This document shows, in pieces, positions 1 to 47,164 of a DNA stretch of 47,164 bases. The notes under the pieces are model-generated. The model searched no databases and was not told where the DNA came from. It saw only the letters and a list, made by a program, of their open reading frames with translations. This DNA is from Chitinophaga pinensis. GTDB taxonomy: Bacteria > Bacteroidota > Bacteroidia > Flavobacteriales_D > Crocinitomicaceae. Location: positions 1 to 47,164 of the forward strand of contig CALPWQ020000005.1 in NCBI GenBank assembly GCA_943327315.2, in the 5' to 3' direction. Both the position numbers and the translations under genes were made by a program. How positions within the stretch are numbered: the stretch's first letter is position 1; each line of letters begins with the position of its first letter.

Positions 1-243
1 CTTCGCAGAAGAGCTATAGATATCTAACAATCTTTTGTATGAACATAATTCAAATTGCTCACGCGCTTTTTTCATTACGTGTGGAGATTTCAATACAGTA
101 TAAATACGTTTGTGTGTTGGTAATGGAATTGGTCCACTTACTACTGCACCTGTTGCTTTAACTGTTTTAACAATTTTCTCTGCCGATTTGTCAACCAAAT
201 TGTGATCGTACGACTTTAACTTTATTCTTATTCTTTGGCTCAT
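1..243 (-). CDS. rpsJ: 30S ribosomal protein S10 (3' end beyond window)
   Basis: The first 81 codons of ribosomal protein S10 are present, starting from the ATG at 243 and running off the left edge. The N-terminus ([15 protein letters not shown]) and the internal stretch [15 protein letters not shown] are typical of S10, which sits in the head of the 30S subunit and also acts as the transcription antitermination factor NusE. It lies 30 nt downstream of fusA in the same direction. In Bacteroidota rpsJ commonly follows fusA directly and leads into the S10/spc ribosomal cluster, so the missing tuf gene is expected. Only the C-terminal fifth or so of the protein is missing. Confidence 0.97.
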
Positions 244-273
244 CTAGTTAATTATTAAGCTGATACTTTAAAA

Positions 274-2361
274 TTATTTTTTTGCAACTATAGCTTCTGC
301 AACATTTTTAGGTGCTTCAGAATAGTGCGAAAATTCCATTGTAGAAGTAGCTCTACCTGAAGAGATTGTTCTAAGTTGCGTTACATAACCGAACATTTCT
401 GATAAAGGAACGTCAGCTTTTAACACTTTCGAACCATTCTTATCATCCATTCCTTTCATATATCCACGACGACGATTTAAATCTCCTACGATATCACCCA
501 TGTTCTCTTCTGGAGTAATAACTTCTAATTTCATTATTGGTTCCAACAAGACTGGTCCACAATTTTTCAAAGCAGCACGATATGCCATCTTCGCTGCTAA
601 TTCAAATGATAATGAATCTGAATCGACAGCATGGAAAGAACCGTCAAGTAATTCAACTTTCATAGCTTCAACTGGATAACCAGCTAGAACACCATTTTTC
701 ATTGATTCTTTGAATCCTTTTTCAACTGAAGGAATAAATTCACGTGGAATATTACCACCTTTAATAGAATTGATGAATTCTAATCCTGTCTTTTCCTCAT
801 TTTCTTGAGGTGAAATTTTGATTACAATATCAGCAAATTTACCACGACCACCAGATTGTTTTTTGTAAACTTCTCTGTGTTCAACAGCTTTAGTTATATC
901 TTCTCTATATGTAACTTGAGGAGCTCCTTGATTAACTTCCACTTTAAACTCACGTTTCAAACGGTCAATAATAATTTCAAGGTGAAGCTCACCCATTCCT
1001 GAGATAATTGTTTGTCCAGACTCTTCGTCAGTATTCACACGGAAAGTTGGATCTTCTTCAGCTAATTTATACAAACCAGTTGAAAGTCTATCCATATCTG
1101 CTTGAGTTTTTGGCTCAATAGCAATTCCGATAACTGGATCTGGGAAATCCATAGATTCCAAAATAATTGGATGTCCTTCAGCACATAAAGTATCTCCAGT
1201 TCGGATATCTTTAAATCCTACAACAGCACCAATATCACCTGCTCCTAACTCATCAATTTGATTTTGTTTGTTCGCATGCATTTGGAAAATACGAGAAATT
1301 CTTTCTTTGTTTTCTGAACGTGTATTATAAACATATGATCCTGCAGGTAAAACTCCAGAATAAGCACGAACGAAACACAAACGACCCACGAAAGGATCTG
1401 TTGCAATTTTAAATGCTAATCCTGCAAACGGCTCATCAAAAGATGGTTGACGCGTAACAGGAAGATCAGTTTTAGGATTGATACCAGTAATTCCATCTAC
1501 ATCAAGTGGTGAAGGAAGAATTTCCATTACCATATCTAACATCGATTGAACACCTTTATTCTTAAATGCAGTTCCACACATCATTGGAACAACTTTTCCA
1601 GTAATAGTAGCTTGTCTTAAAGCATCTAAAATTTCTCTTTCAGTTAATGATTGTGGATCAACAAAATATTTCTCCATCAAATTATCATCAAATTCAGCAA
1701 CTGCTTCCAATAATTTCTCTCTGTATTCTGTAGCCTCTTCTAGAACATCAGCAGGGATTTCAACTTCTTGAAAAGTCATACCTTGATCATGCTCATTCCA
1801 AACGATTCCTTTGAAATTAATTAAATCAACCACACCTTTAAAAGTCTCTTCATTTCCAATTGGAATTTGAAGAGGTAAAGCGTGACTTCCTAACATTTCT
1901 TTTACTTGACGACAAACGTTCAAGAAATCAGAACCTTGACGGTCCATTTTATTTACAAAACCAATACGTGGAACGTTATAGTTATTAGCTAAACGCCAGT
2001 TTGTTTCAGATTGAGGCTCTACACCATCAACAGCTGAAAACAAGAATACTAAACCATCTAGTACACGCAATGAACGATTTACTTCAACAGTAAAATCAAC
2101 GTGTCCTGGAGTATCAATAATATTAACGTGGTATTTATCACCTCTGTAATTCCAATCTAGCGTAGTAGCAGCAGAAGTAATAGTAATACCTCTTTCTTGC
2201 TCTTGCTCCATCCAGTCCATTGTTGCAGCACCATCATGTACTTCACCAATTTTATGACTTACACCACCATAATAAAGAATACGTTCAGTAGTTGTAGTTT
2301 TCCCTGCATCAATATGTGCAGCGATTCCTATGTTACGAGTGTATTTAAGATCTCTTGCCAT
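274..2361 (-). CDS. fusA: Translation elongation factor G
   Basis: This is a 695-residue EF-G, the GTPase that drives translocation and, with ribosome recycling factor, subunit splitting. The G domain shows the P-loop AHIDAGKT near residues 15-22, the switch II motif DTPGH and the specificity motif NKMD. The elongation-factor domains II to V follow, with RGYMKGM typical of domain V near the C-terminus. The length is normal for the family. It starts 5 nt after rpsG ends, so translation of the two is probably coupled, and it continues into rpsJ. It is transcribed with the str operon from the promoter ahead of rpsL. Nothing about it is unusual. Confidence 0.99.
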
Positions 2362-2366
2362 TTCTA

Positions 2367-2837
2367 TTAGAATCTAAAATGTGAGAATGCTTTGTTTGCC
2401 TCAGCCATTCTTAAGGTATCTTCTTTCTTCTTGTAAGCAGCACCTTCTTCTTTCGAAGCAGCAATGATTTCAGAAGCTAATTTTCCAGCCATCGTTTTTT
2501 CGTTACGTCTACGTGAGTAACTAATTAACCATTTCATAGCTAAAGATGATTTTCTATCTTCACGAACAGCAGTAGGGATTTGGAAAGTAGCTCCACCTAC
2601 ACGGCGACTACGAACCTCTACACTTGGAGTTACATTTTCCAATGCTTTTCTCCAAACTTCTAATCCATCTTGATCTTCGATTTTCTTGTCTACGATTTCA
2701 ATTGCTTCGTAGAATATCTTAAATGCTAAATTCTTTTTTCCGTCATACATTAAATTGTTAACGAACTTTGTTACCACAACATCCTTAAACTTTGGATCTG
2801 GTAGAATCGCAATCTTTTTGGCTTTTCTTCTTCTCAT
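2367..2837 (-). CDS. rpsG: 30S ribosomal protein S7
   Basis: The 156-residue protein begins MRRRKAKK and continues with the S7 motifs [22 protein letters not shown] and the arginine-rich block [20 protein letters not shown]7 is a primary 16S rRNA-binding protein that nucleates assembly of the 30S head and contacts E-site tRNA. The gene lies 16 nt after rpsL and 5 nt before fusA, the standard str operon order. Its length matches the family. Confidence 0.98.
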
Positions 2838-2853
2838 GTCTTAAGAGCTATAA

Positions 2854-3231
2854 TTATTTTTGTTTAGGTCTTTTCGTTCCATACTTAGAACGACGTTGTG
2901 TTCTTCCTTCAACACCAGCAGTATCTTCAGCTCCACGTACAATGTGGTATCTAACACCTGGAAGATCTTTTACTCTTCCTCCACGTACTAGTACTAATGA
3001 GTGCTCTTGCAAATTGTGACCTTCACCTCCGATGTATGCATTGACCTCTTTTCCATTGGTCAAACGTACCCTGGCAACCTTTCTCATCGCCGAATTCGGC
3101 TTCTTTGGTGTTGTTGTGTAAACACGAACACACACCCCTTTACGCTGGGGACATGAATCAAGTGCAGCAGACTTACTCTTCTTGACTACCGCTGTTCTTC
3201 CTTTGCGAACTAACTGTTGAATAGTTGGCAT
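2854..3231 (-). CDS. rpsL: 30S ribosomal protein S12
   Basis: This 125-residue protein is S12, the decoding-centre protein of the 30S subunit. The conserved [12 protein letters not shown] block and the [13 protein letters not shown] block are intact. The lysines corresponding to E. coli Lys43 and Lys88 are both present (residues 43 and 88 here), so the classical streptomycin-resistance substitutions are absent. It is the first gene of the str operon, with a good Bacteroidota-type promoter about 55-85 nt upstream of its ATG. Confidence 0.98.
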
Positions 3232-3287
3232 AAAATACTCTTAATTAATAATAATATACAATTGCCCCAAACGCACTTTGAGGGGTG

Positions 3288-3317
3288 CAAAGATACTAGA
3301 TTTAAAATACAAAGCAA
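3288..3317 (-). promoter_or_regulatory. str operon promoter (Bacteroidota type)
   Basis: On the minus strand a TTG (3317-3315) is followed after 19 nt by TATCTTTG (3295-3288), an exact TAnnTTTG -7 box. This matches the promoter recognised by the Bacteroidota primary sigma factor. Transcription would begin near 3283, leaving an untranslated leader of about 50 nt before the rpsL ATG at 3231. Confidence 0.65.
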
Positions 3318-3476
3318 GGGGATCTCGAAAAAAATGCATGTTTTTCACAATAACATGTTCACATCTTCCTCGAAAAAAAAGGATTTACCGCTGGATTCCA
3401 CAAAAATAGGGGCTTTCAATGAAGTGAGTTAAAAGTAACAAATTACGAGTTACTAGTTAAAAAATAAAGTCATCGA

Positions 3477-4391
3477 CTAATCAAGTACAATTCGGCGTGT
3501 AAAGTACCTGCCATCCTCTTCATAAACAAGCACTACATAAATGCCTGGTTTGAACTTAGACATTTCCAAGACACAGCTGGAGCTATGCACTTCTTGGGTT
3601 TGCACGCGAATACCAGTGGAGGTAAACAATTCAATTTGGCTTAGCTTAACGTCTGACTGAATAACAAGGTTTCCATTCGTCGGATTTGGACCTATATATA
3701 AGGTGTGATTTTCTACTTCATTTAATCCTACATGCGTCAAGATGTATTCACATTCAACGCCATTCGGATTTACCACAAGACTGTCATCTTGAAAACATCG
3801 AAACGTAAAGATGTAATCCTCATAAATACTATTAGGATCGCACGGGCGCATCAGAGGGATAAAATAATCTCCGCCAAAACGATTGTTAAAGGTACCGGAT
3901 AATTTAAGATTCGCATTGAGATACGCTTCTACTGTTATGGATGGATAACCATAAACGTCGATCCCTGTCCCGGTGAGCATGGTCCATGATTCAGGACTGC
4001 ATTGATCCGCAGGACTTGGATTCGTTACGCCAATCAAATAAGAATCACCCGTACTTTTTGAAAAATCAAAGAGTTTATGAAAGGAACTATCTTGACGATA
4101 AAAAACGGTATCGCCTTCAGTGTAGGTATAAAAGTCGCCAGCTGGAAACACACCGTAAGGCACTGTTTGTCCTTGTTGATTGTATGTAAATGCATAATCG
4201 GTCAGGACAAAATGCATGGCATTCTTTCCTTGGATGACTGTATCTCCATTGTGCTCAATTTTCATGAATCCAAACCAGCCAATTGTCCAATAGTCATAAT
4301 GCCACACTGCATTTGGTTTGACCCAGATGGAATTCTGTGCCATCAAAGGCATTGGAGCGAAAATCATTAGGGAAATAAGAATGCGAATCAT
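3477..4391 (-). CDS. Secreted protein with T9SS C-terminal sorting domain
   Basis: I take the start at 4391 because it gives a clean signal peptide (MIRILISLMIFAPMPLMAQ), although the frame stays open to 4430; the protein is then 304 residues. The central part has no family I recognise. The last 80 or so residues form a T9SS sorting domain: a Y-I-G-P-N-P-T-N-G segment, alternating beta strands, then F-K-P-G-I-Y-V and a basic end (RRIVLD). Such domains direct export through the type IX system and surface attachment or release. It lies downstream of pdhB but behind that gene's terminator, so it is probably transcribed separately; no clear promoter is visible. A weak inverted repeat (AGTAAC/GTTACT, 3434-3454) follows the stop. 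Confidence 0.85.
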   Translation of the reverse strand: MIRILISLMIFAPMPLMAQNSIWVKPNAVWHYDYWTIGWFGFMKIEHNGDTVIQGKNAMHFVLTDYAFTYNQQGQTVPYGVFPAGDFYTYTEGDTVFYRQDSSFHKLFDFSKSTGDSYLIGVTNPSPADQCSPESWTMLTGTGIDVYGYPSITVEAYLNANLKLSGTFNNRFGGDYFIPLMRPCDPNSIYEDYIFTFRCFQDDSLVVNPNGVECEYILTHVGLNEVENHTLYIGPNPTNGNLVIQSDVKLSQIELFTSTGIRVQTQEVHSSSCVLEMSKFKPGIYVVLVYEEDGRYFTRRIVLD

Positions 4392-4432
4392 TGAACGCGA
4401 ATTGCTTAAAGCGAAAATAAGCAAATTCAAGC

Positions 4433-4466
4433 ATAAAAAAAAGCCGCAAGATTTCTCCCACGGCTT
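4433..4466 (-). terminator. Rho-independent terminator after pdhB
   Basis: Read on the minus strand, AAGCCG (4466-4461) pairs with CGGCTT (4446-4441) across a 14-nt loop region and is followed by a run of T residues. It lies just after the pdhB stop codon at 4488-4490. Confidence 0.8.
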
Positions 4467-4487
4467 CCATTCTATTGGAATTCTTTA

Positions 4488-5465
4488 TTATCTGTACAAA
4501 GTGCTTTTTACCGCTTTCACGATACGGTCCACATTTGGCAAGGCCTCATCAATCAATGTTGGTGAAAATGCAAATGGCGTATCTGTTTGCGTCACACGCA
4601 TCACTGGCGCATCCAAATGATCGAAAGCATAGCGTTGCAAGTGGTAAGAAATCTCAGAAGAAATCGAAGCCAAGGGCCATGACTCCTCAACCACCACACA
4701 ACGATTCGTTTTCTTCACAGATTCAACCACTGTGGCATAGTCGAGTGGGCGGATTGTTCTCAAGTCAATGATTTCTAATGAAATACCTTCTTTCTCTAAA
4801 ACATCCGCAGCTTCTTGTGCCACCTTAATGATCTTGCCAAAAGTGACCACAGTAACATCTGTCCCTTTACGTTTCACATCGGCAACTCCAATTGGAATAA
4901 TGTATTCTCCTTCAGGAACTTCTCCTTTGTCGCCATACATTTTTTCTGACTCCAAAAATACGACAGGGTCATTGTCGCGAATTGCCGCTTTCAACAATCC
5001 TTTTGCATCGTAAGGATTGGATGGTGTAATCACTTTTAATCCTGGAACGTGCGCATAGAACGCTTCAAATGATTGTGAGTGTGTAGCGCCAAGCTGTCCA
5101 GCTGTGCCATTTCCACCACGGAAAACGATTGGACAATTGTACTGACCACCCGACATCTGTAACATTTTTGCTGCACTGTTGATGATTTGATCCGCTGCTA
5201 ATATGGCAAAGTTCCACGTCATGAATTCAACGATTGGGCGAAGCCCGTTCATCGATGCACCCACAGCAATTCCTGCAAAACCAAGCTCAGCGATTGGAGT
5301 ATCAATTACTCTTTTCGGTCCGAACTCGTCGAGCATACCTTGTGAAACTTTGTACGCACCATTGTATTCGGCTACTTCTTCACCTAGTAATAATACGCGT
5401 TCGTCACGGCGCATTTCTTCGGACATTGCCTCTCTTAATGCTTCTCTGAATTGAATTGTCTTCAT
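4488..5465 (-). CDS. pdhB: Pyruvate dehydrogenase E1 component, beta subunit
   Basis: The 325-residue protein is the beta subunit of the thiamine-diphosphate-dependent E1 of the pyruvate dehydrogenase complex (alpha2-beta2 type), which decarboxylates pyruvate and passes the acetyl group to E2 lipoyl. The N-terminal GEEVAEYNGAYKVSQGM and RVIDTPIAELGFAGIAVG segments, the FRGGNG motif and the C-terminal PLDYATVVESV and VVVEESW segments are typical. Branched-chain 2-oxoacid dehydrogenase E1 beta is the nearest alternative, but this sequence matches the pyruvate enzyme better. The alpha subunit and E2 are not adjacent. It has its own promoter and terminator and appears monocistronic. Confidence 0.93.
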   Translation of the reverse strand: MKTIQFREALREAMSEEMRRDERVLLLGEEVAEYNGAYKVSQGMLDEFGPKRVIDTPIAELGFAGIAVGASMNGLRPIVEFMTWNFAILAADQIINSAAKMLQMSGGQYNCPIVFRGGNGTAGQLGATHSQSFEAFYAHVPGLKVITPSNPYDAKGLLKAAIRDNDPVVFLESEKMYGDKGEVPEGEYIIPIGVADVKRKGTDVTVVTFGKIIKVAQEAADVLEKEGISLEIIDLRTIRPLDYATVVESVKKTNRCVVVEESWPLASISSEISYHLQRYAFDHLDAPVMRVTQTDTPFAFSPTLIDEALPNVDRIVKAVKSTLYR

Positions 5466-5497
5466 GTTTAACGGTTTTAATCCGCGTTTGCAGGCGA

Positions 5498-5526
5498 CAA
5501 ATTTAACACAAAATCACACGTGCAAA
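5498..5526 (-). promoter_or_regulatory. pdhB promoter
   Basis: On the minus strand TTTG (5526-5523), a 17-nt spacer and TAAATTTG (5505-5498) match the Bacteroidota promoter consensus. The predicted leader before the ATG at 5465 is about 30 nt. Confidence 0.6.
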
Positions 5527-5636
5527 TTGCCTTAGGCATGAAATAAAGTTATTCATGTCATTTTGACACTAAGTAAATAATCTTTTTAATTGTTATCTAC
5601 ATACAGAAATAGCCGATGAAATTTGCAATATATCGT

Positions 5637-5644
5637 TAAATTTG
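5637..5644 (+). promoter_or_regulatory. Candidate -7 box of the etfBA operon
   Basis: TAAATTTG matches the TAnnTTTG -7 consensus 27 nt ahead of the etfB ATG. No TTG lies at the usual 17-23 nt spacing upstream, so only half of the promoter is supported. Confidence 0.4.
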
Positions 5645-5671
5645 CTTCCGATAAAAAAATAAAAATTCGCG

Positions 5672-6412
5672 ATGAAAATTCTAGTGTGCATCAGCAAATC
5701 TCCGGACACTACTTCGAAAATTTCATTCACTGACAACAGTACGAAATTCGATGAGAACGGTGTTCAATATATTGTCAACCCTTACGACGAGTGGTATGCC
5801 CTCGTTCGAGCGCTTGAAATCAAGGAAGCCAATGGTGGAAATGTGACTATCATTTCTGTAGGTTCTGCAGGTGATGAAGCCGTTATTCGCAAAGCATTGG
5901 CCATTGGTGCAGATGATGCTGTTCGCATTGATGCTGACCCAACAGACGCCTATTATACAGCCATGCAAATTGCCGAGTATGCAAAATCAAATGGTTTTGA
6001 CTTGGTTTTAACGGGTAAAGAAACAATTAACTACAACGGTTCACAGGTTGGCGGCATGATTGCTGAAGCCTTGGATCAACCATTCGTTTCGGTAGCTTCA
6101 AAATTGGCTGTCAGCGGAAGCACATTAACCTTGGAGCGTGAAATCAACGGAGGCATCGAAGTGGTTGAAGTAAATACCCCTGCAGTCGTTTCATGTGCAA
6201 AAGGAATGGCTGAACAACGCATCCCAAACATGCGCGGTATTATGGCTGCACGAACAAAACCATTGCAGGTAGTTGCTCCGATTGCCGTTGACCAAATGAC
6301 TACGTATGTCAACTATACCATGCCGAATGCGAAATCAGCATGTAAAATGATCGATCCAACAAATATGGATCAACTTGTTGAACTCCTTCACAACGAAGCA
6401 AAAGTTATTTAA
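5672..6412 (+). CDS. etfB: Electron transfer flavoprotein subunit beta
   Basis: This 246-residue protein is the beta subunit of the electron transfer flavoprotein, the soluble FAD/AMP heterodimer that takes electrons from acyl-CoA dehydrogenases and related enzymes and delivers them to ETF:quinone oxidoreductase. Typical features are the start MKILVCISKSPDT, the segment NPYDEWYALVRALEIKE, and GKETINYNGSQVGGMIAEAL. There is no Shine-Dalgarno sequence; the leader is A-rich, as is usual in this phylum. The gene is followed after 10 nt by etfA. Confidence 0.96.
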   Translation: MKILVCISKSPDTTSKISFTDNSTKFDENGVQYIVNPYDEWYALVRALEIKEANGGNVTIISVGSAGDEAVIRKALAIGADDAVRIDADPTDAYYTAMQIAEYAKSNGFDLVLTGKETINYNGSQVGGMIAEALDQPFVSVASKLAVSGSTLTLEREINGGIEVVEVNTPAVVSCAKGMAEQRIPNMRGIMAARTKPLQVVAPIAVDQMTTYVNYTMPNAKSACKMIDPTNMDQLVELLHNEAKVI

Positions 6413-6422
6413 TCCACTCGCT

Positions 6423-7364
6423 ATGTCAGTACTAGTCTATATAAACAGTAAAAACGGACTCCACAAATCAGCATTTGAGTCCGTTACCTATGGTAAAAAA
6501 CTCGGTGATGTAACTGTAATTACAACAGGTTCTTTAAGTGCGGATCAATTGGCTACGCTTGGGAACTATGGGGCATCTAAAGTTCTTATTGATCGTTCGG
6601 TTGAAGGTGACGATGACCAACAGTTGACGCGTGTCATTTCGTCCGCCGCAGATACATGTTCTGCAAACACCATCATTTTCTCGCACGATATGGTTGCGAA
6701 AGCAGTTGCTCCAAGACTTTCAGTTCGACTCAAGGCAGGGCTTATTTCAGGTGCAATTGGAATACCTTCATCTGATGGAACTGTTCCGGTGAATGTATTT
6801 TCCGGGAAGGCCTTTGGACATGTGAAGGTGAATGCTGCTCGAACAATTATTTCTTTGCTGCCAAATAGCATTCAGCCTGAACAATTCGATGGCTCTTGCG
6901 CTGTTGAGGATTTTAATGGCAATGCAGGTTCAGCCGGTGTGAAAGTACTCTCCACAAAAAAACCAGAAGGACAAATTCCATTGCCAGAAGCCGAATTGGT
7001 TGTATCCGCAGGCCGAGGTTTAAAAGGACCAGAAAACTGGGGTATTGTTGAAGATTTAGCGGCTGCACTAGGCGCTGCTACGGCGTGTTCACGTCCAGTA
7101 TCTGATATCGGTTGGAGACCTCACCATGAGCACGTTGGACAAACAGGTGTTGCCATTCGTCCAAACTTGTACATTGCCGCAGGAATATCTGGCGCGATTC
7201 AACATTTGGCAGGTGTAAACGGTTCCAAAGTGATCGTTGTCATCAATACAGATCCTGAGGCTCCATTCTTTAAAGCAGCAGATTACGGTGTGATTGGTGA
7301 TGCATTTGAGGTCTTGCCGCGATTGACAGAGGCAGTGAAAAAATTCCGTGCATCAAGTCACTGA
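6423..7364 (+). CDS. etfA: Electron transfer flavoprotein subunit alpha
   Basis: I place the start at the ATG at 6423 (MSVLVYINSK), ten nt after etfB; the frame is open further upstream but that part overlaps etfB and does not look like ETF. The protein is 313 residues. The C-terminal FAD-binding domain is clear: SAGRGLKGPENW, then the signature around LYIAAGISGAIQHLAGV followed by INTDPEAPFF. With EtfB it forms the ETF that links fatty-acid and amino-acid oxidation to the respiratory chain. A strong hairpin (7405-7428) follows. Confidence 0.95.
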   Translation: MSVLVYINSKNGLHKSAFESVTYGKKLGDVTVITTGSLSADQLATLGNYGASKVLIDRSVEGDDDQQLTRVISSAADTCSANTIIFSHDMVAKAVAPRLSVRLKAGLISGAIGIPSSDGTVPVNVFSGKAFGHVKVNAARTIISLLPNSIQPEQFDGSCAVEDFNGNAGSAGVKVLSTKKPEGQIPLPEAELVVSAGRGLKGPENWGIVEDLAAALGAATACSRPVSDIGWRPHHEHVGQTGVAIRPNLYIAAGISGAIQHLAGVNGSKVIVVINTDPEAPFFKAADYGVIGDAFEVLPRLTEAVKKFRASSH

Positions 7365-7404
7365 TGTTCTGAAGATATTTTAACTTTACATACATACAGC
7401 ATTC

Positions 7405-7428
7405 TAGGGAAGCAAACATGCTTCCCTA
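7405..7428 (+). terminator. Strong hairpin downstream of etfA, possible terminator
   Basis: TAGGGAAGC (7405-7413) and GCTTCCCTA (7420-7428) form a perfect 9-bp stem around the loop AAACAT. The following sequence (CTTGTTTAG) is only moderately T-rich, so it may terminate etfBA, attenuate read-through into the next gene, or protect the 3' end of the messenger. Confidence 0.5.
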
Positions 7429-7457
7429 CTTGTTTAGAATAGTGCAAGCGGGGCATC

Positions 7458-8045
7458 ATGGAAAAAATAAAATTAGACATCGCAGGATTGCAATACAGTC
7501 AGACACAGTCTGGCGCTTATGCATTGATATTGGTGGAATCTGGTGGAAAGCGTCAAATACCAATTGTGATTGGCGGATTCGAGGCGCAAGCCATTGCCAT
7601 TGCCTTGGAAAAGATGGTGCCTGAACGACCACTCACTCACGATTTATTCAAGAGTTTTGCGAATTCCTTTTCCATAAACGTGTTGGAAATCATTATTTAT
7701 CGGTTTGAGGAGGGTGTGTTTTATTCAAAGCTGATTTGTGAGCAGTTCAATGTGACAGCAGAAATCGATTCGCGCACTTCCGATGCCATTGCCATTGGGC
7801 TTCGTTTCAATTGTCCAATTTATACCTACGAAAATATTTTATCCGACACAGGCCATGCCAATGACGATGGCGGCTTCGACCCAATCGTGCATGACAATGA
7901 CTTTGAGCCGGACATTCACGACATAGATGAATTGGATGAAATCACTTTGGAAGAGCTTGAGAACCAATTGAAAGAAGCTATTGACAATGAGGATTACGAA
8001 TTGGCTTCTCGCCTTCGTGATGAAATCAATAAACGAAACGATTAA
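7458..8045 (+). CDS. Bifunctional nuclease family protein (DUF151) with C-terminal UVR motif
   Basis: The 195-residue protein has two parts. Residues 5 to about 130 match the bifunctional nuclease (BFN/DUF151) domain, with GGKRQIPIVIGGFEAQAIA, RPLTHDLF and SRTSDAIAIGLRF as landmarks. Members of this family have been reported with RNase and DNase activity in plants, but the bacterial role is poorly known. After an acidic linker, about residues 163-193 form a UvrB/UvrC-type helical hairpin (LEEL-E-NQLKEAI, NEDYELASRLRDEI). That motif is used for protein contacts in UvrB-UvrC and in stress proteins such as McsA. It lies 12 nt ahead of the MFS gene start, suggesting co-transcription. Confidence 0.85.
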   Translation: MEKIKLDIAGLQYSQTQSGAYALILVESGGKRQIPIVIGGFEAQAIAIALEKMVPERPLTHDLFKSFANSFSINVLEIIIYRFEEGVFYSKLICEQFNVTAEIDSRTSDAIAIGLRFNCPIYTYENILSDTGHANDDGGFDPIVHDNDFEPDIHDIDELDEITLEELENQLKEAIDNEDYELASRLRDEINKRND

Positions 8046-8055
8046 CACATTTGCC

Positions 8056-9456
8056 ATGACGACTTCTAGACTTCAAAACAACACTAAGGTAAATCGTTTG
8101 GCAATCATGAGTTTCCTTCAGTTTTTTGTTTGGGGGGCTTGGCTCATTACCATTTACAACTATTGGTTCGAAACAAAACATTGGGGGGGTGTAGAATTTG
8201 GCGCCATCTTCACAACACTTGGCTTATCCTCCTTGATTATGCCAACAATTACTGGAATTGTTGCGGATAAATGGATCAATGCTGAGCGCCTTTATGGTGC
8301 ACTTCACATCGTTGGAGGAGTGATTCTATGCAGCTTACCAAGTGTGTCCAATCCAGACTCTTTTTTCTGGGTAATTTTCGCTGCCATGCTTTGCTACATG
8401 CCGACCATTGCGCTTTCCAATTCCGTAGCTTACAATGTATTAAAATCGGGTGGTTATGATGTCGTTAAGAGTTTTCCTCCAGTTCGTGTTTGGGGTACTA
8501 TAGGGTTCATCGCCGCGATGTGGTTTGTGAATCTCACCGGAAATAAGGCATCTGCCAACCAATTTGTGATTTCGGGAATCACTGCAGTTTTGCTCGGATT
8601 CTACGCCTTTACTTTGCCGAAATGTGTGCCTGGAAAAAGTGAAAAGTCAAGCATCGCGGAAGCACTCGGATTGGATGCGTTTAAACTCTTTGCCAATTAC
8701 AAAATTTTACTCTTCTTCTTGTTCTCTCTATTTCTTGGTGCTGCTTTGCAGTTAACCAATATGTATGGTGACGGATACATTAGTGAATTTCGCTTCTTCG
8801 GAGCGCATAGTGATTCTGTGATTGTAAAGTATTCAACAGTAATCATGTCCATTTCTCAAATATCTGAAACGCTATTTATCCTCGCAATTCCTTTCTTTTT
8901 AAAGCGCTTTGGGATTAAGATGGTGATGCTCATTAGCATGCTGGCCTGGGTACTTCGCTTTGGACTTTTGGCCTATGGCGACCCTGGTTCTGGGCTATGG
9001 ATGATTATCATTTCGTGTATCGTTTACGGAATGGCTTTCGACTTTTTCAATATTTCTGGTTCCCTCTTCATCGAGACCAATACGGATTCCAAAATCAGGT
9101 CTAGCGCTCAAGGTCTTTTTATGATGATGACCAACGGTGTCGGCGCTATTCTCGGGAGCTATTTGAGTGGCCTTTTAATCACGCAGTATTTTAAAATTCA
9201 CTTTGAAACCAGCGGTGAGGTAGTCCGTTATTTTGGACTTGACTTAACAAATCTCGCCCACGAAAAAATCTTCAAAGGGTTAACCGAAAACACTTCCATT
9301 GGTGCGGATGGTGTGTTTTCGAAAGCTATTGAATTCAACGACTGGCCAGCCATTTGGATTGCTTTTGCCGCATACGCATTGGTGATCGCCGTGCTATTTG
9401 CCTTGATGTTCCGACATAAGCACGAGCCAGAGAAAATTTCCAACATTCAGCACTAA
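8056..9456 (+). CDS. MFS nucleoside permease-like transporter
   Basis: The 466-residue protein is a 12-helix major facilitator of the nucleoside:H+ symporter (NupG/XapB-like) type, shown by the N-terminal FLQFFVWGAWLITIYNYW, the LIMPTITGIVADKWINAER loop and the FPPVRVWGTIGFIAA motif in mid-protein. I choose the ATG at 8056, because an upstream in-frame start would overlap the previous gene by 65 nt. The C-terminal half has longer inserts between helices than E. coli NupG. Substrate specificity cannot be read from the sequence; nucleosides are the family default. It is probably an inner-membrane protein expressed with its neighbours. Confidence 0.85.
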   Translation: MTTSRLQNNTKVNRLAIMSFLQFFVWGAWLITIYNYWFETKHWGGVEFGAIFTTLGLSSLIMPTITGIVADKWINAERLYGALHIVGGVILCSLPSVSNPDSFFWVIFAAMLCYMPTIALSNSVAYNVLKSGGYDVVKSFPPVRVWGTIGFIAAMWFVNLTGNKASANQFVISGITAVLLGFYAFTLPKCVPGKSEKSSIAEALGLDAFKLFANYKILLFFLFSLFLGAALQLTNMYGDGYISEFRFFGAHSDSVIVKYSTVIMSISQISETLFILAIPFFLKRFGIKMVMLISMLAWVLRFGLLAYGDPGSGLWMIIISCIVYGMAFDFFNISGSLFIETNTDSKIRSSAQGLFMMMTNGVGAILGSYLSGLLITQYFKIHFETSGEVVRYFGLDLTNLAHEKIFKGLTENTSIGADGVFSKAIEFNDWPAIWIAFAAYALVIAVLFALMFRHKHEPEKISNIQH

Positions 9457-9462
9457 TCCAAC

Positions 9463-10440
9463 ATGAACACCGCCATTTCGGAGGATCGAATTTTTACATT
9501 GAATTCCGATGATCAATTCAATCGTTTGGCCCTGGACATGTATGCTTTTCAGAAAACCCATTGTGCAGTCTATCGCGATTTCATTCGTTTACTGGGTCGT
9601 CCCGAACCAAAAGAATATACCGAGATTCCTTTTCTACCTATTTCATTTTTCAAAGAACAAGAGATCATTACTGAAGGGTTCGTTCCCGAACTTACCTTTT
9701 TGAGTAGCGGGACTACAGGCATGCAACGTTCCCGACATATGGTTGCTCGAGCAGCACTTTATGAGCGCTCATTCATGGAAACCTACAAGCAACAAATAGG
9801 GCGACCTGAAGACCAAGTCATCTTAGCCTTATTGCCCAGTTACATCGAACAAGGACAATCGAGTTTGATTTATATGGTTGACCGACTCATGAAAGAAAGT
9901 AAATCAGAACACTCCGCATTTTTATTGAATTCCATGGACGATGTGGTCTTTCGCTATGAACAGGCGCTGCTTCAAGGGAAGAAAACAATCCTTTTTGGTG
10001 TGAGTTATGCCTTGCTTGATTTAGCGGATAAGGGTGTAAACCTTTCAAAAGCTGTTCTCATTGAGACGGGTGGAATGAAGGGACAAAGAAAGGAAACGAC
10101 CAAAGAGGATCTGCATTCCAGACTGAAAAGTGCATTAAAGGTGGAGACTGTTATTTCCGAATATGGCATGACAGAATTGTTATCTCAAGCGTATTGCGAT
10201 CAGCAACTTAATTTCCGAACCCCGCCATGGATGAAAGTATTGGTTCGTGATATAAATGACCCTTTGGGATGGGCGAAACACGGAAAAACTGGCGGGATAA
10301 ATGTGATTGACCTCGCCAATATGTACAGCTGTAGTTTTATAGCGACACAAGACTTAGGAAAGTCAGACAACGATTCTTTTCAAGTCCTAGGCCGTTATGA
10401 TCAGTCAGATGTCAGGGGCTGCAACATGCTCGTTGAGTAA
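9463..10440 (+). CDS. LuxE-like acyl-protein synthetase (AMP-forming)
   Basis: This 325-residue protein belongs to the LuxE/PaaK-like branch of adenylate-forming enzymes. The phosphate-binding loop SSGTTGMQRSRH lies at about residues 81-92, and ISEYGMTELLSQAYC is the A5-like motif further on. LuxE activates fatty acids as acyl-AMP for transfer to a protein in bacterial bioluminescence, but there is no luxCDAB here, so the substrate is unknown. Homologues without lux genes are common in Bacteroidota and may load acyl or aryl acids in lipid or pigment metabolism (inference). It starts 6 nt after the MFS gene and so is likely co-transcribed. Confidence 0.8.
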   Translation: MNTAISEDRIFTLNSDDQFNRLALDMYAFQKTHCAVYRDFIRLLGRPEPKEYTEIPFLPISFFKEQEIITEGFVPELTFLSSGTTGMQRSRHMVARAALYERSFMETYKQQIGRPEDQVILALLPSYIEQGQSSLIYMVDRLMKESKSEHSAFLLNSMDDVVFRYEQALLQGKKTILFGVSYALLDLADKGVNLSKAVLIETGGMKGQRKETTKEDLHSRLKSALKVETVISEYGMTELLSQAYCDQQLNFRTPPWMKVLVRDINDPLGWAKHGKTGGINVIDLANMYSCSFIATQDLGKSDNDSFQVLGRYDQSDVRGCNMLVE

Positions 10441-10460
10441 TTTATAATTCATTACTTTTA
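10433..10460 (+). promoter_or_regulatory. Candidate promoter for the TauE/SafE-amidohydrolase pair
   Basis: TTG (10433-10435), a 17-nt spacer and TACTTTTA (10453-10460) resemble the Bacteroidota consensus with one mismatch in the last base of the -7 box. The ATG of the next gene is 18 nt downstream. Confidence 0.35.
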
Positions 10461-10478
10461 CCTTTAAAATTAATCAAC

Positions 10479-10871
10479 ATGACAGGCACAAGTATCGCAC
10501 TATTGATTGTCATCGGTCTTATGGCTGGTGTGCTCAGTGGTTTTGTTGGTATTGGTGGCGGAGTGGTCATTGTGCCTGCACTGGTTTTTTTCTTAGGATT
10601 CACGCAACATCAAGCACAAGGCACTAGCCTTTTCGTATTGGCGATGCCTGTTGTTGCGCTAGGCGTATACAATTATTGGAAAACTGGAAATGTCCAATGG
10701 CAACATGGATTGATCATTGCGGGAAGTTTTCTGGTTGGAGGATACATCGGGTCCAAGCTTTCACTGAAAACACCACCTGGAATGGTGAAACTTATCTTTG
10801 GTGCATTGATGGCTTATGTTTCAGTGCGTTTAATTATTTCTGGAGTAAACTCAATTGGTCATGAATCTTGA
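10479..10871 (+). CDS. Half-size TauE/SafE family permease
   Basis: The 130-residue membrane protein has about four hydrophobic segments and the TauE/SafE (TSUP) signature GVLSGFVGIGGGVVIVPAL near its N-terminus, then QGTSLFVL and a final GALMAYVSVRLI helix. Usual TSUP proteins have two such repeats in about 250 residues, so this one has a single repeat and would need to dimerise to form a full transporter. Family members export sulfite or organosulfur anions or take up related anions; the substrate here is unknown. Its last codons overlap the amidohydrolase start by 11 nt. Confidence 0.85.
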   Translation: MTGTSIALLIVIGLMAGVLSGFVGIGGGVVIVPALVFFLGFTQHQAQGTSLFVLAMPVVALGVYNYWKTGNVQWQHGLIIAGSFLVGGYIGSKLSLKTPPGMVKLIFGALMAYVSVRLIISGVNSIGHES

Positions 10872-12048
10872 ACTGAATAAGTTGATCGAAATGCATGCAG
10901 ATTCACTTTTTTCAAAAGTGAGGGAGATTCGTGAGCACCTGCACATGAATCCTGAGTTGTCTTACAATGAATTCCGCACCATGGAGTTCGTTTCAAGCAT
11001 TCTTACTGAACATAACATTCACCACGAGAAAGGCGTGGGAAAAACAGGGATTGTCGCAATTGTGAGAAACGAATCCCATTCGACTGAGGATTCATGCATC
11101 GGATTACGTGCCGATTTAGATGCACTTCCCATTCATGAAGAAAATGATGTTCCATACAAATCGACTATTGATGGAGTCATGCATGCATGTGGTCACGATG
11201 TGCACACGGCCATTTTACTTGGTGCAGCAATCGTCATCAATACGTTAAGAGAGCATCTTCCTTCACCTGTAAAATTTATTTTTCAGCCTGGAGAGGAGAA
11301 AAATCCAGGTGGAGCAACGCTGATGATTGCCGATGGCGTTTTAGAAAATCCAAGGGTGCGCGAAATGATCGCCTTGCACGTTTTTCCTGAAATGAATACC
11401 GGCAGTGTGGGATTCAAGGAAGGACTTTACATGGCATCGTGTGATGAAATTCATTTAACAATAAATGGCAAAGGAGGACATGGCGCGACACCTCATCAAT
11501 GCATAGATCCAATTGTGATTGGTGCATCCATTGTGCTTGAGCTTCAACAAATCGTAAGTCGAACGTGTGATCCAAAAACACCATGTGTTTTAACATTTGG
11601 GCATTTCGAAGCATTGGGTGCAACAAATATTATTCCTTCCCAAGCAAAATTAAAAGGAACTTTCCGCACCATGAATGAGCCTTGGAGAAAGGAGGCTTTG
11701 GAATTGATCGAATCACAAATTCGAGCGATAGCGCAATTACATGGTGCCACCGTTGATTTGGAAATCAGCAAGGGTTATCCTTATTTAGAAAATAATCCTG
11801 AGCTTACTCAACGCATGCGGCAAAAGGCCCTTGCTGTTCTTGGTGAAGATCACGTGCAAGAACTTCAAATTCGACTTACATCCGAGGACTTTTCTTTTTA
11901 TGGGCAACATGTTCCCGTATGTTTCTTTCGCCTAGGCGTTCGCAACGAAGCCCGAGGCATCATCTATGGAGTTCATCACCCACGCTTCGATATCGATGAA
12001 AACTCCTTATTAACTGGAATTCAGATGATGTGTCACGCCGCATTTTAA
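10861..12048 (+). CDS. M20 family metallo-amidohydrolase (N-acyl-amino-acid/hippurate hydrolase type)
   Basis: The 395-residue protein is an M20D-type zinc/manganese amidohydrolase that cleaves N-acyl amino acids or related amides. Landmarks are RADLDALPI (about residues 83-91), HACGHDVHTA (from 108), FQPGEEKNPGGA with the catalytic glutamates at 145-146, HVFPEM (from 173), the lid-domain GKGGHGATPH, and the C-terminal SEDFSFY and HHPRFDIDE motifs. All metal and catalytic residues look present. The ATG at 10861 is preferred over an upstream TTG two codons earlier. The N-terminus has no signal peptide, so it is probably cytoplasmic. The start is embedded in the end of the TauE/SafE gene. Confidence 0.92.
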   Translation: MNLELNKLIEMHADSLFSKVREIREHLHMNPELSYNEFRTMEFVSSILTEHNIHHEKGVGKTGIVAIVRNESHSTEDSCIGLRADLDALPIHEENDVPYKSTIDGVMHACGHDVHTAILLGAAIVINTLREHLPSPVKFIFQPGEEKNPGGATLMIADGVLENPRVREMIALHVFPEMNTGSVGFKEGLYMASCDEIHLTINGKGGHGATPHQCIDPIVIGASIVLELQQIVSRTCDPKTPCVLTFGHFEALGATNIIPSQAKLKGTFRTMNEPWRKEALELIESQIRAIAQLHGATVDLEISKGYPYLENNPELTQRMRQKALAVLGEDHVQELQIRLTSEDFSFYGQHVPVCFFRLGVRNEARGIIYGVHHPRFDIDENSLLTGIQMMCHAAF

Positions 12049-12053
12049 GTCGT

Positions 12054-12488
12054 ATGAAAGCTATCATCACACTCTTCATCCTCCTATGGGTCTTGATCTC
12101 TTGTGACAAACAAAAACAATCCGCTCGACAACTGGCTGGGACTTGGGAATTGACGAGCTACAAGGTGAAAAATGCAGAAGGCTTGAGCACCTTTGCCACC
12201 GGAACTGGGAGTATACATTTTGACAAATGTGTCAAGAACTCCATTCAATCTTCTTTTACGTTTAATGCGACCCTTGCATTTCCTGGCGCTGCGCAGAGCA
12301 GCATCAGTGAACAAGGCACCTATGAAATGATTGAGAAAGGCGATTACATGACTGTGAAACAGCTTGACACCTTAGGGACAGAAATCGGAGTGTATACGTA
12401 CCGAATATTAGTGCAGACAAAAACCGATTTGGCGCTTGAATATCCCGACAATCTAGGGAATTATGTTACATTGATTTTCAGCCGTTAA
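12054..12488 (+). CDS. Lipocalin-like lipoprotein
   Basis: A 144-residue lipoprotein with start at 12054; the lipobox L-I-S-C follows a hydrophobic segment and is followed by DKQKQ. The mature part begins LAGTWELTSYKVKNAEG, typical of small lipocalin-like/DUF4923-type domains common in Bacteroidota, which form an eight-stranded barrel of unknown ligand. It ends with the sequence GNYVTLIFSR. Its start lies 6 nt after the amidohydrolase stop. Its TAA shares the tetranucleotide TTAA with the stop of the convergent recQ gene. Confidence 0.75.
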   Translation: MKAIITLFILLWVLISCDKQKQSARQLAGTWELTSYKVKNAEGLSTFATGTGSIHFDKCVKNSIQSSFTFNATLAFPGAAQSSISEQGTYEMIEKGDYMTVKQLDTLGTEIGVYTYRILVQTKTDLALEYPDNLGNYVTLIFSR

Positions 12489-14668
12489 TTGGCCATTTCA
12501 CTCATAAACTTGATGCGCATCAGGCGAAGATCTTCTTCGGAATAATCTCCATCAAACTCATTGTATGCGTCGGACAGGTCATCCGTTTCCGCTTCGATAA
12601 AGTACCCATAGATTTCCTTTTGGTCTTCCACATCAATGATATCATCAATATAATAGTTGATATTGACCCGAGTACCTGAAGAGACAATGGCTTCAATTTC
12701 TTCCAAAACTTCAGACATTGATTTTCCCTGAGCGCGACCGATATCCTCTAGCGGCAATTTGCGGTCAATGTTCTGGATCAATTGTACTTTCAAACCTGAT
12801 TTATTGACCAATGACTTCACAACCATATCTTGAGGACGTTCGATGTCATTTTCCTCCACATAATGCTGAATCATCTCGATAAAAGGTAGTCCATAACGAG
12901 CAGCTTTTCCTGTTCCAACACCTTGAATATTCGTCAGTTCATCAATCGTGATCGGGTATTGAAAGCACATGTCTTTCAGTGATGGTTCCTGGAAGATGAC
13001 AAATGGAGGGATATTCTTCTGCTTTGAAAGAGATCTGCGTAAATCCACCAACATGTCATACAGCGTCTCATCAAACACGCCACCTTTTCCACCAGCACTG
13101 AGGATCGAATCGTCATCGTCGGTATTGGAAAAGTCATGTTCTTTCAACAAGGTAAATGACCGCGGATTTTCGAGAAATGCCTTGCCTTCGTCAGTCAATT
13201 TAAGGGTTCCATAGGTTTCGATGTCTTTGTAGATCAATCCACCTACAATCACCTGGCGAATGACGGCATTCCAAAAATGTTCATCCTTATCATTTCCACA
13301 CCCAAAATCAGGCAGTGTGTCGTGACGGTATGCCTTGATATCTGCTGTAACATGACCTGAAAGGTATGCGCAGTAATGTTTGGATTTTTGTGTTTCTTGC
13401 AAATCCACCAGGGCCTTCAAGAGCATTGTTACATAGTCTTGACCTTCGCGACGTTCTTTTGGGTTTCGGCAATTGTCGCAATACGCATTGCATTCATGTT
13501 CATCGAAAAATTCACCAAAATAATGAAGAATAAATTTCCTTCTACAGACAGATGTTTCGGCATAAGAAACAATTTCACTTAGAAGTTGCTTTCCAATTTC
13601 TTGCTCAGCAATGGGTTTCCCTTGAAGGAATTTCTCTAGCTTTTCAATGTCCTTATAGCTATAGAAAGCCAAGCACTCGCCTTCGCCACCATCGCGTCCT
13701 GCTCGACCTGTTTCTTGGTAATAGCTTTCCAAAGATTTTGGGATGTCGTGGTGAATGACAAAGCGCACATCTGGCTTATCGATTCCCATTCCAAAAGCGA
13801 TGGTTGCCACGATGACCTGAGTTTCCTCCATCAAGAACATATCTTGATGTTTTCCACGTGTGACAGAATCCAATCCGGCATGATATGGCAAGGCATCAAT
13901 TCCATTGACTTGAAGCAGTTCCGCAAATTCCTCCACCTTTTTACGGCTGAGGCAATAGATGATTCCACTTTTCCCTTCCTTCGAACGAATGTATCGGATG
14001 ATTTGCTTTTCAACATCCCGTTTTGGGCGGATTTCATAATACAAATTATCTCGGTTAAAAGACGACTTATACACTGTTGCATCCAACATGTTTAAGTTCT
14101 TCTGAATGTCGTATTGCACCTTTGGAGTTGCCGTAGCGGTTAGTGCGATAATAGGGACATTCGAAATCTTTTCAAAAATCTCCCGCAATCTTCGGTATTC
14201 AGGGCGAAAATCATGTCCCCACTCCGAGATGCAGTGCGCTTCATCAATGGCGAAAAAAGAAATATCGACAGATGTTAAAAATTCTATGTTCTCCAGCTTG
14301 GTCAAGGACTCGGGAGCCACATAGAGCAGTTTCGTTTTACCATCTTGAATATCCTCCTTCACTTTTGCGATTTCCGCTTTAGACAAGGATGAATTCAAAA
14401 AGTGGGCAATGGACTCTTCATCACTGACATTTCGAATGGAATCCACTTGATTCTTCATCAAGGCAATCAAAGGCGATACAACGATAGCCGTTCCATTAGA
14501 TAGAAGAGCTGGCAATTGATAGCACATTGATTTCCCACCTCCTGTGGGCATAATGACAAAAGAATTATTGCCATTCAGTACATTATTAATTATTTGTTCC
14601 TGACTGCCCTTAAAGCTGTCAAATCCAAAATATTTACGCAGTGCACTACTAAGATCATTCGATACCAT
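12485..14668 (-). CDS. recQ: ATP-dependent DNA helicase RecQ
   Basis: The 727-residue protein is a RecQ 3'-5' helicase acting in recombination and fork repair. Motif I PTGGGKS is at residues 41-47, the DEAH box at about 142-145 followed by the aromatic-rich ISEWGHDFRPEYRRL loop, and motif VI is QETGRAGRDG. The RecQ zinc-binding cysteines follow (CRR...CNAYCDNC), then a winged-helix RQC region and an HRDC domain (LYDMLVDLRRSLSKQ...IQGVGTGKAARYG). Beyond HRDC there are about 120 further residues ending in a very acidic tail, which is longer than E. coli RecQ (609 residues) but usual for the long Bacteroidota type. It overlaps the convergent lipocalin gene by 4 nt. Confidence 0.96.
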   Translation of the reverse strand: MVSNDLSSALRKYFGFDSFKGSQEQIINNVLNGNNSFVIMPTGGGKSMCYQLPALLSNGTAIVVSPLIALMKNQVDSIRNVSDEESIAHFLNSSLSKAEIAKVKEDIQDGKTKLLYVAPESLTKLENIEFLTSVDISFFAIDEAHCISEWGHDFRPEYRRLREIFEKISNVPIIALTATATPKVQYDIQKNLNMLDATVYKSSFNRDNLYYEIRPKRDVEKQIIRYIRSKEGKSGIIYCLSRKKVEEFAELLQVNGIDALPYHAGLDSVTRGKHQDMFLMEETQVIVATIAFGMGIDKPDVRFVIHHDIPKSLESYYQETGRAGRDGGEGECLAFYSYKDIEKLEKFLQGKPIAEQEIGKQLLSEIVSYAETSVCRRKFILHYFGEFFDEHECNAYCDNCRNPKERREGQDYVTMLLKALVDLQETQKSKHYCAYLSGHVTADIKAYRHDTLPDFGCGNDKDEHFWNAVIRQVIVGGLIYKDIETYGTLKLTDEGKAFLENPRSFTLLKEHDFSNTDDDDSILSAGGKGGVFDETLYDMLVDLRRSLSKQKNIPPFVIFQEPSLKDMCFQYPITIDELTNIQGVGTGKAARYGLPFIEMIQHYVEENDIERPQDMVVKSLVNKSGLKVQLIQNIDRKLPLEDIGRAQGKSMSEVLEEIEAIVSSGTRVNINYYIDDIIDVEDQKEIYGYFIEAETDDLSDAYNEFDGDYSEEDLRLMRIKFMSEMAN

Positions 14669-14686
14669 TCGCTGGAATTACCTATC

Positions 14687-14719
14687 TAAATGTAAGAAAA
14701 GAACATCGAATTTACGCAA
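14687..14719 (-). promoter_or_regulatory. Candidate recQ promoter
   Basis: On the minus strand TTG (14719-14717), 22 nt, then TACATTTA (14694-14687), one mismatch from TAnnTTTG. It is 19 nt upstream of the recQ ATG. Confidence 0.35.
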
Positions 14720-14809
14720 TCAATCCCAATATTCCACGAAAAGATGTCATCTTCTTGAACAATCAAAGTGAATAGCGTTTTTTCAAGAAACATTTCTAGA
14801 GAGATTCAC

Positions 14810-14817
14810 TACTTTTG
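14810..14817 (+). promoter_or_regulatory. -7 box almost touching the tatC start codon
   Basis: TACTTTTG exactly matches the TAnnTTTG consensus and ends six nt before the ATG at 14824. Transcription would start within about three nt of the ATG, giving a leaderless or nearly leaderless messenger. No good -33 element is visible. Confidence 0.4.
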
Positions 14818-14823
14818 CACTGC

Positions 14824-15615
14824 ATGAGCGAAGAAAAAAACATGTCCTTCCTTGACCATTTAGAGGAGCTGCGATGGAGACTCGTCCGCATTGCCATTTC
14901 AATAGTGGTGATTGCTACGGTCTTGTTCATTTACCAGGAGTGGATCATGAACACCTTCTTCATTGCGATGGTAAATCCAAATTTCATCTCTTTTCGCCTT
15001 ATGTGCGAATGGTTCAATATATGTATCCCAGAGATTCCTATAGGCTTTCAAAGCACAACCATGTCTGGTCAGTTTAGTTATGCATTGATGATCAGTATCA
15101 TGGGCGGAATTGTCTTGTCATTCCCTTTTATCTTTTATCAAATTTGGTCCTTTGTAAAACCTGGCCTCAAGCAAAATGAGCGTTCCATGGCTAGCGGGAT
15201 TGTCTTCTATGTTTCAGTCCTTTTCTTCCTTGGAATTCTTTTTGGCTACTTTGTGGTGGCACCGCTAACCGTTCAGTTTTTTGGTTCGTATAAAATCACT
15301 GAACAGATTGAGAACAAATTCACTATAAGCTCCTACATGAGCACCATCATTTCTACTGTTTTTTGGTCGGGCATATTGTTTTTACTCCCCGTTGTGACAT
15401 ATGTTTTCGCAAAACTTGGCATTATAACACCGGAATTTCTGCGCAAATACCGAAAACATGCCATTATTGTCGTGCTGATTATTGCTGCAGCCATTACACC
15501 TCCCGATTTGATTTCTCAAATCATTGTCTCCATTCCGATCATGATTTTGTATGAGATTGGAATTTTTGCCGCTGTGCGAGTCGAAAAAAAACGGAAAAAG
15601 AATGAGGTTTCCTAA
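14824..15615 (+). CDS. tatC: Sec-independent (Tat) protein translocase TatC
   Basis: The 263-residue protein is TatC, the six-helix inner-membrane receptor for twin-arginine signal peptides. The N-terminal motif SFLDHLEELRWRL, the FPFIFYQIWSFVKPGLKQNER block and the C-terminal RKHAIIVVLIIAAAITPPD segment are diagnostic. I choose the ATG at 14824; a TTG nine nt upstream is also in frame but lies within the apparent promoter. TatA is not in this window. The next gene starts 35 nt later in the same direction. Confidence 0.96.
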   Translation: MSEEKNMSFLDHLEELRWRLVRIAISIVVIATVLFIYQEWIMNTFFIAMVNPNFISFRLMCEWFNICIPEIPIGFQSTTMSGQFSYALMISIMGGIVLSFPFIFYQIWSFVKPGLKQNERSMASGIVFYVSVLFFLGILFGYFVVAPLTVQFFGSYKITEQIENKFTISSYMSTIISTVFWSGILFLLPVVTYVFAKLGIITPEFLRKYRKHAIIVVLIIAAAITPPDLISQIIVSIPIMILYEIGIFAAVRVEKKRKKNEVS

Positions 15616-15650
15616 GTAGGGAAGTAACTAAAATACCTATTTTCGACACG

Positions 15651-18113
15651 ATGAACTACCGACTGTTGCTGGTCCTTTTCTTTTTCCCTGTGCAAATCAT
15701 ACTTGCGCAACAAACAAAAGTACAAGGTATTGTGACAGACCAACTCACCGGTGAACCCATGTCCTTCGTAAAAGTGTTCTTCCTCGATTCAAAAATTGGA
15801 ACATACACAGACAGCGCAGGGCACTACTCGATCGAAACGTATTATGCCACCGATTCTTTGCGCTTTGTGTTCACAGGATATCTGAGTGTAACACGAAAAA
15901 TCAAAAAAGATGTGGATCAAGAAGTTTCCATTGTTCTGCCAATACTCACAGCAGACATCGAGGAAGTTTTTGCCAGAGCTCCCGATGAATTGCCTTCAAC
16001 CCGACTTCACAAACGAATGGTTGCCAACAAGCCCATCAACAATAAAGAAAAACTCAGCGCCTATGAATATGAGCTGTACAACAAGATTCAGTTTGATGCC
16101 AACAACATAGGCGAGAATTTCACCAAGCGGGACATTGTTAATCGGCTTGATTTAGTGCTCGATTACTTGGATTCTACTGAAGCAGGCGACACCTATTTAC
16201 CGATGCTGCTTTCAGAAACTGTTTCTGACTTTTACTTTCGGAAAAACCCCAAAAGCAAGCGCGAGTATGTGCATGGAACGCGAGTAACTGGAATTGACAA
16301 CTTGCAAGTCAATCAGTTGCTTGGTGATATGTACTTAGACTTCAACATCTATGACAACATCATCATCATGTTCAATCGTTCGTTTGTTAGTCCCGCATCC
16401 GACAATGCACGCAATTTTTACAAGTTTTTTCTAGAAGATTCTGCTTTCATCGATCAATATTGGTGTTACAAGTTGCGTTTTGTTCCGAAGAGAGATGGCG
16501 ATTTAACTTTCCAAGGTGAAATGTGGATTCATGACACCACCTATGCAGTTAAGAACATCAAGGCGACAATTTCCTTAGATGCCAATGTGAATTTTGTTCA
16601 GGGATTATTCTTCGAACAGGACTTTAATCAAGTGGAAAAAGAAGTTTGGATGCTTACCAATGAGAAACTGATTCTGGATTTAAAGCTGACTAGAAATACA
16701 GGATTGTATGGCGTTTATGCGCGGAAAACATCGAGCAGGCGCAATTTTAAAATCAACGAGAAGCATCCGGATCAATTTTACAACACCGATTACACTGTTG
16801 AACTTGCCGACAGCGCAAAATTGAGGGATGAAACATTTTGGGACACGCATCGCCACACAGCATTGAACTCCCAAGAATCTGGAATTATTGAGATGATAGA
16901 CTCTTTAAATTCCACACCATTTTTCCGCAACCTAAAGAAACTGACTTACTTCGCCTCCACTGGCTTTTATCCATACAAGAAATTGGAATTTGGAAATGCC
17001 TTTGCGCTTGTCAGCGGAAATCCAGTTGAAAAAGTTAGAACAGGTCTTGCCTTGCGCACCTCCAATGCGTTTTCGAGACGGCTTGAACTTGGGGGTCGAG
17101 TTGCCTATGGCTTTGGGGACCAACGGTTCAAATATGGAGCGACAGTTCGCTACAACATCACTCCTAAAAAACGAGGGATGCTGGTCGCGTATTACAACTA
17201 TGACCTCGAACAAATTGGAGCATCGCCAACGGCCGCTGCTCTGGGTTCATCGTTTGGGACCATTTTCCGGACTGGACCCTATGATAAACTCACCTTTGTA
17301 CAAAAAGTTGGGATCAATCTTGAAAAAGACTTAAAAAAAGATTTTGTCCTTTACGGCGGATTTGAGTGGAAGGAATTTACCCCGAAAGGCATTGCCAATT
17401 ATGTACGCATCAACCAAACCACCAATTTACCAGAGACCATTCAAAGCATACGCACTGCCGAATTCACTGCTCGTTTGCGGTGGGCGAAAAACGAAGAATT
17501 TATTGGCGGTTCATTTGACCGCGTTTCGATGGGTTCTTGGTTTCCTATTCTCTCATTGCAAGCGATCTTAGGCGTTAAGGGTCTTTTTGGTAGTGATTAC
17601 AATTACCAAAAAATAGAATTTCAAATGGAACATGACCGCCCGATTGGTTTTCTTGGCCGCATTCGATACGGCATCAATGCAGGATATATATTCGGCACTG
17701 CGGCCTATCCTTTCTTAAAGGTCCACGAAGGCAGCCAATCCTACTGGCTACAAAGCAATGCGTTCAACAAATTAAATTTCTTCGAGTTCATTTCCGATCG
17801 CTATGTTGGTGGATTTATTGAAAACCATTGGGAGGGGCTATTTTTTGACCGAATTCCTTTGGTTAAAAAATTAAAATTGCGCTTGGTGACTTCAAGTCGA
17901 ATCACATACGGCACAATATCTAATCGTCATTCAGCAGAAATGTTATTGCCCACCTTCACCAAGAAATTTGGATCTGTGCCCTATGTCGAGGCAGCCATTG
18001 GCATTGAAAATATCCTCCAGTTTTTCCGTGTCGATTTGGTTTACAGAGCCACACATCTAGATACTGGAATGAGTCCTTTTGGTGTGCGTGCAAGGTGGTC
18101 ATTTAATTTTTAA
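15651..18113 (+). CDS. DUF5686 outer-membrane protein with N-terminal carboxypeptidase-like regulatory domain
   Basis: This 820-residue protein has a signal peptide ending at LAQ (about residue 19) and then a carboxypeptidase-regulatory-like beta-sandwich (residues 22-97, VQGIVTDQLTGEPM...). The rest matches the Bacteroidota-specific DUF5686 family, whose C-terminal half is rich in alternating beta strands typical of an outer-membrane barrel; the last residue is Phe, as in many barrel proteins. The family's function is not established; it is usually found near lptB and tatC, as here. It ends 9 nt before lptB, so the two are probably co-transcribed, and a role at the outer membrane is an inference. 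Confidence 0.88.
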   Translation: MNYRLLLVLFFFPVQIILAQQTKVQGIVTDQLTGEPMSFVKVFFLDSKIGTYTDSAGHYSIETYYATDSLRFVFTGYLSVTRKIKKDVDQEVSIVLPILTADIEEVFARAPDELPSTRLHKRMVANKPINNKEKLSAYEYELYNKIQFDANNIGENFTKRDIVNRLDLVLDYLDSTEAGDTYLPMLLSETVSDFYFRKNPKSKREYVHGTRVTGIDNLQVNQLLGDMYLDFNIYDNIIIMFNRSFVSPASDNARNFYKFFLEDSAFIDQYWCYKLRFVPKRDGDLTFQGEMWIHDTTYAVKNIKATISLDANVNFVQGLFFEQDFNQVEKEVWMLTNEKLILDLKLTRNTGLYGVYARKTSSRRNFKINEKHPDQFYNTDYTVELADSAKLRDETFWDTHRHTALNSQESGIIEMIDSLNSTPFFRNLKKLTYFASTGFYPYKKLEFGNAFALVSGNPVEKVRTGLALRTSNAFSRRLELGGRVAYGFGDQRFKYGATVRYNITPKKRGMLVAYYNYDLEQIGASPTAAALGSSFGTIFRTGPYDKLTFVQKVGINLEKDLKKDFVLYGGFEWKEFTPKGIANYVRINQTTNLPETIQSIRTAEFTARLRWAKNEEFIGGSFDRVSMGSWFPILSLQAILGVKGLFGSDYNYQKIEFQMEHDRPIGFLGRIRYGINAGYIFGTAAYPFLKVHEGSQSYWLQSNAFNKLNFFEFISDRYVGGFIENHWEGLFFDRIPLVKKLKLRLVTSSRITYGTISNRHSAEMLLPTFTKKFGSVPYVEAAIGIENILQFFRVDLVYRATHLDTGMSPFGVRARWSFNF

Positions 18114-18122
18114 CTTTACCCT

Positions 18123-18851
18123 GTGAAGTTACATACAAGCAATATCTGTAAAACCTATAAAGGTCGGGATGTCGTTAAGGGCGTTTCGATTGAAGTAAAT
18201 CAAGGGGAAATTGTTGGACTTCTAGGTCCAAATGGTGCTGGAAAAACCACGTCGTTTTATATGATTGTAGGACTGGTTAAGCCGGATTCTGGATCCGTTT
18301 ATTTGGACGAAACCGACATCACCCAATTCCCAATGTATCGTCGCTCACAGCTTGGCATTGGCTATTTGCCTCAAGAAGTTTCCGTGTTTCGAAAGTTGAG
18401 TGTAGAAGACAACATCATGGCCATATTGGAAATGACAGATATGACCAAGGTTCAGAGAAAGGAAAAATTGGAAACCTTATTGGAAGAATTTCACCTTACC
18501 CATGTGCGTAAAAATTTGGGAAACCGCTTGTCGGGTGGCGAAAAACGACGCACTGAGATTGCTCGGGCATTGGCAACAAATCCAAAGTTTGTTTTATTGG
18601 ACGAACCTTTTGCAGGTGTTGATCCAATCGCAGTTGAAGACATACAGAGCATTGTGTCCGAACTGCGTAAGCGTAACATTGGAATCTTGATTACCGATCA
18701 CAATGTACAAGAAACGCTATCAATTACAGATCGGGCCTATTTACTCTTTGAAGGAAGCATCTTAAAATCGGGAACAGCGGAAGAATTGGCGGCCGATGAA
18801 CAGGTACGTCGCGTATACCTCGGTCAAAATTTCGTTTTGAGAAAGAAATAA
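18123..18851 (+). CDS. lptB: LPS export ABC transporter ATP-binding protein LptB
   Basis: The 242-residue ATPase powers extraction of lipopolysaccharide from the inner membrane by LptBFG. Walker A GPNGAGKT is at residues 35-42, the signature is [15 protein letters not shown] and Walker B is [11 protein letters not shown]; the SGGEKRR variant and the internal [18 protein letters not shown] segment are typical of LptB rather than of other ABC ATPases. The start codon is GTG. The gene follows DUF5686 by 9 nt. LptF/LptG are not in the window, which is usual for this phylum. Confidence 0.94.
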
Positions 18852-18910
18852 AAGATTTTAAAAAAAGGTTTATATTTACCAGCAAATACAATCAAATAAA
18901 TACTACCGTT

Positions 18911-19387
18911 ATGCTACGCAGCACCTCTTTCTTGGTACTTTCATTCATGTTTGTTGCCATTTCTCTTTCTTCTTGCAAGAAGAAATGTGTTATAAATAAA
19001 GACACCATTGACAATGGCTTAATAATTTCCGATGTGGTTTTCTACCCAAGCAGTGGATCTATGACTGGCAATATGGGTATTGATTTTATTATAGATGCAG
19101 ATCATAAATACAGCAATGCCATTGAAGTAAGCATGTCTGGTAGCGGCAGAGCGCCAATAGATTTTACGCAATATACAGCACTTTGTTTCCCCGTATATGC
19201 AACTTGCAATGCATCATTTGAACGAAATGTAAGCATAGACGCTGCAACACAAACCGTTCTTTTCAAAATTGATGTGACTCAATGTCCAGATTGTAAAGAC
19301 ACACTATACACTGAAAATTATGTGTTGGTTCCTACATTTCCTAGCAACTACACTTTAGTCCAAGAGGTGACTTATATCAATAAATAG
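18911..19387 (+). CDS. Hypothetical lipoprotein
   Basis: A 158-residue protein with a type II signal peptide: a hydrophobic stretch then L-S-S-C followed by KKKC. The mature part is beta-rich and contains cysteines at CFPVYATC and CPDC, which may form disulfides. I recognise no family. The N-terminal lipidated cysteine followed by lysines is a common pattern in Bacteroidota lipoproteins. A near-consensus -7 element (TATATTTA, 18871-18878) lies upstream, and a clear bidirectional terminator follows at 19441-19470, so it is probably expressed alone. Confidence 0.75.
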   Translation: MLRSTSFLVLSFMFVAISLSSCKKKCVINKDTIDNGLIISDVVFYPSSGSMTGNMGIDFIIDADHKYSNAIEVSMSGSGRAPIDFTQYTALCFPVYATCNASFERNVSIDAATQTVLFKIDVTQCPDCKDTLYTENYVLVPTFPSNYTLVQEVTYINK

Positions 19388-19440
19388 GATTGAAATTCGT
19401 ATTGGCCTTTCAAGGGAAACTTTCGAAATGCTGTTCAAAC

Positions 19441-19470
19441 AAAAAAGGGTACCTAATGGCACCCTTTTTT
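19441..19470. terminator. Bidirectional rho-independent terminator
   Basis: AAAAAAGGGT (19441-19450) and ACCCTTTTTT (19461-19470) form a 10-bp stem, with additional CC/GG pairing inside around TAAT. The A and T runs on both flanks make it work for the plus-strand lipoprotein gene and for the convergent small minus-strand gene. Confidence 0.85.
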
Positions 19471-19487
19471 ATTTCCTGTGGAAACGA

Positions 19488-19628
19488 TTACTTACTTGCA
19501 AGATCCGTGTTTGTCGTCTGGTCTAGTTTACCGTATGCATCGCAACCATGACCGCTTGTAGATTTGCACGCTGCTAAAGCAAACGTTAATACAATTCCTG
19601 CAAGCGTCAAAGTCAATAATTTTTTCAT
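19488..19628 (-). CDS. Small lipoprotein (46 aa)
   Basis: A 46-codon gene starts at the ATG at 19628 and stops with TAA at 19490-19488. The product begins MKKLLTLTLAGIVLTFALAAC, an ideal lipoprotein signal with the lipobox A-L-A-A-C (Cys21). The mature peptide is only 26 residues (starting CKSTSGHGCDAYGK). Very similar tiny lipoproteins with a G-H-x-C-D-A-Y-G core occur in Flavobacteriales as far as I recall; no function is known. It is flanked by the shared terminator and fills what would otherwise be a 360-base gap. The signal, the lipobox and the second cysteine make it convincing despite its size. Confidence 0.8.
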   Translation of the reverse strand: MKKLLTLTLAGIVLTFALAACKSTSGHGCDAYGKLDQTTNTDLASK

Positions 19629-19750
19629 GGCTACTGTTTTAGTTTTGTTTGTTGTTGCTTTGTTTGTGAAATGCTAAAATAAAATATTTTAACCGCTTTC
19701 GTGTAAAATAATTATTCACATTTGCCATTTAATACGCAAATCATCTTTTA

Positions 19751-21457
19751 ATGTTACGAAAGCGCATGAAAAAAAAGTTGTTTTTTGTCATTTTATGCCT
19801 TCATACTGTTGCATTTGGACAGGGAGCATGGCAAATCGAGTGGATTGGGACCGAGCAGGCAACTGTTAGCAAACATCCAAAGACAGCCTTCAAAGACAGC
19901 CTTTCACTCCTCAATTACCTCAGTCAATTTCAGCAAACAGCTATCTCTAAAGGTTACCTGCTCTCTTCTTGCGACAGCATTTCCTTCAATGGCAAAAATG
20001 CCGCGGTACTTTTTCATCTTGGGCAAAAGTTTGAACAGGCCACCATACATATTTCATCTGAGGACCGACGGTTCATTAAAAATACGGCACTTCGCGAACG
20101 AAGTATTGTTTCAATGCCATTCTTGCCCTCCGAAATTTCCGGTTTGATGACGGATGTTCAATCCGAAATTCTGGCTACTGGCTATCCTTTTGTCCGTCTA
20201 TCACTCACCTCTATTTCGATGGAAAAGGAACATCTGGATGCGCAATTACGCGTAGATAAAGGACCTCTAGTGACGTGGAAAGAAATCCATATCAAAGGTG
20301 ACAGCACTGTATCCTCGAAATTCATTTCAAATCTCATTGGCATTCGTATTGGCGATCTTTTCAACGAAGAATTGCTACGTGACCTCGACCGAAAAATAGG
20401 ACAGGTGCCTTACATTAAAATCATCAAGCCTTCGGCAGTTTTCTTTACCAAAGAGGGCGCCGAGTTGTTTCTCTACCTAAACACAGAACCACTCAGCTCT
20501 GTAAATGGCGTTCTGGGACTTCAGCCCGATCCATTGTCTGGCAGAGTTGGTGTCACTGGGGATTTAGATTTAAAGCTCCTAAACGCGCTTAAACGAGGCG
20601 AATTGCTTGCGTTGAATTGGCGAAGTATTCGGGTAAAAACCCAATCCATCTCTATTCGACTGAATCTCCCCTTTCTTTTCTCAACACCAATCGGAACAGA
20701 TGTCCGCTTTCAGCTCTACAAACGCGACTCCTCCTTTTTGGAAGTGAAAGCATTACTTGGCATTCAATATATGCTGCGAAACGGAACCACGTTCAAAGTA
20801 TTTTATCAAAATGCCACCTCCTCTTTACTTGGCGGAAGTACTGGAAACCCTAATTTCTCAAACTTATCCTCCTTGCAAACCAATAATTATGGGGTATCGC
20901 TCAATCGTCGGAAAATGGATTACATTCCCAACCCTACGCGAGGATATTCCTTTAACATAGAAGGAGCTGTTGGTGGGCGTAAGAGCGTGTTAAACGATAG
21001 CTCAGAGGTGGTAAAATCCAACGCGTATCGAGGTTCATTGGCTTCAGAATGGTTTTTACCTTTAGCCAAACGACACGTATTGCACCTAAACACACTCTTT
21101 GAATTCTACTATGCGGGAGAAATTTTTCAAAACGAGGTATTTCGCTTTGGAGGGCAACAATCGTTGCGGGGATTCAATGAGGAAGAATTGTACGCAACTA
21201 CGCGGTCGATTTTATCATTGGAATACCGATTTCTTCTGGATAAAAACTCCAATGTTTTCGCGTTTTTTGATCAAGCGGTTTACGAAAATAGATCAACGAC
21301 ATATTACAAAGATGCGCCCTTTGGGTTTGGATTTGGACTTTCCTTTGGCACGCGCGCTGGAATTTTTGCTGTGTCTTACGGCTTAGGAAAACAATTGAAT
21401 AACCCAATGAAATTAAATAATGGCAAGATCCATTTTGGCTATGTCGCGTATTTTTAG
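19751..21457 (+). CDS. BamA/TamA-like (Omp85 family) outer-membrane protein
   Basis: The 568-residue protein has a signal peptide ending at AFGQ; the start may be 19751 or 19766 (MKKKLFFV), which makes little difference. Residues to about 250 contain POTRA-like segments (VTWKEIHIKGDSTVSSKFIS...). The remainder is beta-rich and includes the Omp85 landmark FRFGGQQSLRGFNEEEL near residue 470, corresponding to the conserved R-G-F/Y barrel motif, and ends in a terminal Phe beta-signal. It is shorter than BamA and more like TamA or a two-partner transporter. It is probably an outer-membrane insertase or translocator; its cargo is unknown. It converges on the MlaF gene with only a 13-nt gap. Confidence 0.82.
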   Translation: MLRKRMKKKLFFVILCLHTVAFGQGAWQIEWIGTEQATVSKHPKTAFKDSLSLLNYLSQFQQTAISKGYLLSSCDSISFNGKNAAVLFHLGQKFEQATIHISSEDRRFIKNTALRERSIVSMPFLPSEISGLMTDVQSEILATGYPFVRLSLTSISMEKEHLDAQLRVDKGPLVTWKEIHIKGDSTVSSKFISNLIGIRIGDLFNEELLRDLDRKIGQVPYIKIIKPSAVFFTKEGAELFLYLNTEPLSSVNGVLGLQPDPLSGRVGVTGDLDLKLLNALKRGELLALNWRSIRVKTQSISIRLNLPFLFSTPIGTDVRFQLYKRDSSFLEVKALLGIQYMLRNGTTFKVFYQNATSSLLGGSTGNPNFSNLSSLQTNNYGVSLNRRKMDYIPNPTRGYSFNIEGAVGGRKSVLNDSSEVVKSNAYRGSLASEWFLPLAKRHVLHLNTLFEFYYAGEIFQNEVFRFGGQQSLRGFNEEELYATTRSILSLEYRFLLDKNSNVFAFFDQAVYENRSTTYYKDAPFGFGFGLSFGTRAGIFAVSYGLGKQLNNPMKLNNGKIHFGYVAYF

Positions 21458-21470
21458 CGCAGGGTGTTTT

Positions 21471-22238
21471 CTACTTGCGTGAGGACTGCATCGTTTGACG
21501 GATCTCTTTCATGAATTCAGATGCATAGACAAAGCTGACTACCTGTTCGTCATCCGTGGTAATGATTGACTTGCTGTCCCCTCTCCACCATCCTTTTCCT
21601 TGGTACATGAACATGATGGTATCCCCAATCTCTATCACACTGTTCATGTCGTGTGTAATGACGACAGTGGTGATGTCGTATTCGTAAGTAATTTCTCGGA
21701 TCAAATTGTCAATGACAATGGAAGTTTTTGGATCAAGCCCTGAGTTTGGTTCATCACAAAATAAATACTTTGGGTTCATTGCAATCGCTCGTGCAATACC
21801 GATACGCTTCTGCATACCTCCACTACATTCCGAGGGGAACAACTTATTTTTCCCTGAAAGATTTACTCGGTCCAAGCAGAAATCTGCGCGGTCCTGCATT
21901 TCCTTCTTGGTCATTTTTGTAAACATCGACAATGGAAACATGACGTTTTCCTCAACGGTCATAGAATCAAAAAGGGCTGAGCCTTGAAAGAGCATGCCAA
22001 TTTCTTTCCGAATTTCTTTCCGGCCAAGTCGATCCATTTCGGAGAAATTTCGACCATCAAAAAGCACTTGACCACTATCGACTTCGTGCAAGCCTACGAT
22101 GCATTTCGCCAGCACTGATTTTCCATGTCCCGACTGCCCGATGATGAGATTCACCTTCCCCTTTTCAAACCGTGCATTGATATCGAAAAGAACTTGGCTG
22201 GAACCAAATGATTTATTCACACCAATGACATCGATCAT
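21471..22238 (-). CDS. MlaF-type ABC transporter ATP-binding protein (lipid transport)
   Basis: The 255-residue ATPase matches MlaF-like proteins that drive phospholipid movement between inner and outer membranes. The Walker A motif is GQSGHGKS (residues 34-41), with His in the variable position; the signature is SGGMQKRIGIARAI and Walker B is FCDEPNSGLDP, both typical of Mla/Mkl-type ATPases. It overlaps the permease gene by 4 nt, so the two are translationally coupled. The MCE-domain substrate-binding partner (MlaD-like) is not next to it here. Confidence 0.9.
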   Translation of the reverse strand: MIDVIGVNKSFGSSQVLFDINARFEKGKVNLIIGQSGHGKSVLAKCIVGLHEVDSGQVLFDGRNFSEMDRLGRKEIRKEIGMLFQGSALFDSMTVEENVMFPLSMFTKMTKKEMQDRADFCLDRVNLSGKNKLFPSECSGGMQKRIGIARAIAMNPKYLFCDEPNSGLDPKTSIVIDNLIREITYEYDITTVVITHDMNSVIEIGDTIMFMYQGKGWWRGDSKSIITTDDEQVVSFVYASEFMKEIRQTMQSSRK

Positions 22239-22975
22239 AGCAACATGATTTGAGTGAGAATGAAGTTGGCAATTAGAATCGCAATACTGCTGCTTACCAC
22301 TGCCTGAGTTGATGCTTTACCCACATCGAGGGCCCCTCCTTTGGTGTAATACCCATAGAAAGAGGCTATGGAAACTATGAGGAATCCAAACACAATCGTT
22401 TTCGTCAAGGCATAAACCACATTATACACTTCAAAAAACGAGCGAATACCGAGCACATAGACTTCTGATGTTGCCAAATCACTTGTTACCAAAACAGCCC
22501 AACCACCAATGAGAGAAAGTGCCATCGAAAAAATCACCAAAATCGGAAAGAATAAAATAGCTGCTGTCACCTTCGGTAAAACAAGAAAAGTCAGGGAGTT
22601 TACCCCCATGATTTCTAAAGCATCAATCTGTTCTGTTACCCGCATTGTTCCAATTTCAGAGGCCACATTCGACCCTACCTTACCTGCCAGGATGAGTGAA
22701 ATGATTGTGGGTGAAAATTCCAAAATTGTACTCGACTGAGTGATGTAACCAATGGTGTAATCAGGCAACAACGGATTGTCCATGTTTGATGCTGTTTGCA
22801 AGGCAATAACAGCACCCATGAATGTTGACATGAGCGCCACAATTGGAATGGAATTGATTCCAATACCTTGTATTTCTTCAAACAGGCGCTTTCTAAAAAT
22901 ATGAAATTTCTCTGGACGCGAAAACACGACCAACATCATCAGTATGTACTTGCCGATATTTGAGATTACTTTCAT
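22235..22975 (-). CDS. MlaE-type permease of lipid ABC transporter
   Basis: The 246-residue membrane protein is a MlaE/YrbE permease. Landmarks are the N-terminal amphipathic region, the segment GINSIPIVALMSTFMGAV, the EFSPTIISLILAGKVGSNVASEIGTMRVTEQIDALEIMGV block, which is the family signature, and the final helices. MlaE dimers with MlaF extract phospholipids for outer-membrane maintenance. The gene is first in the pair and is divergent from the sprT-like gene at 23069. Confidence 0.92.
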   Translation of the reverse strand: MKVISNIGKYILMMLVVFSRPEKFHIFRKRLFEEIQGIGINSIPIVALMSTFMGAVIALQTASNMDNPLLPDYTIGYITQSSTILEFSPTIISLILAGKVGSNVASEIGTMRVTEQIDALEIMGVNSLTFLVLPKVTAAILFFPILVIFSMALSLIGGWAVLVTSDLATSEVYVLGIRSFFEVYNVVYALTKTIVFGFLIVSIASFYGYYTKGGALDVGKASTQAVVSSSIAILIANFILTQIMLL

Positions 22976-23055
22976 TGGCAGCTAATTTAAGTTTAATTTC
23001 CTGTATTCACAGCGATACACTCAAAACTTTCTCTAAAAAACGCCTTCAAAACATG

Positions 23056-23063
23056 TACATTTG
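23056..23063 (+). promoter_or_regulatory. -7 box directly upstream of the sprT-like gene
   Basis: TACATTTG exactly matches TAnnTTTG and ends 5 nt before the ATG at 23069, so the transcript would begin at or next to the start codon. No TTG is found at the usual upstream spacing. Confidence 0.4.
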
Positions 23064-23068
23064 GGCCA

Positions 23069-23704
23069 ATGAAAAAAGAGCCAATTCGTTCAAAAGAAAA
23101 GGTGGCGAATGCATTAGGAAAATACCTTCCAGAGGCATTCGTTGACTATGTTGTCACTCTTTTTCAGGGATCAAGTGTTCGATTCAAAATTGTTCCTGGA
23201 CGCGCGACAAAGCTTGGCGACTTTCGAGCAGGAATGAATGGCGAGAAGCACACGATCACCGTAAATGGCGATCTCAACTCCTACTCCTTTCTCATTACAA
23301 CGGTACACGAATTTGCACATTTGCACACCTTTAACGTTTATGGAAACCGCGTATCTCCGCATGGGAACGAATGGAAATCCGCATATCGTCAACTTCTTTT
23401 GCCCTTGATTGATGCCCCTGAATTGCCGGAAGACATTCGGAAGGCACTTATGAATTCATTGGTTCGTACCAAGGCCTCTTCTTGCTCTGACCATGGCCTA
23501 TCACGTGTTTTATTAAACTATGATAAACCGAAGGAAGGAGTCATTGTACTTGAGCACTTGCCAAAAAATTCTACCTTTGCACTGAATGGGAAGCACTTTG
23601 TGAAAGGCGATCTCCGGCGAAAAAGATACATCTGTCAGGAGGTGAAATCCAAACGATCTTACCTCGTGAATAGTTTGGCACAGGTGATTCCCTTGAATGA
23701 TTAA
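23069..23704 (+). CDS. SprT-like zinc metalloprotein
   Basis: The 211-residue protein contains the zinc-metallopeptidase motif HEFAH (residues 80-84) followed by a downstream histidine-containing segment (SPHGNEWKSAYRQLL), the arrangement of the SprT/WSS1-like family. Spartan in eukaryotes is a DNA-protein-crosslink protease, but the bacterial SprT proteins are poorly understood. The zinc-ribbon cysteines that often follow are not evident; a single CQEV remains near the C-terminus. It is followed after 8 nt by the mannose-1-phosphate guanylyltransferase gene and probably co-transcribed with it. Confidence 0.82.
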   Translation: MKKEPIRSKEKVANALGKYLPEAFVDYVVTLFQGSSVRFKIVPGRATKLGDFRAGMNGEKHTITVNGDLNSYSFLITTVHEFAHLHTFNVYGNRVSPHGNEWKSAYRQLLLPLIDAPELPEDIRKALMNSLVRTKASSCSDHGLSRVLLNYDKPKEGVIVLEHLPKNSTFALNGKHFVKGDLRRKRYICQEVKSKRSYLVNSLAQVIPLND

Positions 23705-23712
23705 ACTTTACT

Positions 23713-24801
23713 ATGAAAGACAATTATTGTGTAATTATGGCAGGTGGCGTTGGAAGCCGATTCTGGCCGATGTCAACCCCGCAAAAACCGAAACAATTTT
23801 TGGATGTCTTAGGCATCGGAAAGTCATTGATTCAAATGACCTATGAGCGCTTATTGCACATTGCACCCGCAGAAAATATATATGTGGTCACCAATGCTTC
23901 GTATGCGTCAATTGTCAAGGAACAGTTGCCAGACATGTCGATGAATCAAATATTGACGGAGCCCAAGCGAAAAAATACGGCGCCTTGCGTTGCCTATGCA
24001 GCTGCGAAGATCCATGCCTTGAATCCCAATGCTACGATGGTGATTTCTCCTGCTGATCACTTGATCATCAATCAGAACAGATTTACCGAAATCATCCATA
24101 CCGCAATTCGTCAAGCCAATGAAAAAGACCGCTTGGTGACCTTGGGCATTCGGCCAACACGTCCTGATACGGGTTATGGATATATCGAATATGCTTCAGA
24201 CGATAATCTTCAAGCGGGACAAGTTACCGAGGTGAAGCAATTTCGCGAAAAACCGGATATGTTGACCGCCGAAGAATTTTTACGCAGCGGAAATTTTTGC
24301 TGGAACTCGGGGATTTTTGTTTGGAAATCTTCCACTGTGTTGAATGCCTTGTACCAGCACCAACCAGCCTTGCATGCGCTTTTCGCGGATGACCTGACGT
24401 TCTACAACAGCATTATTGAGCAAGAGCGCGTAAATGATTGTTTTGAACGTTGTGAAGATATTTCCATCGATTATGCCATCATGGAGCATGCCGACAATGT
24501 GGATGTTGTGCTATCCGACTTCGATTGGAGTGATCTAGGTACCTGGGGAAGTTTGGGTGGACATTTAACCAAAGATGACCGCAACAATTCCGTCATAGGA
24601 AACAATACCCACTTATTCAATTCCGACAACTGTATCGTGAATGTGCCCAATGATAAATTGGTTGTTCTCGATGGTTTAGACGGCTATATTGTCGTTGAAT
24701 CGGATGAGATGCTGATGGTTCTCAAAGCCGAAAACGAACAAGAACTCAAAAATTTCTTGAAGGTCACAGAATCCAAGAGCCCAAGGTATTTTACGAAATA
24801 G
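23713..24801 (+). CDS. manC: Mannose-1-phosphate guanylyltransferase
   Basis: The 362-residue enzyme makes GDP-mannose from mannose-1-phosphate and GTP for surface polysaccharides and GDP-fucose. The nucleotide-binding loop AGGVGSRFWP (residues 10-19), PKQFLDVLG, the ISPADHLI segment, the FREKPD motif and NSGIFVWK are typical. It is the single-function nucleotidyltransferase; the phosphomannose isomerase domain present in longer ManC/AlgA proteins is absent, as in many Bacteroidota. It ends in front of a bidirectional terminator. Confidence 0.93.
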   Translation: MKDNYCVIMAGGVGSRFWPMSTPQKPKQFLDVLGIGKSLIQMTYERLLHIAPAENIYVVTNASYASIVKEQLPDMSMNQILTEPKRKNTAPCVAYAAAKIHALNPNATMVISPADHLIINQNRFTEIIHTAIRQANEKDRLVTLGIRPTRPDTGYGYIEYASDDNLQAGQVTEVKQFREKPDMLTAEEFLRSGNFCWNSGIFVWKSSTVLNALYQHQPALHALFADDLTFYNSIIEQERVNDCFERCEDISIDYAIMEHADNVDVVLSDFDWSDLGTWGSLGGHLTKDDRNNSVIGNNTHLFNSDNCIVNVPNDKLVVLDGLDGYIVVESDEMLMVLKAENEQELKNFLKVTESKSPRYFTK

Positions 24802-24818
24802 CCATCTTTTGAAACAAA

Positions 24819-24844
24819 AAAATCCCAGTCAATACTGGGATTTT
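24819..24844. terminator. Bidirectional rho-independent terminator
   Basis: AAAATCCCAG (24819-24828), loop TCAATA, CTGGGATTTT (24835-24844) form a perfect 10-bp stem with an A run before and T-rich sequence after. It serves manC (plus) and the convergent gene at 24867 (minus). Confidence 0.9.
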
Positions 24845-24866
24845 CTTTTTGTACCTATACTATCTA

Positions 24867-25598
24867 CTACTGATTGCCAAGACGGAGCTGATCCGCCTCC
24901 CAAGCCCGGTACAAGTCGAAATAACTTTTTGTTTCCATCACAACGACACCACCAAGTGTGTCTCCATATTTCGCTGGGATCCCACCAGTATACACCATCA
25001 TTCTCCCGATCGCACAACTTGGAACATTCATCATCTCTGTGCCCTTTACACCGTCTAACATAAAAATCATATCTCCCTTTCTAGCTCCTCTGAACATCAA
25101 CTCACCATCTTCAGACATTCGGGCTTCAGAGGACATGGATAGTACCAATCCTTTGGCATCAAACTTACTTGGTGACTGCGCGATTTCCTCAGAAGTGAGC
25201 TCCTTGATCGGCAAAGAACCATACACAAGTTTCATGTCTCCTTTGGCAGAAATATTCACCACATCCAATACTTGAATTGATGTTGTAAACTTCACCGTGC
25301 CGATGTTTGCGAATCCATCCATTGGAATATTCGCTTCAATGGCTCTCATCATCGTGTCACCTTGGGATATAAAGGACACCATGTATCTTCCTGCTGGCAC
25401 ACCACTGATTCTGAATCGACCATCTGGATCGGTTACATCCGCATACTTACGATCACCTTCCTCCACCCATACGCGAACGCCATACAGGGTTTGTTGGGTT
25501 TTAAAATCAACGACTGTTCCTACGATGTCTCCGAGAGCTCCTTGTCCGAATGTGCTGCTTCCAGCGAACAACATTGCGATTGCGATTAGTTTTTTCAT
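24867..25598 (-). CDS. Carboxypeptidase-regulatory-like domain plus TonB-receptor plug-like protein, no barrel
   Basis: The 243-residue exported protein has a signal peptide ending GQ (about residue 19). Residues 25-100 are a carboxypeptidase-regulatory-like domain (IVGTVVDFKTQQTLYGVRVWV ... DPDGRFRISGVPAGRYMVSF). From about residue 140 it resembles the plug of TonB-dependent receptors: MFRGARKGDMIFMLDGVK and VYTGGIPAKYGDTLGGVV. In SusC-like receptors these two parts are followed by a barrel of 600 or more residues; here the gene stops right after the plug, without any barrel remnant downstream before the terminator. It may be an independent periplasmic module or a truncated receptor. A 12-bp palindrome lies just upstream. 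Confidence 0.8.
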   Translation of the reverse strand: MKKLIAIAMLFAGSSTFGQGALGDIVGTVVDFKTQQTLYGVRVWVEEGDRKYADVTDPDGRFRISGVPAGRYMVSFISQGDTMMRAIEANIPMDGFANIGTVKFTTSIQVLDVVNISAKGDMKLVYGSLPIKELTSEEIAQSPSKFDAKGLVLSMSSEARMSEDGELMFRGARKGDMIFMLDGVKGTEMMNVPSCAIGRMMVYTGGIPAKYGDTLGGVVVMETKSYFDLYRAWEADQLRLGNQ

Positions 25599-25626
25599 GG
25601 CTTTTTTGTTTAGCTTTTCAGTAGGA

Positions 25627-25638
25627 TGAAGCGCTTCA
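25627..25638. promoter_or_regulatory. Perfect 12-bp palindrome, candidate operator
   Basis: TGAAGCGCTTCA reads the same on both strands and lies 29 nt upstream of the ATG of the plug-like gene, between that gene and the fabD terminator. Its central CG and TGAA arms resemble LacI-family operators. No regulator of that family is encoded here. Confidence 0.3.
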
Positions 25639-25650
25639 CATTATTCCATA

Positions 25651-25678
25651 AAAAAATCCCCAAATTTCTCCGGGGATT
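25651..25678 (-). terminator. Rho-independent terminator after fabD
   Basis: On the minus strand AATCCCC (25678-25672) pairs with GGGGATT (25661-25655) over a 10-nt loop and is followed by a T run. It lies 18 nt past the fabD stop. Confidence 0.85.
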
Positions 25679-25696
25679 CAAATTTAAAAGGGAATT

Positions 25697-26578
25697 TTAT
25701 AGTTCTGCGCTCGAACAAGGGAAGGCACGGTCCACCTTTTTAAAGAGCCCTTGAAGCACTTTTCCAGGTCCCACCTCGATTACTTCACTTGCACCATCCG
25801 CGATCATCGCATGCATGATTTGCGTCCAACGCACTGCACCTGTAAGTTGAGAAACGAGATTTGCTTGTATTTCTGAAGGATCATGCACAGCCTTCGCATT
25901 TACGTTCTGATACACTGCACATATTGGATTGCTAAATGTTGTGTTTTGAATTGCTGCCGCCAATTCTTCGCGCGCTGGTTCCATCAATGGAGAGTGGAAT
26001 GCCCCACCGACAGGAAGAATCAAGGCGCGCTTGGCACCTGCCTCCGTTAATTTTTCACAGGCTTTTTCTACCGCTGGAATGGCTCCAGAGATCACCAACT
26101 GTCCTGGACAATTGTAATTTGCAGGAACAACAATACCATCGATTGCTGCGCAGATTTCTTCCACAACGTGATCCTCCAACCCGAGAATAGCCGCCATGGT
26201 AGATGGTTCTTTTTCGCAGGCCTTTTGCATCGCTAGAGCGCGTTGATAGACCAGTTTCAATCCATCTTCAAAACGCAATGATTTGTTTGCTACCAAGGCT
26301 GAGAATTCTCCTAGTGAATGTCCAGCGACCATGTCGGGACGAAAAGTATCTCCAAGACACGCTGCAAGAATTGTTGAATGTAGGAAGATTGCCGGTTGCG
26401 TCACTTTCGTTTGCTTAAGCTCCTCATCCGTTCCTGAAAACATCACATCTGTAATGTTAAACCCAAGAATATCATTGGCCTGCAAGAATAGCTCTTTTGC
26501 AAGTGGTGAGTTGTCAAAAAGATCTTTTCCCATTCCGGAAAACTGTGCCCCCTGACCGGGAAATACATATGCTTTCAT
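25697..26578 (-). CDS. fabD: Malonyl-CoA:ACP transacylase
   Basis: The 293-residue enzyme transfers malonyl from CoA to acyl carrier protein for type II fatty acid synthesis. The N-terminal VFPGQGAQFSGMG, the nucleophile motif GHSLGEF (Ser88) and the catalytic histidine in GGAFHSPLM (His195) are all present, together with the oxyanion glutamine in the PGQG motif. It is not next to other fab genes and is flanked by terminators on both sides, so it appears monocistronic with a promoter at about 26606. Confidence 0.96.
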   Translation of the reverse strand: MKAYVFPGQGAQFSGMGKDLFDNSPLAKELFLQANDILGFNITDVMFSGTDEELKQTKVTQPAIFLHSTILAACLGDTFRPDMVAGHSLGEFSALVANKSLRFEDGLKLVYQRALAMQKACEKEPSTMAAILGLEDHVVEEICAAIDGIVVPANYNCPGQLVISGAIPAVEKACEKLTEAGAKRALILPVGGAFHSPLMEPAREELAAAIQNTTFSNPICAVYQNVNAKAVHDPSEIQANLVSQLTGAVRWTQIMHAMIADGASEVIEVGPGKVLQGLFKKVDRAFPCSSAEL

Positions 26579-26605
26579 GTGCTATATCTGTTTTGTTTAG
26601 TTGGA

Positions 26606-26613
26606 CAAAGATA
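26606..26613 (-). promoter_or_regulatory. Candidate -7 box of fabD
   Basis: On the minus strand TATCTTTG, identical to the -7 box of the str operon, lies 27 nt upstream of the fabD ATG and just downstream of the preceding terminator. A -33 element at normal spacing is not visible. Confidence 0.45.
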
Positions 26614-26624
26614 CACATTCAGAC

Positions 26625-26655
26625 AAAAAAAAAGGTCCGCCGAAGCGAACCCTTT
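26625..26655 (-). terminator. Strong terminator with UUCG loop
   Basis: On the minus strand the stem of 11 pairs (26655-26645 with 26640-26630, two G-T wobbles) closes a C(TTCG)G tetraloop and is followed by a run of T residues. UUCG loops closed by C-G are exceptionally stable in RNA. It terminates the T9SS-protein gene that ends at 26676. Confidence 0.9.
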
Positions 26656-26675
26656 TCTGTTCAATAAAGAACGAA

Positions 26676-28508
26676 TTATTTGCGAACGATCAACTTCTGA
26701 GTAGAAACCGAACCGTCAACGATTACATTTACCATATAAACACCGTTTGTCAAAGACTCCGTGTTCACTGTAACTTTTTGTGCTCCATTTACAGAACCCA
26801 AAACTGTAGTGTAAACTACTTTTCCTGTAAGGTCAGTAACATTTACAGCTGCAGTGCTTGCATTGTTTACTTCGAACGTTACAGTAGCTTGGTTGTTTGC
26901 AGGGTTAGGGTAAACATTCATACCCACCGTGTTTTCAATTTCTGTAACTGCTCCAGACGGATCATCGCTCAAACGAATCATGATCGCGTTTGGCTGAGTA
27001 AGGCTGAACAAAGACGCATCAGCAAGAAATCCAACTACAGACTGCTCATATGTGTTCTGTGCGTATGCGAAACGGATCTCAGTAGCTCCACCGAAGTGAC
27101 ACGCTGTTACCAATACGATATCACCAGCAGTCAATGTGACTGGTCCACCGCTGATTGGCAAGTTCACCCATGCAGCTGTTGTGTTTGCAATTGTTGAGAT
27201 GTTCGTCTCAGCAAGGTAGTTGTATGTTCCCGCTGCTTGATCCAACAAATAAATCTTAGCCAAATACTCACTTCCAACTGCTGCTGCAGCTTGTGTAGCC
27301 AAACGCAACTTAATGTTTGACACTGTCATGTTGTCAAAGATCTGCATCTCGTTTCCAATCTCAAGTGCTTGACCTGGCTGAGAAGATACGTTGCTGATCG
27401 ATCCTGACTGAACGTTGTTGTCACGAGAGAACTCGTAGTTTGTTACGAATACATCCATTGAAGTTTCGTTGTTTGCCAAATTAGCATCAGTTCCTGCACC
27501 AATTCCTGTTGTCAAGTTGATTGTTTTTGTACCCAAACCTGTTGGAATGTAAGGTGTAGAGATCGAAAGTGTATCTGTTGCAGTTGCAGCAATAGCAACA
27601 CCAGCGCTTGTTCCAGTATACCCACCAGTAGCAGTAGCGTTCAAGGTAACAGCTGCTTGGTTAGCACCACCATTGTTGTTCGCTTTAGCTCCGAAAGTCA
27701 ATCCAGGGAAAGATGACTGAGATGCAGGAATGTGGTAGTAATCAACACCCCACGTTGTAGCGATATCCGTTGCTTGGTACCAGTTTGTTACTTTAATGTC
27801 ATTGTTCCATGCTTCAACGATTTTCACATCGTCAACACCCCAGAACCAATCCCATGTTCCGATGTAATGGAAACGAACTTTCACTTGGTTTGTCCATGGT
27901 CCAGCACCTTTCGCTGGTGTGATGTTTACTGTTTCCACTTCATTCGGTACACAGTTCGTGTTCACAGGAACTTCTGTGTCAGGATTAACAGCAAACGTTG
28001 TCCAAGTAGCTCCACCATCGTTAGAAACCTCAACATAGTTTTGGTCATAATAATGACGGTAGTACTCAGAGAATGTCAAATACATTGGTGCATTCACCGC
28101 TCCTGAAAGGTCGATGTTTCCTGTAAATTCGAAGTATGCATCTTGACTTTGTCCGTCTCCTGCAGCATCCGAATTGATCAAAGCGAAGTTCCCAGATGAA
28201 TTTGAGAAAGCCGCAGGCCACTGATAACCAGATTGCTGTGACGTGATGTTTGATGGCAAAGCGTTCACAATTGCCCAGTCTCCTGAGATGTGTCCAACAC
28301 CTGTAGTTTGGTTCCAATCAGAAAGTTGATCAAATCCATTTGCCCACCATTGTTGGCCTTCTACTTTCTCAGTACTTTGTACTTTTTTCGTTACTGGACG
28401 AACGTCAGTTCTGTCATTTTGTGCAGCAACACTCTGTGTAATGGCCACCTGCGCATTCAACGCAAATCCACCAACCAAAGCACCTGCCAATAGGTAAATC
28501 TTTTTCAT
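26676..28508 (-). CDS. T9SS-exported protein with choice-of-anchor/jelly-roll-like N-terminal part
   Basis: The start at 28508 gives MKKIYLLAGALVGGFALNAQ, a good signal peptide; the protein is 610 residues. Residues 55-240 resemble jelly-roll/MAM-like 'choice-of-anchor' modules (GFDQLSDWNQTTGVGHISGDW ... VKVRFHYIGTWDWFWGVDDVKI). A middle beta-rich region follows. The last 80 residues are a T9SS type A sorting domain (NVYPNPANNQATVTFE ... GVYMVNVIVDG ... KLIVRK). The role is probably as a surface or secreted protein; a proteolytic or other enzymatic motif is not visible. It has a strong terminator. Confidence 0.88.
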   Translation of the reverse strand: MKKIYLLAGALVGGFALNAQVAITQSVAAQNDRTDVRPVTKKVQSTEKVEGQQWWANGFDQLSDWNQTTGVGHISGDWAIVNALPSNITSQQSGYQWPAAFSNSSGNFALINSDAAGDGQSQDAYFEFTGNIDLSGAVNAPMYLTFSEYYRHYYDQNYVEVSNDGGATWTTFAVNPDTEVPVNTNCVPNEVETVNITPAKGAGPWTNQVKVRFHYIGTWDWFWGVDDVKIVEAWNNDIKVTNWYQATDIATTWGVDYYHIPASQSSFPGLTFGAKANNNGGANQAAVTLNATATGGYTGTSAGVAIAATATDTLSISTPYIPTGLGTKTINLTTGIGAGTDANLANNETSMDVFVTNYEFSRDNNVQSGSISNVSSQPGQALEIGNEMQIFDNMTVSNIKLRLATQAAAAVGSEYLAKIYLLDQAAGTYNYLAETNISTIANTTAAWVNLPISGGPVTLTAGDIVLVTACHFGGATEIRFAYAQNTYEQSVVGFLADASLFSLTQPNAIMIRLSDDPSGAVTEIENTVGMNVYPNPANNQATVTFEVNNASTAAVNVTDLTGKVVYTTVLGSVNGAQKVTVNTESLTNGVYMVNVIVDGSVSTQKLIVRK

Positions 28509-28565
28509 AGTTAACAATTAATTTTGGGTAAAAATATAAAACAAAAATCGAATTCCCAAGAGGAT

Positions 28566-28585
28566 AAAAAAATGACCCAAGTCAT
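28566..28585 (-). terminator. Weak terminator after the duplicated-domain gene
   Basis: On the minus strand ATGAC-TTGG-GTCAT forms a 5-bp stem with a four-base loop followed by seven T residues. The stem is short but the T run is good, and it lies about 48 nt past the stop at 28633. Confidence 0.45.
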
Positions 28586-28632
28586 ATTCAATTATTCACT
28601 GAAACCGATGCCTAAAATAAAGAGAGGTTTCC

Positions 28633-30192
28633 TTAAAATTCCTTCGCCCAGCGCAATTTTGACCAATCCACTTCACTCGAACGAAAAGGGCAGCGTCGGA
28701 TGCTAAACACCCAATGTAGGATTGAACATACGCGCGAGCGCACTCTGAAAATTTTACCCAATTGCCAGGACAAGGAAAGGTAGTGGTAAGAACCCTTTTC
28801 GTTGACGATCAGTTCTCTGGAGTAATACGTTGGTAGCGACGACAGAATAGCATCCGGTCCATAATATACCCACGCAATGTTGCGATGTGGACTTTCATAA
28901 GCTCCTTTGCGACGCACCGCACGTTTTAGCGCATTCCAGTTCCCACGATCAATTGTAGAACAAATGGCACAATGGCCGGAACATGTTGGTTTGGCGGTTT
29001 GAATCTCGACATCCGTATCACTCATGGTCAAACTCATGTAATTGCTGTTGATCCCTGCATAGGAAAGATCCATTTTTGTAGAATCTGCCGTTGTTCGGTT
29101 GAGGTCAAAATCATCCGTGCGGTTGTAGATATACTCAGAGAGTGATTCTTTCCATGGGTCGTAACTCGCCGACACTCGGTAGTTTCCTGGCGGCAGATTG
29201 CCTAGAGCATGGGCTTCATTGTGCTTTCGTTGGTTGACCGAATCATTGAAGAAAATTGGAATGGATACCGACTCCCCAGGTTCCAAATTTTTCATTGTAA
29301 CATAACCCCTGTAAAGAATTGTGTCCATGGAGAGGATTCTATCCTCTGTGAAAACATTGCGGTAATAATTTTCCTGTTCGCTAAACACTGAAAACCAAAT
29401 CACACGTTGGCCATGGTTTTGAAAACCAGGAAGAAGTATACTTCTTTGGGAGTAATCCTCATTGGTAAACGTTACCGTGAGTTGCGCGATTTTTCCATTG
29501 ACGATGGTTAGATGCGTTGAGTCCTTTTCGTTCGATGAAATCCGCATCGTGAGTTTTGGGGGCACGGGAATGGCTTCGGCGATGGTCAAGCTCATGTAAT
29601 TGCTATTGATTCCTACAAAGGAAAGATCCATTTTCGAGGAATCTGACCTTGATTGAGTGCGGTCAAAATCATCCAAGCGGTTGTAAAGATATTCTGCTTG
29701 TGGTTCTTTCCAGGGGTCGTACCACGCCAACAGTTGGTAGTTTCCTGGTGGCAGATTGCCTATGGAATGGTATTCATTGTGCTTTCTTTGGTTGACTGAA
29801 TCGTTAAAGAAAATTGGAAATGAAACCGATTCCCCGGGTTCCAAATTTTTCAATGCAATATAGCCCTTATAAACCGCAGTATCCATATTGAGGACTCTTT
29901 CCTCCGTGAAGACATTTGTATAAAAATTTTTATCCACCCTAAACACTGAAAACCAAATCACACGTTGACCGTGGTTTTGATCACCGGGAAGAAGCACACG
30001 TCGTGGGGAGTAATCTGCATTTGTAAATGTTACGGTGAGTTGAGCGATTTTTCCATTGACGACAGTGAGATGCGTTGAATCCTCTTCGTTTGAAGAAATA
30101 CGCATTTTGAGTTTGGGAGGCACAAGATCCGCATGCGCAACAACGGGCTGAACTGCAAGGATAAAAACAAAAAGTAGACGGCACCAATTCAT
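28633..30192 (-). CDS. Secreted protein with two tandem copies of a ~186-residue domain
   Basis: The 519-residue protein has a signal peptide ending at A-H-A (about residue 21). Residues 24-203 and 210-393 are two copies of the same domain with a repeat period of 186 residues. Shared motifs include PPKL.MRISSNE, NGKIAQLTVTFTN, QNHGQRVIWFSVF, NLEPGESVS, FFNDSVNQRKHNE, GNLPPGNY and GINSNYMSLT. The domain is beta-rich and resembles no family I recognise. The remaining ~125 residues contain a CSGHCAIC motif and a basic tail of low resemblance to anything. It lies 47 nt downstream of the tandem lipoprotein genes and may be in their transcription unit. Confidence 0.75.
   Translation of the reverse strand: MNWCRLLFVFILAVQPVVAHADLVPPKLKMRISSNEEDSTHLTVVNGKIAQLTVTFTNADYSPRRVLLPGDQNHGQRVIWFSVFRVDKNFYTNVFTEERVLNMDTAVYKGYIALKNLEPGESVSFPIFFNDSVNQRKHNEYHSIGNLPPGNYQLLAWYDPWKEPQAEYLYNRLDDFDRTQSRSDSSKMDLSFVGINSNYMSLTIAEAIPVPPKLTMRISSNEKDSTHLTIVNGKIAQLTVTFTNEDYSQRSILLPGFQNHGQRVIWFSVFSEQENYYRNVFTEDRILSMDTILYRGYVTMKNLEPGESVSIPIFFNDSVNQRKHNEAHALGNLPPGNYRVSASYDPWKESLSEYIYNRTDDFDLNRTTADSTKMDLSYAGINSNYMSLTMSDTDVEIQTAKPTCSGHCAICSTIDRGNWNALKRAVRRKGAYESPHRNIAWVYYGPDAILSSLPTYYSRELIVNEKGSYHYLSLSWQLGKIFRVRSRVCSILHWVFSIRRCPFRSSEVDWSKLRWAKEF
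29014..30123 (-). repeat. Direct tandem repeat, 558-bp period, inside the duplicated-domain gene
   Basis: Copy 1 spans 30123-29584 and copy 2 spans 29565-29014 (minus strand). The protein copies are identical over long stretches, for example ten residues of QNHGQRVIWF, so the duplication looks recent. The two copies stay in frame. Confidence 0.85.
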
Positions 30193-30239
30193 GGCAACGA
30201 AGGTAGAGGAAAATTAATCAGCGACAGAAGTCTTGCAAA

Positions 30240-30959
30240 TTACCAATAGAAAAAGTTTTCAAACAAATAGATCAGCGCAAGGATCAGTAGTGAAAGGACG
30301 AAGAATCCAAGGCTGGCGACCGAGATCCCCAATCCTGTCCATGCGATATTTTTTCTTTTGTACAGTTCTGGATTTTGACGAAAATGTTTGATACTTTTTA
30401 TCGCTAGGATTAATCCGAGCACAGCAAAAAGCAGAACGATGAAAAATAGCCATGGATAACTCAATCCAAAGATGGCGTTCCACCCATTATCTGATAATAA
30501 AAAACATATGTTGAGTAAAAAAATCAGCGCTATTGAACCAGAGATTATCGATAAAATTCCGAGAGGATCAACGCGTGGTTCAGTGGGATTCAATACCGAC
30601 GTTTGTTTTTGATTTGCTGACTCAGGTGCTGTCTGCTTGACCTCCAGATTTTGATTTTCATCACTTAAGACATCCTTGGTGCTGCGGCCTTCGCGTGTTG
30701 GTGTTTCATTCACTTTCTCGACCTCCGCCTCCATTTCATTCGTCGTTTGACTATTGGCAGTGGTCGAGGCAGAAGAATTCTCAACGCGTCGATCCACATT
30801 CAGTGAAGAAGTTGAGTTGTTTTCTTGTGCTTGACTTTTATTCAGCGATGACTTCCACTCTACATGCCAGCCGGGATTGTGCATCCTTTTAGTGATGGTG
30901 CAGGCGCCAAGCAAAAATAGGGCGAGTAAAAAAATAACTGATTTCACTATTGTATTCAT
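30240..30959 (-). CDS. Lipoprotein with C-terminal membrane domain, tandem paralogue 1
   Basis: The 239-residue protein has a lipobox LLGAC (Cys20) followed by the block TITKRMHNPGWHVEWKS shared by all three tandem paralogues. A long polar linker rich in Ser, Asn, Gln and Glu follows, then from about residue 130 a membrane domain with about four hydrophobic helices in a DUF4190-like arrangement. This copy has a longer and more divergent membrane region than the other two. A lipid anchor plus transmembrane helices suggests an inner-membrane protein with a periplasmic linker. Function unknown. It lies 16 nt after paralogue 2. Confidence 0.78.
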   Translation of the reverse strand: MNTIVKSVIFLLALFLLGACTITKRMHNPGWHVEWKSSLNKSQAQENNSTSSLNVDRRVENSSASTTANSQTTNEMEAEVEKVNETPTREGRSTKDVLSDENQNLEVKQTAPESANQKQTSVLNPTEPRVDPLGILSIISGSIALIFLLNICFLLSDNGWNAIFGLSYPWLFFIVLLFAVLGLILAIKSIKHFRQNPELYKRKNIAWTGLGISVASLGFFVLSLLILALIYLFENFFYW

Positions 30960-30975
30960 TTTTGTTTATTGAAGT

Positions 30976-31611
30976 TTACAACCAACCTCCAGAGCTATAG
31001 TTGAATGCAATTGAAATTAACAAAATCAATAGCATCAATGGAATAAAAAGGACACTCGAGATAATGAGCACGGTCAAGGCCATTTTCCTTCCCGTCCATT
31101 GCTCCGGGTCACTTTTTATTTTTTTCAAGGCATACCTTGCCAAAATGATTGCGACAAGCATTCCTAGTCCAAAGGTCACAACAGATAAAATCAAAGAGAT
31201 GAGGGCAGCTTTAGCCAAGGGGTGAACTTTCTTCGCACTGGGGCCCTCATTTTCCTCTATGGTTGTTTCTTTTTCTTTATCCAATTTTGAAGAATAACTA
31301 GCACCTTGCTCTATGCGAATCACCTCCCAAGATTGTTCCTCCAGATAATCTTGTTCAATGGAAAAGGCAATATTCTGAGATAAATTGGGAATTTCATTTA
31401 CACGTTCTGTTTCTTCAGGTTGTAGTTCCGATAAGGATTCACCAGAAGCCTGTCCCTCTGTTATCGAAACATGTGTGGCAACCTGCTCAGATTCTTTAAT
31501 ATTTGAATGCGTTGACTTCCATTCCACATGCCAACCTGGATTGTGAACACGTTTGGTAATGGTGCATGCACCAAGCAAAAACAACGTAAGTAAAAAAGTA
31601 ATTGATTTCAT
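30976..31611 (-). CDS. DUF4190-type lipoprotein, tandem paralogue 2
   Basis: The 211-residue protein has lipobox LLGAC (Cys16) then TITKRVHNPGWHVEWKS. A polar, Glu-rich linker of about 90 residues leads to a DUF4190-like membrane part starting HPLAKAALISLILSVVTFGLG, with the cytoplasm-like motif YALKKI..DPEQWTGRKMA between helices and ending NYSSGGWL. It is the most complete of the three copies and serves as reference for the frameshift seen in paralogue 3. It lies 52 nt after paralogue 3. Function unknown; a membrane or envelope-stress role would be a guess. Confidence 0.78.
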   Translation of the reverse strand: MKSITFLLTLFLLGACTITKRVHNPGWHVEWKSTHSNIKESEQVATHVSITEGQASGESLSELQPEETERVNEIPNLSQNIAFSIEQDYLEEQSWEVIRIEQGASYSSKLDKEKETTIEENEGPSAKKVHPLAKAALISLILSVVTFGLGMLVAIILARYALKKIKSDPEQWTGRKMALTVLIISSVLFIPLMLLILLISIAFNYSSGGWL

Positions 31612-31663
31612 AATCGTATAGTTCTTTGTTCCTAAAGTTTACAACCAACCCCCTCCGCTGCCG

Positions 31664-32284
31664 TTAATATGTTATTACATAAATAAAGAACCACACAACA
31701 AACGAAAATACTAACAGAGCAGGAATTAATAAAATACTCGAGATGATGAGTACGATTTTTGCCATTTTTCTTCCTTCCCACTGTTCCGGTTTCTGATTTA
31801 TTTTTTTTAAAGCATATAAGGCTAAAACAAAAGCAACAAGCGCTCCAAGTCCGAAGGTTATAACTGACAAAATCAACGATATAAGTGCTGCTTTGGCTAA
31901 GGGGTGAACTTTCTTAACACTCGGGTCCTCTTTTTCATAGATAGATCTCCCTTTATCTTCAACTAATTTTGAAGAATTTCCAGATTCCATTCCTGCATTG
32001 GTCGATGTCAACGCTTGTTCTTCTTGTTCATCTGACAGGATCGCGTTACCCACAGGATTGGGATTTTCACTTGTAACATGCGCTTCTTCTTGCTGCTGTT
32101 CTGGAAGGGATTCCTTAGGCGTTTGTCCAACAAGCAACGATTGATCTGCATTAACATACTCTCGATCCTTATCACTTGAAAGATTTGATTTCCATTCCAC
32201 ATGCCAGCCCGAATTGTGCACGCGCTTTGTGATAGAACACGAACCAAAAACAATTGACAAAGCAATTAAATAGATTGTCCTCAT
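31664..32284 (-). CDS. DUF4190-type lipoprotein, tandem paralogue 3, C-terminus altered by frameshift
   Basis: The 206-residue protein has a lipobox F-G-S-C (Cys16), then SITKRVHNSGWHVEWKS, a polar linker and a DUF4190-like membrane region very close to paralogue 2 (HPLAKAALISLILSVITFGLG). It stops at 31666-31664 after VITY. Deleting one T from the codons around that stop would continue the frame as N-G-S-G-G-G-W-L and end at 31639, matching the NYSSGGWL end of paralogue 2. A one-base insertion therefore seems to have removed the last eight residues. It is the first gene of the array, with a -7 box 25 nt upstream. Confidence 0.76.
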   Translation of the reverse strand: MRTIYLIALSIVFGSCSITKRVHNSGWHVEWKSNLSSDKDREYVNADQSLLVGQTPKESLPEQQQEEAHVTSENPNPVGNAILSDEQEEQALTSTNAGMESGNSSKLVEDKGRSIYEKEDPSVKKVHPLAKAALISLILSVITFGLGALVAFVLALYALKKINQKPEQWEGRKMAKIVLIISSILLIPALLVFSFVVWFFIYVITY

Positions 32285-32308
32285 AATTAGCTAATTAAAA
32301 AATCGAAA

Positions 32309-32316
32309 CAAATGTA
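32309..32316 (-). promoter_or_regulatory. Candidate -7 box of the tandem lipoprotein array
   Basis: On the minus strand TACATTTG exactly matches TAnnTTTG, 24 nt upstream of the paralogue 3 ATG. No -33 TTG is seen at 17-23 nt spacing. Confidence 0.42.
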
Positions 32317-32400
32317 AACCCATATCCTGAAAAATAAAAAATGAATTGCGCAGTTCTAAAACACCAGGTTGCGCATTTCACAACTCGCTAATTTTGAGAC

Positions 32401-32435
32401 AAAAAAAATGCCCCATTCAAACGAACAGGGCATTT
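32401..32435 (-). terminator. Terminator of the ECF-MbnPH-YHYH unit
   Basis: On the minus strand AAATGCCC (32435-32428) pairs with GGGCATTT (32413-32406), followed by a run of T residues. It lies 20 nt past the YHYH gene stop and closes the six-gene unit. Confidence 0.85.
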
Positions 32436-32455
32436 CAAAAGTGAATACATATTGT

Positions 32456-33862
32456 CTAATCAATCACAACTGTATACGTACGTTGCTTTCCTGGCTCATT
32501 GATGCGCAGAAAATAAGTTCCGCTATACAAGGTTGACGCATTGAAATAACACAGGGTGCTTCCTTGATAAATGGTCTGCGTTTGAATAACTTTTCCAGTA
32601 GCATCAACCAATTCGGCACTTACATTTCCTAGGAGCAATCCAGAGGCTTGAACTACCAAAATATCGGCTGTTGGATTGGGGAAAATGCTGAAAGTAGTTG
32701 CGCTTAAATCTTCAACTCCTGCCGATGATGTATAGGTCGTCACTGTCTCCGTAATTGATGTCACCTTAGATGCGACCTTAGTTCCATAGAATGTTGGTCC
32801 AACGGCATACGGATACGCAGAGTTGTGATTTGCATCCACAGTAGCGAAGTAGCAATAAATTCCATTTGGATATTCGGGTGTTACACAAAAACGTCCGTTG
32901 TGTTCGTCTAGATAATCCGCTTGGCCAGCGTGTGCCACGAACTCGTAATCTTCACGGAAATAGCCCAAGGGATAAGTCGTACTCACGGCAGGACCATCAG
33001 CTACATTGGTGCCATCCGCCCATACTATTCTGGTAGTGATGTTTCTCAATTGATACCCCGATTTGATGCGCACAATCCCACCAGTTCCGTCAGCATTGGC
33101 ATATCCATACGCTCCATAAATCGGGAAACCATCATAGGCAAATCCAATCAATGGTGAATGTTGTGCTGCGTTGATTGCATACAATCCATCAGCTGCATAC
33201 AAATCACAAACGGTTGAAATTACTGTCAAGTCAAGATTGAAGGCACTTGGATTTTGGTGATGGTGATAATTACCCATTGCTGGGTGACCTTTTGAGCAGT
33301 CGAAGCCAAGTTTTTCCGCTGGAATAGCATCACGATTCCAAGATTGTGCTGTTCCTGGTCCACCTGGACAAGGCGACATACCAGGTAAACCTCCACACAA
33401 GGTGTTTGTTGTTGTGTTCCAAGCCACACCATCACGGTAGTCGAATAAGGCAACACCATTGATAAACACACCGATATTTCCTCCAGTCGTAGCGGTAGGC
33501 GTTCCTGTATTTTGAACTGGATTCAAAGGAAATTTAAAAATCGCATTTTGATCTGTAGCCAACGATGGATTTCCATCCAAGAAAGGACCTGTTGGATAAG
33601 CAGGAATTCCGTTTGTGGTCACATACACCCAATTTGTTGAATATTGCACCGTTTGCACATTCGCCGCAACATTGTCTTGAATCACTGTTGAGTTACCTGA
33701 AACATAATGGCTACCCAAAATACCTGTCGTATTTTGCAACCAAGCCGTAATCGCAGGGTTCGTTTGTCCGAAAGCTATGGAACTTAGTCCAACAGCAAAA
33801 ACGGAACACATTTTTGTCATCATCATATTTAGTCGTTTTGTAGTGTTAGGATACTTTTTCAT
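32456..33862 (-). CDS. YHYH-domain protein with T9SS sorting domain
   Basis: A 468-residue exported protein. The N-terminus is open from 33862, but a second plausible start at 33826 (MMMTKMCSVFAVGLSSIAFGQ) gives a more compact signal peptide. Residues of about 100-360 match the YHYH family (PF14240), named for the His-rich core seen here as GNYHHHQ (about residues 197-203), with CSKGHP before it and FAYDGFPIYGAYGY and LDEHNGRFCVTPEYPNG after it. The last 80 residues are a T9SS sorting domain (SIFPNPTADILVVQ ... TYFLRINEPG). The family's function is not established; the dense histidines, aromatic residues and cysteines suggest metal binding. It lies 20 nt after the di-heme gene. Confidence 0.9.
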   Translation of the reverse strand: MKKYPNTTKRLNMMMTKMCSVFAVGLSSIAFGQTNPAITAWLQNTTGILGSHYVSGNSTVIQDNVAANVQTVQYSTNWVYVTTNGIPAYPTGPFLDGNPSLATDQNAIFKFPLNPVQNTGTPTATTGGNIGVFINGVALFDYRDGVAWNTTTNTLCGGLPGMSPCPGGPGTAQSWNRDAIPAEKLGFDCSKGHPAMGNYHHHQNPSAFNLDLTVISTVCDLYAADGLYAINAAQHSPLIGFAYDGFPIYGAYGYANADGTGGIVRIKSGYQLRNITTRIVWADGTNVADGPAVSTTYPLGYFREDYEFVAHAGQADYLDEHNGRFCVTPEYPNGIYCYFATVDANHNSAYPYAVGPTFYGTKVASKVTSITETVTTYTSSAGVEDLSATTFSIFPNPTADILVVQASGLLLGNVSAELVDATGKVIQTQTIYQGSTLCYFNASTLYSGTYFLRINEPGKQRTYTVVID

Positions 33863-33882
33863 TCGAAAACTTGTGCAAGAAA

Positions 33883-34914
33883 CTACTTTTTTGGAAAAGA
33901 AAAACGCGGATTATATAAAAATTCTTTGTCGGTCAAGGTGTACAAGAAGGCCAATAAGTCCTTTTGCTGCTTGTCGCTCAGGTGAATCGGCCCATTTAAT
34001 TCACGGCTTAAATGCCTATTTGTCGGATCGATTTTATCACTATAATAGGATATCACTTCCTTTAATTTTCGAAAACGGCCATCATGCATGTAAGGAAAAG
34101 TAAATTCGATATTTCGCAATGTCGGAATCATGAACAAGAATGAATCTACTTCTTTCCCTGTTATTGCGAACCTTCCTAGATCATTGTATTGTAGATCTTT
34201 AGGTAGACCATTCGACTTAAATTGATGGGTGGTAAACAAGGGTTCTTGGTGGCAGGAAACACAATGTTGACGAAAAATCACGAGTCCACTTTGCTCTTGT
34301 TCAGTGAAAGTCACCCCTTTTTCCTTTCGCAGCACTTGATCGTACTTGCTGTTTGCCGAGATCAAGGAGCGTGTAAATTGACTCAAGGCATTCATCAGCT
34401 TTGCCGTAGTAATTTGATCGGATCCATACACCCGTTGAAATTGTTTACGGTAGTCATCATTCAAAGTTAGGCGGCGAATGACTTCGGCCAGGGTGTTGTC
34501 CATTTCAGCGGGATGTGTCAACGGATTGATCCCTTGCGCTTCGATGTGGTTGACACCGCCGTCCCAGTGAAAAAACTTCTTCCATGCCAAATTAATCAAC
34601 GCTGGCGCATTTCGCGTGCCCTTACGGCCATCAATTCCATGGCTCACATTGTGGTCAACATGCGTAAATCCCGTGTATTGAAGATGACATGTTGCACAAG
34701 AGATTGTGCTGTCACGGGACAACATCGGGTCATAAAATAAGCTTCTTCCCAATTGAAAACCCTCTTCTGAAATTGCCTTTTCAGAAAGATCATACGTCGG
34801 TTTCGGCCATTTTTTCGGGATTGAAATTTCTGATTTGAAGAGTGGGAGATCAAAACGATATGCCGACAAGAACACTGAAATCAATACAAACAAAAGGAAA
34901 ATTGATCTATTCAT
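33883..34914 (-). CDS. MbnH/MauG-like di-heme cytochrome c peroxidase family protein
   Basis: The 343-residue protein has an N-terminal hydrophobic export segment and two c-type heme motifs, CATCH (residues 73-77) and CVSCH (218-222). Typical bacterial CCP/MauG segments are GRKGTRNAPALINLAW, FHWDGGVNHIEAQ and PYMHDGRF (about 274-281). It overlaps the MbnP-like gene by 8 nt, the arrangement of MbnP/MbnH pairs. In methanotrophs MbnH oxidises a tryptophan of MbnP to kynurenine. A plain cytochrome c peroxidase is the alternative, but the tight linkage to an MbnP-like gene favours MbnH. Confidence 0.88.
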   Translation of the reverse strand: MNRSIFLLFVLISVFLSAYRFDLPLFKSEISIPKKWPKPTYDLSEKAISEEGFQLGRSLFYDPMLSRDSTISCATCHLQYTGFTHVDHNVSHGIDGRKGTRNAPALINLAWKKFFHWDGGVNHIEAQGINPLTHPAEMDNTLAEVIRRLTLNDDYRKQFQRVYGSDQITTAKLMNALSQFTRSLISANSKYDQVLRKEKGVTFTEQEQSGLVIFRQHCVSCHQEPLFTTHQFKSNGLPKDLQYNDLGRFAITGKEVDSFLFMIPTLRNIEFTFPYMHDGRFRKLKEVISYYSDKIDPTNRHLSRELNGPIHLSDKQQKDLLAFLYTLTDKEFLYNPRFSFPKK

Positions 34915-35584
34915 GGCGATAGGTCAATTGAATGGATGCTTGCACTTTTGTCGCTAATTCTGCTGAAATTTTACCCGGAATCATGAGTGAATATATACCT
35001 TTCTTAAATGCATACATCAACCAATCGTCCATGTGGATAACAAGTTGAGGAATACCATTCTGCGGATTGACATCAAATGAGAGGAAACGCGCGGTTGCAT
35101 TGGGTGCTAAATATCCTCCAAGATGGAATTCAAAGGGAATTTCTTTACCTATAGAGTCAATATAAATTCCTTCAGTTTTTACATTGATGTAGCCGCTGTT
35201 CCATGCCCAATACATGCCGTTAATGGGGTCTAATGCACCTTCTAGAATACCAGAAACATTGCTCAAGCTGTCTGTACCCAACAAAAAATCAAGGCGCACA
35301 GCCGCAGAATCTATTTCTCCAATAGATTGACTAGATGAATCTTCAAGATTTACGAGAACCCTTGGCAAGCCCTTAATAACCTTTCCTTTCTCCGTTAGAG
35401 TGCGAAAATCACTGACATAGAATTTAACCGCATAAAAACTTATATATCCTTCTCTGATAGCATATTCTTTACCCAATTCAATGGGTTGCGAGCCTACGCA
35501 TGGAAGAAAACGAAGCACGGATTGATTAAATGCATTAAAGCAAATCAACACAAGGCTAAAGCATACAAATTTTGAAACCGTCAA
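34907..35584 (-). CDS. MbnP family copper-binding-type protein
   Basis: The 225-residue protein starts with a signal-like segment (MTVSKFVCFSLVLICFNAFNQ). It has the MbnP landmarks FYVSDF, VRLDFLLGTDS, DPINGMYWAWNSGYINVK (about residues 119-136) and FEFHLGGY (about 151-158). MbnP proteins bind copper, and their site depends on a tryptophan oxidised by the partner MbnH; the tryptophans at residues 126 and 128 are the obvious candidates but I cannot assign one. It sits 5 nt after the Spy-like gene and overlaps the di-heme gene. Confidence 0.85.
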   Translation of the reverse strand: MTVSKFVCFSLVLICFNAFNQSVLRFLPCVGSQPIELGKEYAIREGYISFYAVKFYVSDFRTLTEKGKVIKGLPRVLVNLEDSSSQSIGEIDSAAVRLDFLLGTDSLSNVSGILEGALDPINGMYWAWNSGYINVKTEGIYIDSIGKEIPFEFHLGGYLAPNATARFLSFDVNPQNGIPQLVIHMDDWLMYAFKKGIYSLMIPGKISAELATKVQASIQLTYRHE

Positions 35585-35589
35585 TGCAT

Positions 35590-36042
35590 TTATCTTTTAG
35601 GTCGAGAAGGAGGCCCATCACGTCGAATCACTTCTTCGAAATGTTCATTTAAGCGTTCGCGTTGTTCAGCATTGCAATAAGTCTTCAATTCATCAAAATA
35701 GGCATACAACAAAAATGCAATTTTTCTGTGATTCTCTGCAATGGCATTAACAAGTTCGTTTGCTTTCGTACTGTCCTCATTTTCCTTCAGAAAAACGCGA
35801 TAAAGCTGGTCGTGAAGTTGTTTAATTTGATCATTGAGGCGATGCATTTCCCTATGATGATTTTGTTGAATTCGGTTAACTTCCTTTTCCTTTTGGCCTT
35901 TAATCCCAAGTTTTGCAGCAATATTTATTCTGTCTGGAGGCATAGGTGGATGATCTGGTCTCAACAATAAAAAACAAAGTGTCACTATATTGATTGCAAC
36001 CAATATAAGCAACAGCATTCTGTACATTTTCAACGTTTTCAT
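35590..36042 (-). CDS. Spy/CpxP-like periplasmic protein with N-terminal membrane anchor
   Basis: The 150-residue protein has one hydrophobic helix at about residues 9-27 and then a helical, charged periplasmic part rich in His, Gln and Arg (NHHREMHRLNDQIKQLHDQL). It looks like the 'heavy-metal resistance'/Spy-CpxP type, proteins that sense or bind metals or act as periplasmic chaperones. Histidines near residues 31, 62-63, 67, 77, 105 and 134 could bind metal. The ATG shares one base with the stop of the preceding gene (TAATG), indicating coupling. Confidence 0.7.
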   Translation of the reverse strand: MKTLKMYRMLLLILVAINIVTLCFLLLRPDHPPMPPDRINIAAKLGIKGQKEKEVNRIQQNHHREMHRLNDQIKQLHDQLYRVFLKENEDSTKANELVNAIAENHRKIAFLLYAYFDELKTYCNAEQRERLNEHFEEVIRRDGPPSRPKR

Positions 36043-36329
36043 TAAATTGAATTATAGGGTGAAAAATAAGTGCTATAAATCGAATTGTCCTTGTTCGCGT
36101 TGATATTTTTTTGTTTTATGCTGATTGCGAACGCGTTGATGGAAATTAATAGCGCTAAGCCTGCAGCAGCCATCCAAACATGAGTACTTGGAAGCGTAAA
36201 TGCTTTGACCTCCAAACGATTCGGAATATCCATCAGTTGATTGCGCAGATGAGCGGGCAAAGGACGCTCTTTGTTGAAAGGGTCGCGCTCCATCGCTTCA
36301 TCTATCCAATGTTTTTTGTCCATGCTCAT
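36042..36329 (-). CDS. Small single-TM protein, candidate anti-sigma factor
   Basis: The 95-residue protein has a polar N-terminal part (KKHWIDEAMERDPFNKERPLPAHLRNQL) and one transmembrane helix at about residues 51-70 (VWMAAAGLALLISINAFAIS), then a short periplasmic tail. It matches no family I can name. The N-in single-TM layout, small size and position 30 nt after an ECF sigma gene are typical of anti-sigma factors in this phylum, so that role is an inference from context only. Confidence 0.6.
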   Translation of the reverse strand: MSMDKKHWIDEAMERDPFNKERPLPAHLRNQLMDIPNRLEVKAFTLPSTHVWMAAAGLALLISINAFAISIKQKNINANKDNSIYSTYFSPYNSI

Positions 36330-36359
36330 ATTGATACCATTAAGTTAAAAATATTGCGT

Positions 36360-36938
36360 TTACATTTCATTTTCTTCATAATACCTTTGTAATTTTTGCT
36401 GAAGGTTTTTCCGAGCACGAAAGATTAAGGATTCTACAGCAGTGATCCTTAAGTTTAAAATTGTGCAGATCTCCTGTTGTGAAACACCTTCAATTTTGTG
36501 CAATGTAAATGCCAAGTGTTGTTTTTCAGGCAACTGATTTATTGCCGCATACAAGACAGCTGATCGCTCCTTATTCTCCAACTCCTCCACCGGTCCTTCA
36601 GACACAACAATTAAACTTTCTGAGGCATTCACATTGTCGATTGAAAGCATGAAGCCGAAGCGTTTCTTGCGCGAACGATTGCGCACATGTTCTTTGAATT
36701 TATTCACTGAAATTCGATAAATCCAAGTGGAGAGCTTTGATTCGCCCTTGAAATGAGAAATCGTTAAATAAACGGTGGTGAACACTTCTTGTGTAAGGTC
36801 CTCCGCCTCCGTCTCATCGCGCAGGAGTCCACGCAACAGATTGAAAACTTTCTCTGCATGCAGGTCAATGAGCAATGAAAACTCCTTGTTGTCTCCTTTT
36901 TTGAGACGTTCAATATCAATGTGTTTTGTTTCGCTCAT
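36360..36938 (-). CDS. ECF-type RNA polymerase sigma factor
   Basis: The 192-residue protein has sigma region 2 (AEKVFNLLRGLLRDETEAEDLTQEVF ... TWIYRISVNKFKEH) and region 4 (LPEKQHLAFTLHKIEGVSQQEICTILNL), the minimal architecture of extracytoplasmic-function sigma factors. It is the first gene of the unit that continues through the small TM protein, Spy-like protein, MbnP, MbnH and YHYH protein, and it probably directs transcription of that unit. No TAnnTTTG box is visible immediately upstream, compatible with transcription by an alternative sigma factor, possibly itself. Confidence 0.92.
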   Translation of the reverse strand: MSETKHIDIERLKKGDNKEFSLLIDLHAEKVFNLLRGLLRDETEAEDLTQEVFTTVYLTISHFKGESKLSTWIYRISVNKFKEHVRNRSRKKRFGFMLSIDNVNASESLIVVSEGPVEELENKERSAVLYAAINQLPEKQHLAFTLHKIEGVSQQEICTILNLRITAVESLIFRARKNLQQKLQRYYEENEM

Positions 36939-36993
36939 CCGTGCAATACACTTCAGATGACACTTTTTAGAATTCCTTGCGCAGCGGCTCGCA

Positions 36994-37962
36994 CTATGAA
37001 TTTCTAACCATCAAATAATCAGACAGTGCGATCAGTGGTTTTTTATTTTCTTCGGGCAATTGAATTTGATCTAAGGCATTCATTGCAAAGTTGTAATGTG
37101 CTTGCATCTCCACTTCACAGGATTCTTTTGCGCCAATTTGTGAATACAACTCTTTCGTTTGTGCTACTTTGAACACGACATCTTGCTCTGAAGACAATGC
37201 TGCCAAGTGATTTTTTTGTGCTGCATTGGCCAATTCCATGGCTTTTAGGTTAAGGAGTGTTTTCTTGTTTGAAATCACATCGCCACCTACTTGTTTTCCA
37301 AACTTTTCTGGATCTGCGTACAAATCGAGGATGTCATCCTGTATTTGAAAGGCAATCCCAATGTGCTGACCAAATTCATACAAGAGGTGTCTGTCTTCCT
37401 TGGATGCATTGCCAATAATTGCACCCATTTCTAAGGCACATCCCAACAAAACTGAAGTTTTTAATCGAATCATTTCCACATATTCTGAGATCGACACATC
37501 ATTGCGAAATTCAAAATCCATGTCCATTTGCTGTCCCTCACATACTTCAATGGCCGTTCTGTTGAAGATTTCCAACAGTGCTGGAAGATGCGTTCCTTGT
37601 TGCAACATCAAAAGTTGATAGGCCTTTACAAACAATACATCGCCAGAAAGAATGGCAATGTTTTGATTCCAACGGGTATGAACTGTTTCCATGTTTCTGC
37701 GCAAAGGGGCTTCGTCCATGATGTCGTCATGGATCAAGGTAAAGTTGTGAAACACTTCCACAGCAATAGCTGCATGAATGGATTCGGTGCGATTTTTCCC
37801 GAACAACTCCGTCCCCATCAATGTGAGGATTGGTCTCATGCGTTTTCCTCCTAGATTCATGAAATAACGCAGAGGATCGTACAAATTTGACGGGGTATTC
37901 GGGAATTGAATTGAAGCAATTTCTTGTTCAATCAATGCAGTATAAGATTCGAGTGCGTGCAT
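36994..37962 (-). CDS. Polyprenyl (geranylgeranyl/farnesyl-type) diphosphate synthase
   Basis: The 322-residue enzyme condenses isopentenyl diphosphate with allylic diphosphates. The first aspartate-rich motif is DDIMDEAPLRR, the second is FQIQDDILDLYAD, and GGKRMRP is the substrate-binding segment. A Phe five residues before the first motif suggests a short product (C15-C20) rather than a long quinone side chain, but this is only indicative. I start at the ATG at 37962, one base overlapping the rfbA stop (TGATG), rather than an upstream TTG. Confidence 0.88.
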   Translation of the reverse strand: MHALESYTALIEQEIASIQFPNTPSNLYDPLRYFMNLGGKRMRPILTLMGTELFGKNRTESIHAAIAVEVFHNFTLIHDDIMDEAPLRRNMETVHTRWNQNIAILSGDVLFVKAYQLLMLQQGTHLPALLEIFNRTAIEVCEGQQMDMDFEFRNDVSISEYVEMIRLKTSVLLGCALEMGAIIGNASKEDRHLLYEFGQHIGIAFQIQDDILDLYADPEKFGKQVGGDVISNKKTLLNLKAMELANAAQKNHLAALSSEQDVVFKVAQTKELYSQIGAKESCEVEMQAHYNFAMNALDQIQLPEENKKPLIALSDYLMVRNS

Positions 37963-38825
37963 CAATGGTTAAGTAGATTCATCAAATAACTTCCGTATCC
38001 ACTTTTAACAAGTGGTTGAGCGATTTGTTTGAGTTGATCGGCCGAAATGAATCCGTTGCGGTAAGCCACTTCTTCAATACAGCCAATTTTTAATCCTTGA
38101 CGTTCCTCAATCACTTGAACAAATTGTCCAGCTTGCATGAGTGACGAGAAGGTTCCTGTATCGAGCCATGCCGTTCCACGATCGAGCAAAGCAACTTTTA
38201 GTTCGCCACGACGAAGATACTCGGCATTGACATCTGTAATTTCGTACTCGCCACGTGCCGATGGCTTTAAGTTTTTGGCAATTTCCACGACAGAATTGTC
38301 GTAAAAATATAGACCCGGCACCGCATAATTTGATTTTGGATGTCTTGGTTTTTCTTCGATGGAAACCACCTTCATTTGATCATCAAATTGAACCACACCA
38401 TAACGTTCGGGGTCACTGACATGGTAGGCATAAACAACACCACCATTGGGATCATTGTTTTCCTTCAATAGGTTGTCCATTCCTACACCATAAAAGATAT
38501 TGTCACCAAGAATGAGTGCTACCTTATCGTCACCAATAAATTCTTCACCGATAACAAAGGCTTGCGCCAAGCCATTTGGGACCTCTTGTACCGCATAGGT
38601 AAATTGACAGCCCAAAGCTTCTCCATTTCCCAACAACTTTTCAAAATGGGGCAGGTCGTGTGGTGTCGAAATAATTAAAATCTCACGAATACCGGCACTC
38701 ATCAAAATAGATAAGGGGTAATAAATCATCGGTTTATCAAACACTGGCATCAATTGCTTTGAAACAGCCAAGGTCAAAGGATGCAATCGGGTTCCTGAAC
38801 CACCAGCGAGAATAATTCCTTTCAT
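37962..38825 (-). CDS. rfbA: Glucose-1-phosphate thymidylyltransferase
   Basis: The 287-residue enzyme makes dTDP-glucose from glucose-1-phosphate and dTTP, the first step toward dTDP-rhamnose and related O-antigen sugars. The N-terminal loop [24 protein letters not shown], the LGDNIFYG motif and the [20 protein letters not shown] segment are diagnostic. rfbBCD are not in the window; rfbA here is between an RND exporter gene and a prenyl synthase gene. Confidence 0.95.
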
Positions 38826-38852
38826 AGCGTCAATCGATTGAAAATAGGTTCG

Positions 38853-41546
38853 TTATTTTACTGTGGTATCATCCCCATTGTCTGGCTTGACATCATCAGG
38901 CAACTGATTGTGTGGACCAAGATCCTCATCGGTTGAAAGCTGTAGATCTGACCAATCCACGTCACTTTCCTCCGTGTATACATCGAAATAGGGTTCTTCG
39001 AACACTTTGGTGGTGAGACTTCGTTCAAGCGACAAGAGCAAGGATGGAAGAATCAATAAGTTGGTAATCATCGCAATGAGAAGTGTCACCGAAATGAGTA
39101 AGCCCAAAGCTTGCGTTCCACCAAATTGAGAGAACAAGAACACGGAGAATCCGCAAAACAACACAATCGATGTGTAAAACATACCAAGACCTGACTCGCG
39201 AATGGCAATGAGAACACATTCTTTAAGGGTCCACTTCTTCAATTTCAATTCCTGTCGGTACTTGGCCAAATAGTGAATGGTGTCATCGACAGATATACCG
39301 AGTGCGATGCTAAACACCAAAAGCGTTGATGGTTTCAAAGGAATCCCTAACCATCCCATAATCCCTCCCGTCACAATCAAGGGAACAAGGTTCGGCACCA
39401 TGGCTACGATCACCATTCGCCATGAACGGAAAAGAATTGCCATTAAAATGGAAATGGAAACAATGGCGAAGAGCAAACTGGAGAAGAGGTTATTCACCAA
39501 ATAGCGCGTTCCTTCGGAAGCCACCACCGAAGTGCCTGTCAATGTAATGTCAAAATACTCCTGATCAATCGCTGCCCGCAGTTTTTTCTTAAATTCTGGT
39601 TTCTTATAGTAGGCCTTAATGTGTTCAGGGTCACTTTGGAACTTAAACTGCAAATCAGAATTTCCTTTTGCGATAGCATCCGTTAAGGCATTGTACACTC
39701 CCGAGTAACCATATACCAAAGAGTCGATGTATCTCATTTTGCCTTTTTCAAACAATGCATATAGTCGCTCCAACTCTGGACGGTCAGGATTCATGATGCT
39801 ATCGATTTGGCTACGAATCATATCAACCTTATCCGCTACTTCATACGAACCTATGTCCTTCATTTGACAGCGCACGCGCAATGTAGTATGTGTCGTATCG
39901 AGCAATTCCTTCACCGACAAGGCACCTCCATTTACATTCGACACCTCAAAATTATCAAGGTATTTCTTCAAGCGTTTTCTGTCGCGGTTGGCAATGAGTT
40001 CATATTTATCAGGGTCATTTCCATAATATGCCATGTTGACCACTTTGATGAAATCAACAATGGAAATACTTTTGGAGAACATGGTATCTTTCGCGTAATT
40101 GAGTTGCACTTGTTCAATGCGCTCAAGCGTTGACCGTTTCATCAAACGACCTTGCTCCTTGTAATCAATCATTACCTCAAAAGGAATTGATCCGCCAAAG
40201 TTCTTTTCGATGAATTTTAAATCGAGGAGAATAGGGTCTTTTTTTGGTAAATCACTGGTGACATTTCCAGTTGCTTCAACACGTAGAATTCCGAAAACAC
40301 TCACGACAATAATCAACGCTGTCGTTCCGTATACCCACTTGCGTTTGTACTGTGTGAGGTGCAAAATTCCACGAATCAGACCAGAAGCAAACTTTCTGTC
40401 CAAGTGCTTAAGGTGTCGTTCTTTTGGTGTTTTTGAGAACGACAAGAAAATTGGGAGGATACACAAGGAGATCACAAACACCATCATTACGTTAATGGAT
40501 GCAGAAATCCCAAATTCCATGAGTTTTTGCGAGTTCGTAAACGCAAAGGTCAAGAAACCAAGAGCAGTTGTAAAGTTTGTAAGGAAGGTCGCTGTTCCAA
40601 TCTTTTGAATCACTCGTGAGAGTCCTTTCATTTTATTCCCATGCTCCTTGATTTCCTGATGGAACTTGGTCATGAGATAAGTACAGTTTGGAACCCCAAT
40701 CACAATCATCAAAGGTGGAATCAAGGCCATCAAAATCGATAAGCGGAATCCTAAGAAGCCCATCGTACCCATCGCCCAAATTACCGCAATGGTCACCACT
40801 GACAAACACACGATGATCACTCGGATCGATCGAAAGAAAATATAGAGCAACAGAGCGGTGACACTCAAAGATAGTGCGATGAAAATGTACATCTCACTTT
40901 GAATGCGTTTACCAATAATCACCCTTAAGTGCGGTAAACCGGCATAGTGCATCTTGCCAAAATAGGGTTGATACGACTCCGCCAACTTTTCAATATCCAA
41001 GACAACCTTCGATTTTTTCTGGTCACTTAAATAACGCTCATCAACGCTCACCATCATCAATGACACATGGGTTGAATCATTGTATAAGAGCTTTTGGTAG
41101 ACAGGATTTTGTTTGATTTCTTGCTTTATGGAATCGATGGATTTTTCGCGATAGGTGGTATCGCTAAATACCTTCTGAACATCAAACCTACTTTCCTCCT
41201 TGTTGTTTGTGATGGTAAAAAGTGTCGCTTCAGAGATGACCGATTGTACACCGTCGAATTGCAGAATTGAATCTCCGAGTTCCTTCCATTTTCTGAAGTT
41301 TTTTTCTGTGTACAGTTTTTTCGTTTGAATGGCAATGACCAATGTTCCACCATCTTCCCCAAAACGCTCTTTGAACAACATGTAGTTCTGCGTGGTCGAG
41401 GACGTTTTAGGCAAAACGAATCCGTACTTGTTTTCAAGTTTCAATCCTGTGATGGCATAATACCCAAAAAAGACTGTCAAGAGCGTGATGACACCCAAGA
41501 TGAAAAACCGATTCCGAAGAATGAAATTTGCTATTTTACGCCACAT
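38853..41546 (-). CDS. RND/MMPL superfamily exporter
   Basis: The 897-residue protein is a predicted exporter of the MMPL-like RND superfamily: one N-terminal helix, a large periplasmic loop, five or six clustered helices (from SEMYIFIALSLSVTALLLYIFF), then the same pattern repeated with a second loop and helix block. SDDT... motif-like GISVDDTIHYLAKYRQEL in the second helix set is typical, carrying the acidic residues used for proton coupling. The C-terminal ~60 residues form an unusually acidic cytoplasmic tail. Related proteins move hopanoids or other lipids in other bacteria; the substrate here is unknown. It ends 27 nt before rfbA. Confidence 0.88.
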   Translation of the reverse strand: MWRKIANFILRNRFFILGVITLLTVFFGYYAITGLKLENKYGFVLPKTSSTTQNYMLFKERFGEDGGTLVIAIQTKKLYTEKNFRKWKELGDSILQFDGVQSVISEATLFTITNNKEESRFDVQKVFSDTTYREKSIDSIKQEIKQNPVYQKLLYNDSTHVSLMMVSVDERYLSDQKKSKVVLDIEKLAESYQPYFGKMHYAGLPHLRVIIGKRIQSEMYIFIALSLSVTALLLYIFFRSIRVIIVCLSVVTIAVIWAMGTMGFLGFRLSILMALIPPLMIVIGVPNCTYLMTKFHQEIKEHGNKMKGLSRVIQKIGTATFLTNFTTALGFLTFAFTNSQKLMEFGISASINVMMVFVISLCILPIFLSFSKTPKERHLKHLDRKFASGLIRGILHLTQYKRKWVYGTTALIIVVSVFGILRVEATGNVTSDLPKKDPILLDLKFIEKNFGGSIPFEVMIDYKEQGRLMKRSTLERIEQVQLNYAKDTMFSKSISIVDFIKVVNMAYYGNDPDKYELIANRDRKRLKKYLDNFEVSNVNGGALSVKELLDTTHTTLRVRCQMKDIGSYEVADKVDMIRSQIDSIMNPDRPELERLYALFEKGKMRYIDSLVYGYSGVYNALTDAIAKGNSDLQFKFQSDPEHIKAYYKKPEFKKKLRAAIDQEYFDITLTGTSVVASEGTRYLVNNLFSSLLFAIVSISILMAILFRSWRMVIVAMVPNLVPLIVTGGIMGWLGIPLKPSTLLVFSIALGISVDDTIHYLAKYRQELKLKKWTLKECVLIAIRESGLGMFYTSIVLFCGFSVFLFSQFGGTQALGLLISVTLLIAMITNLLILPSLLLSLERSLTTKVFEEPYFDVYTEESDVDWSDLQLSTDEDLGPHNQLPDDVKPDNGDDTTVK

Positions 41547-41619
41547 GGTGGTTGGTTCTTTTACACTTTAAGAGGATAAAAGTAAATATTAATATGCAGA
41601 AATGCGCATTAAGCCTGCT

Positions 41620-43659
41620 TTAAGGATGCAGGTCCTCTGCAAGCCATTCGAAGAACTCACGTTGCCACAACAAACCATTCTGTGGACTTTGCACCCAATG
41701 GCCTTCGGTCGGGAAGGACAAATAACGGCTCTTGATGCCTTTTAATTGAGCAGCTTGAAAGGCTTGAATCCCTTCACTTTCAGGCACTCGGAAGTCCATT
41801 CCGCCATGGATCACAAGAATCGGAGTGTTCCAGTTGGCCACAAAGTTGTGTGGACTATTTTTCTCATAATTGGCTTTATTTTCGGCCAACCAATAAGGCC
41901 CGCCGTGATCCCAATTCGCGAAAAACAATTCTTCAGTAGTCCCGTACCAGCTCTCTAAATTGAACAATCCACAGTGTGAAACAAATGTTTTAAAGCGATT
42001 TTGATGAATGCCTGCTAGCATGTATACGGAATATCCGCCATACGAAGCTCCAACAGCTCCGAGCCGCTCTTTGTCCACATACGACTCTTTCGTTGCCGCG
42101 TCGATTGCCGATAGATAATCACGCATCGCTTGTCCACCCCAATCTTTTGAAATGGCATCGTTCCATTCCTGACCAAAGCCTGGAAGTCCTCTGCGATTTG
42201 GCGCCACAACAACATAACCCTGAGAAGCCATTAGGGCCAAATTCCACCGGTAAGAAAAGAACTGACTCACCTGACTTTGAGGCCCGCCTTGACAGTATAA
42301 AAGTGTTGGGTATTTCTTTGTTGGATCAAAATTCGGAGGCAAGACCATCCACACCAACATCTGCTTTCCATCCGTCGTTTCAATCCATTTCTCCTGCACC
42401 TTCGGCATCACAATGGTCGAAAGAATATCCGTATTTGATTTGGTGAGTTGCGTCACTTTATCCTTGGCTTTTATGGAAACGGCATAAAGATCGGTTGGGG
42501 CTACCATGGATTGTCGGCCTGCATAAATTACATCCCCGAAAATTGAGATGCTGATGTAGTCGTATTGTCCTGTGGTCACCTGACGAATTTTCTTCGTTGC
42601 AAGCTCCACTTCGAAAATGTGCTCTGTACCTTTCGTCGGCGCAATGAAATAAATCATTTTCCCAGAAGGATGCCAGCAAAAACTGCCCACCGTGATGTCC
42701 ATGTCAGCGGTCAAATTTACTACTGCCCCATCCGCCTTGCGCAGCATCAAATTGTTTTTATCGGCTTCAAATCCGTTGCGTGCCATGCTGAGCCAAGCCA
42801 AATCACCTTGGGGAGAATAGGCAGGATTGTTGTCATATCCTTTATTTGACTCCGTAAGATTGATTGTTGTTTGGTTGGTAATTGAATATTCGTACAAATC
42901 ACTATTGGTGCTCGTTGCGAAAGCTTTGCCTTGTAGTTTCTTAGATGTATAAATGATTTTTTTGGAATCGGCACTAAAACAAAACTGGTCCGTTCCACCA
43001 AATGGAGGAAGTACGCCATCAAATACCTCATCTCGTTGAATGTCAATCGCCTTTTGATAGATCACTGGTAAGCCGTTCTCCGCCATTATTTGGTGCAAAA
43101 ACAAATGGCGGCGTTTGTAATCGTCGTAATGGTCCCAATGGCGGTACATCAAATCATCTTCGATGCGTGCATTGGCCTTTGGTAAATCGGAATATTTCGC
43201 AGTGACATCTCCACGAATCTCTATCGCTTCGATGGTTAATGCGTAGGTTTCATCGGGCGACAGGCGAAACCCTTCGAGTTCAATCGATTTGAATCGAGAA
43301 ACCGTGCGAATGTTCGTTCCATCGGCATTGATTTTTCGAATTTGAAGGCCATCATCCCCGTTTGACATAAACCATATGACATTGTTTTTTCCCCATTGCG
43401 CTTCCATTTCAGAAACTGGGGTGTTGGTCACTTGTCTAGAAACACCTGTTTTCACATCAAGAATAAATAAATCCGTGTTTCCCTTGTTTTCATCCATGTT
43501 GAATGTGCGTTGGCCATAGAGAACCATAGTGCCATCAGGCGAAACTGTTCCCCCTGAAACACGGCGCATTGACCATAGAATTTCCGGAGTTAATGCCGTT
43601 TGAGCGAAAGCTGTCGCGATGCAAAAAAATGCCAACAGAGAAATGAATAACTTCTTCAT
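41620..43659 (-). CDS. S9 family serine peptidase (acylaminoacyl/dipeptidyl peptidase type)
   Basis: The 679-residue exported enzyme has a signal peptide ending at F-A-Q (residue 20), a beta-propeller region (about 25-410) and a C-terminal alpha/beta-hydrolase. The catalytic triad can be read as Ser539 in GASYGGY, Asp622 in GGMDFRVP and His654 in EGHW. The oxyanion-type CQGGPQSQ segment lies at about 456-463. Enzymes of this group clip dipeptides or acylated residues from peptides and are common in the periplasm of Bacteroidota. It is upstream of the RND exporter by 73 nt; whether they share a transcript is unclear. Confidence 0.92.
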   Translation of the reverse strand: MKKLFISLLAFFCIATAFAQTALTPEILWSMRRVSGGTVSPDGTMVLYGQRTFNMDENKGNTDLFILDVKTGVSRQVTNTPVSEMEAQWGKNNVIWFMSNGDDGLQIRKINADGTNIRTVSRFKSIELEGFRLSPDETYALTIEAIEIRGDVTAKYSDLPKANARIEDDLMYRHWDHYDDYKRRHLFLHQIMAENGLPVIYQKAIDIQRDEVFDGVLPPFGGTDQFCFSADSKKIIYTSKKLQGKAFATSTNSDLYEYSITNQTTINLTESNKGYDNNPAYSPQGDLAWLSMARNGFEADKNNLMLRKADGAVVNLTADMDITVGSFCWHPSGKMIYFIAPTKGTEHIFEVELATKKIRQVTTGQYDYISISIFGDVIYAGRQSMVAPTDLYAVSIKAKDKVTQLTKSNTDILSTIVMPKVQEKWIETTDGKQMLVWMVLPPNFDPTKKYPTLLYCQGGPQSQVSQFFSYRWNLALMASQGYVVVAPNRRGLPGFGQEWNDAISKDWGGQAMRDYLSAIDAATKESYVDKERLGAVGASYGGYSVYMLAGIHQNRFKTFVSHCGLFNLESWYGTTEELFFANWDHGGPYWLAENKANYEKNSPHNFVANWNTPILVIHGGMDFRVPESEGIQAFQAAQLKGIKSRYLSFPTEGHWVQSPQNGLLWQREFFEWLAEDLHP

Positions 43660-43695
43660 GATCTAAATTTAGGAGAGTGAAGGTAGGAAAAAGCA

Positions 43696-43725
43696 GAAAA
43701 CCATCGCCGTATGACAATGGTTTTC
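43696..43725 (-). terminator. Terminator after the large surface-protein gene
   Basis: On the minus strand GAAAACCAT (43725-43717) pairs with ATGGTTTTC (43704-43696), 9 bp, followed by a moderately T-rich stretch (TGCTTTTTCC). Confidence 0.65.
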
Positions 43726-43747
43726 CTGAATAATACTTCGTATAATC

Positions 43748-46579
43748 TTAACGAACGATGGTGATATTTCCATGCTTCATGCCCTCTTCGCACTTAAACA
43801 CATAGAAATAAACGCCGGGTAACAATGCTTTTCCACCGGCATCATCGCCTTTAAATGCCGCCGAACCATTCGACAATGTAAAAACAGAATTCCCCCATCG
43901 ATTGACAATGTCCATGGTGTATTCGTTGCACACACCAAAGAGCGGATCGATTTGAATTTCATCATTGATTCCATCGTTATTTGCTGTGATGACATTCGGA
44001 ATAACCAAGTCTTCATAACCAATGGAAGGAATTACGATTAAATCAAATGGTTCTGTGAAGATACAATCGTTGGAGGTGTACAAAGTCAAGGTACCGGCAT
44101 AATTGCCTGCTGTATTTAAGAAGAACTCAACATTTTGCTGATTGTTTGAAAACTGCCCAGGCACCACCCATAACAAGGAATCCAGCGCAACATTTCCGAG
44201 AACGATGTCAGCGTTGAGCTGAATTAATCCACACCCATCGTCTATGGTGATATTCGTTTCAGGAATTGTTCCAACAAGTACAGGAGTAGCCATAAAATCA
44301 GTGCACCCAAAATCCGTTTCAGAAACAAGAGAAGCCATGTATGAGCCCGGTGCAGGATAAACATGCGTCACATTGGGATCCGTACCCGTGGTGCCATCGC
44401 CAAAAGTCATAGAATAATTTTGAAGATCAGAAGCATTAGGAATTCCTGTCCAAGAAGATGAATTCGTAAAGTCTATCGATGCGCCATCACACAAATCTAT
44501 CCATGTAAAATCAACCGATGGTATCGCATGGAATTGCACGGTGAAGGTATCTTGATCCGCACATCCCAATGCCGACATGGCGGTAACTACAAAATCATTC
44601 GAGACACTTGGTGTCCCTGAAGCATTGACATTCGCGAGCGACTGACCTGTACCTAAAGGAAGGTTTGATGGAGACATCGTCCAAGCGTATTGCGCAATAG
44701 GATCTTGTGGATCAGGTACTGCTGTAGCGCTGAAATTCACTTGATTTCCGCAGACATCCAAAGGTCCCGTGTAGGTAACAGTTGGCAGGGAGAATACATC
44801 AATCGTTGCCGAAGTTGGCGGAGAAACACAGCCTCCGATTGTCGATGTTAGACTTAGCGTCATTGAACCTGCTGTAGCCGGATAAAAGACAATTGTATCA
44901 TTTGCTGGCAAAGCATTTCCTGCTGCATCAAACCATGAAAATGCGAGAGGCGCTGCCACTTGATTCCAGAAAAGCAATGAATCCTGAGCACATACGGGTC
45001 CGTTCGTAAATACTTGTGGAGCTTGAGGCAGTTCAACAATGGTAATGAGCACTGTATCGGGCAATAATTCACACGCATCAGGTAAATTTCCAGAAATGAT
45101 GTATTGACCTGCATTCAACAACTGCGCATTAGGAATTGTTACGGTCACACCCGCAGCTGAATACCCGTTTGGTCCAGTCCACTGATAGGTAGCCCCGGGC
45201 AATTGCATCGTGGAAAAATTGATGTCATCACCGGTGCAATACGACTGGCCATTCATTTGAATTTCATAACGGTAAGAAGCAAAGTCACTGAAATAGCCAA
45301 AGCGACAACCTGAACTTGCTCCACCGTGAATAAGGCCAAGATGGAATTTCTCGACCGTATTTTCCAAACGTGAATTTTGAAGAGCAGTGACAAATGCTGA
45401 AGCGTCAACTTGTGCATACTTCCACGCGTTGCCCGTTCCGGGAACAAAGTTGAAACTTGCTGGATTAATCAAGGCTGGATTTCCGTTGAGAACAAATGAA
45501 TTTTCACCTCCCGCGGGCACTAAAATGTTCAATGCAAAGAACTCATTCGTCGAACGCACAAAAGGCACGACGTTCGAACCTGTGCATACTACAGGCGGTA
45601 AGATTGCCTCACCTACCTCACATCCAAATCCAGATTGGTGCAGCACATATGCCGGCTGAGAAGTTTGAATGTATGCCGTCGGTGCACTCAAGGTATGCAC
45701 ATATGTTTGCGTTGCATTGATCGTTCCGACTACAAAGCCATCAATTGTGATTTGGGTTCCATTTGTCGCTGCGACGATATACAATTTATCGGGGCCGTTG
45801 AGGTATCCTTTAATAGCGATGTACTCTGACCCAATGATGTTAGTAGGGATAAGTTGATCTCCCATGATATCCGCACAACCACCATAAGGTGTTCCTTCTG
45901 CCGTATCGTCTGAAAGTGTTACCGCGATGGGTTTGTCTGATACAATGGCTGATCCACTCATGTGCAAAGCAGCGAGCGTGCTCGCGTTTTCTGCGCAATA
46001 GGTTTGACCTTTGTTCAGAACGATGTTAAATGGAACATTCGCGGCATGTCCAACGATATTTTGTTTGGGGATGATTGTTATTGTCGTATTGTCCTGCGTA
46101 GCAACGATGTTGAAAGCGGAACGCGCATACGATGCATTGTTTAAGAAATTTTGAAAAGGTGTTAGAAATGAGGTGCCTACCGAATTTTTTCCCTTTAATG
46201 AAAAGATATCCGGATTGCAGGCGCATGTTGGATTTACCTCATAATAAGCCGTGATGTTGGCACTTGCCGAAATTTTGAACCCGTAGTTGAGCGTCGTATT
46301 TGCTGGTTTGTTTTCAACGATATCAATCCAAGGTGTTAAATCTAAGGTTTGCGCCGAATTGGCGGCTAGATTTAATACTTGTGTTGGAAAAAGTGGATTT
46401 GCTGGCTGACTGATGGTGATCGTCGCAGGATTGGCGAGCGTTGCAAACCTAAAAACAATTGGTCGATCACCATGCTGCTGAGCTACCTCAGGGGCAACAA
46501 ACCAAAAGACAGTATCAAGCTGGGCAGAAACTTGAAATATTGCACCTAAAAAAAGGCAAACGATAAGTAGTTTTTTCAT
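43748..46579 (-). CDS. Large surface protein: IgGFc-binding-like, PKD-type repeats, gliding-motility C-terminal domain
   Basis: The start at 46579 gives MKKLLIVCLFLGAIFQVSAQ, a good signal peptide; the frame is open another 50 codons upstream, but that part lacks export features. The protein is 943 residues. An IgGFc-binding-protein N-terminal domain covers roughly residues 100-420 (NSVGTSFLTPFQNF ... GCADIMGDQLIPT). Several PKD/Ig-like beta-sandwiches follow (FTVQFHAIPSVDFTW; NVTHVYPAPGSYMASL). The C-terminus is a gliding-motility-associated/CHU_C domain (VIPNVITANNDGINDEI ... RWGNSVF ... GVYFYVFKC), a type B T9SS-exported domain. It is likely an adhesin exported by T9SS. Confidence 0.88.
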   Translation of the reverse strand: MKKLLIVCLFLGAIFQVSAQLDTVFWFVAPEVAQQHGDRPIVFRFATLANPATITISQPANPLFPTQVLNLAANSAQTLDLTPWIDIVENKPANTTLNYGFKISASANITAYYEVNPTCACNPDIFSLKGKNSVGTSFLTPFQNFLNNASYARSAFNIVATQDNTTITIIPKQNIVGHAANVPFNIVLNKGQTYCAENASTLAALHMSGSAIVSDKPIAVTLSDDTAEGTPYGGCADIMGDQLIPTNIIGSEYIAIKGYLNGPDKLYIVAATNGTQITIDGFVVGTINATQTYVHTLSAPTAYIQTSQPAYVLHQSGFGCEVGEAILPPVVCTGSNVVPFVRSTNEFFALNILVPAGGENSFVLNGNPALINPASFNFVPGTGNAWKYAQVDASAFVTALQNSRLENTVEKFHLGLIHGGASSGCRFGYFSDFASYRYEIQMNGQSYCTGDDINFSTMQLPGATYQWTGPNGYSAAGVTVTIPNAQLLNAGQYIISGNLPDACELLPDTVLITIVELPQAPQVFTNGPVCAQDSLLFWNQVAAPLAFSWFDAAGNALPANDTIVFYPATAGSMTLSLTSTIGGCVSPPTSATIDVFSLPTVTYTGPLDVCGNQVNFSATAVPDPQDPIAQYAWTMSPSNLPLGTGQSLANVNASGTPSVSNDFVVTAMSALGCADQDTFTVQFHAIPSVDFTWIDLCDGASIDFTNSSSWTGIPNASDLQNYSMTFGDGTTGTDPNVTHVYPAPGSYMASLVSETDFGCTDFMATPVLVGTIPETNITIDDGCGLIQLNADIVLGNVALDSLLWVVPGQFSNNQQNVEFFLNTAGNYAGTLTLYTSNDCIFTEPFDLIVIPSIGYEDLVIPNVITANNDGINDEIQIDPLFGVCNEYTMDIVNRWGNSVFTLSNGSAAFKGDDAGGKALLPGVYFYVFKCEEGMKHGNITIVR

Positions 46580-46702
46580 TATCAAGAGTGTAGTAGGAAG
46601 GGTAAAATTACCAAATTCACGATATAAATGGTCATTTTTTGATAAAACCATTTCAATTATTCGGAGAAATGGAACTTCCAAATTCCATTCTTCAATTTTC
46701 TG

Positions 46703-46710
46703 TAATTTTG
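46703..46710 (+). promoter_or_regulatory. Candidate -7 box of the gene at 46732
   Basis: TAATTTTG exactly matches TAnnTTTG and lies 21 nt upstream of the ATG at 46732. No TTG is seen at normal spacing upstream. Confidence 0.42.
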
Positions 46711-46731
46711 TACCATACAATTTACACAACT

Positions 46732-47164
46732 ATGAAAACAAGCATTCTATTCCTCTCTTTATTTTTGAGCCTTGGTGCATTTGCTCAAAATTGCACTCCA
46801 GCAACAGTAACTGGCGATGGACTTCATCCTGACCCTAACACAAACCCGGGCCTACCCGTTGGATCTATCGGCAACCCTTATGAAACAATCATCACGATTA
46901 AGGTACCAACGGCACTTGTGGTAGACCTTTCCGCTCAAATCGGATTTCCTACTCCACCTGTTGGAACGGTGGTCAATACATTGACACTGAATAACCCTAT
47001 CGGTTTACCGAACGGATTGTCACAAAGTTGTTTTCCATCGACTTGTGTAATGAATGGTGGAACAACGGGATGTATTGTTTTCAGCGGCACACCTACCTCT
47101 TCTGGTGTAAGTCAGGTCATCGTAACTGGAACATACAATGTATCCGTTCCTGCAATTGTTCCAC
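46732..47164 (+). CDS. Secreted protein, 3' end beyond window
   Basis: A gene begins at the ATG at 46732 with a signal peptide (MKTSILFLSLFLSLGAFAQ) and runs off the right edge after 144 codons without a stop. The mature sequence begins NCTPATVTGDGLHPDPNTN and is rich in Pro, Gly, Thr and Val, with cysteine-containing segments CFPSTCVMNGGTTGC. It reads as beta-sandwich, Ig-like material, probably the N-terminal part of another T9SS-exported protein. It is divergent from the large surface-protein gene. The domain family cannot be named from this fragment. Confidence 0.75.
   Translation, partial: MKTSILFLSLFLSLGAFAQNCTPATVTGDGLHPDPNTNPGLPVGSIGNPYETIITIKVPTALVVDLSAQIGFPTPPVGTVVNTLTLNNPIGLPNGLSQSCFPSTCVMNGGTTGCIVFSGTPTSSGVSQVIVTGTYNVSVPAIVP

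Follow-up and report, generated by a model that had tools for sequence, protein, structure and literature searches.

A conserved six-gene unit in Bacteroidia joins an MbnP/MbnH pair and a T9SS-tagged YHYH protein to a candidate metal switch

We describe a compact putative operon, found in many families of the Bacteroidia, that ties the MbnP/MbnH pair to a YHYH protein and names a likely regulator for them. The parts are known, the MbnP/MbnH pair as the maker of an unusual copper site; what appears new is their combination. In the open-licence literature, we found no description of the six-gene combination, no work related by title to YHYH and copper, and no match for the term 'metallo-mystery pair'.

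Layout and recurrence of the unit

The window, a 47,164-nucleotide stretch of DNA from Chitinophaga pinensis, carries the unit as six minus-strand genes spanning 36938 to 32456, followed by a terminator-like hairpin. The initial annotation described six genes on one strand with gaps of 30 nt or less and two overlaps, and the ORF coordinates agree exactly: from the ECF gene to the YHYH gene, the junctions are a gap of 30, an overlap of 1, a gap of 5, an overlap of 8 and a gap of 20 nt. The terminal hairpin that it claimed is also present on the minus strand (32436–32405), with 14 pairs and a T run. The hairpin scan found seven such sites where shuffled sequence gave 4.0 (sd 2.0), which makes the hairpin weak evidence by itself; its position directly past the YHYH stop codon fits a terminator role. 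Within the window, every Rfam family stayed below its gathering score.

We examined 84 YHYH loci in other Bacteroidia genomes. MbnP or MbnH lay within 6.5 kb of YHYH on the same strand in 47 of them, which come from 24 families; 34 families in the sample have a full-length YHYH. The rough chance expectation is 0.0045 per locus, assuming 2.5 MbnP per 3.6 Mb. MbnP, MbnH, ECF and Spy genes were all near YHYH in 21 of the 84 loci, from 16 families; YHYH and ECF genes thus recur beside MbnP/MbnH in relatives. Seeding on MbnH instead, we recovered the complete six-gene set in 21 of 46 loci. The order varies, being ECF, anti-sigma, Spy, YHYH, MbnP, MbnH at locus L067 and YHYH, MbnP, MbnH at L062 and L071. 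Since the gene set recurs across families and in more than one order, it is more than chance, and on these sequence comparisons the unit is conserved, not accidental. Neighbourhood conservation was one of two tests set beforehand that the unit passed, the other being conservation of the MbnP tryptophans and ligands described below.

Linkage depends on the type of YHYH protein. We defined type A, the type most like the window's, with a score cut-off chosen in this analysis. MbnP or MbnH lay nearby in 38 of 46 type A loci, and the 37 of 84 loci with neither comprise 8 of 46 of type A, 22 of 31 of type B and 7 of 7 of type C; three of the eight unlinked type A loci have less than 2.3 kb of contig upstream. 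MbnP occurs somewhere in all 45 genomes with a type A YHYH, compared by eye with 184 of 247 genomes overall. The genome of the window itself has a second, solitary YHYH gene and further MbnP-MbnH pairs, and elsewhere such pairs often stand without YHYH, as they do in no fewer than 11 of 13 MbnP sites selected for lying away from it (L168–L180). A tree of MbnH sequences accounts for the YHYH label with 9 changes, where shuffled labels average 27.6; the ECF label changes 25 times. When flanking ORFs were grouped by clustering alone, no family was shared by over 10 of the 77 loci, so that no seventh gene points to copper; the commonest flanking families are those adjoining the unit in close relatives.

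The MbnP-family protein and its di-heme enzyme

The MbnP gene (34907..35584, minus strand) has a TTG start. Its product scores 106 bits against Pfam PF20243 (cut-off 27) and 24.3 bits against the NCBI equivalog TIGR04052, below the cut-off of 140; all 35 MbnP sequences scanned match TIGR04052 at E ≤0.01. The predicted model (pLDDT 90.9) superposes on 7L6G, the solved MbnP of Methylosinus, with a Z of 15.5 and an rmsd of 3.2 over 198 residues at 17% identity, and the next-best fold has a Z of 5.6. Foldseek also pairs the model with 7L6G (E 2.1e-07; TM-score normalised to query length, 0.49), and CorA and MopE are absent among the matches listed in these fold comparisons. The initial annotation expected the tryptophans and candidate metal ligands of MbnP to be present in an alignment; M124, W126, W128 and H154, the first three within M124-Y-W126-A-W128, proved invariant in 105 of 105 sequences. 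A weak profile alignment with 7L6G (E 0.18) pairs the conserved residues with GMAWNW and a histidine. The WxW motif, the methionine and the histidine would be those of the MbnP copper site; a 2021 PNAS paper on MbnP reportedly gives the ligand set as histidine, methionine, solvent and kynurenine formed from the first tryptophan.

The adjoining gene (33883..34914, minus strand) encodes an MbnH/MauG-like di-heme enzyme, which scores 184.7 bits against CCP_MauG PF03150 (cut-off 25.6) and contains the heme motifs CATCH and CVSCH, the first CxxCH being kept in 116 of 116 sequences. Its best NCBIfam match is the equivalog TIGR04039 at 208.9 bits, ahead of MauG at 166.8 and below the cut-off of 362.85, and the closest solved chain is 6e1c, 'Di-heme enzyme' (E 1.4e-44). 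Residue Tyr291, present in 113 of 116 sequences (the remainder are two gaps and one Phe), aligns with a tyrosine of 6e1c, and presumably corresponds to the tyrosine that replaces the peroxidase methionine as heme ligand in MbnH/MauG enzymes. The MbnP/MbnH identity first proposed for these two proteins therefore holds at the level of fold or family, with the cut-offs of both NCBI equivalogs missed.

The pair resembles the known MbnP/MbnH (TIGR04052/TIGR04039, PF20243; 7L6G, 6E1C) in its adjacent, overlapping genes, the MbnP fold, the WxW, Met and His of MbnP and the tyrosine of the di-heme enzyme as in 6E1C. Unlike in the known systems, the window MbnP is shorter, both proteins score below the equivalogs as given above, no MbnB or other methanobactin gene was recognised among the six genes, and an ECF module and a YHYH gene share the unit with the pair.

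The exported YHYH protein

The last gene (32456..33862, minus strand) encodes a YHYH protein with a probable signal peptide, judged by eye, and a T9SS type A sorting domain. It scores 200.5 bits against PF14240 (cut-off 25), and the sorting domain scores 39.7 bits against PF18962 (cut-off 27) and 39.6 bits against TIGR04183 (cut-off 23). Family and domain are thus as initially annotated, but the motif itself reads Y-H-H-H (residues 199–202); its third letter is histidine in 66 of 67 MbnH-linked type A sequences, the window's included. Pfam and NCBIfam scans found no T9SS domain in the window MbnP or MbnH, so only the YHYH protein is predicted to reach the surface.

With other PF14240 proteins of phages, diatoms and bacteria, type A shares the YHxH motif and conserved His and Asp residues. 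It differs in having C189, Q203 and C219, which are mostly missing from types B and C, in its T9SS tail, and in lying mostly beside MbnP/MbnH. Conservation of the YHYH Trp, His and Asp residues is independent of linkage to MbnH. We considered YHYH as a second MbnH substrate, modified through an invariant tryptophan, and found no support for the idea, as W175 is kept equally well with and without MbnH nearby and W41 nearly so: W175 occurs in 67/67 linked and 9/9 unlinked type A sequences and in 8/9 linked and 22/22 unlinked type B sequences, and W41 in 67/67, 7/9, 9/9 and 22/22, respectively. With a mean pLDDT of 49.2, an AlphaFold model built on an alignment of 26 close sequences was too poor to use. 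A YHYH profile searched against the PDB at E ≤10 returned five matches; four fall in the T9SS tail region, and the fifth, to a nanobody, looked chance-like. We regard YHYH as an exported candidate metalloprotein, and perhaps a client of the MbnP/MbnH pair.

A candidate metal switch and models of function

The unit opens with an ECF sigma factor of 192 residues (36360..36938, minus strand), with Sigma70_r2 and Sigma70_r4_2 above cut-off and 94.4 bits against TIGR02937 (cut-off 42.9). The 95-residue protein that follows (36042..36329, minus strand) is a candidate anti-sigma factor, CnrY-like in position and size. It has no Pfam family match and, by profile search, no PDB match, and one of 25 such sequences scanned against Pfam matched DUF3379. 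Its hydrophobic stretch (53–71) includes Asn65, kept in 41 of 53 sequences, and the position of its gene between the ECF and Spy genes is conserved across loci.

The third gene (35590..36042, minus strand) encodes a membrane-anchored protein of the Spy/CnrX type, a candidate periplasmic metal sensor. Its match to Metal_resist PF13801 is marginal (29.4 bits, cut-off 29.2), and 15 of 32 such sequences scanned match this family at E ≤0.01. A strongly hydrophobic N-terminal helix (9–27) carries Asn18 (54/55 sequences), so that both membrane proteins have a conserved asparagine in the TM helix; His62 (54/55), Phe116 (55/55) and Cys123 (49/55) are also conserved. Its profile matches in the PDB are weak, to VirG-like 5ihf (E 0.0079), Spy 3oeo (E 0.014) and NccX, a nickel-cobalt sensor (E 0.27). 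ECF, short one-TM and anchored Metal_resist-type genes occur together in 29 of 46 loci.

To us, the first three genes look like a metal switch of the CnrH-CnrY-CnrX kind. They share with CnrYXH of Cupriavidus metallidurans an ECF factor, a short one-TM anti-sigma candidate and a Spy/Metal_resist-class protein anchored in the membrane and facing the periplasm. The homology is weak, and the window trio precedes MbnP/MbnH/YHYH rather than the efflux pump that follows the Cnr switch. The 'anti-sigma?' and 'Spy/CpxP-like' labels of the initial annotation can accordingly be sharpened, by architecture and weak homology, to a CnrY/CnrX-like pair with an anchored sensor, not a free chaperone.

The switch is probably autoregulated. 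A promoter-like element, GCGCAAG-N16-CATCT (36955..36982, minus strand), lies 16 nt ahead of the ECF start codon. The window has an exact match and is among 20 of 53 upstream regions with the motif at ≤3 mismatches and a spacer of 16; in 20 shuffles, the mean was 3.0 regions and the maximum 5. Its own genome holds two exact matches, one being the element of the unit. The other (L165, 10971), considered as a sign of a wider regulon, sits inside an opposite-strand ORF and was discarded. At ≤1 mismatch the genome has 27 matches, both exact ones included, against 2 in a reversed-pattern control, an excess that coding bias may cause.

On balance, we lean towards the locus being transcribed as one unit and serving as a metal-sensing envelope module that works in six steps. 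By analogy with characterised relatives, the anchored Spy/CnrX-type protein would bind a periplasmic metal, most likely copper, and relay this through its TM helix to the one-TM anti-sigma factor, freeing the ECF factor. The motif suggests that the ECF factor would then activate its own upstream promoter, and hence the whole unit. Again as in characterised relatives, MbnH would oxidise the first tryptophan of the MbnP WxW, W126, to kynurenine, and mature periplasmic MbnP would bind Cu(I) close to the modified residue, through M124 and H154. Gene linkage suggests that T9SS-exported YHYH would be a surface or secreted metalloprotein working with the pair, whether as a client given its copper ahead of export or as an outer partner in copper capture. 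Several results weigh against the module: the missed equivalog cut-offs, the pairs that lack YHYH and the YHYH genes that lack the pair, the linkage-independent Trp, His and Asp of YHYH, the absence of a recurrent seventh gene, the marginal Metal_resist and weak NccX matches, and the 25 changes of the ECF label. We infer copper specificity, copper-responsive regulation and the joint action of YHYH and the pair at the cell surface. A bolder version, in which MbnP/MbnH load copper into periplasmic YHYH ahead of the T9SS, seems to us quite unlikely; kynurenine-bearing MbnP would insert the copper, and type A proteins would be new cell-surface copper enzymes supplied under a CnrYXH-like switch.

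The same genes might be induced by copper limitation and serve uptake, with YHYH binding the metal outside and MbnP taking it up in the periplasm, a scheme of the kind proposed for MopE/CorA in methanotrophs. As described in PMC3912023, the MopE/SACCP and CorA/CorB systems have a kynurenine copper-site protein co-transcribed with a di-heme peroxidase and include an exported protein; CorA/MopE are copper-repressed, surface-associated or secreted, and bind Cu(I) with kynurenine. The T9SS domain of YHYH fits such a scheme, although here the exported protein is YHYH and the window MbnP has no such domain. According to PMC4598750, however, CnrX responds to bound cobalt or nickel, that is, to the presence of metal, and the flanking families, none exceeding the frequency given above, offer no recurrent transporter. 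We therefore hold uptake as a tentative possibility. The trio's Cnr-like architecture would instead suit defence against excess metal, which MbnP and YHYH would sequester or oxidise; we think this somewhat unlikely, as MbnP/MbnH/YHYH take the place of a pump and the flanks again add no recurrent family.

A different signal, envelope folding stress of the Spy/CpxP chaperone type, with MbnP/MbnH/YHYH as a maturation set for surface proteins, would explain why VirG-like 5ihf and Spy outscore NccX, but sits poorly with the conserved Asn of the hydrophobic helix, the His and the Cys of the Spy-like protein and with the MbnP family having metal proteins as partners; we find it distinctly improbable. 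YHYH could also be a passenger, an exported metal-dependent hydrolase merely sharing the operon: jumbo-phage YHYH domains are predicted metal-dependent hydrolases in PMC7824862, and many YHYH loci have neither MbnP nor MbnH nearby. Linkage in 24 families and in varying orders, together with the few label changes on the MbnH tree, makes this unlikely.

For the six-step module that we favour, MbnP-MbnH-YHYH occurs with the ECF switch in Flavobacterium amnicola LLJ-11 (L063) and without it in F. buctense B7 (L051), and its presence in named strains opens the questions of what role MbnP/MbnH play outside methanotrophs and of YHYH domain function to simple test.

Composition and conservation of the gene unit

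The six ORFs lie on the minus strand with the gaps and overlaps claimed in the initial annotation, and a terminator-like hairpin is indeed present 3′ of the last stop codon. The gene identities it proposed are backed by Pfam and NCBIfam, with two weaker members: the 95-aa one-transmembrane (one-TM) ORF, the candidate anti-sigma factor, was assigned no family in the Pfam scan, and the Spy-like protein is marginal, barely exceeding the Metal_resist cut-off. The upstream neighbour, a polyprenyl synthetase gene (Pfam) on the same strand, lies 55 nt before the ECF start. Downstream of the terminator, three tandem paralogous ORFs (30240-32284, minus strand) encode small membrane- or lipoprotein-like products with a common N-terminal start resembling C.ITKR.HN.GWHVEWKS; a scan of the ORF at 31664-32284 gave a sub-threshold similarity to DUF4190.

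Scanning genome contigs with MbnH as seed yielded 46 loci, all from Bacteroidota, judging by record titles, except L080, a Gemmatimonadetes MAG. MbnP occurs in 43 of these, and all five partner genes accompany MbnH in 21. As the proposal in the initial annotation requires of relatives, YHYH and ECF genes recur near MbnP/MbnH: YHYH is found in 32/46 loci and the ECF, one-TM and Spy genes in 29/46. Among the 14 loci without YHYH, absence is uninformative in L036, L045 and L077, where the sequence stops no more than ~250 nt from MbnH. Gene order varies, with YHYH sitting between Spy and MbnP in L067 and preceding MbnP in L062 and L071; because the genes are rearranged among loci, these arrangements argue for function, over mere common descent, behind the conserved set. 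Tandem double MbnP-MbnH pairs occur in L053 and L066, the second pair of L053 being preceded by ECF, one-TM and Spy genes. Four loci (L059, L062, L070 and L162) encode, no more than 8 kb from MbnH, a member of a ~548-aa family that we take to be reminiscent of arylsulfotransferases.

To escape the bias of the MbnH seed, we also searched 247 Bacteroidia genomes with YHYH, which was present in 89; an equally large, identically drawn set contained MbnP in 184 genomes. In the window's own family, Crocinitomicaceae, the corresponding counts were 118/200 and 194/200. Around full-length YHYH matches (E ≤1e-40, own genome left out) we took 84 regions. MbnP or MbnH lay on the same strand within 6.5 kb of YHYH in 47 of them, representing 24 of 34 families, a lower bound given that some misses fall at contig ends; chance linkage per YHYH is roughly 0.0045, with MbnP numbers assumed. 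ECF, Spy, MbnP and MbnH were all present in 21 regions from 16 families. When YHYH proteins were split by profile score, linkage was 38/46 for type A, to which the window protein belongs, 9/31 for type B and 0/7 for type C. By a comparison made by eye, every one of the 45 genomes that encode a type A YHYH also has an MbnP somewhere. At 13 MbnP places picked away from YHYH (L168-L180), MbnH adjoined MbnP at 11, and YHYH was absent from the stretch at all 13. The converse therefore fails, MbnP also standing without YHYH beside it. The own genome encodes additional MbnP-MbnH pairs on contigs 97 (L003) and 65 (L004), the MbnP of the latter perhaps being split across contigs 65 and 175 (L004 and L002). 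A second YHYH of this genome, with a T9SS-like tail, lies on contig 24 (L165, 7719-9056), where no MbnP or MbnH was found within the stretch examined.

On an MbnH tree (FastTree, 116 rows, long branches flagged), the YHYH label changed 9 times against a shuffled mean of 27.6, with 0 of 500 shuffles as low, and the ECF label 25 times, a figure that stands without a shuffle baseline; contig ends inflate both counts. From 9 versus 25 changes, the YHYH-MbnH link looks stable and the ECF switch looks to have been gained or lost more often. Taken together, the operon is real and conserved.

The MbnP-MbnH pair and its predicted copper site

The window MbnP scored 106 bits against PF20243 (cut-off 27) and 24.3 bits against the NCBI equivalog TIGR04052 (cut-off 140), a score that places it a long way from the methanotroph subgroup. 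An AlphaFold model built from 35 input sequences had a mean pLDDT of 90.9. At E ≤0.001, Foldseek matched it only to the six chains of 7L6G, the Methylosinus trichosporium MbnP (TM-score 0.49-0.53, normalised to query length); VIA-align gave Z 15.5 and an rmsd of 3.2 across 198 residues, the second-best fold being transthyretin at Z 5.6. Residues M124, W126, W128, G131 and H154 are invariant in 105/105 sequences, the window included, and in a weak profile alignment with 7L6G (E 0.18) fall opposite GMAWNWQAG and a His. In the 2021 PNAS paper on MbnP, copper is reportedly coordinated by one His, one Met and solvent, close to a kynurenine formed from the first of the two WxW tryptophans. The agreement of the invariant residues with 7L6G and with these ligands indicates that the predicted copper site is retained. 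Through MbnP, copper is the likely candidate for the operon's metal. T9SS-like C-terminal tails were seen in the MbnP of L004, by eye, and of L053, by profile; surface export may therefore extend to some MbnP proteins as well.

The window MbnH scored 184.7 bits against PF03150 and carries the heme motifs CATCH and CVSCH. Its top NCBIfam model is the MbnH equivalog TIGR04039, yet below cut-off (208.9 versus 362.85 bits), and its closest solved relative is 6e1c, a 'Di-heme enzyme'. Tyr291, present in 113/116 sequences, shares its column with a Tyr in 6e1c; MauG-type enzymes use this tyrosine to ligate heme. In five Flavobacterium-like loci (L051, L054, L055, L061 and L063), a second, distinct CCP_MauG-like gene follows YHYH; that of L054 (394 aa) was confirmed by Pfam.

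The YHYH protein

The role of YHYH in the operon is its most interesting point. In type A proteins, H193, Y199-H200-x-H202, H235, D188, D211, D244, E304, D305, D319 and H321 are strongly conserved, with C189, Q203 and C219 as markers of the type; the NP of the T9SS tail is retained in 65/67 linked members. Neither an AlphaFold model nor a PDB profile search yielded a fold. In jumbo phages, zinc binding and hydrolase activity have been predicted for the YHYH domain (PMC7824862). MbnP-MbnH pairing is known from well outside the methanobactin producers (PMC3621798), and CorA/MopE have a kynurenine copper site beside a di-heme peroxidase (PMC3912023). The component parts are known; in the open-licence literature searched we found neither the combined composition nor a link of YHYH to copper, MbnP or MbnH.

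The proposed ECF switch and its promoter-like motif

The ECF factor, its short one-TM neighbour and the anchored Metal_resist protein match the layout of CnrH-CnrY-CnrX, in which metal binding to CnrX is believed to displace CnrY and free CnrH (PMC4598750). The operon is probably under metal control. A Metal_resist match was found in 15/32 Spy-like sequences, and their profile gave weak matches to solved structures: a VirG-like protein (E 0.0079), Spy (E 0.014) and NccX (E 0.27). His62 (54/55), Phe116 (55/55) and Cys123 (49/55) are conserved. Residues 9-27 of the Spy-like protein are strongly hydrophobic and include Asn18 (54/55), and Asn65 of the one-TM protein (41/53) likewise falls within the hydrophobic stretch of that protein. 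The conserved Asn in both helices suggests that sensor and anti-sigma factor could pair in the membrane.

The motif GCGCAAG-N16-CATCT lies 16 nt upstream of the window's ECF start. When up to 3 mismatches are allowed at a spacer of 16, 20 of the 53 upstream regions contain it (shuffle mean 3.0, maximum 5), an excess softer than it looks because the motif was chosen by eye from the same sequences, several from close kin, and a few matches are intragenic. Eight other spacers tested gave 3 to 10 matches each, and spacer 13 likewise exceeded its shuffles (10 versus a maximum of 7). Such a motif is still the sign that would be expected of ECF autoregulation. Across the own genome, 27 matches with at most one mismatch (two exact included) were found versus 2 for the reversed pattern; the one-mismatch matches fall in loci L183-L207.
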